DNA of 64,000 bases from Turnera subulata (taxonomy: Eukaryota > Streptophyta > Magnoliopsida > Malpighiales > Passifloraceae): the NCBI GenBank assembly GCA_028386065.3, contig JAKUCV010001894.1, forward strand, positions 124,001 to 188,000. The letters are read 5' to 3'. Shown in pieces: positions 1 to 64,000 of the stretch. The notes below the pieces were generated by a model. The model did no database searches. It was not told the DNA's origin and saw only the letters and a program-made list of their open reading frames with translations. Position numbers and translations under genes: made by a program. How positions within the stretch are numbered: the first letter of the stretch is position 1; each line of letters opens with the position of its first letter.

Positions 1-10
1 ATTAAGCAAA

Positions 11-2537
11 ATGACGAAGGCTCATTTTGCTGGTAAAGGTGAAAGAGCTTCGGACTTATTAGGTCTTATACAGTCTGATGTATGTGGACCTATGTCAACA
101 CAGGCTAGAGGTGGTTTTCAGTGCTTCATTACTTTTACTGATGATTACAGTAGATATGGCTATGTGTATCTTATGAAACAACACAAGTCAGAATCCTTTC
201 AAAAGTTCAAAGAATTCAAGAGTGAAGTACAGAATCAACTCGGAAAGAGTATTAAAATGCTTCCATCTGATCGAGGAGGTGTATTCTTAGACCGAGATTT
301 TCTTGATCATCTAAAGCAATGTGGTATTGTATCACAACTTACTCCACCAGGTACGCCTCAATGGAATGGTGTATCTGAAAGGAGGAATAGAACTTTGTTA
401 GACATGGTTCGTTTTATGATGAGTCAAGCTGACCTTCCTTCTTCATTTTGGGGACATGCATTATTAAGTGTTGCCTTTACACTTAACCGTGTTCCATCTA
501 AATCGGTTGAAAAGACACCATATGAGATATGGACAGGGAAGCGTCCCAATTTGTCTTTTATGAGGATCTGGGGTTGTGAGGCTTTCATGAGACGAGAAGC
601 ATCAGATAAACTCGGCCCTAAATCCGTCAAGTGCCTCTTTGTTGGATATCCTAAGGAAACTAAAGGATATTATTTCTACATTCCCGCAGAGCACAAAGTG
701 TTTGTTGCTCGTACTGCTATTTTTCTTGAAAGAGAATTCATTTCTAGAAAGATCAGTGGGAGAAAAATAGAACTCGAAGAAGTTCGAGGTTTAGAGGCTG
801 AGATGGAACAAGGACAAGAACCACCAGATGTTGTGGGTGAAAAACCTGTGCCTGTAACACATGGACTACGTAGGTCTGATAGGATTAGGCAAGAGCCTGA
901 GAAATATGGATTTCTTATGACTCATACTGGAGACGTGACGCTCATAGAAGAGGATGAGCCCACTTCCTATCAGCAGGCTATTACGGGTCCAGACTCTAAG
1001 AAGTGGCTAGAAGCCTTGAATTCGGAGATGGAATCCATGTATGAAAACAAGGTATGGACCTTGGTTGATCCACCTGAAGGGGTAAAACCTATTGGGTGCA
1101 AGTGGGTCTTTAAGAAAAAGACCGACATGGATGGTAATGCGATTACCTTTAAAGGGCGATTGGTTGCGAAAGGTTTCAAGCATGTTTATGGTATTGACTA
1201 TGATGAAACTTTCTCACCAGTTGCCATGGTTAAATCCATCCGGATTCTATTGGCTATAGCAGAATACCATGATTATGAGATGTGGTAAATGGATGTCAAA
1301 ACCGCTTTCCTTAATGGAAATCTTTTAGAGGATGTGTACATGACACAACCTGATGGTTTTGTCACTCTAGAAAAATGCTAACAAGGTATGCAAGTTGCAA
1401 AGATCCATTTATGGATTAAAGCAAGCTTCTAGGAATTGGAATCTTCGTTTTGATGAAGTAATCAAACAGTTTGGTTTCATTAAAAATGAAGATGAGCCAT
1501 GTGTTTACAAGAACGTTAGTGGGAGCACAATCGTTTTCTTGTTATTGTATGTTGACGACATTCTACTCATTGGGAATGATATACCGACACTGCAGTCTGT
1601 AAAAACTTGGTTAGGAAAGAATTTCTCAATGAAGGACTTAGGAGAAGCTACCTACATGCTAGGTATAAAGATCTATAGAGATAGATCCAAAAGGCTTCTT
1701 GGGCTAAGTCAAAGTACATATATTGACAAGGTGCTAAAGAGGTTTAGCATGCAAGATTCCAAGAAAGGTTTCTTGCCCATGTCACATGGCGTATCTCTCT
1801 CAAAGAATCAATTTCCTAGAACATTCAAGGAGAAAGAGCGGATGAGTAAGATTCATTATGCATCAGCAATAGAATCTATCACGTATGCCATGCTATGTAC
1901 TCGACCGGATGTCTCATATGCATTAAGTGTCGCAAGCAGATACCAATCTGATCCTGGTGAAAGTCACTGGACAGTGGTTAAGAACATCCTTAAGTACTTA
2001 AGAAGGACTAAGGATGCATTCCTTGTTTATGGAAGCGTTGATGAACTTGTTGTAAAGGGTTACACAGATGCTAGCTTCCAAACTGACGGGGATGACTTTA
2101 GATCGCAGTCAGGTTATGTGTTTTGTCTTGGAGGTGGTGCTGTATGCTGGAAGAGTTCAAAGCAAGAGACAGTTGCCGACTCTACAACTGAGGCTGAGTA
2201 CATAGCCGCCTCAGATGCGGTGAAAGAGGCTGTTTGAATTAAGAAGTTCGTAACTGAACTTGGGGTGGTTCCTAGTATTGACAGTCCAATTGAGCTCTAT
2301 TGTGACAACAATGGGACAATCGCACAGGATCAAGAACCTAGATACCACCAGAGATCAAAACATATACTCCGACGCTATCATCTTATTATAGAGATCATTG
2401 ATAGAGGCGATGTCAGGCTGTGCAAAGTTCCTTCTGAGAACAATGTAGCAGATCCATTGACTAAGCCACTCTCACAGCAGAAGCATGATGGTCATACTGC
2501 ATCCATTGGTATTAGATACATGGATGATTGGCTTTAG
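11..2537 (+). pseudogene. pol: copia pol: integrase - reverse transcriptase - RNase H, broken
   Basis: Encodes the enzymes that copy and insert the element. The first frame (11-1288) holds the integrase core: an aspartate in LIQSDVCGPM, a second in SDRGG, and a glutamate in NGVSERRNRTL. The start of reverse transcriptase follows (CKWVFKKKTDMDG, GRLVAKGF, DETFSPVAM). A TAA replaces a sense codon just before [11 protein letters not shown] (about 1286). An extra base in an A run near 1373 shifts the frame. The second frame (1395-2237) contains the catalytic YVDDILLIG and RNase H text up to EAEYIAAS. A TGA in place of the usual tryptophan ends it at 2237, and RNase H finishes at 2265-2537 (YCDNNGTIAQD, ADPLTKPLS). 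At least three lesions make it non-functional. Its closest relative in the window is the pol at 17595-20052. Confidence 0.93.
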
Positions 2538-2551
2538 TGCAAGTGGGAGAT

Positions 2552-4107
2552 TGTTAGTGTAATATGCCCCAAAGCCAATCATTGGATGATTGTACATAGT
2601 CATGTAAATACATTAAGGTTATTCCAATGAATATGTTTACGAGATAAATGCTTGCACATATTTATAACCCTAGAATATTTTATATTCTTAAATGTCCCTA
2701 GTCGATTATTATTATGGATGGGTTGTAATAATAAATTAAGACTAGCGTATGTTGAGAATTATATGAGATATGAATTCTACATATGGGTACAAGTTAGAGA
2801 ACTTGCGGACTGGACCGACCCACATAAGAACCCTACATGGAACGTTATATGATTGTCATTAGTGGTTCTTATATGTATTGTCCTTAGACCTGAGATCATC
2901 AAGGTTCCCAACATATGAGTCGTATACTTTAATATTATTCCTAGTCACTCGTAACTGAGTAGACGTAAGGGTAATCATTGGGTATATGACGTAATGTGTA
3001 GTGGGTTTTGATCGATCAAGATGGGATTCATCCAACCCATATAATGGGTATATTATTAGATGGGCCTTTTGATAGGGTTGAACTGCTAAATGCGTGGCCA
3101 CGCTCGGATTATGTGAGATGGTGATGTCATGAGTATCCGGTTTTACACAGTTAACTCGGGGATCAGGAAACTAAGATTAAACATATACGAGATTGACGTT
3201 TTCCATGTCTCGTGTTTAATCTTGACAATGGGACGAAAGGAGGATGACATGTTTCCGAGGCATAATGAATCAGTATTGATCTTGTTGTTTGGGTAACAAT
3301 GATGTGTTGCTAGACACCGCTCATTGTTTATAATTGTAAAATGAGATTTTACAATTATTGCCAAACGTTACAAGTGCCTACAGGGTCACACACTTAGAAC
3401 TGTTGATTCGAGCTGGTGGTGGAACTATGGTTGGACCGTGGTTCGACCAGATGGGTGGACCACTGTTGAACCTTGGTTGGACCATGGTTGGACTAGGTCG
3501 TTTTGGGCTGATTTAGTTCACTAATTATCAGAATTATTGAACCAAAATTAATGCCATATGATGTGTAACCCCATTAATGCTTAGTGGAGCATCCATTAAT
3601 GCTTAGTGGAGCAATAAGACATAGTGGAGACATGAATAGGCTAAAAGTATAATCATGATGGTTAATGCATGATGATGTTGGCCATTGTCTCATTAATCTA
3701 TGCATTAATTGTGTGTATAAATAGGGCTTGATAATCAGATTATCAACACACACAACATTCACACACAATTTAGATTACACCATTCTTTGAGAAAGAAAGA
3801 AGCACATATAAACACTAATTTCTAGCTCTCGAAAATTTTGCAGCTAGCACTGCGGTTCGGGAGTGCTCGGGTTAGTGATCGTGAGACGGTTGCTAGCAGT
3901 CATCAACGGTTCGTGCGGATACCGTAGAGGAGCCGGATTTCTTGTCGGGTTCTTGCTGATTCTACACTACAGTTGGGTGAAAGACCTCAACCAAGCAAGG
4001 TACGAAAAATTGTTATTCGGTTTAGTTAGCTTCACTTAGATCCTCCAAGAGTACCGGGTCTTTCCGCTACGTTTTGATTGTCAAGTTTGCATGCCCGGTT
4101 ACTATCA
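2552..4107 (+). repeat. 3' LTR of the Angela-like element
   Basis: Follows a purine tract, AAGTGGGAGAT (2541-2551), and begins TGTTAGTG. Matching sequence recurs in reverse at 16087-17580, 22857-24389 and 55775-57314. A TATA box (TATAAATAGGG) lies near 3716. Upstream of it, 3417-3495 holds degenerate 11-bp repeats of GGTTGGACC type. The right end is approximate. Confidence 0.88.
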
Positions 4108-5379
4108 ACAACGACCCCGTATACTTGCGGGAAGCTATCAGGTGGCCATGCAATCTTTGAACAATTCTTGACCAGGTCCACGGTCCCAAATCTTCTCTTG
4201 AAATATTTCTTTTTAGGTTCTAAAAATTTTTGGAATTAATTAATTAATTCTTGGATGCTCCAATGAGCACCTGCCACGTGTACACGGGTTGGCTGTGTGG
4301 AAATAATCTGCTACCAACTTGTGATGCCATTTCAAGCAAGCCCAAAATTTACTGTTTTAATTCAAAGAAGTCCAAAAACTCCTCATTACCTGCACAAAGG
4401 ACCTCGCACGCTAGGATAAGAGATTTATTAAAAATAAAATGAAATAAAAGCTAGAAAAGTAAATAAACAAATATAAAAAAATGATAAAAAGGCCACAAAA
4501 TATACCCCGAGATGTGTGTAAAATATGCACACATCATATTTTCCCTAGATGTGTTTAGAATTGTTTTAGATGACTTGTGAGGGTCTCTGGGTACCTAAGG
4601 GTCTATATATAGTGTTTTAGAGTCGGTGGAATTGAAGAAAACCCTAAAACCCAAGTCCAATCCCGAGGAGGAAACATTCTGATATGACCGCCAGGCCTAG
4701 GCGGTCATGGCGAGAGGACCGCCAGGCCCGACAGTCATCCCCCCAAGACCACCAAGTGCGGTGGTCATACACCTACAAGCCCGCCCCACCGATTCAAAAA
4801 AAATGAAAAAAGAGGAGAAAAAGAGGAAAAAGAGAGGGAAAAGGGAGAAAAAGAAAAGGAAAAAGAAAAGAGAGAGAAAAATAGGAGAAAAACACACGTT
4901 TTGACCAAGTCAAAGTTTTATTGAGCCAAAGAAGCACCTGTTGACTTTACTTGAATTTACGGCAACAAAATTATTTGCTTAAGTGTTTCCCATTGATATG
5001 GGGCCCGCCATGGTCCCCATATTTCGACAAGCCACACAAGGGCATGTTATCCTACATTGACAAATTTAGGGGCAAGATGGGACCAATTATTTGATTTCAA
5101 ATCGTGCATTGTTTTAGAATTACCACTAGGGGAACGAATTCCCTGAGATGACTCAAAACCGGGGGCATGTTACCCCACATCAAACCGATGATTAGAGGTG
5201 CTAGGGACACTGTGCTCCAAAAGTTGGTAAATAAACCAATGGGCAGGGTGTGCCCACAATTGAGTGATGATATCCAAACATAGAGCATGATATTCTCGGG
5301 TTCCAACCCATTGTGAAAAATCCTTTTTCATAGACACAAAAAACCAAAACTAGGGTCACGACCACCCAATTTGATCAAA
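4108..5379. other. Unassigned repeat-derived sequence with a possible Tat-like LTR relic
   Basis: No coding frame is convincing. Around 4600 there is TCTATATATAG, and 4684-4770 has GACCGCCAGG/CCTAGGCGGTC palindromes. These are in the same order as the TATA box and GCCAGGACCTGGC repeats of the minus-strand LTRs at 7447 and 13733, so 4500-4900 may be an eroded LTR of that family. A purine run of about 90 bases follows (4797-4890). From 5000 to 5340 there are loose GGGGGCATGTTACCCC-like motifs resembling the next array. Confidence 0.35.
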
Positions 5380-5810
5380 CCGGGGTTAAATGATCCCCAA
5401 ACTTTTTCTTCCCCAAGTGGAATAATTAAACTAGGGTTAAATGATCCCCAATTTTTTCCTTCCTCATCGAAGTACTCAAACCGGGGTTAAATGATCCCCA
5501 ACCTTTTTTCTTTCTCTAGGTGGAGCAATAAAACTGGGGTTAAGTGATCCCCAAGCATTCTCTTCCCCAGCAGAATTGCTCAACCCAGAGTTAAATGATC
5601 CCCAAACACTTCTTTTCCCCAATGGAACATTCAAACCCCAAACACTTCTTTCCCTAGTGAAACATTCAAGCCAGGATTAAATGACTCCCAACCTTTCAAA
5701 TAGGAATTAAATGACTCCCAACCTTTCAACCCCAGATAGGATTAAATGACTGGCAACCTTCCGGGATTAAATGACACCCAGCCTTCCCTAGGGATTAATT
5801 GACTCCCTAA
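5380..5810 (+). repeat. Tandem array of GGGGTTAAATGATCCCC units (3' UTR of a Tat-like element)
   Basis: About ten copies of a motif near GGGGTTAAATGATCCCCAA occur every 20-55 bases, decaying rightwards to GGATTAAATGACTCCC. Each copy can fold, with GGGG pairing to CCCC. The array lies just upstream of a polypurine tract and LTR start at 5962-5978. That is where Tat/Ogre elements are known to carry variable tandem repeats. Confidence 0.75.
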
Positions 5811-5961
5811 CCACCAACCTGGGATGATTTGATTCCCGCACCCAGGGCATGGAATGCTGCAACCCATGGTATACGGATAACATCATCACCAATAGTATCA
5901 GTCTCCCCAAAAGTTGGTTGTTCTTTCCTAACATTGTCTCGTCCTCAGTTCCTAAGGACTC

Positions 5962-5977
5962 GTCAATGAGGGGCATC
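5962..5977 (+). other. Polypurine tract of the older Tat-like element
   Basis: GTCAATGAGGGGCATC directly precedes an LTR start reading TATGAACACCC. The same junction occurs in reverse at 9078/9079 (GAGGGGCATC then TGTGAACACCC). It would prime plus-strand synthesis. Confidence 0.7.
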
Positions 5978-7441
5978 TATGAACACCCAAATTTGGACCA
6001 CTCATATTTTCATCAATTTAGGCTTTTTATGTGTTTTAAACCCAAGGTTAGTTTAACGACTTAATCCTAGGCTAAGAATACATTTGAAGTGTAAGTTAGT
6101 GAAGTATGGTATTTTATTTATTTGGACTCTATGTGTCTTGACCCAATACTATTTAAATGTTGTAACTTTGGGCTAAAATATGTTTAGGTTTAAGTTAACG
6201 AAATATGGACTTTCCAGCAATAACCAGCCCATAAAATACATTTCCTAGAGCTCACATTTTAGATCTATTTTTTGTGAAACTCAGAATTAAATTCACAATT
6301 TTTGTGAAAAATATTTTTATGGTAAAAAGTGTATGGAAATTACGTAATTAGGATGCATTAATGATACATGGAAGGTTTTGGAGGAGTAGTAATCAAGAAA
6401 AGCATACTTTTTGGTCTGATAAGGTGTTAATTGCACGTGAGGATCAAACCAGATCGGTTTAATGAGAATCGGGGCTAAAAAAAGACAAGAACAACAATAG
6501 GGGAAAGTGTCGGGCGGTTATCCCGACATGAAGGTCAACACCTTGCGGTCAAGATGCCATGGCCGCCGGCACTGAGCGGGCAAGTCTCAATGCCCAGCGG
6601 AACCTTCCCTGATTTTTGCCATTAATTCGATTCCAGCAGATTTTCTCCAGTTTTTTAGCCAGAATCTCGTCTATTATGAGATCCACGACCTCTATACGCC
6701 CCAAAACTATGTAAATAGAGCCTCCCTATTCTTATGCAAGAGGTCACGAATTCATTTCTACATAAACCCTATAAGCTTGAGTGTTTGGAGAAACTCGACC
6801 TCTCCATGCCCATCAACACTTTTACAGGCTTTTATTCTGGAGAAATTTTGTGGTGAAGAGCATCAAGAGGTTGCCAACAAGAGTAGATATCTAGAGGAGA
6901 TTTAAAGATAGAGCTTAAAAGTGGAAAAAAAAGTGGGTGAATAAAGCAACCCAAAACAAGGAGCTGTAGGAGGGCTACAAGAGGTAACATTAAACTCTTT
7001 TTGATTGAGTTTTCGCTGATCTAAAACTATTGATGATGACTTGACTTTTGTATGATGCAATGTAAGAACTGCGTGAGCTTTGAACCCGATTTTCGGGGTA
7101 CGTAGGTGGTTTCTAATGGTGGAAACTCAAGCTCAATTAAGTTTTATTTTCCTTTTTATTTTCAGATTTATTTGATTATTTTATTTTTGTGATTTGCTTC
7201 CACACTTGCACACTTACACAAGGCATGCTTTTTATTCTTCAATTGCACAAAGTTTCGCCCCAACATAGATAGGTGCCTAACACCTTCCCATATGTGACGA
7301 ACCTCTAAATCCAACAATCTCTGGTACGCTAAAGATCAGCCCTTATGTTGTTGCCTAAGAAAAAGGATGATGTTTAATGGTTTTTCCCTTGATTTTTCAA
7401 AAAAATAAAATAAGGGTGACGACTCCATTGATTGTTGGAAT

Positions 7442-7446
7442 GTTGG
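7442..7446. repeat. TSD GTTGG, left copy
   Basis: GTTGG immediately precedes the nested element and is repeated exactly at 15361-15365. Confidence 0.9.
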
Positions 7447-9078
7447 TGTGAATACCCGACCCAAAATCACTTGGGCCTATTCACCTAATCCTTTCACCTT
7501 CTTCTTCGGGTCAATCCCATAACATTGGAGTCGCCACCCAAGTTTTATTAAGGACAAAACTTGGGAAAAACCATAATATGACTCCTTTAGGCTACATGGT
7601 CATGGTGAACCAAAGTTATGCATCGGGGGTTCGTCACAGATGGGAAGGTGTTAGGCACCCATCCGTGTTGGTTGGAGACTATGTGCAATTATGAAATGCA
7701 AGTGTGCCTGGTGCAAGCGTGCAGGTGTGGAAAGTAAAGAGAAGGGGAGAAGAAGAAGAATTGGGTTGCATCCCGTTGTAAGACCGAGATCACCTACGTA
7801 CCCGAGTGATCGGGGTCAAAGCCACGTAGTTCTAAACATGGCACAAATCAGCCACTTACATCATCAAAAGCATCAGCATATAATCAACAAAGATCAATCA
7901 AAAGAGAGGGTTTAGTGTTACCTCTTGTAGCCCTCCTATAGCTCCTTGTAATAGGTTGAGTTCTACACCCACCTTCTTGCCGTTTCTAAGCTCTGTGGTT
8001 GATCCTCTCCTTGACCTCTCCGAGCTGAACCACTGTTAATGTCTCCAACGAAAATTCTCCAGAGTTTCTACCTAAGAAATGGGTTTCTAGGCTTGAAGGA
8101 GTAGCATTTCTCCAAGCACTCAAGGCTTATGGGTGTGTATGTTAGAAAAAATGTGTGTCCTTTGAAATATGAATGGGGTGTCCTATTTATAGTGTTCTGG
8201 TGAGTGCAGGGGCATGGACCTCTTAATGATGAAAATTTTGGCTGAAAATCTGGGCCAAAACCGTGTAGAATCGAATTAGGAATGAAAATCGGCAAAAAAT
8301 CAGTTTCTGGGCGCCCATGTTCGCCAGGACCTGGCGGACATCCCAGAGGACCTGGCGGTCATCCCTGCATGTCCGCCAGGACCTGGCGGTCATCCCTACA
8401 TGTCTGCCACGACCTGGCGGTCATCCCGAGATGGCCGCCCGGCACCGTCGGTTTCACGCGTTCTTTCTTTTTTTTCAGCCCCCAATCCCCCAAATTTCTC
8501 CCTGATTTGATCCTACCGCATAATTAACTCCTAATTAACCCAGAATAACTCCATTACTTGATAATTACTCCTCTAAATCATTCCATAACTAATTGATTAC
8601 ACGTTAACACCCATTCAAGCCAAAATCATACCAAAAACACAAAATCTAATTAAATAATGATTTAACTCTGATATTCCGCAAAAATTAGAGCTAAAATTAA
8701 CCTGCAAGAAATGTGTTAATGTGCTACTCAAACTCTGGAGGATTCATTAACTTTTGCCCTTTAACCCATTCTCACCCCAAAGATAAATCATCTCATTAAA
8801 ATTGGATTAAAGATAGATAAAAGGCCCAAGTAATGAAATAAACACATTTTAGTGTAAATAAACCTTTGTATATATTTTTACCCTAAGATTAAATCTTCTC
8901 ATTAATCCTAGTATTCCAATATACAAGGGCTCAAATCACCAAAATCTATTATTTCCACTAAAATAAATTATTGACGTGGCCTACTCCTAGGACCAAATCA
9001 TCTCATTAATCCTAAGTTCCAACATGTTCAAAATCCAATTTTAGTAGAAAAGACATGGGTCAAATTTGGGTGTTCACA
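7447..9078 (-). repeat. 3' LTR of the LARD
   Basis: 1632 bp, with TGTGAA/TTCACA inverted ends. On the minus strand a TATA box CTATAAATAGG lies at about 8183-8192. GC-rich palindromic repeats at 8323-8436 lie 130-250 bases upstream of it. Very similar to 13733-15360. Confidence 0.92.
8323..8436 (-). promoter_or_regulatory. U3 palindromic repeats GCCAGGACCTGGC
   Basis: Four near copies of CCGCCAGGACCTGGCGGTCAT, the core being a near-perfect 15-17 base palindrome, occur about every 33 bases upstream of the minus-strand TATA box. The partner LTR has them at 14607-14725. Position suggests enhancer-like elements; that is inference. Confidence 0.55.
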
Positions 9079-9092
9079 GATGCCCCTCGTTG
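9079..9092 (-). other. Polypurine tract of the LARD
   Basis: On the minus strand CAACGAGGGGCATC abuts the 3' LTR start. It parallels the PPT at 5962-5977. Confidence 0.75.
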
Positions 9093-9180
9093 ATTAGTCC
9101 TTAGAGACTAAGGATGAAACAACGTAAGAAAGGAACAACCAAATTTGAATGACAGATGCAAGTGGTGTGTGCCATGAATT

Positions 9181-10862
9181 TTGAGCAGCTACGCTCTTGG
9201 TTTGAAAATTTGGGGCAGCTGTGCCACCAAGACACAATCCAAATCATTCAAAATGATGGGGCAACCATACCCCCAAATGCGTAATCTTCTCAAAATTTTG
9301 GGCTACTATGCTCTCAGGAGGTGATCAATTTTAACTCTTCGGGAAGCTATGCCCAATGATGCATGATTATTTTCAAACCTCGTGGCAGCTATGGCCCTAA
9401 TGCTTAAAAAGTCGGATAGCTATGCCCCTTGTGTGCAATCAATTCGAAACATATGGGCAGCTATGCCCTTGACATGACCAATTTTAGAAACTTGGACAAC
9501 TATGTCCTTAGTTTGCAATAAACTTAAGAAAGCTGGGCAGCTATGCCCCTGGTGTAACTATTTTCAGAAACTCGGGCAGCTATGCCCTCAATGTAGTCAA
9601 CTTCAAAAATTTGGGCAGGTATTCCCCTGATATAATTAGCTTCACAAATTCGAGTAGCTATGCCCTTCGTTTGAAATCATCTTGAAGAAATCGGGCAACT
9701 ATGCCCTTAACATGATCAAATTAACAAATCAGGTAGCTATGCCCTCCATGCAATCAAATTCAAAAATGCGGGCAGTTATGCCCTTCATGCAACCAAGTTA
9801 AGAACTCGGCCAGCTATGCCCATCAATTAAATTTTGGAAGCTTGGGTAGCTATACCCTTCAAATTTAAAAATTTGGGCAGCAATGCCCTTTATGCGATCA
9901 AAGTAAAAACTCAGGCAGCTATGCCCTTCATGCAATTAAATTCAAAAACATCAAGCAGCTATGCCCAACATGCAACCAAGTTAAGAACTCGGGTAGCTAT
10001 GCCCTTTAAATTCAAATATTTGGGCAGCTATGCCCTTCATATGCTCTACTTCAAAAATGTCCAGACAGCTATGTCCCTCTCAATAATTTGGGCAGCTATG
10101 CCCAAGGTGTAATGAACTTTGAAAATATGGGCAGCTATGCCCTTCTCAACTTCAATAATTAGCGCAACTATGCCCCTCTTGTTCAAAAATAGTCCGGGCA
10201 GCTATGCCCTTGATGTACTTAAATCAAGAATTGGGACAGCTACGCCCTTCTCAATGACACAGGTAGCTATGCCCAGGCAGTTATGCCTTTCATGCAAGCA
10301 AATTAAAAAACTTGGGCAGCTATGCCCCTTGTGCTCAAAAACTCGGGCAGCTATGCCCCTGATGTATCGAAAAGAAATCCGGGCAGCTATGCCCACCATG
10401 CAATCATGAACTTGGGCAGCTATGCCCTTCCATTTCAAAAACTTGGGCAGTTATGCCCATGATTTAAAATCGACTCAAAAGGTTTGGGCAGCTATGCCCC
10501 TCAGATTTATAAAACCTCAGGCAGCTATGCCCCTGATAAACTTAAATAAAAAAATTTGGGCACCTATGCCCATGGCGTAATCAATTTCGAAAAATGTGGG
10601 CAGCTATGGCCTCTTTCAACATCAGAAAATTAGGGCAGCTATGCCCCTCATGTTTAAAAATCCAGACAGCTATACCTTTTGTTCAACTTTCAAAATTAGG
10701 CATCTATGCCACTTATTCAATTTCTTTAAAACTAGGGCAGCTATGCCCTTTGTACACTCATTCCAAAAACATGGGCAGTTGTGCCCTTAGAATCAGACAT
10801 TAAGTCTAATGGGGTAGTCTGCCCCGAAAATTATACAATTCAAATCATGGGGCAGCATGCCC
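9181..10862 (-). repeat. Satellite-like array of GGGCAGCTATGCCC hairpins
   Basis: Roughly 45 copies of a conserved core (GGGCAGCTATGCCC, a 5-bp stem around GCTA) are separated by A/T-rich variable spacers, with core spacing of about 30-44 bases. The best copies are at 9450-10790, decaying at both edges. The array lies in the 3' UTR next to the polypurine tract, as described for Tat/Ogre elements. Short open frames across it are by-products of the repeat. Confidence 0.9.
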
Positions 10863-10879
10863 CTGGCATCATTTCACAA

Positions 10880-11225
10880 AAGAGGTTGGGCCTTACAACT
10901 CGTTTTATTGAGAATGCCCAAACTCATTAACACAAGTTGCGGCTTACATCTTCTCGAATGCCCAAGCTCACATCTTGACTCATCAACAAAAATTGGGGCT
11001 TACATCTTCTTGAATGCCCAAACAACACACATTAATTTTATAAAAAAAAAACTGGGCCTTACATCTTCTCAGGAATGCCCCACATCAATCATTAATCATC
11101 AAAAGCGGGGGGCCGCCATGCCCCTGCAGTCTACAGGTGATCTACATCTCGGGTGCGGGCATGGCGTGCCCGTTGTTCTACAAATGAGGCCTTTTAAGAA
11201 GTCGGGCATGCCGTGCCCCTCCAGT
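10880..11225 (-). repeat. Second-generation repeats bracketed by GGGC...GCCC
   Basis: Four copies of GGGGCTTACATCTTCTTGAA followed by TGCCC occur about every 55-65 bases (10885-11090). Single hairpins such as GCGGGCATGGCGTGCCCG (11155) and GGGCATGCCGTGCCC (11203) follow. Different text, same GGGC/GCCC bracket as the main array. Confidence 0.7.
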
Positions 11226-13712
11226 CGTGAGCCCTTGAGAATGCGAGTTTACGTCAAATGTTGGATTTATGATGTTGTCACCTTCATTGATCTTCTATTC
11301 TCAACAAAGTCTACCTTGCTAAGGAATCCTTGGTCTACATATATGTGATGCATGAGCATGTCTACAATGTGTTTGTCTTTTCAATGCATGGGGATGCCCC
11401 TAGTTTGTACATGTGAGTGCCATGACATGTTCGTCCTCTTTCTCTCTCTATCTTTTCTCTCTCCTTTCCCCTCAAATGCAAGTACTTCCTTGCTCTACAT
11501 GATATGTCTACTTCTTGAATGCAAGTGCTACCTTATGTCTACATAGTGCATTTGGATGCAAGCGCCCCTAGTATGATGCATGAGCATTGAAAATTATTCG
11601 GGCGAAGGTGAAAGTTAAGCAATTTCAAAGAGCGAGTTATCCCATTAAAATGCAAAAGCTTCAGATTGAAGACTCCCAATGACCATGAATGTATTTCTTC
11701 TTCCATAAGGACCCCATGAGTAGTGAAAAGATACTTCCAATCAGAGGTTTTGAAAATCTCCACCAAATCACTGGCTAAAGAGAACTTAGATCAAGATACT
11801 CGATGAGGATTCTTTACAGTTCATGAAAAAACACTTTAGAAAAAAAATCCGAACAAAGAAAGATCCCATATGCAAGTATGATTTGACGTCATGAAATTTT
11901 TGCAAAAAAGAAATCCCATAGGCAAACCGCAGGTCTAAACTCCACTATTTATGTATAGTTACGCTCAAAAGGATCAATAGGTCTTTCATTGAGGGTTGTA
12001 ATGGGGTCATGTCTAATGGTTTATCAAAGAATAGGGTGATGAGGGATTCAAAGTTCAAAACCACATTTTAGGGAACATTTTGAGTGAGCTCCCATAAAAA
12101 AAAACATAGGTATTCTTAAAGCGCAATTCTTGAGATAACATCCAACTTGGTTTGACCTTCTCAAGGAAATTCTTCTTGCTTCAAAACGATTGCTTTTGCA
12201 CATATTTGCTTCTTTCTCGTTTTGATTTCAAGAAATTGATTCTGGAAGATTTTGATGATTTTTTTTCGATTAACTTCAGCGACTTTCGGTGGTTGGCTTC
12301 GGCTATTCCCCCATGTGTGCACTTTGGCCTTTTATACTATTCTGGAAGCGATTCGTTGCATCGACCATCTTGGATGTGTAGGAGTTGAGGTTCATGTGCA
12401 CTTGTCATCAAAATTCTTTGATAAGAACTTGGAGTGAGATCTTCCCAACGGGTTTTGAAAAGGTTATGATTCATGAAATATACCATAGCCGTAGAGTGGA
12501 CTCAAAGGGTTAATGGTGAGTTAATCGAGGTAATCAAAGAAAAGTCGGCTATCACGTTATAGGCTCAAAGAGGGTTTATCGAGGGATAATGCTACTGGGT
12601 AGGTTTCTTGTTGGCCTACGGTCTTGAGCAAAGAGGGCCTAAATCATATCCTTTATCGAGCATCCATATGAGAAATTCGTTTTGAAAAGGCCTGGCAATT
12701 TATTCTAGGATGTAGATGTTGACGTTAAGATTTTTCAAAAGACTTGCATAGGGTGTTCGGAAAAACAAACGTTGGGTTAAAAAGTTCAAAACTTCAAGAA
12801 TTAATCATTGGTCATCCATCAATAAAATTCCTCTTAATCACGACAATTGGTGGATTTAAAAAAAAACAATTTTTCACTCATGATGTCCTGCAGGTATGAT
12901 TTTCAATCAATTCAGTTCACGGCCGTCAAGAGTTTTAGACTTAGGCTATGTTTTACTTCAAAAGCGACACGATGGAATATACATTCTTAAAACATGTTCC
13001 TTTTCTTTGAAAACAATCTCTTTTTACAAGAAAACTCAAGTTTCAGCAAAGACGATACACATTGGCTCGATTTTTTTGATTTGAAAAACATGTGATGCAA
13101 TGTTCAATGTATGCAAATGGAGATTCCCTAAAACAAGGTAGACCAACTGGACATATATGTCAACTAGGGCAGCAACACCAAAAATTTATCATCGGCTTAG
13201 ATATGTATACTCACATCTCTAGGGTTCTTTTACCTGACTCATCAATTTACACTTCGCAATATTGCCCCTACGCAGAGTTAGCACGGCGGTCCTGCTATTT
13301 ACACATACTGAAATATCGAAATAAAAACACTCTATTTACACATACTGAAATACACAACAATTATCACCCAAATGCACGTACCCCTTATTGATTCATAATG
13401 CATGAAATGCTGAGGGTATGCAGCTGGTTGGGGGCCAAAAGATTGCCGCTAGGGAATAGGCTGACCTACTCACATGTGATAAGGGATATCGCGTGAGGTC
13501 CAGGGCCAATTAATCCCCATCATTGCTAAGCACTGAGAAATGGGTTCACTCAAACCACTATCGCTTAAGGAAAGCATGTAGCGGATTTGGAGTCCCTCGC
13601 CCTCTTACGGTAAAGACTTCACATCAATTGTCATGAATGCAAGGCACTTTTGATAACAAGTAAAAGGCAAACAAAATTCAACAATTGCACAAAGTCTCTT
13701 GAACCCGCTACT
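11226..13712 (-). other. Non-coding internal region of the LARD
   Basis: No frame resembles gag, protease or polymerase on either strand. Short frames near 11352-11766, 12152-12437 and 12896-13391 show no recognisable domain. The right end (13400-13712) would be the 5' leader. Confidence 0.6.
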
Positions 13713-13731
13713 TCCCCAGCGGAGTCGCCAA
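13713..13731 (-). other. Primer binding site of the LARD
   Basis: The minus strand reads TTGGCGACTCCGCTGGGGA one base from the 5' LTR. It would pair with the 3' end of a host tRNA to prime reverse transcription. I recall a tRNA-Arg type PBS of this form for Ogre/Tat elements. Confidence 0.8.
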
Positions 13732-13732
13732 C

Positions 13733-15360
13733 TGTGAATACCCGACCCAAAATCACTTGGGCCTATTCACCAAATCCTTTCACCTTCTTCTTCGGGTCAA
13801 TCCCATAACAATAGAGTCGCCACCCAAGTTTTATTAAGGACAGAACTTGGGAAAAACCTTAATATGACTCCTTTAGGCTACATGGTCCTGGCCGACCAAA
13901 GTTGTGGGATCGGGGGTTTGTCACAGATGGGAAGGTGTTAGGCACCCATCCGTGTTGGGTCGAGACTATGTGCAATTATGTAATACAAGTGTTCCTGGTG
14001 CAACTGTGCAGGTGTAGAAAGTAAAGAGAAGGGGAGAAAAAGAAGATTTGGCTTGCATCCCATTGTAAGACCGAGATTACCTACTTACCCGAGTGATCGG
14101 GGTCAAAGCCACGTAGTTCTAAACGTGGCACATCGACCACTTACATCATCAAAAGCATCAGCATATAATCAACAAAGATCAATCAAAAGAGAGGGTTTAG
14201 TGTTACCTCATGTAGCCATCCTCTAGCTCCTTGCTATGGGTTGAGTTCTACACCAACTTCTTGCCGTTTCTAAGCTCTATAGTTGATCCTCTTCTTGACC
14301 TCTCCTTGGTGAACCACTGCTAATGTCTCCCACGAAAATCCTCCAGAGTTTCTACCTAAGAAATGGGTTTCTAGGCTTGGAGGAGTAGAGTTTCTCTAAG
14401 CACTCAAGGCTAATGCGTGTGTATGTCAGAAAAAATGTCTGTCCAATGAAATGTGAATGGGGTGCCCTATTTATAGTGTTGTGGGTGAGTGCAGGGGCGT
14501 GGACCTCTTAATGATGAAGATCTTGGCTGAAAATCTGGGCCAAAACTGTGTAGAATCGAATTTGGAATGAAAATCGGCAAAAAATCAGTTTCTGGAAGCC
14601 CATGTCCGCCAGAACCTGGCGGTCATCCCTAAGGACCTGGCGGTCGTCCCTGCATGTCCGCCAGGACCTTGCAGTCATCCCTACAAATATGAGAGGACCT
14701 GGCGGTCATCTCGAGATGGCCGCCAGACACCTTCGGTTCCACGCGTTCTTTTTTTTTCAGCCCCTAATCCCCCAAATTTCTCCCTGAGTTGATCCTACCG
14801 CGTAAGTAACCCATAATTAACCCAGAGTCACTCCATTACTTGGTGATTACTCCTCTAAATCATTCCATAACTAATTGATTAAACATCAACATCCATTCAA
14901 GCCAAAATCATACCAGAAACACAAAATCTAATTAGATGATGATTTTACTCTGATTTTCCACGAAAATCATAGCTAAAATTAACCTGCAAGAAATGTGTTA
15001 ATGGGCTAATCAAGCTCTGGAGGATTCATTAACTTGGGCCCTTTAACCCATCCTCAACCCAAAGATAAATCATCTCACTAAAATTGGATTAAAGATAGAT
15101 AAAAGGCCCAAGTAATGAAATAAACACATTTTATTGTAAATAAACCTTATTATATATTTTTACCCTAAGATTAAATCATCTCATTAATCCTAATATTCCA
15201 ATATACACGGGCTCAAATCACCAAAACGTATTATTTCCACTAAAATAAATTCTTGACGTGTCTTACTCCTAGGACCAAATCATCTCATTAATCCTAAGTT
15301 CCAACATGTTCAAAATCCAATTTTAGTAGAGAATACATGGGTTAAATTTGGGTGTTCACA
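13733..15360 (-). repeat. 5' LTR of the LARD
   Basis: 1628 bp, collinear with 7447-9078 with scattered substitutions and small indels, including changes inside the palindromic U3 repeats (14607-14725). The minus-strand TATA box is at about 14467-14476 (CTATTTATAG on the plus strand). Confidence 0.92.
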
Positions 15361-15365
15361 GTTGG
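15361..15365. repeat. TSD GTTGG, right copy
   Basis: Exact repeat of 7442-7446. Confidence 0.9.
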
Positions 15366-15436
15366 TAAAGAAGCAGGTGTAAGAATGAGTATAAGGTGAG
15401 GAGGCCAAAGGGATTGCTTTGGTCCGGGTCCTCACA

Positions 15437-16081
15437 GTACCTATTAAACCACTTAAGTTATTGCCAATAGTAGAGTCTCATACCTGTACGACCTCAAAAT
15501 CACTTCATTTGAGTTATTCTTAACTATACAATCCCATACCCATATAATTACAAAATCGCCCAGCTGCGTTGCCCCATTCCTACACAGTCTCAGGATCTCT
15601 CCTATTCGGGCATGGATTCCGTTCATTCAAGTGCCCGTCCATCTAGAAGCCTGCCACAAGCTACTCTTTGCCTATGCTCACCCCAGCATCGACATACACT
15701 TCCTCCCTCATCAACCCCAGGTGTTACATATGGACACAATTTTAATTTTAATATTACCAAATTCTGCTTTTCATGTAGCGATTTCTCTTCCCCTTTCTTG
15801 CAGTTGTTTTCCCCTTGATGACAGCTTCTAGCCACTTTCCACTCATTCTTACTACATTTCTACCCCTAATCTTGCCATAATTTTTTGATATATACTTCAA
15901 TCATGGCATAATTAGTATCCATTAATGTCTTTCTTTACTCGTTTTATGTTTTCCTAAGTCCCAATTGTCATGGTTTTATTATTGAAGCATTGGTTGTGTT
16001 TCTATATCTTTTTCATTTTTACCAACCTTTCGAACTTTATCATACGAGTGTTTTCAAGTGTTTTTGTATCTACTCGTGGGA
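15437..16081. other. Unassigned sequence between two elements
   Basis: Lies between the end of the older Tat-like LTR and the copia TSD. Short frames at 15612-15835 occur on both strands and have no recognisable domain. I see no gene here. Confidence 0.5.
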
Positions 16082-16086
16082 TTTGG
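16082..16086. repeat. TSD TTTGG, left copy
   Basis: Exact match to 24390-24394, flanking the copia element between them. Confidence 0.92.
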
Positions 16087-17580
16087 TGTAAGTAACCGGG
16101 TCATGCAATTTGACAATCAGATGCAACTAAATGCGCAGCGGAAATCCCGGTATTCAAGGAGGATCCGTGTGAAACAGAGTAAACCGAGTTATAGAAAACA
16201 TACCTGGTTCGGTTGAGGTCTTTCACTCAACTGAAGAACCGAATCAGCAAGAGCCGGAAAGCAATCCCGCTCCTCTACGGTATCCACACGAACCGTGATA
16301 ACTAGTTGGAATCGTCACACGATCACCAACCCAAGCACCCCCGAACTGATGTGCTAGTAGCAGGTTTCGGAAGCTAAAGTTTGTGGTGTTTTCTTCTTTC
16401 TCAAAGAAGGTGTGTAGTCTGAAAACTCAAGAACACTCAAGACTCTCTCAAGCTCTATCCTCTAAAATTTTTCAGACTCAAAGTGCTGAAGACCCAAGGC
16501 ATAATCAGAATGTGCTTAGTCTAATCCCACTCACAAAAGCAAGGGACAAAGTGGCCAACACCTTTGGCCAACATGATTAGCTTTTAGCTAATGATGTCTC
16601 CACTAATGTCTAAATGGGATTACACATCACCATGCACTGATTATGGTTCAATAAATCAGACATTTAGTGAACCAAACCAGCCCAAAACAACCCTAGTCCA
16701 ACCACGGTCCAACCACAAGCGCAAATACCTGGTTCAACCACGGTCTAACCATGGTTCAACCACCAGCTCGAATCAACAGCTCTAAGTGTGTGACCATGTA
16801 GGCATTTGTAGCATTCGAAAATAATTGTAAACTCATTTACAGTTATAAGCAAAGAGCGACGTCTAGCAACACATCATTGTTACCCGAACGACAAGATCAG
16901 TACTGATTCAATATGCCTCGGAAACATGTCATCGTCCCTTCGTCCCATCATCAAGATTAAACACGAGACATGGAATATGTCATTCTCGCATATGTTCAAT
17001 CTCGGTTTCTTGATCCTCGAGTTAACCGCGTAAAACCTATGATATCACCATACCATAATCCGAGCATGGCCATGCATTTCCGGTTCAACTCTATCAAGAA
17101 ACCATCCGATCATATACCTGTTACATGGGTTGGACGAATCCCCACTAGATCATACAAAACCCACTACACATTTATCATATACCCAATGATTACACTATGG
17201 TCTACTCATTTATGAAATAGCCAAGAGTAATATCAAAGTATACGACTCATAAGTTGGGAACCTTGATGATCTCAGGTCTAAGGACAATACATATAAGAAC
17301 CGCTATCGACAAACATATAACGTTCCATGTAGCGTTCTTATGTGGGTCGGTCCAGTCCACAAGTTCTCTAACTTGTACCCGTATGTAAAATTCATATCAC
17401 ATATAAATTCTCAACATAGTTAATCGACTAGGGACATTTAAGAATATATAATATATTCTAGGGTTATAAATATGTGCAAGCGTTTTTCTCCTAAACGATA
17501 TTTATTGGAATAACCTTAATGTGTATACATGACTACAAATAAACATCCATTGATTGGCTTTTGGGCATATTACACTAACA
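16087..17580 (-). repeat. 3' LTR of the copia element
   Basis: 1494 bp, plus-strand ends TGTAAGTAACC...ATTACACTAACA. Compared with the 5' LTR it lacks a block of about 42 bases near 17417 and has two fewer 11-bp repeats (16695-16763). It keeps a short stretch near 16785-16820 that the 5' LTR has lost. Confidence 0.93.
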
Positions 17581-17591
17581 ATCTCCCACTT
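17581..17591 (-). other. Polypurine tract
   Basis: The minus strand reads AAGTGGGAGAT immediately before the LTR start, identical to 2541-2551. Confidence 0.85.
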
Positions 17592-17594
17592 GCA

Positions 17595-20052
17595 CTAAAG
17601 CCAATCATACATGTATCTAATACCAATGAATACAGCTTGACTATCATGCTTCCGCTGTGTGAGAGACTTAGTCAACGGGTCTATTACATTGTTCTTGGAA
17701 GGAACATTGCACAGCCACAGTTGTAGAGTCGGTAACTGTTCCCTGCTTAGAATTCTTCTAGCGTACAGTACCACCTCCAAGATAAAAACACATAACCTGA
17801 CTGCGATCTAAAATCATCCCTATCAGTTTGGAAGCTTGCATCTGTGTAACACTTTACAACAAGCTCAATCGCGTTTCCGTAAACCAGGAATGCATCCTTA
17901 GTCCTTCTCAAGTACTTAAGGATGTTCTTAACTGCTGTCCAGTGACTCTCTCCGGGATCAACTTGGTATCTGCTTGTGACACTCAAAGCAAAAGCGACTT
18001 CCGGTCGAGTACATATCATGGCATACATGATAGATTCTATTGCCGAAGCATAAGGGATCTTACTCATCCGCTCTCTCTCCTTCGATATACTAGGACAATG
18101 ATTCTTAGAGAGAGATACGCCATGTGACATAGGCAAGAATCCTTTCTTGGATTCTTGCATGCTAAACATCTTTAGCACCTTGTCAATATACGTACTTTGA
18201 CTTAGCTCGAGAAGCCTTTTGGATCTATCTCTACAGATTTTTATACCTAACACTTAGGCAGCTTCTCCTAAGTCCTTCATTGAGAAATTCTTCCCAAACC
18301 AAGCCTTTACAGACTGTAGTGTCGGAATGTCATTCCCAATGAGTAGGATGTCGTCAACATTCAACAACAAGAAAACAATAGTGCTCCCACTAACCTTCTT
18401 GTAAACACATGGTTCATCTTCGTTCTTAATGAAACCAAACTCTTTGATCACTTCATTAAAACAAAGATTCCAACTCCTAGAAGCTTGCTACAATCCATAA
18501 ATAGATCTCTGCAACTTGCATACTATATTGGCATTCTCTGGATCGACAAAACCTTCAGGTTGTGTCATGTACACATCCTCTAAAAATTTCCGTTAAGGAA
18601 AGCGGTTTTGACATCCATTTGCCATATCTCATAATCATAGTATGCCGCTATAACCAATAGGATCCGGATGGATTTAACCATGGCAACTGGTGAGAAAGTT
18701 TCATCATAGTCAATACTATGAACTTGTTTGAAACCTTTCGCAACCAATCGCCCTTTATAGGTAATCACATTACCATCCATGTCGGTCTTTTTCTTAAAGA
18801 CCCATTTACACCCTATGGGTTTTACCCCTTCGGGTGGATCAACCAAGGTCCATACATTGTTTTCGTACATGGATTCCAATTCCGAATTCATGGCTTCTAT
18901 CCACTTCTTAGACTCCGGACCCGTAATGGCCTGCTGATAGGAAGTGGGCTCATCCTCATCTATGAATCACGTCTCCAGTATGAGTCATGAGAAATCCATA
19001 TCTCTCAGGCTCGTACAGAGTCCTATCCGACCTACGCGGTCCATATGTTATAGGCACAGGATTCTCATCCACAACACCTTGTGGTTCCTGTCCTTGTTCC
19101 ATCTTTGCCTTATCTCGAACTACTTCGAGTTCTATTTTCCTCCCACTGATTCTTCTAGAAATAAATTCTCTTTCTAGAAAAATAGCAGTCCGAGAACAAA
19201 ACACTTTGTTCTCGGTGGGATTGTAAAAATAATACCCTTAAGTTTCCTTAGTTTATCTGATGCTTCACGTCTCACGTAAGCCTCACAACCCCAAATCCTC
19301 ATAAAAGAAAAATTGGGATGCCTCCCAGTCCATATCTCATATGGTTTCTTTTCGACAGATTTAGATGGAACACGGTTAAGTGTAAATGCAGCACTCAATA
19401 ATGCATGTCCCCAAAATGAAGAAGGAAGGTCAGCTTGACTCATCATCGAACGAACCATGTCTAGCAAGGTTCTATTCCTCCTTTCGGATACACCATTCCA
19501 TTATGGCGTACCTGGTGGAGTGAGTTGTGATACTATACCATATTTCTTTAGATGATCAAGAAATTCTCGGCCTAAGTATTCACCTCCTCGATCTGATCGA
19601 AGCATTTTAATGCTGTTGCCGAGTTGATTCTGTACTTCATTCTTGAATTCTTTGAACTTTTCAAAGGATTCTGACTTGTGTTTCATTAGATACACATAGC
19701 CATATCTAATGAAATCATCAGTAAATGTAATGAAGTATTGAAATCCACCTCTAGCTTGTGTCAACATAGGTCCACATACATCACTATGTATAAGACCTAA
19801 TAAGTCTGAAACCCTTTCACCTTTACAAGCAAAAGGAGCCTTCGCCTTCTTGTCTAACAAACATGACTCACATGTCTCAAATGATTCAAAATCAAATGAG
19901 TCTAAAAGTCCATCTTTATGGAGTTTAGAAATACGAGTCTCGTTTATATGGCCCAATCGACAATGCCTAAGATAGGTTTCATTAGAATCGTTCATTCTAA
20001 CCTTCTTTGTATTAACGTTATAGATTGCGGTTTCTAGGTTAAGAACATACAA
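17595..20052 (-). pseudogene. pol: copia pol: integrase - RT - RNase H, heavily broken
   Basis: Read right to left. The integrase zinc-binding part (RHCRLGHINETRIS, CESCLLDKKAKAPF) is followed by HSDVCGPM and SDRGGEYLG (20052-19501). A TAA at 19503 interrupts just before WNGVSERRNRTLLDM. A deletion near 19240 removes text after REASDKL. RT pieces are at 18956-19204, 18580-18891 ([34 protein letters not shown]), 18254-18451 (NVDDILLIG, where the usual Y of YVDD is N) and 17747-18253. RNase H ends at 17595 (DPLTKSLTQ). The altered YVDD tyrosine is a further sign of decay. It is closely related to the pol at 11-2537. Confidence 0.92.
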
Positions 20053-20208
20053 ACCATTGCTTAAATACGCACCACCATAATAAACATCATTGAAATAAAT
20101 AGAACAACAATTGTCCTTTATTACAAATGAAAGGCCTTTCTTGTCAAGACAAGAAACAGAAATCGAATTCCTGCTTATGGATGGTACATAATAACCAATT
20201 GTCTAGTT

Positions 20209-21264
20209 CTAAACCAAACCACTCGGTAAGGTAAGATAGTAAGTTCCTATGACTAATGCAGCAACTCTTGCTCCATTTCCCACACGCAGGTCCATCTTAC
20301 CCTTTGCCAATCCCCTACTATTTCTCAGTTCCTTCACATTTACACAAATGTGAGAACCACATCCGGTATCTAATACCCATGATGCTGAGATAGAGATATT
20401 AGCTTCTATAACGAAAATACCAGAAGCGGAAGTCTTACTTCCCTTCTGCTTCTTTACCTCTTCAAGGTAAACAGGGCTGTTAAGTTTCCAATGACCGGAC
20501 TTCCTGCAGTGGATGCATTCACCTTCCTTTGCAACACCACCTTTGGGTTTCAGCACTTGTGAAGAAGATGCACCAAACTTCTTGGCAAATTTCTTCACCT
20601 TTCCTTTACCTTTTCCCTTGCTACTTCCAACCATCATAATGCTGTTGGATTTATTTGCCTTCATCTGTTGCTCAGCTATTCTCAACATATTGAGCAACTC
20701 AGACAAGGATTTGTCAAGATGATTCATATTGAAGCTTATGACAAATTGGCTGTAACTATCCGGCAACGATTGCAGGACTAGATCAACAGCCAACTCCTTC
20801 TGCAAAGGAAAACCAAGACCCTCAAGACTCTCAATGTATCCAATCATTTTGAGCATATGAGGTCTCACGGGTGATGACTCTGCCATCCTGCATTGGAACA
20901 ATGCCTTAGAGGTCTCATACCTCTCATGCCCTGCTTGCTCATCAAAAAAAGCATCTTTAGGTGTTTGATCATATCGAACGCCCCCATGTTCTCATGTTGC
21001 TTCTGAAGCTAAGAGTCCATGGTTATAAGCATAAGGCATGATGCATCCAATGCATCATCAAGATGCTTCTTGTAAGCATCCCTTCCTGCCCTAGAAGCAC
21101 TAGGCGCGGTTCATTTGGAACAGGCCCTTCGAGGACATACAATTTATTTTTTCTTGATTGAGGACTATCCTCAAATTACGATACCATTTTAGAAAGTTAT
21201 TCCCATTCAGCTTTTCCTTCTAAAGGACCGATCGCGGTGATATTGTGATAGTGTTTTGTGCCAT
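20209..21264 (-). pseudogene. gag: copia gag and protease, broken
   Basis: Gag packages the element RNA and protease cuts the polyprotein. A minus-strand ATG at 21264 begins MAQNTITISP. Text of the usual NFLKWYRNLRIVL type follows after an in-frame stop, and a T-run frameshift lies near 20945. The better part (20901-20209) has a gag helix region (MLKMIGYIESLEGLGFPLQ), a basic linker and a damaged zinc knuckle CIHCRKSGHWKLNSP, whose last cysteine is missing. The protease motif is LDTGCGSH. There is no single open frame. Confidence 0.85.
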
Positions 21265-22842
21265 GGAAATTCTACAACAATGATCTACTCACACAAATAA
21301 GAGTCATGCATACTAATCATTTAACAAGGAATTCTATTAAATGATACTCCTACAATATAAATCAAGACAATCATATAAGTAGGCCAAGATCCACATTTCT
21401 CTACTAGATAAGTCCGCTTTGGCTGATCGCTTACTTCATAGCTATTTAGGTAGACAACTCTCGTCAATTACATCTCATGTAACTCTTGGATAGTTGAGTG
21501 AACAACACTTGTTCTTGTCTTTCTCATAGACATTACTCAACTCCTTGCCTCTAAGTCCTTAATCCTATTAAGATGACCTAATTAAGTCCAAACCCACAAT
21601 AAGCAATTCAGATATTACAGTTATCCAGTCGCACCTTACTAGGATAAACATTGGCACCTTGCTTTGGCAAAAACTACCAATTGTTGATCTTAACCTTGAT
21701 GAGTGCTTATCATGGAAGGCAACACAAGAATAACTTAATATTTTCATCAACATACTATTCCAATACATTACATGCATGTTCTTGATGAATGTATTTTGAT
21801 GTTTGTAAATTTGGAAACCAAAATTACAAGTGAACATCGATGTTTTGAGAATCTGATTCTCCCAACTACTTGGCAGCACTCAGTATTTCGGCCGTATCCA
21901 GAGCTGTAGAGCTTGGTTTGGTGCAATATTGGTGTCCCTGGAAAGCTAAGAAGTAGTTCTACAACTTTTCTGTTCAGGCCAGACACCAATTCGGCCTTCT
22001 TCTACCCCGAATTCGTTGTTGAAGTCACTGGATTCCAGAACATCGATGTTTAACCCTTAAACATCGATGTTGACAATCAAACATCAATGTTGGAGGTTGC
22101 CGAACCCTCAGAACATCGATGTTGACAATCAAACATCGATGTTTGAGGTTGCCGAGCCTCAGAACATTGATGTTTACGATCAAACATCGATGTTTGAGGT
22201 TGGCGAATGCATAGAACATCGATGTTAACACTTAAACATCGATGTTTGAACTTCTGGAACCCAACAACATCGATGTTGGAATCTTGAACATCGTTGTTAT
22301 GAGAGTTCTGGAACTTCAAACCAATTTGGCCGAGCTCAAATAACATCAATGTTGTAACTCTTAACATCGATGTTGTTGAGTGTTTTGCATGAGAACATCG
22401 ATGTTGGTCACACAACATCGATGTTATGAACATTCGGCCGAAGCTAAACTTCATCAGAACATCGATGTTTTTCACACAACACCGATGTTGTGAAGGTTCG
22501 GCCAAGGCTAAACTTCATGCTAACATCGATGTTGGTCTCACCAACATCGATGTTATGGCCTAGCTGTACTAGAACGACAATCGTTCTATACACAAACCGA
22601 CACTCGATTTTTCTTAGTCGAACTCTTCGACGTACTGCCGCGAACATCTTGATTGATATCTCATACCAATCAAGTACTTGTTGTCAAAACAATTTTAACA
22701 AAAACACAACATCAACATGTACAAAAATCATTTAGCATATCACATATACAAAATGAATTCCAGCATATCACATATACTAGCATGTTCATACTATATCACA
22801 TATAACATATGAACACATAATTCGGTTTAGCGTTTCACAAAA
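21265..22842 (-). other. 1.6-kb untranslated leader of the copia element
   Basis: Lies between the primer binding site and gag. It is non-coding apart from by-product frames. Holds the palindrome array at 22039-22554 and one isolated copy at 21833-21844. Near 22680-22800 there are A/T-rich direct repeats around CATATCACATATA. Confidence 0.7.
22039..22554. repeat. Phased array of 19 AACATCGATGTT palindromes
   Basis: Fourteen perfect copies and five single-mismatch copies of the 12-base palindrome AACATCGATGTT. Start positions: 22039, 22060, 22080, 22112, 22132, 22163, 22183, 22215, 22235, 22266, 22287, 22342, 22363, 22394, 22414, 22458, 22478, 22522, 22543. Steps alternate between 20-21 and 31-32 (three larger: 44, 44, 55), so most copies form doublets. 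Each copy is self-complementary, and doublets can fold as 12-bp hairpins with 8-9 base loops. One extra perfect copy is at 21833. Function unknown. Confidence 0.95.
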
Positions 22843-22855
22843 GGCTCCGCTACCA
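22843..22855 (-). other. Primer binding site (variant Met type)
   Basis: The minus strand reads TGGTAGCGGAGCC, one base from the 5' LTR. It differs at two positions from the usual copia TGGTATCAGAGC (initiator tRNA-Met). The same variant is at 32559-32571 and 59124-59135. Confidence 0.8.
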
Positions 22856-22856
22856 C

Positions 22857-24389
22857 TGCAAGTAACCGGGTCATGCAATTTGACAATCAAATGCAACTAA
22901 ATGCGCAGCGGAAATCCTGGTACTCAAGGAGGATCCATGTGAAACAGAGTAAACCGAGTTATAGAAAACATACCTGGTTCGGTTGAGGTCTTTCACTCAA
23001 CTAAAGAACCGAATCAGTAAGAGCCGGACAGCAATCCCGCTCCTCTACGGTATCCACACGAACCGTGATAACTAGTTGGAATCGTCACACGATCACCAAC
23101 CCGAGCACCCCCGAACTGATGTGCTAGCAGCACGTTTCGGAAGCTAGAGTTTGTGGTGTTTTCTTCTTTCTCAAAGAAGGTGTGTAGTCTGAAAACTCAA
23201 GAACACTCAAGACTCTCTCAAGCTCTATCCTCTAAAATTTTTCAGACTCAAAGTGATGAAGACCCAAGGCATAATTAGAATATGCTTAGTCTATTCCCAC
23301 TCACAAAAGCAAGGGACAAAGTGGCCAACACCTTTGGCCAACATGATTAGCTTTTAGCTAATGATGTCTCCACTAATGTCTTAATGGGATTACACATCAC
23401 CATGCACAGATTATGGTTCAATAAATCAGACATTGAGTGAACCAAACAAGCCCAAAACGACCCTGGTCCAACCACAGTCCAACCACGTTCCAACTATGGT
23501 CCAACCACAAGCTCAAATACCTGGTTCAACCACGGTCTAACCATGGTTCAACCACCAGCTCGAATCATCGGCTCTAACTTCCGGAAATAATTGTAAACTC
23601 ATTTACAATTATAAGCAAAGAGCGGCGTCTAGCAACACATCATTGCTACCCGAACGACAAGATCAGTACTGATTCAAAATGCGTCGGAAACATGTCATCG
23701 TCCCTTCGTCCCATCACCAAGATTAAACACGAGACATGGAATTTGTCAATCTTGCATATGTTCAATCTCGGTTTCTTGATCCTCGAGTTAACCGCGTAAA
23801 ACGGATACCTATGATATCACCATAACATAATCCGAGCATGGCCAAGCATTTCCGGTTCAACTCTATCAAGAAACCATCTGATAATATACCCGTTATATGG
23901 GTTGGACGAATCCCCTCTGGATCATACAAAACCCACTACACATTTATCATATACCCAATGATTACACTAAGGTCTACTCATTTACGAAATAGCCAAGAGT
24001 AATATCAAAGTATACGACTCATAAGTTGGGAACCTTGATGATCTCAGGTCTAACGACAATACGTATAAGAACCGCTATCGACCAACATATAACGTTCCAT
24101 CTAGCGTTCTTATGTGGGTCGGTCCAGTCCACAAGTTCTCTAACTTGTACCCATATGTAGAATTCATATCACATATAAATTCTCAATATACGCTAGTCTT
24201 AATTTGTTATTACAACCCATCCATAATAATAATCGACTAGGGACATTTAAGAATATATAATATATTCTAGGGTTATAAATATGTGCAAACGTTTATCTCA
24301 TAAACGATATTTATTGGAATAACCTTAATGTGTATACATGACTACAAATAAACATCCATTGATTGGCTTTTGGGCATATTACACTAACA
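22857..24389 (-). repeat. 5' LTR of the copia element
   Basis: 1533 bp. Contains 11-bp tandem repeats of GGTCCAACCAC (23465-23553, four units, a 14-base spacer, then three units). A deletion around 23576 removes sequence present in the 3' LTR. Confidence 0.93.
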
Positions 24390-24394
24390 TTTGG
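24390..24394. repeat. TSD TTTGG, right copy
   Basis: Exact match to 16082-16086. Confidence 0.92.
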
Positions 24395-24449
24395 TTGACT
24401 TTACCTATTTTCTTAGCAAACTCTACTACTATTTGAGCAACATGCGACA

Positions 24450-25200
24450 ATGGTTGAGTCTAGTGGAGAAACTCGTGATAAAGGGAAAATAATAGTTGAT
24501 GAACATGCCCCTTTGGATGTTGTCCATTTTGAAAATGCCCAAACCACCATCCCCAACAATCAAGTTTTCTTATTGGCCAAACCCTTGGGTGACAAACCTT
24601 TCAACTCGAAAGCTTTTATCACACTTATGACAAATCTATGGGGAATCATAAAGGTATTAACATTTTCCAATTCGATAATAGTATGTTCCAAGTTACTTTG
24701 CACAATATCATAGACTCTTTAAAATTTTTGAAAAGTGAACCCTGTTCTTTTGATATTGGCTTGGCTTGCTTCTTTTGAAACAAGCAAGCAGAATGGAACA
24801 ATTCAATCGACTCACTATTTATGCATGTTGTTTCTGGATTAAATTGTATGACCTACCTTTGTGCTTTCATAACGACACTTGCATTCCATCATTAACATCA
24901 AAGGTTGGGCAGTTTACTTCATTGGATGAGAAGAAAACCCTTGGCCATGGTTGATATATCCGTGTCCATGTCTCACTACACATCCCAGCTACTCAAAAAA
25001 TCTATCACTAGTTAGATTAGTAACAATCCACCCCTGACTATCCTTGTCACTTATGAAAAAATGCCTACTTTTTGTTATGCATGTGGATTCGTTGGCCACA
25101 ATTTCCATGATTGTAGTGAATTCTCTAACTATGATTTAGAAGACCCTAACTCTAACTTAACCTATGGATCTTGGCTATGTGTCTCTCTCCACATGCCCTA
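24450..25200 (+). pseudogene. LINE (L1-type) ORF1-like relic: DUF4283 and CCHC knuckle
   Basis: Plant L1 ORF1 proteins and some domesticated relatives bind nucleic acid through a DUF4283 region and a C-terminal zinc knuckle. Here an ATG at 24450 opens a frame with FLLAKPLGDKPFNSKAFI. A frameshift near 24655 leads to text ending in a hydrophobic ACCFWIKLYDLPLCFHND (about 24820). Further stops follow, then YEKMPTFCYACGFVGHNFHD with a nearby C (25056-25120) and YGSWL near 25165. The order matches DUF4283 followed by a zf-CCHC_4 knuckle and the YG-W-L end. No reverse transcriptase is seen. It is interrupted on the left by the copia insertion. Confidence 0.6.
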
Positions 25201-25346
25201 AAGAAACACCACCTCCCCTCCCTATTGCAAACTATTAGTTAACAGTTTGTTTGGGATTTTTGGTGGGGAAGGGAAAGGAGAAGTATTAAACTATGGGGAA
25301 GGGAGGGGAAGGGAGAGGAGAGGAGGGGAAAAAAATTAAACTTTTC
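25201..25346. other. Purine-rich stretch, no gene
   Basis: 25260-25335 is almost pure G/A on the plus strand (GGGGAAGGGAGGGGAAGG type). It continues across the next insertion into 32889. No feature recognised. Confidence 0.5.
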
Positions 25347-25351
25347 CTGTT
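25347..25351. repeat. TSD CTGTT, left copy
   Basis: Pairs with TTGTT at 32884-32888 (one mismatch). Confidence 0.75.
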
Positions 25352-25663
25352 TGAAGGATTATCTATATACATAAATATAGATATAGAAGACTTACTTGTA
25401 AATCTAAAGGAACAAGCGGAAGCAGGATCATGGAGCTCGGCTTGGATCACTGATCGATGGAGGCCGTCACGGTGTAGTCGGATCGGTCTCCTAGTTCTCA
25501 CAGTCTAAATCCCTAATCTCACTGTTTTCTCTGTATGGGGTGTGTCTGACGACTTTCTAATAATACCACATAATGGTATTATTTATATAGCTCAACTAGG
25601 GTTAAATTAGGGTTACGTGGTGAGCACCCCATACGGGTGGACCCCACGCCCCTTTTTCCAACA
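25352..25663 (-). repeat. 3' LTR
   Basis: Plus-strand ends TGAAGGATTATC...TTTTTCCAACA; 312 bp. Matches 32573-32883. The minus strand carries a TATA-like TATATAAATAATACC near 25578-25592. Confidence 0.95.
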
Positions 25664-25674
25664 TCTCCCACTCA
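25664..25674 (-). other. Polypurine tract
   Basis: The minus strand reads GAGTGGGAGA directly before the LTR start TGTTGGAAAAAGG. Confidence 0.85.
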
Positions 25675-26693
25675 CACATAATGGGAGTGCTCATATACAC
25701 CAACAATGAGAAACACATTCTCATCAAAAATAGTAAACGCTCACACAGGGAAGTAGACCGTGCGACCAGCATACTAGAGGCCATATGCTATACATCTGTT
25801 AGGAATATATAGCCTCTCATCAAAAATCCAAAAGCTCTATAGATCAAAAGAAGTATGCAGGTACCCTAGATCATATCTCACTAGACATCTTCCGAACATC
25901 TCCTTTACATAGATACATTGTATTCACAATCATAACCGTATGTTATAATTGCTGCACCAGTGAATACAAACTAATGAGATTACGGTAATGATCTTCCTCT
26001 TCTCGCAATCACCTTTAACTTAACTTAACTTGCTTTTCTAGACATGTCCCGCCAGACCGAATCAGTGTTCATGGTCCTTTGGCAACACACTAAAATAGCA
26101 AACATCAAGCTGAGTCTCAGGTACCTGATCGGAGTCCTGAGGGTACACAATAGAGCTACCACAGAAGCTCAGGGACTCACACAACAATAAGTGGAGATTA
26201 TACTTACGTTAACCCATTTGGTCGGCAAAATGCACACATGGTATGAAACATGCGCTACAGCATTTTCTCCTTTCCTATGGAGTGTATGTCCTTTTCCCAT
26301 AAGGAATGCTGTACAGATGGTATTCAGATACCGTATGTATCCAAACTTGAGTTCCATGATCTACCATTCACTTGAACTCACATCTGGCTCATAAAGTAGA
26401 CTAGATGAACATATTTCATCTTGTGAATGACCTTTTGTCATTACTCATTCGACGCATGTAGTTTTAAGTTGTAGGCTCTCAAAATTATCCATATGATAAC
26501 TTTGCTTAAAACGCGTCTCATCTCCACTTATCACTAAGATAAGGAGGCGGTTACCTGTGTGAAAAGGCTAACCTCTTGTCTACTCGACATACTTTACAAC
26601 AAAATAAATAACAGAGGAATGTACAAAACATCCATCCAAAAAGTAAGAACATGTATGTATGAAATTCATCTTTATTGATATTCAAAAGGAACA

Positions 26694-29600
26694 TTAAATA
26701 GTCATGTGAACAATGGGAAAAAAAGGAAAACGAAGTATTCGAAGCCTAAGCAGTCCTTGAGACTTCATGTGTTTGACAAACACATCTCTAGGTACAGGCT
26801 TGGTCAATGGATCTGCCAACATGTCTCCTGTAGACAAATACTTCACGTTCACCACCTTGCGCGCAACCATGTCTCTTACATAGTTATATTTGATATCTAT
26901 GTGTTTGGTTTTGCAATGGAACTTAGGATCCTTGGTAGAAGTAATTGCAGCCTGACTATCACAGTAGACTAATATTGGATCAGTGCTTTCTACATTACCC
27001 ACAAGGCACCCTAAGAACCTCCTCAACCAAACAGCCTCTTGTGCTGTTGAAGCGAGAGCCACATATTCGGCTTCAATCGTGGACAAGGATACACATGATT
27101 GTTTCTTACTGCTCCATGATAAGGCGCCACCACTCAGTAAGAAAACATGTCCAGACGTAGACTTTCTATCATCTGGATCCCCTCCATGGTCAGCATTAGT
27201 GTATCCAACCAATTGCAGATCCTGCCCGCCTTGATAGCAAAGCGAGTAATCAGCAGTTCCCTTTAGATATCTCATGATTCTCTTCACTGCCTTCCAATGT
27301 GCTGGGCCTGGGTCAGACTGATATCTGCTCACCAAGCCAACTGCTTGGCAGATATCCGGCCTAGTGCATACCATAGTATACATCAGACTTCCGACTGCGC
27401 TCCGATACGGAACTCGGCTCATCTGTTCTCTCTCTTCAGGAGTCTTAGGACACATGTGATTTCCCAAGGTGTGGCCTTTGCTAACAGGAGTGTCGATAGG
27501 ATTACTATTCTGCATATTGAATCGTTCAAGAACTTTTCTAATGTAGTTCTCTTGAGAGAGGTACAATAGCTTCTTTGAACGATCTCTTGAAATCTTAACT
27601 CCAAGAATATATGCAGCTTCACCCATATCCTTCATCTCAAATTGAGATGACAACCAGGTCTTAACCTCGTTGATAAACTCCATGTCATTTCCAGCTATAA
27701 GCATGTCATCAACATATAATGTCAAAATTACAAACTTATTTCTAGATCTTTTGGTATATACACAATGGTCTTCATCCGTCATGGTAAAACCATTAGATAA
27801 GACAACATTGTGGAAACGTATATACCACTGCCTTGAAGATTGCTTAAGACCATAAATAGACTTCAAAAGTCTACAAACCTTATGTTCGTGGCCCTTTTCA
27901 ATGAAACACTCAGGTTGTTCCATGTAAATCTCTTCACTCAATTCACCATTGAGAAAGGTAGTTTTTACATCCATTTGATGTAATTCTAGATCTAAGCTTG
28001 CAACTATAGCTAGAATCAGGCGAATAGAGGTAAACCGTACAACAGGTGAGAAAGTCTCCTCATAGTCTATCCCAGCCTGTTGTGTATACCCTTTCGCCAC
28101 CAGTCGAGCCTTAAATCGCTCAACTGTGCTATCAGCCTTGAGCTTAATTTTGAGAACCCATTTGTTCCCAATGGCTTTGCGTCCTTCAGGATGATCAACT
28201 AGTTCCCAAACTTTGTTGACTTGCATAGACTCCATCTCATCTTCCATTGCTTTTGTCCATCTTTCCTTAGAAGGGCCTGAGAGAGCCTCTTTTACATTTC
28301 TTGGCTCATGGTCATCATGCAGGAGCATTATAAAGAGTTCTCCACCTTCGATGTCAAATCGTCGGCGAGGAGTCTTTACACGTGAACCACGTCTTAATTG
28401 TGATTCATCATTGTTCCTATTTGGAACAATGTGGCTCCCACTCGGATCAAGAATATCAATCTCACTCCCACTTGGAATAAGATGCAACTTGTTGCTCCCA
28501 TTTGAAGCAACAGGTTTACTTGCATTCGTATTTGATGATGAGGGAGGTGGCTGATGTGAGACAAACTCATCATCTGGTAAATTTCTCCCACTCGAATGAA
28601 GTGATCCTTGATCCTCGTTCTCAAACAAAGATAGGTCTTGTCCTATCTTACCCTTCTTAGGAAACTCATTCTCTAAGAATGTGACATCCCGTGACTCAAA
28701 TTCAGTTACACTCCCACTGTCTTGCTGGCCTATAAACACATAACCCTTTGAGGTTTTTGAGTATCTAATAAAGATACTTTTCTTTCCTCTAGGGCCCAAT
28801 TTTCCATGTTGATGGAAAGAATCATGTGTATAAGCAGCACAACCCCAAGGTCTCAAAACACTCAGGTCGGGTTGTCTACAAGTCCACAACTCATATGGAG
28901 TGGTTGCAACTGATTTGGTAGGCACTCGGTTAAGTACATAGGCAGCTGTCAATAGAGCATCACCCCAAAAGGTAATGGGTAATTGAGCTTGTGCCATCAT
29001 TGACCTAACCATTTCAAGGAGCGTTCTATTTCATCTCTCCGTAACACCATTTTGTTGAGGAGTGTAGGGAATGGTCAACTGATGAGCAATTCCCTTTTTA
29101 TCACAAATGCCTTTAAATTGGGCCGATAGATACTCACGACCACGATCCGTTCGAATGGCCTTAATCTTTCGATCCAATTGATTTTCCACTAAGCTCATAT
29201 AGCTTTGAAAACATGTCAATGCCTCTGATTTGTGGGAAATCAAATAGACATAACCATACCGAGTATAGTCGTCTATGAATGTGATAAAATAGTGTGCTCC
29301 GTGCCTGGCCCTAACATTCATGGGCCCACAAATGTCCGAATGGACCAATTGCAAAGGAAATTCGGCTCTAGTAGCTTTACCAAAAGATTTTCGTGCTGAT
29401 TTTCCTGCTGGACAACACTCACATGTAGACAGTTCCACTTGTTCGATGCTATAAAGCAAACCTTGTTTTGCTAACCTTTGCATCCTTTGTTGGCCAATAT
29501 GACCAAGTCTAGCATGCGAAACGTTCACATCAACATTATGATTACGCGTAGAAGCAATCGTGGAAAAACATGCATTATTATTAAAAAAAATATCATCAAA

Positions 29601-30857
29601 ATCCATAACATAAAAACCTCCAGTCAAATAACCAAAGCCAATTAAAGTTGAACCCAAAGTCAACTTAACAAAATTGTCATGAAATAATAAAGAAAAACCC
29701 AAACTAGATAAAGCCTTGACAGAGATAATGTTTCGACGAATCGAAGGAGCATAGAGGACATCATGTAGAAGAAGGTCTCGCCCACCACGCAAGACTAACT
29801 TGCTTGATCCAATTCCTTCAACTGCAACCTTTGAATTGTTGCCTACATATATCCACTTTGTTCCACGTGTAACTCGTCGAAAGTCAACAAAGGCATCACG
29901 TTCCCGCACTATGTGGTCTGTGGCTCCTGAGTCTACAATCCACAAAGGATTAGATTCAGTCAGAAAAAAAGAACTAGAAACATAAAGTTCACTAGCACAG
30001 GTAAGTGGAAATACCTTTCGCTTAGGCTCAGTGCATTCACGAGCATAGTGACCCTTTTGGTTACAGTTAAAACACTTCACATGTGCTTTATTGGTATTTC
30101 CACGACGTTTCTTAATGCCTTGTTGTCCCGTCTTGGGTTTCTTTTTGGGCTGAGCTGGCCCATTTTTCTTTCCCCAATTCTTCCTCTTGAAACCACCCTT
30201 GGCCTTGGAAGTTGCCATATGCAACTCAGCTTGTGGCTTTCCAGCCTCAATCCTTTCCTCTTCCAGCTTAAGATGTTTCCGGATATCTTCCAGATTGGTG
30301 ATTCGGACATTGTGGGTCAGATGCATCTTCATCTGTTCCCAATCATCGTGTAAAGAACGAATGGCTGCTTGGATCTTCTGCACATCAGTCAGGACATGTC
30401 CAGAATTCCTCAATTCCCTGATCATATTGGCCATATGCCTCATATGTTGTTTCATGGTATGACCAGGGTTCTTCTTGTAGGAATCAAACCTGATGGTCAA
30501 GGACCGCAGCTTTGTCGTGGACAAGGTACTATAGCTTGTCCTCAAAGCATTCCAAATGGCCATAGCCGTTGGATGGTCCTTGCAGTCCATGAAAATATCC
30601 TCCTCCACTGCACTTAGCAATGTTTTGCGAGCAGTGGAGTCCTTTTTCTTCCAAGCATCATAAGTCTCACGCTCACGCCTGTGCTGAGCCGTATTCCCAG
30701 CTTCAGGCTCATTCATGACATGGTCGATTGCCTCAAGAGCCTCTTGCTCTTCCAGCACATACTGGATTTTCGTACTCCAGACTTCGTAATTATCGCCATT
30801 CAGCTTCAACCCTTTGTTGAGCTCAGCGATAATTCCATTGATACCAGCAGTAGTCAT
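26694..30857 (-). pseudogene. gag-pol: copia gag-pol polyprotein, one in-frame stop
   Basis: One frame of about 1390 codons. Order: gag; zinc knuckle CFNCNQKGHYARECTE; protease DSGATDH; integrase zinc region (HARLGHIGQQRM, CECCPAGKSARKSF); core aspartates in HSDICGPM and RTDRGREY and the glutamate in NGVTER. Then RT (WVLKIKLKADSTVERFKARL, MDVKTTFLNGELSEEIYMEQ, YVDDMLIAG) and RNase H (STIEAEYVAL, YCDSQAAI, ADPLTKPVP). A TGA at 29033-29031 follows NGVTER in the integrase. No frameshift is visible elsewhere. The first plus-sense ATG of this frame is at 30857; the codon at 30866 is GTG, so I start at 30857. Could be a sequencing error or a real recent mutation. Confidence 0.93.
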
Positions 30858-30872
30858 TCTTTGCACAAAAGA

Positions 30873-32558
30873 ATATAGACAAAATGAGAATCATACCAAA
30901 AATATGCAAGGATTTAATGTTCACATACATACATGCCATCATGCAAAGCAATAATTAAGTAGGCTGATTAACATACATATAACCCGGAATCGAAAGTTCA
31001 CTATGTTCCCAATCATCTTCCTAAAGTTTGATACATATAGAAAAATTAGCCTAATTAATTAGTCAAGCTAAGCATGTTAATTATGCTTCATACAACATGA
31101 TTGTTAAGCATAAGGTTGTGTTAAACAAATTAACAACACAATATAAGCATATTAAACATATTTAATTTTTGTTTATACACATATCATGTTATAACCCGAA
31201 ATTCAGCATGCCAAAAAAAAAAAATAATGAATACATATATTAACTTTTCATGTTATAACAGTGGGAGCATGCCGAAAAAAAATAATGAATACATATATTC
31301 ACTTTTCATGTTATAACAGTGGAGTGCATGCCAAAGTACCAATAACAAAAATATTAATGGAGTTTTCCGAAAAAAAAAAAATATTGGAAGTCATTATCGT
31401 TTTTTTTTTAATATATTACAAAGAGCAAACACCAAAAAAAAATTTAATCCTTACGATTAAAACAAAAAAAACTTTGTTTTGATGGGTTAAAAAGAAACGT
31501 GGGCCTTGTGCCCATAACCCAACCCAAAAAAAAAGAGAGGAGCCCATATGACTCCAGAGGCCCAAAACAAAAATAAACTGAGCCCATGTGACTCTAATCA
31601 GTGGCGGGCTTGGCCTGTCACGTGGGAAGCGTGGGATCTCTTCCTCCCCCACAGTGACCAGCCGCTGCCGCCCACATGGAAGAACGCTCCCACCGGAGCA
31701 GGGCGCCGCTGACAGTGGACAGGGAAGCCGAAGGACGCCACCGCAGCGGCGACGTACACCACCGCAGCAGCAGCCGCGGGTGCCTCTGGACACGCGAACG
31801 GATCACGCTCCACAGCCGCGCCGCCTGCCTCAGCCAGTGACGACGACAGACAAAGATGCTGCAGCACAGAACGGCGCGACGACGACGAGCATCGCCTGCA
31901 CCTTTCCGGCCGCGCTACTCAAAGCGCCCGTCAGCCGCCACCCAGAGGCCCCTGCGACGATCCACTGCCGCCGGTTCATTCACAAGGATCTACGCCGCCA
32001 CCGTGCATCCACCGTCTGTGGTGCTGCGGCGCGAGTCCCTCCCTGTCTGGGTCACCGCCGTGTGCAGCACACCTGAACCTTTCCGCCGTCTGCAGCCACT
32101 CTCCCCTTGTCCACCGCCGTGTGCAGTGAAGAGGATGGGTCTCTCGGGTTCTTCCAAAAAAAAACAAACCACTTGTTTTTCGTTTAATAGTTTTTTTTTT
32201 TTTAAAAAAACACAGATCCAGTTTTTTTTACATATCGACAACCACAATAAAACGGTGTAACAATCGATTTGTTGAAAAAAAAAACATGGCATGGCAGTTC
32301 AAGCAATGCACAATCGAATGAAAAATTGGCAGTGACAACATATGCACAGTGTAATCCAATTGTGAATTGCAAGCCACATATCGATATATCATATTACAAT
32401 ATAAACAAACTAATTGTTTATGGCACTCATCGGGACAGGCCAACATGTGATTCAAAACATCAATTGTATAATAAAAACAACATCAATCAAATAAATCGAT
32501 TATTTTATTATACAAAAAAAAAACATGTTGCACATAACAATCAAGAAATCAAGCCTAA
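30873..32558 (-). other. 1.7-kb untranslated leader with a GC-rich island
   Basis: Lies between PBS and gag. 31590-32150 is unusually GC-rich for the window (CCGCCGC, GCGGCG runs), flanked by A/T- and homopolymer-rich sequence. Overlapping open frames occur on both strands, a by-product of base composition. 31205-31330 contains a direct duplication of about 62 bases (AATGAATACATATATTNAC type). No known protein recognised. Confidence 0.6.
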
Positions 32559-32571
32559 GGCTCCGCTACCA
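32559..32571 (-). other. Primer binding site (variant Met type)
   Basis: The minus strand reads TGGTAGCGGAGCC, one base from the LTR end. Same variant as at 22843 and 59124. Confidence 0.8.
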
Positions 32572-32572
32572 A

Positions 32573-32883
32573 TGAAGGATTATCTATATACAGAAATATA
32601 GATATAGAAGACTTACTTGTAAATCTAAAGGAACAAGCGGAAGCAGGATCATGGAGCTCGGCTGGGTCACTGATCGATGGAGGCCGTCACGGTGTAGTCA
32701 GATCGGTGTCCTAGTTCTCACAGTCTAAATCCCTAATCTCACTGCTTTCTCTGTATGGTGTGTGTCTGACGACTTTCTAATAATACCACATAATGGTATT
32801 ATTTATAGAGCTCAACTAGGGTTAAATTAGGGTTACGTGGTGAGCACCCCATATGGATGGACCCCATGCCCCTTTTTCCAACA
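32573..32883 (-). repeat. 5' LTR
   Basis: 311 bp, partner of 25352-25663. Confidence 0.95.
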
Positions 32884-32888
32884 TTGTT
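32884..32888. repeat. TSD TTGTT, right copy
   Basis: Pairs with 25347-25351 with one C/T mismatch. Confidence 0.75.
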
Positions 32889-33340
32889 TGGATAGATTAG
32901 TAAGGTGAATGGAAGTTAATAATTTTTCCTTGTTTATTTAATGGAGGAGAAGGAGAATAGAAGTGAATGGAAGTTTTCTTTCATATTTCTCCTAATCTAT
33001 ATATAAATAACAACAGATGAAAGAAAACTTATATATGAACACCAGAAAAATAAAAAATGAGAAAAATTGACAAAATTTGTACTTATCAAACATCCAACCA
33101 TATAAAATTCTTCATAACAAAAATACTAAAATATTAGAATCGTTCATAGTAAAAATACTAACATATTAAAATTATTCATAATAAAAATACTAAAATAGTA
33201 AAATTAATCATAATCAAAATATTTTCATTGTCACAGTAAAAAAATGCTGGAATCATAAAAATATTTCACAATCTATATAGCTATACCATCGCAAAAATGT
33301 AAAAGAGAAGTCTAGGAAATAAGTGTAATTCATATAATAA
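32889..33340. other. A/T-rich sequence without a gene
   Basis: 33110-33250 has loose tandem repeats of AAAATACTAAAATA(T/G)TA. No coding or RNA feature seen. Confidence 0.5.
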
Positions 33341-33356
33341 AAATTCCATGACGAAA

Positions 33357-33930
33357 TTATTGATCTTTGACCATCTTCATCAATAATTGTTTTCGATTCC
33401 CAACTAGACATCCAAGCATTGCTGTCAACTTATCTGAATTGTGAATCAAATAAAGATAAATAGTTGGCATCCTATAAGCTTCAATTTCCAAAACCCTGAA
33501 TTGTTGCCATACTTCATTCTCAGCCAAATGTGCTTTTTCGTTTCCTCCTCTAACCATCTTCATTTTTGATACTACAATTGCTTCTGCGACATTATCAAGC
33601 GTTCTTCAAAATTTCAACTACACTATCAGCGTCCACCTCTTTTACCTTTTTGCCTTACCTTTCACAATGGTATTTTGAGCTAACGGTTCATTTCTTTTTC
33701 TAGGAGATTGAAGATCATCATCAGCAGCAAGAACATTAAACATTTACAATGTCACCTCATTTTGGGCTATCATATAATCAATATCATCAAGTACTATCTA
33801 GATCAACAAACTTTGATTTAGCTTTTTACCTAATTTCTCTAGTAATACCAGTTTGGTTACCTGTTACTCTATCTCTTGCATAAAGTTTCACCATTCTGTC
33901 ATAATGTATAATAGGCTTATTCATTCATTC
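33357..33930 (-). pseudogene. Myb/SANT-like domain protein (L10-interacting MYB / Harbinger Myb-like type), eroded
   Basis: Read right to left. HYDRMVKLYARDRVTGNQTG (about 33925-33865) resembles the segment after the trihelix/SANT domain in plant Myb/SANT-like proteins, where YDRL...YGKDRATG is typical. A spacer with DDDLQSPRKRNEPLAQN (about 33730-33680) follows. The best frame (33563-33357) has QFRVLEIEAYRMPTIYLYLI and LTAMLGCLVGNRKQLLMKM, matching the family's C-terminal helix pattern. Several stops and frameshifts separate the parts, and no start or DNA-binding helices are seen. Such proteins are often encoded beside PIF/Harbinger transposases, but none is visible. Family call is from recalled patterns. 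Confidence 0.5.
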
Positions 33931-34109
33931 CTCTACTGCAGTAAAATTTTGAGAAAAATTGAAAATATATATATACGTGAAGTATGTTTCTGGAGACATG
34001 TATGAGTCAATTCCACTTGAAAATGCAGTTTTGCTTAAGGTATATATAAGCAACCCAAAATAGCTATTATTCTTATAAGTGGTGTCCAAAGTATACTAAT
34101 TGTGCATAC

Positions 34110-34215
34110 CTTGAGTAAAATTGCATCTGCTGGTGGTATTGCCTCAAACATATCTCCTCCAAGAAATGTCAAGTTCTCAGTTCCTTCTAAATCAGCAACC
34201 ACATGTCAGAGGTCC
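34110..34215 (-). pseudogene. O-methyltransferase exon fragment
   Basis: The minus strand reads HVVADLEGTENLTFLGGDMF then EAIPPADAILLK, a well-known stretch of plant class II small-molecule O-methyltransferases. It forms part of the S-adenosylmethionine pocket and the turn before WILHDW. Immediately after the last lysine codon is a splice donor GTATGC (34109-34104), where these genes usually have their single intron. Upstream the frame breaks at a TGA where FDLPHV would be expected. No second exon is found. It is a fragment, not a gene. Confidence 0.7.
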
Positions 34216-34544
34216 GTTAAGTTTTAAACATTAACAGCCTCAAAACATCATATAACCAGCATTAACAGCCAAAAACAATTACAGAGGGATGAGTGACAAC
34301 ACAGTATTAGTACTTCTGGGGGTTCATGTTAGACATTGTTGTATTACAAGTTACCAATGCCTACTTCTCGTGGTCTAGCTATAGATTCAACCGTAATTGT
34401 ACTTACACTTCCGTCACCATATTCACCACCTAAGGTGTTTGTTCATGCTTCCCAGAGAAGCCAAAAATAATCGGCGGACCTGCAAGTGTCAAAAACCTAC
34501 CCAAAACCTTACCATACATCTCACTTTGTAGTGACAAAAAATTG

Positions 34545-35139
34545 TTGTAGAGCTTCACATAATTGGGATTCTCTTCTGGGCAGCCTTAACTACTACCACT
34601 CAAGCAGCATTGGCTGCCCTATTTCCTGCTGCCACTGCTCTATTTACTCTATCATATACCTTTGCTACATCATAAGCCTTTTCTCCTGCATGCCATGCTT
34701 CCTGATGGAGAGACAAATTAGTGTAAGAAACATGGAGACATTAACCACGACAAATGGGAAAAGAAATGATCTACTAGTGATGACTAAACAACAACAACTA
34801 TGTGCATCAAAAGCAATCAAAGCAGGAAAGGTAACACAAGGGATATACATAAAAAGATAAGGTAGAAACTTAAAGTACCTGCACCGCATTGAGTACTTTG
34901 GAATGATAAACACCAATAAGGAGACAGGATAAGCAGTGTTCTGTGTACTTGGCACATCAAGGATGCCAATTTGCCTGTGAGCAGATAGATTCTCTCCATT
35001 GCTAAAAGTGTACATATCGAGGCCTTGCATTCTTCCCTCATGCCAGGCACCCTCATAGCGATGACCATTGGCAAAACAATAGACACCAAATCCATGCATC
35101 ATGTCTCCAAAGTATTCTCCAGCATATGTATCACCATTC
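34545..35139 (-). pseudogene. MORN-repeat protein, two exons of a pseudogene
   Basis: Exon one (35139-34879) follows an AG acceptor and encodes MORN repeats: NGDTYAGEYFGDMMHGFGVY and NGHRYEGAWHEGRMQGLDMY. It then has LDVPSTQN..YPVS, with a frameshift before the codons for YHSKVLNAVQ. A donor GTACTT at 34878 begins an intron that ends in CAG at 34702. Exon two (34701-34545) continues EAWHAGEKAYDVAKVYDRVN and RAVAAGNRAANAA, then a TGA. The text matches the C-terminal half of a plant MORN family often labelled SET7/9-like or PIP5K-like. N-terminal repeats and start are missing. The conserved exon junction implies a DNA-level copy or remnant rather than a retrocopy. Confidence 0.75.
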
Positions 35140-35447
35140 CTGGATACAATACAACGAGATGAGTATGAAATGGCAATAATAAGTGTCAAGAAAAGTACAA
35201 GGCTACAATAGGGAACAACAAATAGACCCAGCAAACTCGACACAACTTTATACCTCAGTACGTAGCTATGGATATTAGAGAATGAAGAAGGAAGATAAAG
35301 AACAAGAAGGAGAAACGTAGATTCAATTGTTACACCTCTGTTATTGCATATTTTCTGCTGGCAGTAAAATTCAAATGTTACGTTGTGGTATCTTATGGCA
35401 GTTTCTTTGCCAATAAACTGGCTCTTATATGGTCTTTTCTTTTATTC

Positions 35448-35735
35448 AATCAAGAGCCGTCTGTCTTATGAGCAGTTTGGTGCTTTTCTAGCTAATGTCA
35501 AGGAACTGAATTCCCACAAGCAGACTAAAGAAGTAGCTCTCACTATTTGTTCTCTCTCCCTCTCTTCCACTCTCTCTACCCTAAAATGTCTTAGCTATTT
35601 TCCGGGCTTGTTTTCATGTTGGTTTTCTTTAATACATTTCAGGAGACTTTAGGGAAAGCTGACGAGATTTTTGGGATTGACAACAAGGATCTCTATGCAA
35701 TTTTTGAGGCATTAATCATGCGCAATGCTCATTGA
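35448..35735 (+). pseudogene. C-terminal two exons similar to Arabidopsis At4g15545-type protein
   Basis: Exon one (about 35448-35532) encodes SRLSYEQFGAFLANVKELNS and HKQTKE. It is followed by GT at 35533, a 110-base intron and AG at 35641-35642. Exon two (35643-35735) continues ETLGKADEIFGIDNKDLYAI and FEALIMRNAH, then TGA. I recall this ending from the uncharacterised plant protein At4g15545. Frame and splice signals are preserved across both exons. The acceptor before exon one is not certain, and no upstream exons were found in this stretch. The orientation is opposite to the three preceding fragments. Confidence 0.6.
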
Positions 35736-35839
35736 ATCTGTGCAGCTGCAATTGTATCTAAAATTTGTAAGCATTGATATTACCACTTTACATTAAAACT
35801 ATTAGTAAACTATTACTAATTGCTAGCGAGGGCAAAAAG

Positions 35840-36122
35840 TGCACCAATGGTGCCCTAATGGCGAATCAATGGCACCTCAATAGGCCTACAGACTGCTAAA
35901 AGCGCACCAATGGCACACCAATAGCGCACCAATGGCGCCCCAGTAGCGCACCAATTGGCCTACCGAGGGCTAAAAGCGCCCCAATGGCGCCCTAATCGCG
36001 CACCAATGGAGCTTCAATAGCACACCAATAGGTCTAACAAGGGCTAAAAGCGCACCGATGGCGAACCAATGGCGCACCAACTGGCCTACCGAGGGAAAAA
36101 CGCGCACCAATGGCTCACCAAT
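35840..36122. repeat. GCGCACCAATGGCGC minisatellite
   Basis: Built from many copies of a 10-12 base unit (GCGCACCAATG, GCGCCCCAATG). A higher-order marker, GGGCTAAAAGCGC, recurs near 35893, 35967, 36043 and 36090, at spacings of about 50-75. Ends exactly where the LTR at 36123 begins. Confidence 0.8.
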
Positions 36123-36570
36123 TGTCACACCACTTGCACAACAAGCCTAGAAGGGTGCGGAATTCTCTAGAATCCTATGGAACCATCTAGGCTACTCTTG
36201 TGGATAAGCTTGTGTAGATATTTTCCATAGAACATTCTAGGCCTTGTAATCTTAACCCATAGAACGTGGAACATTCTAATGGCTTGATCCTAGCAATCCA
36301 TTAAGGAGGTGGGATTTGCCTATATAAAGTGGGGGGCTCCTCATTTGTAGGCATCATACACTCTTTGTACACACACTGGAGCTTGTATACTTGTGGTAGG
36401 TAATACAATTGGGTTCATTCCTTCCAAACACTTGCTTGTTCACTTTTTTCTTTTCACTTGTTCTTTCTCCAAGTGCTTTCATTGGTGCAAGGCTGACTTA
36501 GGCTTGAGTTTGAGTGAAAATTGCCTAAGTATTGCACGGGCTAGCATTCCAAAACTCTAAGTCTGTGACA
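36123..36570 (+). repeat. 5' LTR of the gypsy fragment
   Basis: Ends form a perfect 7-bp inverted repeat, TGTCACA...TGTGACA. A TATA box TATATAAAGTGGG lies near 36321. A PBS-like TTGGTAATGGAAC starts at 36572, a poor match to known plant PBS types. Confidence 0.75.
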
Positions 36571-36613
36571 GTTGGTAATGGAACAAGGGTTTCGAGTACT
36601 TGGGAATAGTGGA

Positions 36614-37334
36614 GATGGCCTCTACAAGTGAGGAAGTCATGGTTAGTGGCGTTGAGGAGGAGCATGTTCCAATGGAGGAACAATGTCCTATCAAGGGTGG
36701 CAAAGAGGCTTCTAGGGAGAAGACCGTGGAAAGGGATCGTCTAGCCGAAGTGGAGAAAAGGCTCGCCCAGATAGCCCATAGCTTGGCGGACCTCACCAAT
36801 GAAGTTGAGAAGCATGACCAACGCATCGAGAAGCTCGAGTCGGGGGACCTAGAGGGGCTTTGGGAGGAGATGCAAGGTGCCCTCAACATTGTCGTAGACT
36901 CGTTCAGGATGGAGCTTGAAGAGTTCAAGTCTCGGCAAGACACTATCCTAGCCCAACTTGCTACCGTCATGGAGGACATGCAAGAACTCAAGGGGGAGTT
37001 CACTGTGTACAAGAGGGCCATCGCACAAGGGAGTGTGGTGGTTACTACGGAGCCGAGGCTTGATGTGCCAAAGCCGAAGGTTTATGATGGGGCTTGCAGT
37101 GCAAGGGAGCATGACAACTTCCTCTTCATTTGTGAGCGCTACTTTGATGGTGCGGGTATCCGGGATGATGCCAAGAAAATAAGCACCGCGTTCCTCTACC
37201 TTACTGACAGGGCAACACTTTGGTGGAGACGTACGTGTGTCGATATTGAGAGAGGCACGATTCGAATTGATACATGGGCTGATTTCAAGCGAGAGATTAA
37301 GGCTCAATTCACTTGCGTTACCATCGAATTGTAA
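36614..37334 (+). pseudogene. gag: Ty3/gypsy gag, 3' truncated
   Basis: Gag capsid protein. The frame is open upstream to 36600, but that codon is TTG; the first ATG is 36614 (MASTSEEVMV). Residues 30-145 are charged and predicted coiled coil (EVEKRLAQIAHSLADLTNEV, EKHDQRIEKLES). The capsid-type retrotransposon gag domain follows: LFICERYFDGAGIRDD, STAFLYLTDRATLWWRRTC, TWADFKREIKAQF. The match ends at that last motif, about 240 residues in. Only seven unrelated residues follow before the stop, so the nucleocapsid and pol parts are missing. Confidence 0.85.
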
Positions 37335-38190
37335 TCTATACCTTTCGTACGAAGAATTATTGATGAAGATTGTAGTATCATAATTATTTTATTTCATTAT
37401 TTAAATGTCAAAATTTATTTTTATGTACTCTTTGTTTATATTTTAATTTTCTTAATTTTCTTATGATTGAAATTGTATAATATTTAAAGATCATTTTATG
37501 AAAGTCAATAAAATTACCATTCTATATTTCATTTTCTTGATTTATCATTCTATATTTTTACGGCTATTTTTGTATTCTTATTTCTCTTATTTATTAATTT
37601 AATAACTTCATTTTTTAGGAAATTACCTTACTTTTGATGCAGTGCAATAGCTTTGTCGAAGTTTCCATGCCAAGCAAGGCCCCAAATTTGGCCTTTTCAA
37701 CCTCAGTTTTGCACGCATCAGGAAGGGGGTGGTGGTATGGTGGGGGGTTAAGAGAGGGAAGGGGAGCTGTAGGTGTGGGTCATAAAGGGGCACTTGTAGG
37801 GAGAGGAGGCGGCGGAGGAGGAGGAACTAGGAGGGCCGATTGGGTCAGGTTGGTGGGGTGTAGGGTTGAAGTCGGAAGAGCAGTCAAAACCCTCTAAATC
37901 GATTTGGACTTGAGATAGTTTGGACTTCATTATATTAAAACTCTCTAAACTCTCTACACCAGATTTTTGGGGTTTCAATCGAAGCTCTACCTTCTCTTTC
38001 TTTTTCTTCTTCAAAACCCTAGTGCTAATTGCAAATTTTCCTTCCTTTCTATAAGGAAAGACATGAGAGCTCCGGTTACCGAGGAATGCATGACGTTCAA
38101 AGTATTCTTCATAGTAAATCGAGTTTTAGGAATTTAATTTTGTTCTGGTTTTTATTAGGAGATACAAACTGTTGTTACAATGGATAACAT
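37335..38190. other. No gene recognised
   Basis: A/T-rich to 37620, then a G-rich run (37730-37830, GGAGGCGGCGGAGGAGGAGG type) giving frames on both strands, then T/C-rich sequence. None shows a domain. Confidence 0.45.
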
Positions 38191-38204
38191 GTTTTTATGT
38201 CGTA

Positions 38205-38502
38205 TATAAAAGACAACAATTCTCTTAATTTTTTTTCCGATTTGGATAACAAGCGTGTTTTTAACTTCTTTAGATCCACTATATTACATTACATAATAAC
38301 ACCTAGACCTGGCAATTCGTGTTGTCGTGTCGGGTTCGTGTCAGGTTGAACAGGTAAACGGGTTCTAAGATGACAATTCTCTTAATTTCTTTTCCGATTT
38401 GGATAACAAGCATGTTTTCAATTTCTTCAAATCCGTTATATTACAATACAAAATAACACCTAGACCTGACAGTTCGTATTGTCGTGTCGAGTTCGCGTCG
38501 GG
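38205..38502. repeat. Two tandem copies of a 160-base repeat, target of the Athila insertion
   Basis: ACAATTCTCTTAATT...ACACCTAGACCTGGCAATTCG with GTCGTGTCGGGTTCG is repeated at 38210 and 38370. The second copy is cut by the Athila element and resumes at 52387 (TCGGGTTGAACAGG). The GTCGTGTC-rich text resembles abundant non-autonomous plant DNA elements, but termini were not found. Confidence 0.6.
38498..38502. repeat. TSD TCGGG, left copy
   Basis: Exact match to 52387-52391. Confidence 0.92.
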
Positions 38503-40280
38503 TGATAACATCTAAATTTTAGTGTTTTTATGATGGTTTTGAATGGCTTTTTCTATGTATTCTTGGTCGATTATGTGTATAATCTTTATATTATTGTGTG
38601 TTTTAATGCATTGTGTCAATTAGTACTTCAATTTTTCTGATTAAGTGTTTTTATCAGGAATTTATCGTTTTTAATGAAGAATGGAAGCTTTTTAGCCATG
38701 TTTGGAAACCAAGCCCAATTTAGGAAACTTTATGCAGTGAGCACAGCCGACTATTTTTGAGATTCCAGGAGTTTTAGGCATCAAAATTAAGTGAGACCTC
38801 ATGTAGATGAAACTAGACTTCGAGAGCTTTCTATGGATTAAATTTTATAATTTTTGAACATGTTTAGTGGGAGGAGCACTCAGTCGATTTTGGCCCAGAC
38901 ACACCTGGATTTCTGCACCGCCCTAGGTGCAATTTTTTGATGATATCTCGAGCTATAGAAGTCCAATTGAGGACTTCTTTTTGTGACAAGAAAGCTAAGA
39001 GAATTATACAAAACTTTGTAGAAGAGCCCATCACCCAGTTCGGACGTTTTCTAGTCGATACGTGCCGTGGAAGTTTCGGGTCAGAAAACAGGCAAAAGTC
39101 CAACTTGGAGTGCAAGTCAAGAATTCAATTTCCATTCAAAGAAGGAGTACCCTTGGACGAAATCCAGCACCAAAACCACTATAAAGACACCCCTTGGGGC
39201 ATCATATTCAGGAGGCCAAGTTTCGAGGCGAAGCTCTGCCAAATTGTTTAGGGTTTAGATCACACACACTAATAGGATTAGGGTTTCTTCTCTTTCTCTC
39301 ATTAGGTGGTGTCAATTCTTATAGCATGGCTCAAAGATTATTCCCTTCAACTTTCCAGCAAGATATTGAAGATCTAGAGGGACAAAATTATCAGTTTCAG
39401 AAGCACAAAATTTGAGATCAAGGAGCTGCAGAAGTCGACACCAGTCTTTCTGCAAAAATCGACTACACCTTCTCTTTTGTTCGGTTTTTCTGTTATTTAA
39501 TTCCATGATGAATTCTTGTGTTGATTTTGATTTTATTATTTTTACATGGAACTAATCTCTTAATCTAGGATTAGGGATGTAGCCAATTACTCTTATTTTT
39601 TTGTAATATTATTCAGATATTGTTCTTGGAATCTGTTGCGTTTGTTTGATCTATGTGTGCTGAATTGTTTGTTGCATGAATTGCTACCAAGTTTACAATA
39701 ATTTAGATCTGAATCTTTGTTGATAGCGACATGCGAGAGCTGAGTAGTTGATTAGGTTTTAGATCTGAACATCATAGATTGATTAGAAGACTAGAGATGC
39801 GAAAGCTGATAGTTATTCTTAAGGTTTATAAATTGTCTATGCATAATGAATTTAGTTACAAACTGTGCTAGTGAGAACTAGGTAGTTATGAACTAAATAA
39901 TAGATTCAACATGCGAGAGCTGAGAGTTAATACTTTAAGACAATTAGCCTACAATAATCAATAGACATCCAAGATCATAATCGGATATATTATTTGCATA
40001 AGTAGTGATTGCGTGAACCCCGAACTCCTAGATTGCTTTTTATTATTGCTTTACTCGACATCTATTACCCTTTGCCGATTTTACTTTTTATTTTAATTGC
40101 TTTGATAATTTCAATTTTAGCTACCAACTCACATCAATAATCGATCTTCCTAAATAATCTCAAGTTGTTATTGACGCAGTACTTAAACTGTTCTTTGTGG
40201 GATCGACCTTGATTGCTATAATAGCCACTATGCGCTTGCAGGTTAATCATAGTGTTTAGAGTGGGTTAAGAATGTTAACA
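38503..40280 (+). repeat. 5' LTR of the Athila-like element
   Basis: 1778 bp, TGATAACATC...AATGTTAACA. Collinear with 50608-52386. Frames inside it (for example 38937-39251) recur in both LTRs and have no domain. Confidence 0.93.
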
Positions 40281-40286
40281 AGTTTT

Positions 40287-40305
40287 TTGGCACCGTTGCC
40301 GGGGA
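40287..40305 (+). other. Primer binding site, Athila (tRNA-Asp) type
   Basis: TTGGCACCGTTGCCGGGGA, six bases after the LTR. One change from the TGGCGCCGTTGCCGGGGA type of Athila elements. Confidence 0.85.
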
Positions 40306-40525
40306 ACGGTGTTAATATTATTGGGATAACAACTAGATTACTTTAGGTTTTAGTTTCTGCATTTTCTTTATCTTTTAAATTCGATTTTCTTTTTTCTTTC
40401 TTTTCTGCAGGTATTGCCGATTTTAAGACCAAAGCTTGACGTGGTGACAACATTGCTGAGATTGATCTAGGAGGACACCGACATAAGAGAGGAAAAGAAG
40501 GACGAATTTTGTAGAAACATCAAGG

Positions 40526-42050
40526 ATGGCAGAAGGGCAGAGGAAGACGTTGCGTGACTACGCGATGCCGAGCTTGGATGCTGCGCAATCAAGTGTTGCA
40601 AAATTGGTGATCGCAACCAACAACTATGAACTCAAGCCAACTCTTGTTAAGATGGTGCGACATGATCAATTTGGAGGCTTAGACAATGAAGATCGGAATC
40701 AACATCTACAAAGCTTCTTGGAGATATACGATTTAATCAAGATTGATGGAGCAACTAAAGATGCTATTCGCCATCGTTTATTTCCGTTCTCATTACACGA
40801 CAAGGCAAAGAAGTAGCAAAATTGAGTGCACATGCAACCTACGAGACATAGGACAAATTATCTAAGGCATTCCTAAGCAAGTACTATCCACTTGATAAAG
40901 CAGCACAAATCCGGAGCATGATTACATCTTTTCCCAAGATGGTGGAGAAAGATTTTATGAGGCATGGGAGCAAAACAAGGAACTTTTGCAAGGATGCCCA
41001 CAACATGGTTTAGCAGACTGGTTAGTAGTCCAATCATTCTTTATTGGTTTAGCTAAATCTTTACGTATGAGTATGAATCCAGCATCCGAAGGAGCATTTA
41101 TGGCGCAATCACCAGAAGAGGCATACTAGAGGATCGAAACTATGGCAAGCAACAACTTCCAAGGTTCTTCAAGACCTAATCAGAAGAAATTAGTTGAATG
41201 TTGGTTACGGATAATACCATGCTACATGCCAAGTTTGATGCTCTTACTAAGCTATTAGCAGCAATAATGCCTTCTCTGACTTGCGATAATTGTATAGGAA
41301 GAGGACATCTGAGTGCAACTTGCCCTACTAGTGATACACTTCCGACTGAGCAACTGAACCTCAAGAGCCAACGGCAGCAAGCGAAGCCTCATTCCAACAC
41401 ATACAATCCCGAGTGGACGAGTCATCCAATATGGGAGGGGCGAAATTGCATTCAGCAAGGGAATCTTCAAGGATTAGCACCACGATAGTTGAACACTCTT
41501 GCTCCGCAACAACCTGATCTTCATGTGATGATGCAATTTTTAATGGAATCCCAGCATCAACAAATGGAGAGTCAATGTCAACAAGTAGAGAGTCAACGCC
41601 AATTGATGGAAACTCAACACGCACAAATGAAGATGATGCAAGGACTCAAAAACGAGTTGATGGAACTGAAGACTCACTCGAAGATGCTTGAGACACAATT
41701 CGCACAGCAAGTTGAGGCGATCAAGAGAGTCCCAGGAAACTTACAGGGGCAGTCTATAGTTAATCCAAATGAACATGTGAAAGTTGTGATTCTTAGAAGC
41801 GACAAGCAATTGGAGGATGTCCACCAACCCAAAGAGGATGCTGAAACCACCTTCAAGCAAGAAGAGAAGGAGGAAACTGAAGCAGAAGTGTAATCAACCA
41901 ACAAGGAAGCAGAGGCGAAGAAACAAGAGCAAGAGGAGTGGATTCCCAAGTGGAAGCTAGCGAAGCAGAAAAGAGAGCAACCGAAGGAGTTATGGCCTAA
42001 GTCAAAGCTTATGAACCACTAGTTCCATTCCCTCAACGACTTTAGCAGAG
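40526..42050 (+). pseudogene. gag: Athila gag, broken
   Basis: ATG at 40526 (MAEGQRKTLRDYAMPSLDAA). The first part reads FGGLDNEDRNQHLQSFLEIY and DAIRHRLFPFSLHDKAKK up to a stop at 40816, as in Athila gag. Later frames hold the rest with several stops. A zinc knuckle CDNCIGRGHLSATC is near 41283-41325. A glutamine-rich repeat (QQMESQCQQVESQRQLMETQ, 41550-41625) leads to an acidic tail (to 41893). Non-functional. Confidence 0.85.
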
Positions 42051-42087
42051 CAAACAAGACGAACAATTCGGGAGATTTCTTAAACAT

Positions 42088-42555
42088 TTGCAAAAATTAC
42101 ACATTCACGTTCCATTAACTGAAGCTATTTCTCAAATTCCTGCTTATGCTAAATTTCTTAAGGATATTCTTACCAGGAAAAGGAAGCTAGAAGATCATGA
42201 AACGGAGGCGCTTACAGAGAAATGCAGTGCAATTCTACAAAATAAGTTGCCGCCAAAATTGAAGGATCCTGGAAGCTTTTCTATCCCTTGCTACATTTGT
42301 TCTATGTGCATTGAAAGAGCATTATGTGATTTGGGAGCCAGTTTTAGTATTATACCCAAGCAGATTGTGGAGATGCTGGATATTGGAGAGTTGAAGCCGA
42401 CTACCATCTCTCATCAACTGGCCGACCGATCTGTCAAACACCCAATAGGGATATTGGAGAACATTCCAATCCAGGTTGAAAAAATTTTTGTGCCAGTAGA
42501 ATTTGTGGTGCTCGACAAGGAGATTGATTCCCAGATGCCGATTATTCTTGGATGA
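42088..42555 (+). pseudogene. Athila aspartic protease, first part
   Basis: Cuts the gag-pol polyprotein. Reads LHIHVPLTEAISQIPAYAKF, an Athila linker. The protease signature CDLGASFSIIP follows, where the catalytic D-[ST]-G-A is D-L-G-A as usual for Athila. It ends QMPIILG. The stop that follows comes from the mutated TSD of the nested element. The protein sequence resumes at 46916 with RPFLATVGAQIDV. Confidence 0.85.
42551..42555. repeat. TSD GATGA, left copy of nested element
   Basis: Pairs with GACGA at 46912-46916 (one C/T difference). Confidence 0.8.
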
Positions 42556-43888
42556 TGTTCGTGCAAAACCGGCTGCATGTGTACAGCGTTGCTGTAGTAA
42601 ACAAGGTCGAATCACAGGGACTAGGAAATAATCACTGTCCTTAGAGCTTTTGATCGATTAGACTATAAAATGACAAGTAAATAAAGTATCGAATTGGTGA
42701 GAGAAATAGGCAGTGAAAATAAAGTAAATAAAAAGTAAATAAAGAGACAACGTGTACTGGGAGGTGATGTAGTAAAAAAGAAACCTAGATTGTTCGGGGT
42801 TCACTACAACGGGTGCTGTCTAAGTAATAAAACTATGGTTTGGCTAATCTATCCGACTACCTTGCAGGGCTCCCTAGTTTATATCTTCTACAACCAGCTG
42901 TTCACTGTTATTGTAAACCTACCCTAGTCCCGAACAACCTATTGTTCGCCAGTGTTTCCTGTCGTAAGGTGCAGTAGGCGTTATACTAGGTGTTGGATCC
43001 TCAACTATCCTAAAAATCTCTTTCGACAACAGTTAGGATAGAGGTTGTGTATAGAACGATTAGATTTCCTAACTTCTCCTGTTCAGTGCTTCGCTAGGTC
43101 GTCTAAGATGCACAGAAGGTTGATCAGGCTGCATGCGCTGTTAAGCTCTCCATACACGAATCAAGGTAATGACGTACAATAAAAACCAGAACACGAATTA
43201 TTATGCAAACATAACTATAGCTACATCCCATAAACCTAGATTAAGGAATTTAGTTCATGAAAAAACTAAAAACAACAAACAAAGTAATAGGCGACAACGA
43301 CATGCTGTCGGATTATGAACCTAAAGTCTTCACTTGCTTTAATCGAATTCTTCAAGCTCCTTCTGCTTTGAAAGCTGTGTGTTCTGCTCCAGAAAGTAGA
43401 GAAATCGAAGAATGTCTTTAGGGTTTTTGTTCTTTTCTATTTATAGAGAATAAATTTTTTGTAAAAACCTTAATTCTTGAGGAATAAGTTTTCTTCTCAA
43501 AACCAAGTAGCCAAAGGTCTTCTTTCCTTCCAAGGAGTGTCCTCGTGATCTTCCATAAAGTCTCCTGGAATTTAGGTGCAAGTCTCTAAATTAATTATAA
43601 AATTCGAGACTTCGACAGAGCGCCGCTGTCAGGTTGCATCTGTGCACTGCCGCTGGTGCAATTTGAACTGGAACTGGACATTCAGCAGCGCCTCGCTGTT
43701 TTCAGGCCAAAATCGTCAAAATCCACTCAAAAAAGGACCTAATTGCATTTGAAACCAAACAAGAGCTAGAAAAGTAGAATTTGGTGTAAAAACAAGTGAT
43801 TTCCTACCTAAATGCATGAATTGATGTTGAATGCAAGGCCAAAAGAATACAGTGCTTGCTGTAAAAGTGTGTAATTCCGTGCTCATCA
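42556..43888 (-). repeat. 3' LTR of the nested element
   Basis: 1333 bp, collinear with 45588-46911. Its minus-strand PPT, AAGTTTGGGGGAATT, is at 43889-43903. Confidence 0.9.
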
Positions 43889-45563
43889 AATTCCCCCAAA
43901 CTTAAACCTTTGTTTGTCCTCAAGCAAAACACAAACTTAATCACAACGAAAATGATGCAGCAGGAAATTACAACAACCATCTCGAAATCAAAACACATCA
44001 GCAACACCTGTCACGCACTCTACAGCTCCCGCTGTCAGAATCCTGAATTGTCTTGTTGAAGAAAAATTATCAATTCTAATTCAACAAAGTTCAGAAAGCA
44101 CAGAGATGATCAAAAGAAAATTAAATAGGTAGCCATTTAACCTTCAAAGCTCCTTATGCCATTGCAAAAGGAAAAGTACCCAAACTAATCAACCATCTCA
44201 TAAGCCAATTCAAATTTTCGATCTCTACTAGTGAGCATGAAGCATAATCAAGGATCATAGGTCTTCCTTGGTCTTATAATGGGGTTGGTTTAGGGCTAAC
44301 AAAGAAAGGGAATTAGAGGGATAAAAAATTTGCTTACCTTCAAAAATCCTAAATTAGGAATACCTCGTCCACAAAATATTGCTTAAACCAAGAATTTTTC
44401 AGAACCTTTGGAGCACAAAAAGATAAGTAGGAGATAATGCGAGTTAAAAAAAAAATTCAAAGGAGTGAAAAGATTTTTTTTTCTTTTTGTTTCATCACTC
44501 CCTTAATCTCATTACAGTACATCACTCATCTCCATGTTCATAAATTACAAAGCTCCATTTATGTCTCGACAAACTCCATGTGTTTTCACCGTACAGTGGG
44601 TGCTGTCACGACACTGTCATCCTAAAAATTAGAACTAGGAAGGCAAACAGACAGGGTCAGGCTATATTTTGAAGAACAGTGTGCCTAAAAGCACTTTGAT
44701 GGTCATGCATGGCTCAACAGCTTAGGTATGATGGTGTGGGTATGTGAAAATAAATTAAAACAAATTTGACCATCAATCTAGGCTCAAAGGGGTTGTCAAG
44801 TGGAAATTATGATGCAGGTAGGATAAAAGTCATGTTAAGCACCGCAAACAATGCCTATATCATCTCTTCAATTATACCAATATGATAAAAATTTCGCTTC
44901 AAAAAAAATGAGAATTGGTTCTAAGATAGCGAACAGCGGGCATTGTAACGTTAAAAGAAGAGCAATTGGCACAAGTTACCTTGTTGGTATCACGACTCCC
45001 AAGTGATTTTGCTTTTCTCATCCTGTATAAACTAAACCATACTGAACTTGAACTGATTTTGTTTCCTGATTTTGCTTTTCTCATCCTGTAAGATTGTAAG
45101 ATTGTATGGCGAGGTCGCATAAGCTGGTTTATTGGGGATGTTGGCGAAAGGATCGACAATGTCAGGGGCAACAACGTTCTGATGCTGACGCTGCTGGTTC
45201 CTCGGGCCAACAGGATTGATGATATTTCCCTCATGATTCCTTGGTAGGTCATCCTGGCTGGGTGGGGGGTTAATGATGTTACCATCAGCATGTCGGCCAT
45301 TTTTTGGAGGATTAATACTAGCCATTATCGATGTCTAAACTATTTCAGCTGCTTTCTGTTCTTTTACTTTCCTACAGTTCGACCTAGCAGTGCCTTCAAT
45401 ATCAGGAATATGGATTAGCTCAGGACGCTGGCTCTTAGTTTGCATGCACTGCTAGAGAATCAACAGCGGCGCTGTCAATATCTTGCTACAAGTAAGAAAA
45501 GTGGATCTGAAAACAAAGAAAGCCTAATCAATCTAAAACACTAAGTAGTATTATTTAGCGCAG
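43889..45563 (-). other. Internal region of the nested element with one short gag-like frame
   Basis: Mostly non-coding. A minus-strand frame at 45325-45032 begins MASINPPKNGRHADGNIINP and is proline/asparagine-rich, a plausible remnant of an Athila-type gag N-terminus but without a diagnostic domain. A block containing GATTTTGCTTTTCTCATCCT is repeated at 45006 and 45068. Confidence 0.5.
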
Positions 45564-45582
45564 TCCTCGGCAACGGCGCCAA
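45564..45582 (-). other. Primer binding site of the nested element
   Basis: The minus strand reads TTGGCGCCGTTGCCGAGGA, an Athila-type tRNA-Asp site five bases from the 5' LTR. Confidence 0.85.
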
Positions 45583-45587
45583 AAACT

Positions 45588-46911
45588 TATTCGTGCAAAA
45601 CCAGCTCCAAGTGCACAACGTTGCTGTAGTAAACAAGGTCGAATCACAGGGACTACAAAATTATCACTATCCTTAGAGCTTTCGACCTATTAGACTGTAA
45701 ATTGACAAGTAAATAATGTGTCGAATTGGTGAGAGTAATAGGCAGTGAAAATAAAGTAAATAAATAGTAAATAAAGAGACAGCATGTATTGGTAAGGTGA
45801 TGCAGTAATAAAGAAACCTAGGTTGTCCGGAGTTCACTACAGCGGGTGCTGTCTAAGTAATAAAACTATGGTTTGGCTAATTTATTCGTCCACTTTGTAG
45901 GGCTCCCTAGTCTATATCATCTATAACCAGCTGTTCACTGTTATTGTAAACCTACCTAGTCCCAAACAACCTACTGTTCGCCAGTGTTGCCTGTTGTAGG
46001 CTCTGTACTAGGTGTTGGATCCTCAACTACCATAAAAATCTCTTTCGACAACAGTTAGGATAAAGGCTGTGTATAGAACGATCAGATTTCCTGACTTCTC
46101 CTTTTCAGTGCTTGGCTAGGTCGTCTAAGATGCACAAGAGGTTGATCAGGCCGCATGCGCTGTTAAGCTCTCCATACACGAATCAAGGAAACGACGAACA
46201 ATAAAAACCAAAACATGAATTATTACTCAAACATAACTGTAGCTACATCCAATAAACCTAGATTAAGGAATTTAGTTCATGAAGAAACTAAAAACAACAA
46301 ACAAAGTAATTGGCGACAACGACATGCTGTCGGATTATGAACCTAAAGTTTTCACTTGCTTTAATCGAGTTTTTCAAGCTCCTTCTGCTCTGAAAGCTGT
46401 GTGTTCTGCTCCAGAAAGTAGAGAAGTCGAAGATTGTCTTTAGGGTTTTTGTTCTTTTCTATTTATTGAGAATAAATCTTTTGTAAAAATCCTAATTCTT
46501 GAGGAATAAGTTTTCTTCTCAAAACCAAGCAGCAAAAGGTCTTCTTTCCTTCCAAGGAGTGTCCTCGTGATCTTCAATAAAGTCTCCTCGAATTTAGGTG
46601 CAAGTCTCTAAATTAATTATAATAATTGGGACTTCGACGCAGCGCCGCTGTCAGGTTGCATCTGGGCGCTGTCGCTGGTGCAATTTGAACTAGAACTGGG
46701 CATTCAGCAGCGCCTCGCTGTTTTCGGGCCAAAATCATCAAAATCCACTCCAAAAAGGACCTAATTGCACCTGAAACCAACACAAGAGCTAGAAAAGTAG
46801 AATTTGGTGTAAAAGCAAGTGATTTCCTACCTAAATGCATGAATTGATGCTAAATGCAAGGCAAAAAGACTACAGTGCATACTGTAAAAGTGTGTAATTC
46901 CATGCTCATCA
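45588..46911 (-). repeat. 5' LTR of the nested element
   Basis: 1324 bp. Its inner terminal dinucleotide is TA instead of TG on the plus strand. Confidence 0.9.
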
Positions 46912-46916
46912 GACGA
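46912..46916. repeat. TSD GACGA, right copy of nested element
   Basis: Keeps the CGA arginine codon that mutated to TGA in the left copy. Confidence 0.8.
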
Positions 46917-47761
46917 CCGTTCTTAGCTACTGTTGGAGCTCAAATTGATGTTCATGATGAAAGCTTACTCTTCAGGTAGGGAATGACAAGGTTGAGTTTG
47001 ATGTCTTCTGAGCAATAAGAGGACCTTTCGAGGAAGATAGTTGTTTTCAAGTGGATGCAATTGATAATACTTTCAAGGAAATGAACAAAGATTCTGCAAA
47101 CAATTGCTTTCGAGTTGATAAAATCATCCGACCACAAGATGTCGTACCAAAGTTACTTTGTCCAATGAAAGGAAAAGTAGATGAGCACACAAAGATTATC
47201 AAGAAGCAAGAGTTCGTGGAAGGTGACTTGGTGATGCATTTCAGTGCTAAATTTGACGTGTGGTCTGGACCCTTCACGGTATCAAAAAGCCTTCCCCATG
47301 GAGCTGTGGAAGTTTGGGACAAAGAAAAAGCAGCTATTAAGGTGAATGGTAGAAACTTGAAGTTGCGTGGAGAAAGAATTCAGAAGCAAGCTGCATCAAT
47401 ATCCTCTACCTCAACTAATCGTGACACTTCTCCAGAAAGGGATGTGGATATTGTGGTAGTAACGCAACAAGAAAGCTCTTGTCAATTTTCAACAAAGCCT
47501 TTGATATCAGTGGAGAATTCGAAGAAACAAAAGCTTAAGCGAGGTGACAGAGTGTTACTTTACGTTTCCAAATGGAAAGAAAATCTCAATTCCCGTTGGA
47601 CGGGACCATTCACGGTGTCAAACCTACTTCCAAATGGAGATGTGGAGATATACAACGAAAGAGATGGAACTTTCAAAGTGAATGGCCAAAGGCTCAAGAT
47701 GTTTTATGATGGCGATTTTCATGGAAGACGATTCACTGAGAAGCTCCATGATCCACCATAA
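46917..47761 (+). pseudogene. pol: Athila pol remnant: protease end joined to duplicated integrase C-terminal domains
   Basis: 46917-47050 continues the protease (PFLATVGAQIDVHDESLLF, with stops before and after the DKVEFDVF text). The frame 47051-47761 then passes into integrase C-terminal sequence without any reverse transcriptase between. Two GPY/F modules follow each other: GDLVMHFSAKFDVWSGPFTV ending VNGRNLKL, and GDRVLLYVSKWKENLNSRWT with GPFTV ending VNGQRLKM. A linker of about 85 residues (47390-47540) separates them. RT, RNase H and the DDE core have been deleted, so the element cannot move by itself. The 236-codon frame is open but probably not a gene. Confidence 0.8.
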
Positions 47762-50607
47762 CCAACCTCTGAACTGGTCCAGCTAAGAAGACTATAAAGA
47801 AGCGCTGTGTGGGAGGTTACCCACAAATTAAGGTAAATTAGTGTTTTGAGTCTTTTATTTTTATTAAGTTTGGTTTTTGTTTTTGAGTATGTATAGATTG
47901 CAAGAAAGAAAAAAAAATTTCAAGGAGAGATGAACCAAATCAAGAAGGGACTGGCCGAATTCTTCATCAAATTGACAAGAGAAACTTTTCTTAAACTCAA
48001 ACTTTTACTTTTTTGTGTAATTATGATTTGCTTGGGTGCTTTGTTTGGTTTTATTTGTTTTCATGCATTCATATAGATTTAGCACATACCCTTAGGTTTC
48101 GATGGCAAGTTCATAGTAAACTTTAGGCTAAGTTTGAGGAGACAATTTTTAGATTTAATTTTTAAAATTTTCTTTATTTTTCTAGCAGCCTAGGATTTTT
48201 CATTTTTTCATAATTCATTAAAAAGATAAAAATCAGAAAATAGAAAATCACAAAAAAATAAGAAAACATTTCAGGAAAACAAAAAAACTGAAAAAACAAA
48301 AAAAAATGGGTTTACGTACCTATTCGTGTACCATGGCGCATGAGGAGGACGACGGAGTAGCGCACCCGAGAGCACCCAGGTGCACCAATCGGCACACCCG
48401 CAGGTAAACCTGCCAGCGTGCCAACCAGCGCACCGGAGGAGACCCGAGACGCACCAAAGGCACGCGAAGGCGCGCCCATCAGCATCAAAGGCACGCCTAC
48501 CCAAGAGCACAAGGAGCCCATGCAACCGACTCCAATTTTTTTGGGCACCCTTAGCTGCGATTTTTCTTGTTCGTCCTAGTCCCACAAAAAATATATGTAG
48601 GTTAGTGTTCCTTTAGTTTTTAGGATTTAGATTTTATTTTTTTAGGTTATGGATTTTTTAATCCTTAGCGACATAGGATTCCTAGTACACACACACTTTG
48701 ATTACTATTTTGAGGAGGATTCCTATTACCCATAGGAGACCAAACGGCACCAGTAGTACCAATTCCACCGCCTCTAGAGGCTATAAATACACACCCACCA
48801 ATTCCACCGCCTCTAGAGGCTATAAATACACACCCATGCCCCTCATATTTTTCCACACCAAAATCATTCAGGCTCTAGCGATCATTACACCTAATGCCGA
48901 TTTTACACCCTAGCTTTTTTTGATTTTTCTTTTAGTCTCCCACTCTTTTTAGCCTTAACTTACTTTCTCTCTTACTTGGATTATCTTTTCTTATGTGCTA
49001 TATATGTTTCTCTCTAAGTTTGATGAGAGTGCATCTCCTTTGAGCCTATTTTTTCCATCCTATGTTCTCTTTTTCTTTGACAATGTGGACATTGTCCGAT
49101 TTAAGTTTGAGGAGGGGAAACAAATTTCTTTGCAATTTGTTTGTCTTTGTTTTATTATTGTCAAGAAAGAGCATGTTTTTGACTTTAATATATTGAGTAC
49201 ACATACTTTTTTTAATCTAGTTTACTTAGTAATAAGCCATTACTTTTTCAAAATTGTTTTTCCAACAATTTTTTCAAAATCGTTCCTCAGATTGTTTTCA
49301 AACCGACCATTCTGTGATCAAGATGATTTTTGTTGATGGATAGCCAAGAGAGTTACTTTGAGTTTTTGAAATATTTTTGTTTTAGATGCAAGAAGTTTGA
49401 TTTTTGATTGATCTTGTGTTTATGTTTAGTTATGATGAATTCGTGCAAGTTCTAGCATTCTTTGCTTAGCATTTTTCAACACCCTATGCATTATTTTTCA
49501 AAATTTTTGGCGTCTACATATATGTCCTAGAACAAGTTTCAGAACTTTTCAAAGCGAATTTTTCTCATAGATGCCAAATGAAAGAGATGATTTAGGCATT
49601 CTTTATTTAAACCAACAAGCCAATAAAAAGCCTACCCTTTATCATTATCCCTTGTTTAACCCCTTTGAGCCTAAATCATGGTAGACAATATTTTTTCTTT
49701 ACCCACATTTACCCACCTTTAACCCTTTGAAACCTTATGGCTACCATTATTTTTTTTCATTATACATACCCTATTTTTCAAAGTTCCTTAAGAGATTTTT
49801 GTTATGTGTTTTTATCAAGATTTTTTTCTATGATAAGTGCAATTGTACCGTATCTTTTCACATCAAAGAAGATCTATGCATTGAAAATGTTTGCACTTTC
49901 AATTTTTTCAAGTATGTTATTGATTGTCAAGCGCAGAAAAAAGAAAAAAAATTGACAAAGTCGATTCAAAGAGAAAAAAAAATTGTTCAAATAAAAAATC
50001 CAAAAAAAATTGAAACTGCGCCAATTATGGTTCCTGAAACAAGTTGGATTTCTTTTGATGATCACATGATCGATGTTACTTCAAGACTTGCGCTTTGAGA
50101 AATCTTTTCAATCTCTTGATAATGCACATTGCAAACTTTTCTTAAGTGAATTTTTGAACTTTGATTTCCCTAGAAACTTTTTTCTTTGATCAACCTTTAC
50201 CCGAGACCCCATTACAACCATTTGTAAAGTCCTATTGATCTTTTTGAGAGTGTTTATTTATAATAGTGGAGTTAAGTTCTGGAATTTGCCTATGGGACTA
50301 GTTTTTCAAATTTTCATAACGTCAATTCAATCTTGCATGCATATCGGTAGTTGATTTTTGCTAAGTGATTTGTGTGAAAGCTTTGTGCAGGTAATTCCGA
50401 CTATGGCATGGATGCTTTTTTATGAGATTTTCTTTGTTTCTTGACATATTGTTCTTAAATGTTTTTCATAAGCTCTTGGTGATCATCTTGGAAGTCTTGA
50501 TATGAATTATTTTTGAATATGAGAATTGGTGGAGATTTTCAAAACCCTCATTTGATTTATTTTTTTTATTTGCTTAAGGATAAGAAAAGTTTAAGTTTAA
50601 GGAGATT
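47762..50607 (+). other. Non-coding 3' region of the Athila-like element
   Basis: Where Athila elements may carry an env-like frame I see none. 48330-48540 is a GC-rich patch with GCGCACC motifs. 48758-48835 contains a direct duplication of about 39 bases carrying CCGCCTCTAGAGGC and CTATAAATAC. PPT-like TAAGTTTGAGGAG motifs recur at about 48131 and 49099 before the real PPT at 50590-50607. 49000-50200 is T-rich. Confidence 0.6.
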
Positions 50608-52386
50608 TGATAACATCTAAATGTTAGTGTTTTTATGATGGTTTTGAATGACTTTTTTTATGTCTTCTAGGTCGATTATGTGTACAATCTCTATATTATT
50701 GTGTGTTTTCATGAATTGTGTCAATTAGTACTTCAATTTTGCTGATTAAGTATTTCTATCAGGAATTTATCGTTTTTATTGAAGAATGGAAGCTTTTTAG
50801 CCAAGTTTGGAAACCAGGCCCAATTTAGGAAACTTTCTGCAGTGAGCACAGCCGACGATTTTAGGAATTCCAGGACTTCTAGGCTTCAAAATTAAGTGAG
50901 ACAAATTGGAGAAGAAAATAGACTTCCAGAGCTTTCTATGGATTAAATTTCATAATTTTTGGACATGTCTACTGGGAGGAGCACTTAGACGATTTTGGCC
51001 CAGACACACATGGATTTCTACATAGACCCAGGCCTAGTGTTTTGATGATATCTCGTGCTACAGAAGTCAAATTGAGGTGTTATTTTTATGTAAAGAAATC
51101 TGAGAGAATTATCTAGTACTTTGTAGAAGAGCCCAACATCCTATTCGGACGTCTTCTAGTCGCTAAGCACCGTGGAATGTTCGGGTCAGAAAACAGGGAA
51201 AAGTACAACTTGGAATGCAAGTCAGGAATTCAATTCCCATTCAAAGAAGGAGTACCCTTGGATGACCTCCAGCACCAAAACTACTATAAAGACACCCCTT
51301 GGGGCATCATATTCTCGAGGCCGAGTTCAGAGGGCGAAGCTATGCCAAATTGTTTAGGGTTTAGGTCATACACACTAATAGGATTAGGGTTTCTTCTTTT
51401 TCTCTCTATTAGGTGGTGCCGATTCTTATAGCAAGGCTTAAAAATTATTCCCCTCAACTTTCCAACAAGATATTGAAGATCTAGAGGCACAAAATCATCA
51501 GTTTTAGAAGCACAAAATTCGAGATCAAGGAGCACCAGAAGTCGACACCATTCTTTCTACAGAAATTGACTGCACCTTCTCCTTTATTCGGTTTTTTTGT
51601 TATTTGATTCCATGATGAATTCTTATGTTGATTTTGATTTTATTATTTTTATGTGTAACTAATCTCTTAATCTAGGATTAGGGATGTAGCCAATTACTCT
51701 TATGCCTTTACAATATTATTCAGATACTGTTCTTGGAATCTGTTGTGTTTGTTTGATCTATGTGTGCTGAATTGTTTGTTGCTTGATTAGCTACCAAGTT
51801 TACAATAATTTAGATCTGAATCTTTGTTGATAGCGACATGCGAGAGCTGACTAGTTGATTAGATTTTAGATCTGAACATCATAGATTGATTAGAAGACTA
51901 GAGATGCGAAAGCTGATAGTTATTCTTAAGGTTGATAAATTGTTTATGCTTAGTGAATTTAGTTACAAACTGTGCTAGTGAGAACTAGGTAGTTACGGAC
52001 TGAATAATTGATTCAACATGCAACAGCTGAGAGTTAATACTTTAAGATAATTAGCCTACAATAATCAATAGACATCCTAGATCATAATCGGATGTATTAT
52101 GTGCATAAGTAGTAATTGCGTGAACCCCGAACTCGTAAGTTGTTTTTATTATTGCTTTACTCGACATCTATTACCCTTTGCCGATTTTACTTTTTATTTT
52201 TATTACTTTGTTAATTCCGATTTTAGCTACCAACTCTCATCAATAATCGATCTTCCTAAATAATCACAAGTTTTTATTGACGTAGTACTTAAACTGTTCT
52301 CTGTGGGATTGACCTTGATTGCTATAACAGACTCTGTGCGCTTGCAGGTTAATCGCAGTGTTTGGTGTGGGTTAAGAACACTATCA
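50608..52386 (+). repeat. 3' LTR of the Athila-like element
   Basis: 1779 bp, TGATAACATC...ACACTATCA, collinear with 38503-40280 with many small differences. Confidence 0.93.
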
Positions 52387-52391
52387 TCGGG
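52387..52391. repeat. TSD TCGGG, right copy
   Basis: Exact match to 38498-38502. Confidence 0.92.
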
Positions 52392-53010
52392 TTGAACAGG
52401 TAAATGGGTTCTAAATGTTCAACCCGACCCGACCCATTTAATAATCGTATCGTATCATGTCCAATCTATTTATTATCGTCACGGGTTCGGGTTAACCCGT
52501 TGGTTACCTATTAAGTCTGCCAAACCTAAAAATTAGTTTGAAAATTTTCTATTTTGCACAAGTTGTTGTATTTTTTAAGCAAATAGTTATATAATTAGAT
52601 TTTCTCATATATTAAATAAAATAGTAAATTATAGAATCACAACAAAATAACATTTTAAAGCATTTATAGAAATATTTGTGAATAATTTTATTAACGTTGG
52701 CGTTAAATATTAAATAAGTCTACCCATTTTGCCAAGTCTAATAACACCACACCATGCACCTTCCCTTCTTTTCATTAGCTAAATTCAAAATGGAATTTAA
52801 ATATGTCTATGGAGTGAATATAAAAAAAATGATAGTAGATTTCTGGGTGGGTCAAGATGCAATATTTATATTGCTGCAGAAAATGTCCGAAATGTAAAAA
52901 TACTTGTAACGCAAACATATGTTTTAATTGGACATATAATTAATTTTTTTGGTTCATATTATATAGTCATGTTTTGCACAACATCAATACAATTATCATC
53001 TTGCTTATGG
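52392..53010. other. Continuation of the pre-Athila repeat, then A/T-rich sequence
   Basis: 52392-52510 continues the GTCGTGTC/GGGTTGAACAGG repeat with GGGTTCGGGTTAACCCG. From 52520 onward the sequence is A/T-rich without features. Confidence 0.5.
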
Positions 53011-53272
53011 TTATACAATTATTTTTTTATCGACGCAAAGAGCAAGCTCACTACCAGCGCCTCTCTTGAAAACAAAACAAAAATAATGAAGACTTCTCTT
53101 CCTCTCTTCGAAACTTTCTTCCCCAAAGTAAAAAAATTTCAAATCCTTAATTTTTGGTTCCTCACTCTCCAACTTCAATCCCCTCTCCTCATCATCAACC
53201 TCAATCCTTTCTCTTCTCCTCTTCTCCTCGTTCCTCCCCACCTGCGACAACGACATCTCATTCCAGATCGTC
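53011..53272 (-). other. Open frame adjoining coiled-coil copy A across the copia insertion
   Basis: A minus-strand frame reads MTIWNEMSLSQVGRNEEKRR onward, very rich in E, K and R, with no known domain. If the copia insertion and one TSD copy are removed, this frame lies directly after the broken coiled-coil copy A (59526). It does not resemble the corresponding part of copies B and C, so copy A has a different end. Function unknown. Confidence 0.35.
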
Positions 53273-53277
53273 ATAGT
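53273..53277. repeat. TSD ATAGT, left copy
   Basis: Exact match to 59364-59368. Confidence 0.92.
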
Positions 53278-53502
53278 TGAATCACACAACACAAACTAGG
53301 GTTGAAAGAATTCTTGTATATTATTGATTGTATGAAGATACATGTATAAATACACAAGAAGACCTAGACTACATATAACTCTGATGCTACAAGTTAGGAT
53401 CCTAAGGCTTAGAGATGACGATAAACAATAGATTGGCATCACCGCCTCAGCACTAACTGATAGGAAACGATAAATAATATCAACACCAGGTCTTATCTGT
53501 CA
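53278..53502 (-). repeat. 3' LTR
   Basis: 225 bp, plus-strand TGAATCACACAAC...TCTTATCTGTCA. The adjacent minus-strand PPT, CTTGTGGGGGAGTAT, is at 53503-53517. Confidence 0.93.
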
Positions 53503-55774
53503 ATACTCCCCCACAAGATGAAGGAGCTGATAGAACCTGAATCTTGTCTCTCAAAAATTCAAAACGAGGCTGTGTCAGGGGCTTGGTGAAGATATCTGCA
53601 ATCTGATCAGCACTGGTGAGAAAACGGACACACAATCGTCGCTGCGCAAACTGCTCCCGAACAAAGTGATAATCAATTTCAATATGCTTTGTTCGGGCAT
53701 GGAGGACAGGATTTGCTGCTAAGTACGTGGCCCCTAAGTTGTCACACCACAACACAGGAGTTGTTTGGAGAGGGACACGCATTTCGCAAAGCAATGATTG
53801 CACCTAGAGCAATTCAGCTGAGGCATCGGCAAGGGATTTGTACTCAGCTTCCGTGGAGGAGCGAGACACCGTGCGCTGTTTTTGAGCACGCCAAAAGACA
53901 AGGGTGCGGCCGAAGTAGACAGCCAGTCCACTGGTTGATCGTCGGTCTTCTATAGAGCCTGCCCAGTCGGCATCTGCAAAGGCTTGAAGTACTATGGATG
54001 GAGATGAGGACAACAAAATACCTTGAGTAAGTGTGCCCTTGATATACCGTAATAAGCGTTTGACAGCAAGCCAGTGCGCCTGTGATGGTTTGTGCATGAA
54101 CTGACAAAGTTTATAAACTGGAAAAGCAATATCAGGTCTGGTCATGGTTAGGAACTAGAGTCCTCCAAGGATGCTGCGATAGAAAGTTTCATCGGCAAAA
54201 GGTGGTGCATCACTGGTGCGAAGCACTGTCTTAGTGCACATTGGAGTGGAGATAGGCTTGGCATCTTGCATGCCTGCTTTAGTGAGCAGCGCCTTTGCAT
54301 ATTTGTGTTGATTTAAGAATATTCCCTGCTTGAAATGGTGAGTTTCAATGCCCAAAAAATAATGTAAAGTGCCCAAGTCTCGTAGTGAGAACTTACTCCC
54401 GAGTGCAGTAATTAAAGAAGCAATAGCCGCAGTGTGTGTACCCGTGACAATAATGTCATCAACATAGAAAAGAAAATAAAGAGAGATGTCCCCATGATGA
54501 TAAATAAATAAGGATGTTTCATTCTTAGAAACCAGAAAACCGTAACCAAGAAGAAATTGTGCTAGGCAGGCATACCATGCGTGTGGCGCTTGCCGCAAAC
54601 CATACAATGATTTGTGAAGTTTGCAAACATAGTTGGGGTGCCGAGCATCCACAAAACTAGGTGGTTGACGCATGTACACATTTTTAGTGAGCATGCCATT
54701 TAAAAATGAATCATGAACATCAAGCTGACGTAGTGACCAGTGATTCGCAGCAGCAAGAGTCAAAATGATGCGGATGGTGGCAGGCTTCACAACAGGACTA
54801 AAGGTTTCATCAAAGTCCAGACCCACCTATTGGTGAAACCCTTTGGCCACTAACCGGGCCATATATCTTTCTAGGCTTCCATCAGCCCGGAGCTTGGCTC
54901 GATAAACCCATTTACAGCCTACGAAGTCAATGGACGGTGCTGGAGGGACCAGAGACCAGGTTTTATTGCGCTCTAAAGCGTCCATTTCTTGTTTCATTGC
55001 AGCACGCCATTCAGGATGGTTTTGAGCTTGAGTAAAGGTGGTAGGCTCAAGAAGGATGTTTGTTGTGGAAGCAGTGTAGGTGACAAAATCACGCAGTTGA
55101 GTGTTAGGGACAGGGTTCTGTCGAGTGTTCATTGGATGTGTGCGTTGGGGTGGTGGAGGTGGTAGTGGTTGTGGTGCAGGTGGCTCGGAAATAAGAACTG
55201 GAGGGTAATTGCCTTCCGGTGGACCTGCAGCGCGTACGGGAGGGGTGGACAGAACTGGGGAACTCGACCATGGGAAAGATGGTGGGGAGGGACAAGATAG
55301 TGACTCTGGCTGAAAGGGAAAGACATCTTCTATGAAACGAACTTGACGCGCAATATACAGTCTTTGATGAACAAAGTCAAAACATTTATAACCTAGATGT
55401 TGTCGGATATACCCTAAGAAAACACATGGGACCGATCTGAAATCCATTTTGTGGCGAGTGTAGGGACGAAGGAATGGAAAACAAAAGCAACCAAAGGTCT
55501 TTAAAAACGAATAGCGTGGTGTTTGATGAAACAAAACCTCATGGGGAGATTTGTAGTTGAGAACCTTAGTTGGTGGACGATTAATAAGATGGACAGCAGT
55601 GGAGAAAGCATGGTGCCAATAATTTTGTGGTAAATGAGAATGAGCAAGAAGTGTGAGTCCCGTTTCCACAATATGACGATTGCGTCGCTCTACCATCCCA
55701 TTTTTTCATGAGTGTGTGGACAAATCAGGCGATGGACAATACCTAGATCATTGCAAAGTTTACTAACAAGACGG
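53480..55774 (-). pseudogene. pol: copia pol, second part: integrase end - RT - RNase H
   Basis: Resumes after the solo LTR with LVSKLCNDLGIVHRLICPHT. A one-base frameshift precedes the glutamate-containing MVERRNRHIVETGL (55696). A proline-rich linker leads to RT (CKWVYRAKLRADGSLERYMA), interrupted by TAG just before VGLDFDETFSPV at 54826. Catalytic YVDDIIVTG lies near 54470. A second TAG precedes FLTMTRPDIAF (54150). RNase H (DADWAGSIEDRRSTSG, STEAEYKSLADA) is cut by a third TAG replacing tryptophan at 53804 and ends with DIFTKPLTQ. Non-functional. Confidence 0.92.
55770..55774. repeat. TSD GACGG of the solo LTR, left copy
   Basis: Pairs with GATGG at 57315-57319 (one C/T change). Confidence 0.8.
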
Positions 55775-57314
55775 TGTAAGTAACCGAGCATGCAATCTTG
55801 ACAATCAAAATGCAGCAGAAAGACCCGGTACTCATGGAGGATCCAAGTGACGCTAACTAAACCGAATAACAATTTTTTGTACCTTGCTTGGTTAAGGTTT
55901 TTCACCCAACTGTAGTGTAGAATCAGCAAGAACCCGACAAGAAATCCGACTCCTCTACGGTATCCACATGAACCGTCGATGTCCAGCCAGCAATCGTCTC
56001 ACGATCACCAACCCGAGCACTCCCGAACCGTAGTGCTAGCTGCAGAATTTTCGAAAGCTAGAAACTAGAGAGTGTTTGATGTGTTTTTCTCAAGTGTGAA
56101 GAGTGTGCTAAGCATTGCTTGGTCTGAAAATCTGATCAAACCTTCACCCTATTTATACACACTTGAAATGCATAGTTTATTAAGTCATTGGCCAACACAA
56201 TCATGTCTTATCCTTCATGATTATGTTTCCACTTTGACTTAATGCTCCACTAAGCATTAATTATATATATCATCATATATAGGAATACACATCATATGGC
56301 ACAAATTCTGGTTCAATAATTCTGATAATTTGTGAACCAAATCAGCCCAAAACGACCCGGTCCAACCATGGTTCAACCATGGTCAAACCACTAGCTCAAT
56401 ACCCTGGTCCAACCAACTGGTCGAACTACAGTCCAACCGTTGTTCAACCACCAGCTCGAATCAACAGTTCTGAGTGTGTGACCCTGTAGGCACTTGTAAC
56501 GTTTGGCAATAATTGTAAACTCATTTACAATTATAAACAATTAGCGGCGTCTAGCAACACATCATTGCTACCCAAATGACAAGATCAGTACTGATTCATT
56601 ATGCCACGGAAACATGTCATCGTCCTTTCGTCCCATTATCAAGATCAAACACGAGACATGGAATATGTCAATCTCGCATATGTTTGATCCAACGTTTCTT
56701 GATCCTCGAGTTAACTGAGTAAAACGGATACTAATGTTATCACCATACCACATAATCCGAGCATGGCCATGCATTTACAGTTCAACTATATCAAGGGGCC
56801 CTTCTGATAATATACCCGTTATAAGGGTTGGAAGAATCCTATCTTGATCATACAAAACCCACTACACACTCATCATATACCCAATGATTACACTAAGTTC
56901 TACTCAGTTACGAATAGCCAAGAGTAATATCAAAGTATATGACTCACATGTTGGGAACCTTGATGATCTCAGGTCTAAGGACAATACATATAAGAACCAC
57001 AAATGACAATTATATAACGTTCCATGTAGTGTTCTTATGTTGGGTCAGTCCAGACCACAAGTTCTCTAACTTGTACCCGTATGTAGAATTCATTTCTCAT
57101 ATAATTCTCAACATACGCTAGTCTTAATTTATTATTACAACCCATCCATAATAATAATAATCAACTAGGGACATTTAGGAATATAAAATATTCTAGGGTT
57201 ATAAATATGTGCAAGCGTTTATCTCATAAACATATTTATTGGAATAACCTTAATGTATTTACATGACTATGTACAATCATCCATTGATTGGCTTTTGGGC
57301 ATATTACACTAATA
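55775..57314 (-). repeat. Solo LTR, Angela-like family
   Basis: 1540 bp, plus-strand TGTAAGTAACC...ATTACACTAATA, homologous to the LTRs at 2552, 16087 and 22857. No internal region is present, and TSD-like GACGG/GATGG flank it. This is the product expected from recombination between the two LTRs of a full element. The plus-strand terminal CA is mutated to TA. Contains 11-bp CCAACCAT repeats at 56359-56460. Confidence 0.92.
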
Positions 57315-57319
57315 GATGG
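57315..57319. repeat. TSD GATGG of the solo LTR, right copy
   Basis: See the left copy at 55770-55774. Confidence 0.8.
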
Positions 57320-58388
57320 AACTCTCCTCCCCAATCGGTTTGCAAACTCTTTAGTTTGGTACTAAATTGTCTTTCGACAGTTAGACGGAATTGATTAAAC
57401 ATTGCAACAACATCAGACTTTTGGACAAGAGGAAAGAACCAGATAAAACGCGAATAAAAATCAATAAAAATAAGGAAATACTTGTGTCCATCAGTTGATA
57501 AAACAGGAGCAGGACCCCCATACATCACTATAAACCAAATCTAATGGCTGTGACACTTTATTGGTACTAAGAGGAAGGTGCAAACGACTTGACTTACCCA
57601 TAGGGCATGACTGACACGGCAACGATTTAGTAGACCCAGAAACAGGGAGATTATTCTGAACTAAGACACGATGAAGTACACTACCGTGGGGATGTCCCAA
57701 CCAGTAATGCCAGACATCACTAGACGCACGAACAGCAATAAAAGCAGACGAAGACTGAGACGCGGGTTGAAGACGCACTTGGTACAACCCGTCAACACTA
57801 GCTTCGGAAAGAAGCACCCTTTTGGTAACCTGATCCTTTGCACAAAAAAAGAAGGATAGAATTCGAAGAAAGCGTTATTATCTTTTGAAAATTGATGTAC
57901 TGATAACAATGATTTGGTGAGTGCTAGAACATGTAAAACATGTTGTAGAGAGGAATAGGAGGGTTGAGAAATAGTGAGTGAACCAACATGACGAATAGGA
58001 AGTCTCATACCGTTGCCAACCTAGAGTTGTTCGGGTCCCTTGTAGTCATTTACCTGGCTAAGGCTGGCAAGGTCAGCGGTGAGTGATTGGTAGCACAACT
58101 GTGTGGGTACCACGTTGTGTAGCCATGAGCTGCAGAGGAAGGTGCCTGCGTCATGTAGGTAGGATGAGGGGATGGCGGTGGAGGGACCGTACCCAGATAC
58201 GCCGCAGGCATAGCAGGTAGGGGCTGGACACGATGAAAGCACTACAGTGCAGTATGGTTGCCCCCATTACATATTTGGCAACGAACAAAAGATTGGCGGG
58301 ACTGTTGATTTTGCCCTCCCCGGCCACGTTGATTCCGACCTCGACCAAGGCCACGTTGAGGCTGCCCGGAAAAAGAGGAAGCAAAATC
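57320..58388 (-). pseudogene. copia zinc knuckle, protease and first part of integrase, broken
   Basis: A zinc knuckle CQICNGGNHTAL is near 58278-58240 in a shifted frame. The protease active-site region reads WYPHSCATNH (about 58125-58095), where P-D-[ST]-G-A-T is expected, so the catalytic aspartate is H and the glycine is C. Frameshifts follow, with LTADLASL then RHVGSLTISQPS (58008 on). Integrase zinc-binding HYWLGHPHGSVLHRVL and CQSCPMGKSSRLH, then LVYSDVWG, are in frames 57817-57491. 57528-57304 has FIDFYSRFIWFFPL and TDWGGEFH up to the solo LTR. Confidence 0.85.
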
Positions 58389-59078
58389 CTATTTATCAGA
58401 GGAGGGAAGAGTCTGAGCAATATTACCTTCGGGAATAGGAACCGACGAGGAGATGCCCAGTTTTTCCAAGGAATCTCCATTAAGAAACTCTTGGCTGATG
58501 AGGAGGCTGTGAAGTTCAGAGAACGAAACTGGGTCTGGTCGAGCTTTCAAGGTAGTAACAAGGTCCTTGAATTCGGCCCGCAGACCCCTGAACACATAAA
58601 GATTAAAGTCCAGTACCGACAATGGGCGATCGACGACAGCAAGTCCATCGGCAAAGGATTTCACACGGTAGAGGAAATCAGAGGCAGATTCATCCTTCTG
58701 CACCAAGCGTTGAAGACTTAAGTGTGGTTCCAAAACACGAGTCTGACAAGGGGATGCAGAATTGGCTGCAAGGGTGTCCCAGACTACATTTGAGGTTTCA
58801 AGATCCATGACCAAGGGCATGATAGGCTCTGTCAGAGAAGAAAATAGGGTACTGACGAGCATCTGATCTTGTTGAACCCACGTTCCATGGCCAGGGTTGG
58901 CTGCAGCAATGATATGGGCAGGAGGACACGCAGTTGTGCCATCAATATAGCCCCAGAGCCCTTGGCCAGTAATAAAAGCACGCACTTGAGCACGCCAAAG
59001 GAGGTAGTTGGTGCCGGTAAGCTTGATGGAGATGTAGTGGGTAGCATTAGGTATTTGAGCAGTGGCGGCGGCAGCCAT
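58389..59078 (-). pseudogene. gag: copia gag (Ale-like), open but cut off from its zinc knuckle
   Basis: Starts at a true ATG (59078), MAAAATAQIPNATHYISIKL. Gag hallmarks: LTGTNYLLWRAQVRAFITGQ, GLWGYIDGT, WVQQDQMLVSTLFSSLTEPI and RPDPVSFSELHSLLISQE. The frame ends at 58389 before the zinc knuckle, which lies in another frame at 58280. So at least one frameshift separates capsid and nucleocapsid parts. The ATG is about 45 bases from the PBS, giving a very short leader compared with the other copia elements here. Confidence 0.88.
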
Positions 59079-59123
59079 GGCGAAGGAAAAAAAAAGAAAA
59101 AAAGAAAATGGGATCGTGTGTGT

Positions 59124-59135
59124 GCTCCGCTACCA
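59124..59135 (-). other. Primer binding site (variant Met type)
   Basis: The minus strand reads TGGTAGCGGAGC, three bases from the LTR. Same variant as at 22843 and 32559. Confidence 0.8.
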
Positions 59136-59138
59136 AGT

Positions 59139-59363
59139 TGAATCATACAACACAAACTAGGAATGAGAGAATTCTTGTATATTATTGATTGTATGAAGAT
59201 ACATGTATAAATACACAAGAAGACCTAGGTTGCATAATACTCTGATGCTACAAGTTTGGATCCTAAGGCTTAGAGATGACGATAAACAGTAGAATGGCAT
59301 CATCACATCAGCACTAACTGATAGGAAACGATAAATAATATCAATACTAGGTCTTATCTGTCA
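59139..59363 (-). repeat. 5' LTR
   Basis: 225 bp, partner of 53278-53502. Confidence 0.93.
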
Positions 59364-59368
59364 ATAGT
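59364..59368. repeat. TSD ATAGT, right copy
   Basis: Exact match to 53273-53277. Confidence 0.92.
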
Positions 59369-59526
59369 CATTAAGCGATCTTGTTTCACCACCAAGGTTT
59401 GCCAATCAGTGATTTCTGCCAGCATTTGCATGCACATTTCTTCCAACATGTTCTTTTTCTCTTAGAGATGGTTGATAACCTCACCTAGGATTTTATTTTT
59501 GTTTGCTGGTTGGTGGCTTGCCATCT
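59369..59526 (-). pseudogene. Coiled-coil protein gene, tandem copy A (truncated)
   Basis: A minus-strand ATG at 59526 begins MASHQPANKNKILGEVINHL, then TAA, then EKKNMLEEMCMQMLAEITDW. It is the same protein as copies B and C up to TD-QT. After that it diverges (LVVKQDRLMT) and is cut by the copia element at 59368. A TATA box (TATATATA, 59598-59605) lies about 72 bases upstream of the ATG, at the same place as in copy B. I do not recognise the family. Confidence 0.6.
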
Positions 59527-59605
59527 TTGTTGTTCTTGCTTTGATTTGTAGTTAAGAAAGCAAAAGTTTGTGCGGTAATTATATGGCTATGTTCCACTAT
59601 ATATA

Positions 59606-62204
59606 GGAGTACATCAGGACTTTTCGTGTGAACTTCTAATAACTACTGTTTTAATTGGTTGCGTAACTATTGTGTATTTGATTGGTTCCAGTAATCTGGG
59701 GTGTTATTTATTCGAAACAAAAAACCCTAATACATTGTACTTTTTGAAACAGCATACGTATTCTAATGGGTACAATGAGCCGACCTATTTTTTAGGCCTT
59801 CATTTACAAAATCCTAGAGGTGCGACTATTCACTTTGTATTACAACATTATTAAGTCATCATTAGTTTCCAATTATATCTATAGGTCTATTTTGTTTAAA
59901 CTTTGTTTTGTTTATTACAATATTAAGTTATACTTGTTCTTAATTTCAATAGCATCAAGCCTTTTTCTAGCAAGCTGTGATTAGAATTCTGTGCACATAA
60001 TAGTGGATATTTGAATTGTGATTAGAAGTCTCAAAAGAGAGAAGCATAAAAACTAATCGATGTCGACCATAGCTTCTTGTCGATCAAAAAAGGTTAAACG
60101 CAGTGGAGAAAAAGCTTCAACGAAAAACCCTTTTCATTAGAGTGTGGTATCTTTTTTACATACAGATGTAATTTTGTTTTGATGCTAATGTACAAACGTA
60201 AATGATTAAGAAACTTGAGAGATATTTTTGTATTCCAATTTGACTAAACTACATAATAAGTAATCTATCAAATCCAAATCGCTATCAGGTGCCAAAAAAT
60301 GAAATTTTGAACCTTTTTCCTGTTTTGATAGTCCAAGGCAATTTTACTCTTCAAATAGTTAGCTTATGGAATGCCAAGAATGTTTGTGCAGTACTGTCTG
60401 TTCGGTTGTGCAATTGTTCTCTCCACTTATCTTGTTGTCTGGTTCTTCTCCCTTTTGCTTTTTTTTTTGTTTTATTATTAGCGTGATTTTTTTGTCTACA
60501 GTATACAACTCATTCTTGTGTTTTTCTCTGCAACAATTTTGTGTTGATAATTAAAACAGTTATTGGTAAGGACCCGATCTATTTTAGGCAGAGAAAGCAA
60601 GTAATATTTTTACTAATGAAACGTCAAAAACGAAACATAATTAAATACAAAATCAAAGTTCCTTCTTCTTCTCCATATCTTCTTTGATCTTCTGGCCATC
60701 TTCTTCCAACTTTCTCGCTTCTTTAGTCTTTTCTTCATACATGTTGCGATATTCATTTGACAATTTCATCCATCTTTCTAGCATTGTTTCTTGTGTATCT
60801 ACTTGCTGGTCAGATTCGCCTAGCTGTTCAAGGGTTTGGAGGCATATATGCTCTAATTTTTTTTTTTTGTTTAGAAGCTCGTTGATGAAAGTTTGTCGGT
60901 CGGTGATTTCTGCCAGCATTTATGTGCACATTTCTTCCAACCTGTTCTTTTTCTCCTGGAGATGGCTAATAACCTCACCCAGGATTTGAATGTTGTTTTC
61001 TAGTTGGTGGCTTGACATCTTTCTTATTCTTGCTTTGATTTGTAGTTGAGAAAGCAGAAGTTTGTGTGCTATTCATATGGCTATGTTGCACTATATATAG
61101 GAGTACATCATTACTTTTTGTGTGAACTTCTAATAACTACTGTTTTAATTGGTTGCGTAACTGTTGTGTATTTGATTGGTTCCAATAATTTTGGGCGTTA
61201 TTTATTCGAAACGAAAAACCCTAATACATTGTATTTTTTGAAACGGCGTACGTAATCTAATGGGAACAATGAGCCGACCCATTTTTTAGGCCTTTATTTA
61301 CAAAGCCCTAGAGGTGTGACTATTCACTTCGTATTACAACATTATTAAGTCATCATTAGTTTCCAATTAAATCTATAGGTCTATTTTGTTTAAACTTTGT
61401 TTTGTTTATTATGTTGTTAACTTTATACTTGTTCTGAATTTCATTAGCATCAGGCCTTTTCCTGGCAAGTTGTGATTCCAATTCTGCGCTCATAATAATG
61501 GACATTTAAATTGTGATTGGAAGTCTGAAAAGAGAGAAACAAAAAAACTAATCGATGTCGACCATAGCTCCTTGTCGACCATAAAAGGTTAAACGCAGTG
61601 GAGAAAAAGCTTCAACGAAAAACCCTGTTCATTAGAGTGTGGTATCTTTTTGATGTACGGATGTAATTTTGTTTTGTTGCTAATGTAAAAACGTAATTGA
61701 TTAAGATACCTGAGAGATATTATTGTATTCCAATTTGACTTAACGTAATTGATTAAGAAGCTTGAGAGATATTCTTGTATTCCAATTTGACTAAACTACA
61801 TAATCAGTAATCTATCAAATCCAAATTGCTATCAGGTGCCGCTAAATGAAATTGTGAACCCTTTTCCTGTTTTGATAGTCCAAGGCATTTTTACTCATCA
61901 AATACTTAGCTTATGGAATTCCAAGGATGTTTGTACAGTATTGTCTATTTGGTTGTGCGATTGTTCCCTTCACTTATCTTGCTGTCTGGTTCTTCTCCCT
62001 TTAGCTCTATTTTTCTTTTCATTTTTTTGTTAGCGTGATTTTTTTATCTACAGTATGCAGCTCATTCTTGCGTTTTTTTCTGCAACATTATTGTGTTGAT
62101 AGTTAAAACAGTTGTTGGTAAAGACCCGATCTATTTTAGGCAGAGAAAGGATGTAATATTTTTATCAATGAAACGTCAGTAAAGATACATAATTCAATAA
62201 AAAT
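59606..62204. repeat. Duplicated intergenic units of the coiled-coil cluster
   Basis: The 1.1-kb spacer upstream of copy A (59606-60650) is repeated upstream of copy B (61100-62204). Shared text includes TTCGAAACAAAAAACCC, ATCGATGTCGACCATAGC and AGTAATCTATCAAATCC. Repeat period is about 1.49-1.55 kb. Inside the second unit a block near 61690 is duplicated again at 61741 (GTAATTGATTAAGA...GAGAGATATT). No other gene recognised. Confidence 0.8.
60653..61018 (-). pseudogene. Coiled-coil protein gene, tandem copy B (one stop)
   Basis: 121 codons. Starts MSSHQLENNIQILGEVISHL at 61018. A TAA at 60922-60920 follows EEMCT, where copies A and C have a glutamine (CAA). The rest is open: MLAEITDRQTFINELLNKKK, a Q/D-rich linker, then ERWMKLSNEYRNMYEEKTKE and a K/E-rich tail ending KKKEL. 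Heptad-like spacing suggests coiled coil; no signal peptide or membrane segment. TATATATA lies at 61092-61099, about 74 bases upstream. Function unknown. Confidence 0.65.
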
Positions 62205-62570
62205 TCAAAATTCCTTCCTCTTCTCAATATCTTCTTTGAGCTTGTGGCTGTCTTCTACCAACTTTCTCGCTTCTTTAGTCTTTTCTTCACAGATGTTGCG
62301 ATATTCATTTGACAATTTCATCCATCATTCCAGCAGTGTTTCTTGTGTATCAACCGGCTGGTCGCATTCATCTAGTTGTTCAAGGATTTGGAGGCATATA
62401 TGCTCTAAAATTTTATTTTCGTTTAGAAGCTCGTTGATGAAAGTTTGCCGGTCGGTGATTTCTGCCAGCATTTGCGTGCACATTTCTTCCAACCTGTTCT
62501 TTTTCTCCTGGAGATGGCTGATAACCTCACCCAGGATTTGATTGTTGTTTGGTGGCTGGTGGCTTGACAT
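62205..62570 (-). pseudogene. Coiled-coil protein gene, tandem copy C (one stop)
   Basis: Same 121-codon length as copy B. MSSHQPPNNNQILGEVISHL opens at 62570. The frame is open through EEMCTQMLAEITDRQT, where copy B is broken. It stops at a TGA (62327-62325) where copy B has the arginine codon AGA before WMKLSNEYRN. The tail ends in K, R and E. Its TATA box has decayed to TATATGTA (62644-62651). The lesions differ from those in A and B, so the ancestral gene was open over this whole length. Confidence 0.65.
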
Positions 62571-62756
62571 CTTTGTTGTTCTTGCTTTGATTTGTAGTTG
62601 AGAAAGCAGAAGTTTGTGTGCTAATCATATGGCTATGTTCCACTATATGTAGAAGTACATCATTACTTTTCGTGTGAACTTCTAATAACTGCTGTTTTAA
62701 TTGGTTGCATAACTGTTGTGTATTTGATTGGTTCCAGTAATTTGGGGCGTTATTTA

Positions 62757-64000
62757 TGTTAGTTTATGTTCTTAATTATAATAAAAAAAATTGTTTTTGG
62801 TTGATTGTCAAATTAGCATTCTCGTAAGTTTTAAATCATTAGATTATAATGTCTTCATCCTTACTAGGCTGTAGTAACTTTCAACCCAACATGCTTTTTT
62901 CTTTTAGTTTTGGACCTTGGCTATTTACTTATTCAGCCCATCGTATTTTAACAACCAGCCCATCATCATTCTTTGGTTACAAGTCACTAGGCTTGTAAAT
63001 GATAGCCCACTATGCATTTCATTTTTTCACTTATTAATGCAACGTCGTTTTTATGAATTGAGAGGACAATAACCAGCCTATGCTTCAATTGGTCCTTGTG
63101 CGAGAAATATAAGAGCCCCAACGGCTCTTTTGCTCTTGTCTTCTTCCTTATGAACACACCATTCATTCTCTCTTTTAAAACCTTATCTTCTAGATATCAC
63201 TCAAATTTTTCAGAACCAAAAGTGGAAGAGGTTTGTAGACGTTTACTTGTTTTATATGGAGAGACAAGACAAGATAACAACCCCTTTGTGAGTTAAGGAG
63301 GGAGAAACAAACTTTGCAAGGACATATACACATGGAAGATCAATCAATTCTTGTGGCCATTTTTCTATCCTATTGGAGTGCCAAGATGTGTACAAAGGAT
63401 TCTAGAAAGCACAAGAGCATCAAAGAGGCATTTTTAAGAGTTGCGTACTTGGGCAGTAAGTTTTGTAAGTCATTTGGCACCATATTTCATGCCCTCTTTT
63501 GGAAAAAGGCTCTCTTTTGTCTCGTTCTTCAATAGATCCGTTGGGAGACTTTAAGTGCATTATAAATAGGCCATTTCCTTCCTGAATGTGAAAAAAAGGC
63601 AAGCAATTGAAGATTGGGCTAATTGAGTTGAAGCTTGCTAATTGTGCTTAAACACCTTTGTGAGATTTTTGTGCAAAACTTGTAAACAAGAGTGAGTCAC
63701 TCTTGGGTTGTTGAAAATTCTTCCTTGAGTGAGAGTGGGTAGATTTTACTCAAGGGGTTGTAAAGGTTTGAAGCTTGAGCCTTTGAAAAAGCTTTGGGTA
63801 TAGGTTAGAGAGTGAGCCTTTGAAAACTCTTGTATAGGTTAGAGAGTGAGCCTTTAAAAACTCTTGTATAGGTTGAAGAGTGAGCCTTGGGAAAACTCTT
63901 GTAAAAGTTTGAGCTTGATCCTTGAAAAAGCTTGGTTCTAAAGAGGTTGGACTTCACCTTGGAAAAAGTCACTTAGTGGATTTTTGAAATCTCAAGGGGG
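62757..64000 (+). mobile_element. Left end of an LTR element running off the window
   Basis: The homology of the third tandem unit breaks abruptly after ...GGCGTTATTTA at 62756. The next bases, TGTTAGTTTATG, start with TG as LTRs do. A TATA box (TATAAATAGG, 63561-63570) is followed by a transcript-like region. Three 34-base direct repeats (ATAGGTTAGAGAGTGAGCCT then a further 14 bases) are at 63800-63902. No coding frame. The end is outside the window, so the LTR call rests on the breakpoint and promoter only. Confidence 0.55.

Follow-up and report, generated by a model that had tools for sequence, protein, structure and literature searches.

In the 64-kb window of Turnera subulata DNA analysed here, to which all positions refer, a 12-base palindrome, AACATCGATGTT, is repeated many times within one short stretch. 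The question raised by this locus is what such an array represents: a row of protein-binding sites in the DNA, a row of hairpins in the RNA, or a trace of the way in which the repeats multiplied and were kept alike.

The array is real and non-random. A scan allowing one mismatch finds 19 copies of AACATCGATGTT, 14 of them perfect and five with a single mismatch, arranged as nine doublets and one extra copy. The 18 start-to-start steps are 20 (six times), 21 (four), 31 (three), 32 (two), 44 (two) and 55 bases (once). When two mismatches are allowed, the window contains 22 matches, against a mean of 3.8 and a maximum of 8 in 100 dinucleotide shuffles, and of the perfect palindromes 8, 10, 12 or 14 bases long, none but this one is found more than three times in any 1 kb of the 64 kb. 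A preliminary description of this DNA had given the same number of copies, perfect copies and doublets, and the same preference for steps of 20–21 or 31–32 bases with exceptions of 44, 44 and 55, all of which are confirmed. The recurring inner spacer that it mentioned is present as well, exactly as GACAATCA twice and as TACGATCA once among the 10 inner spacers. It did not include a perfect, isolated 20th copy or the minus-strand orientation of the element in which the array lies.

This element is a complete but decayed retrotransposon, whose gag and pol pieces are interrupted by stops (Table 1). Its long terminal repeats (LTRs), of 1533 and 1494 bp, have TG...CA ends and are flanked by a 5-bp target duplication, TTTGG; an alignment of 1468 bases shows 57 differences between them (K2P 0.040). 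On the minus strand the domains follow in the order PF14223, PF13976 with PF00665, and PF07727; these come from the three of five scanned pieces that scored above the cut-off, while the fourth matched PF25597 below it and the fifth had no match. The LTR ends with the 5-bp duplication, the copia-type gag and the position of the integrase before the reverse transcriptase identify a Ty1/copia element, which we take, from general likeness, to belong perhaps to an Angela/BARE-like lineage. The integrase piece has 4460 protein matches at E ≤ 0.001, and the hosts among the 120 listed include Hibiscus, Linum, Trifolium and Cinchona; four bacterial-named rows among those 120 were taken as contamination. 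The LTR, target duplication and domain evidence thus agree with the earlier placement of the array in a copia leader.

Table 1. Positions of the palindrome array, its parts and the features of the host element within the 64-kb window
Feature	Position	Strand	Basis or remark
Array, 19 copies of AACATCGATGTT, nine doublets and one extra copy	22039..22554	.	mismatch scan
20th copy, perfect and isolated, not in phase with the array	21833..21844	.	scan, phase test
Part of the array in ~52-base tandem units, one doublet each	22060..22278	-	repeat analysis
Part of the array in ~64-base tandem units, one doublet each	22388..22557	-	repeat analysis
5' LTR	22857..24389	-	LTR pair alignment
3' LTR	16087..17580	-	LTR pair alignment
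Target site duplication TTTGG, left copy	16082..16086	.	
Target site duplication TTTGG, right copy	24390..24394	.	
Untranslated leader, 1592 nt (~1.6 kb)	21265..22856	-	3' end set by the presumed gag ATG, 21262-21264
Presumed primer binding site TGGTAGCGGAGC	22844..22855	-	putative
gag piece, Retrotran_gag_2, PF14223	20209..20991	-	domain scan
GAG-pre-integrase and integrase piece, PF13976, PF00665	19501..20202	-	domain scan
Reverse transcriptase piece, RVT_2, PF07727	18580..18966	-	domain scan
Terminal polypurine tract AGTGGGAG, then AT/TG	17583..17590	-	
TGGTTGRACCA near-palindromes in the 5' LTR, 7 units at ≤3 mismatches	23464..23554	-	11-base steps, one of 25

All 20 copies of AACATCGATGTT lie inside the leader and none in the LTRs. 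The array occupies leader nucleotides 303–818, and the lone copy begins at nucleotide 1013; a 15-base dyad, GAGAATC/GATTCTC around one base (21847–21861), adjoins the latter. Outside the array the leader holds seven short dyads, including the lone copy, against a mean of 1.2 in shuffled sequence, and none of 500 shuffles reached seven. Dyads are not scarce elsewhere in the element, with six in 1.5 kb of the 5' LTR and 12 in 3.7 kb of the pol region. The observed/expected ratio of CpG is 1.13 in the array, 0.62 when the perfect palindromes are removed and 0.64 in the remaining leader. The leader also contains 55 ATGs, including one in every perfect 12-mer, so that plain scanning by ribosomes to gag is unlikely. 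A coding repeat was considered and rejected, since not all of the steps are divisible by three and a search with a 145-amino-acid frame that crosses the array gave no relative (70 candidates, none at E ≤ 10).

The five variant copies can be set against the decay of the element itself. Over the 20 copies, three of 20 central CpGs and two of 200 other bases have changed, while between the LTRs 15 of 57 CpGs and 42 of 1354 other bases differ, gapped columns being left out. Assuming equal mutation of leader and LTR, 2.6 CpG changes and 3.1 others are expected over the copies since insertion, in line with the three and two seen; a rougher LTR count (18 of 60 CpGs) gave 3.0 and 2.9 and the same conclusion. 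At the 95% upper limit, about 2.0% of the 240 bases could already have differed before the insertion. The mismatches are therefore explained by decay, with nothing further needed, and within error all of the approximately 20 copies were probably identical when the element inserted.

This identity is confined to the palindromes. The mean pairwise identity is 96% among the 19 array copies, but only 41% among the six inner spacers of eight bases and 33% among the four of nine bases, single comparisons ranging from 0 to 100%. Over the 20 copies the information content is 1.5–2.0 bits at all 12 positions and falls to 0.10 and 0.49 at the adjoining bases; conservation ends at the edges of the 12-mer. 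At the same time, tandem units of 52 and 64 bases, each with one doublet, are visible, which indicates that the array grew at least partly through duplication of doublet-holding units.

The duplications bear directly on the helical phasing, which the preliminary description had presented as a property of the array. At 10.5 bp per turn the 19 positions give a phase coherence (resultant length R) of 0.726. With 5000 draws each, P is 0.026 for a model with four free step classes and 0.10 for one with three free linker classes, and a simpler test with four step classes gives 0.045. The lone copy lies at -165 degrees from the mean phase of the array, nearly in antiphase. Copying of 52- and 64-base units leaves few independent spacings, and the doublet spacing of 20–21 bases could have been inherited from one ancestral doublet. 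The tandem units account for much of the spacing pattern. Helical phasing is suggestive but becomes weak when tandem duplication is taken into account (P = 0.03–0.10), and, with the lone copy out of phase, it is not upheld as an established property.

Could recent tandem duplication by itself account for the whole array? In that case one doublet would have been copied shortly before the insertion and nothing would have kept the copies alike, and the visible units, with the spacing that they explain, are what speaks for it. However, the spacers of these units are much more diverged than their palindromes: between adjacent doublets, 30 of 170 aligned spacer letters differ, with a further 149 gap columns, compared to nine of 192 palindrome letters. 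Neighbouring comparisons share units, so that the Fisher P of 7e-5 gives no more than a rough indication. Decay after insertion accounts for the palindrome differences, and this explanation is very unlikely. Another reading is homogenisation without function, where template switching between inverted copies, in reverse transcription or in replication, again and again rewrites the arms as perfect palindromes and the spacers, having no partner, drift. Perfect stems are reported to arise and to be preserved through template switching (in the available text of PMC8794818), and it would account both for the exactness of some 20 redundant copies and for the identity that stops at the dyad edges. Acting within doublets, it would nevertheless let different doublets drift to differing palindromes, but all of them share one 12-mer; the two-sided changes expected from it are also absent among the variant copies, which carry five single changes and no compensated variation. 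We consider homogenisation a live though unlikely rival, clearly more probable than duplication alone.

An array of RNA structures deserves somewhat more attention, but it too is rather unlikely to be the main function. Here each doublet would form a 12-bp hairpin and copies would also pair between RNA molecules, serving dimerisation, packaging, a bypass of the upstream ATGs or exposure to small-RNA silencing. The array folds far better than its dinucleotide shuffles (z = -14, 100 shuffles), most palindromes pairing into stems with one another, and the spacers add some structure compared to mononucleotide shuffles (z = -3.5 with the palindromes left unpaired and -2.7 with them kept, 100 each). 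The 55 leader ATGs would also fit such a role, as would the compensatory arm changes of a second array in the window, described below. BARE, another plant copia element, is said in the available text to have dimerisation and packaging signals (PMC3735527), and in maize, small RNAs accumulate on the palindrome clusters of Sireviruses according to the portion of PMC10760457 at hand, which makes a role at the RNA level a live alternative. On the other hand, repeated palindromes of any kind fold well, and in folding the two strands behave alike, the antisense strand reaching -237.5 kcal/mol and the sense strand -234 kcal/mol, so that the good folding of the array does not point to the transcript. 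The extension of some hairpins by CCTCA/TGAGG flanks, claimed earlier, is exact in two doublets out of nine and is not general: the mean complementarity of a doublet's own flanks is 4.3, against 4.0 for mismatched flanks, which is at chance level (permutation P = 0.28). Moreover, the stems are invariant rather than covarying and, as read from the alignment of the copies, two of the five variant changes abolish base pairing in the sense RNA at their position and three leave G-U pairs.

The best explanation, to which we assign a probability of about 0.45, is that the array is a cluster of predicted sites for a protein that recognizes AACATCGATGTT as a symmetric dimer, acting as an enhancer or an insulator-like block in the leader. 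The suggestion of an array for a dimeric DNA-binding protein is retained from the preliminary description as the best reading on account of the exact dyad, which is as expected for the site of a dimer, the conservation limited by the edges of the 12-mer and the lack of compensated variation. Its helical component is weakened, and the weak phasing lends less favour to cooperative binding. Two further points sit less easily with binding sites: with some twenty redundant sites, each expected to be under weak selection, full identity exceeds what simple selection predicts, and the slight RNA structure of the spacers is not needed if the sites act purely as DNA.

According to the proposed dimer-binding mechanism, a symmetric dimer, presumably of a host factor, would bind each 12-mer in the transcribed leader, and the bound array would enhance or insulate the element's own transcription. 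The doublet-holding units multiplied in part through tandem duplication; selection on binding, rather than mere copying, may have kept the 12-mers identical. The CpG at the centre of each site would probably make binding sensitive to methylation. If a protein does bind the array, the exact 12-bp site offers a bait for finding a plant factor recruited by retrotransposons; if none binds, the locus becomes a clean test case for homogenisation by template switching.

The focal array is accompanied by other dyad arrays in the window. Near-palindromes of the type TGGTTGRACCA are found in the 5' LTR of the element (Table 1), and the 3' LTR contains five such units at up to three mismatches (16694–16762). 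At up to two mismatches, each of four out of four related LTRs in the window has six or seven copies, compared to means of 0.3–0.4 and a largest value of 3 in 100 shuffles each; the units are also present in the related LTRs at 2552–4103 and 55775–57312. Compared with the focal 5' LTR, two of the four related LTRs reach only 83–84% identity over roughly 1 kb and 74–75% over a further 300 bases. The LTR at 55775–57312, from a related family, stands alone inside another copia element, with target flanks that nearly match (GACGG/GATGG). Neither this LTR nor the one at 2552–4103, which has a pol piece at the edge of the window, comes with a leader, and the analysis covers one leader of the family.

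A second LTR element, with LTRs at 7447–9082 and 13733–15364 that are 91.6% identical, carries an array of 45 copies of GGGCAGCTATGCCC at up to four mismatches, 14 of them exact, between 9183 and 10786. The steps are unequal, mostly 27–46 bases, and the unit has arms GGGCA/TGCCC around a GCTA centre. Among its copies there are six both-sided Watson-Crick changes and 30 one-sided ones, whereas shuffles give 1.26 both-sided changes (P = 0.0002). Judged by these patterns of substitution, the array of the second element looks like a hairpin array and the focal one more like a series of binding sites. Together, the arrays of the focal LTR and of the second element indicate that dyad arrays recur in LTR elements of the window. 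The LTRs of the second element also contain inverted GGCGG/CCGCC motifs (8347–8439 and approximately 14596–14740) that call to mind the CGG-CCG core of the motifs of Sireviruses, and a tandem array with ACCAATGGCGC-like units is found at 35841–36132.

Outside the plant DNA, a search for relatives of the element in viral contigs gave 22 pattern matches, none of which was confirmed. In one IMG/VR contig (L001:6504–6537), two copies of GGGAACATCGATGTTCCC at a distance of 22 bases may form an operator pair. Bacterial contigs in which two exact copies lie near each other (L002–L006) were set aside as unrelated, as their listed steps of 21 or 42 bases probably reflect coding repeats of seven residues; four of them (L003–L006), from the bacterial bin Kiruna_bin-04925, have 21-base repeats holding GACATCGATGTT or AACATCGATGTT. 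In open-access full texts the string AACATCGATGTT occurs in two papers, whose subjects are the glucocorticoid receptor and protein-DNA modelling.

The preliminary description knew of no retrotransposon feature like this one, a claim that does not stand, since two described systems come close. The palindromic repeated motifs (RMs) of Sireviruses number at least eight and up to 32 per element, are 66–100% alike with diverged flanks, form CpG islands, and are found in the LTR and, in elements that have env, mostly ahead of that gene; the available text describes classic copia elements as lacking them (Bousios et al. 2010, PMC2829016). The focal array resembles them in having at least eight dyad copies, here 20, with diverged flanks in a non-coding part of a plant Ty1/copia element, but it is placed in the 5' leader and not in the LTR or the surroundings of env. 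All RMs except that of Tnd-1, which is ACAATCGATTGT in eight copies, have a CGG-CCG core (available text of PMC2829016). By inspection, the focal 12-mer lacks this core and shares ATCGAT with ACAATCGATTGT.

The element itself is not a Sirevirus. Sireviruses are described (in the text at hand of PMC2829016) by a polypurine tract (PPT) octamer with several copies in the linker, an LTR junction that reads CA/ATTGG followed by the primer binding site (PBS) TATCAGAGC, and AT/TG after the PPT. The element contains no copy of the octamers AGGGGGAG or AGGGGGAA and none of TATCAGAGC, its junction being CA/GTGGTAGCGGAGC; membership was rejected on the octamer and the junction, although the AT/TG attachment site is present after its tract. 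At distances of some 0.8 and 1.6 kb, two further copies of the terminal tract AGTGGGAG lie upstream of the 3' LTR. Similar ATCGAT-cored palindromes may also be carried by soybean. A PPT substitution of the AGTGGGAG type is named as common in classic elements (PMC2829016, available text).

Among other leaders, that of the Drosophila copia element has an enhancer of repeated short motifs, some inverted, which lies just after the 5' LTR and raises transcription there, but it consists of about five octamers in 150 bp with no long exact palindrome in the part described (PMC4717254). The tandem repeats of Retand, between pol and the 3' LTR, likewise form family-specific arrays in regions of plant LTR elements that are not translated; unlike the focal array they are at the other end of a Ty3/gypsy element, and palindromic units are unmentioned in the available passages (PMC11963269). 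BARE is similar as a plant Ty1/copia element with an untranslated leader, and the word palindrome is absent from its available text (PMC3735527). No description of a leader array of this kind in a plant copia element was met in the open-access literature searched.

The gypsy insulator of Drosophila, with 12 Su(Hw) sites in 340 bp, is similar in that an LTR retrotransposon carries, in its 5'-untranslated region, a cluster of sites with a 12-bp consensus and short variable spacers (PMC2374998, available text). It differs in that the insect element belongs to Ty3/gypsy, its spacers are described as AT-rich and the Su(Hw) consensus is non-palindromic and unrelated (same source); by inspection the focal 12-mer does not match (TC)(AG)(TC)TGCATA(CT)(TC)(TC). 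An insulator of this type keeps an enhancer from acting on a promoter when it lies between the two. It is conceivable, if speculative, that the focal array is a plant counterpart of this insulator, with about twenty identical sites for a dimeric plant protein and intervening DNA free to change, and that together with the dyad arrays of the focal LTR and the second element it would make up a regulatory layer that is general among plant LTR retrotransposons other than Sireviruses. By analogy, the array extends a feature type already described for Sireviruses, a related group of plant retrotransposons: palindromic RMs are presented in the available text as specific to that group (PMC2829016), while a comparable array is found here in the leader of an element that lacks two of its diagnostic features.
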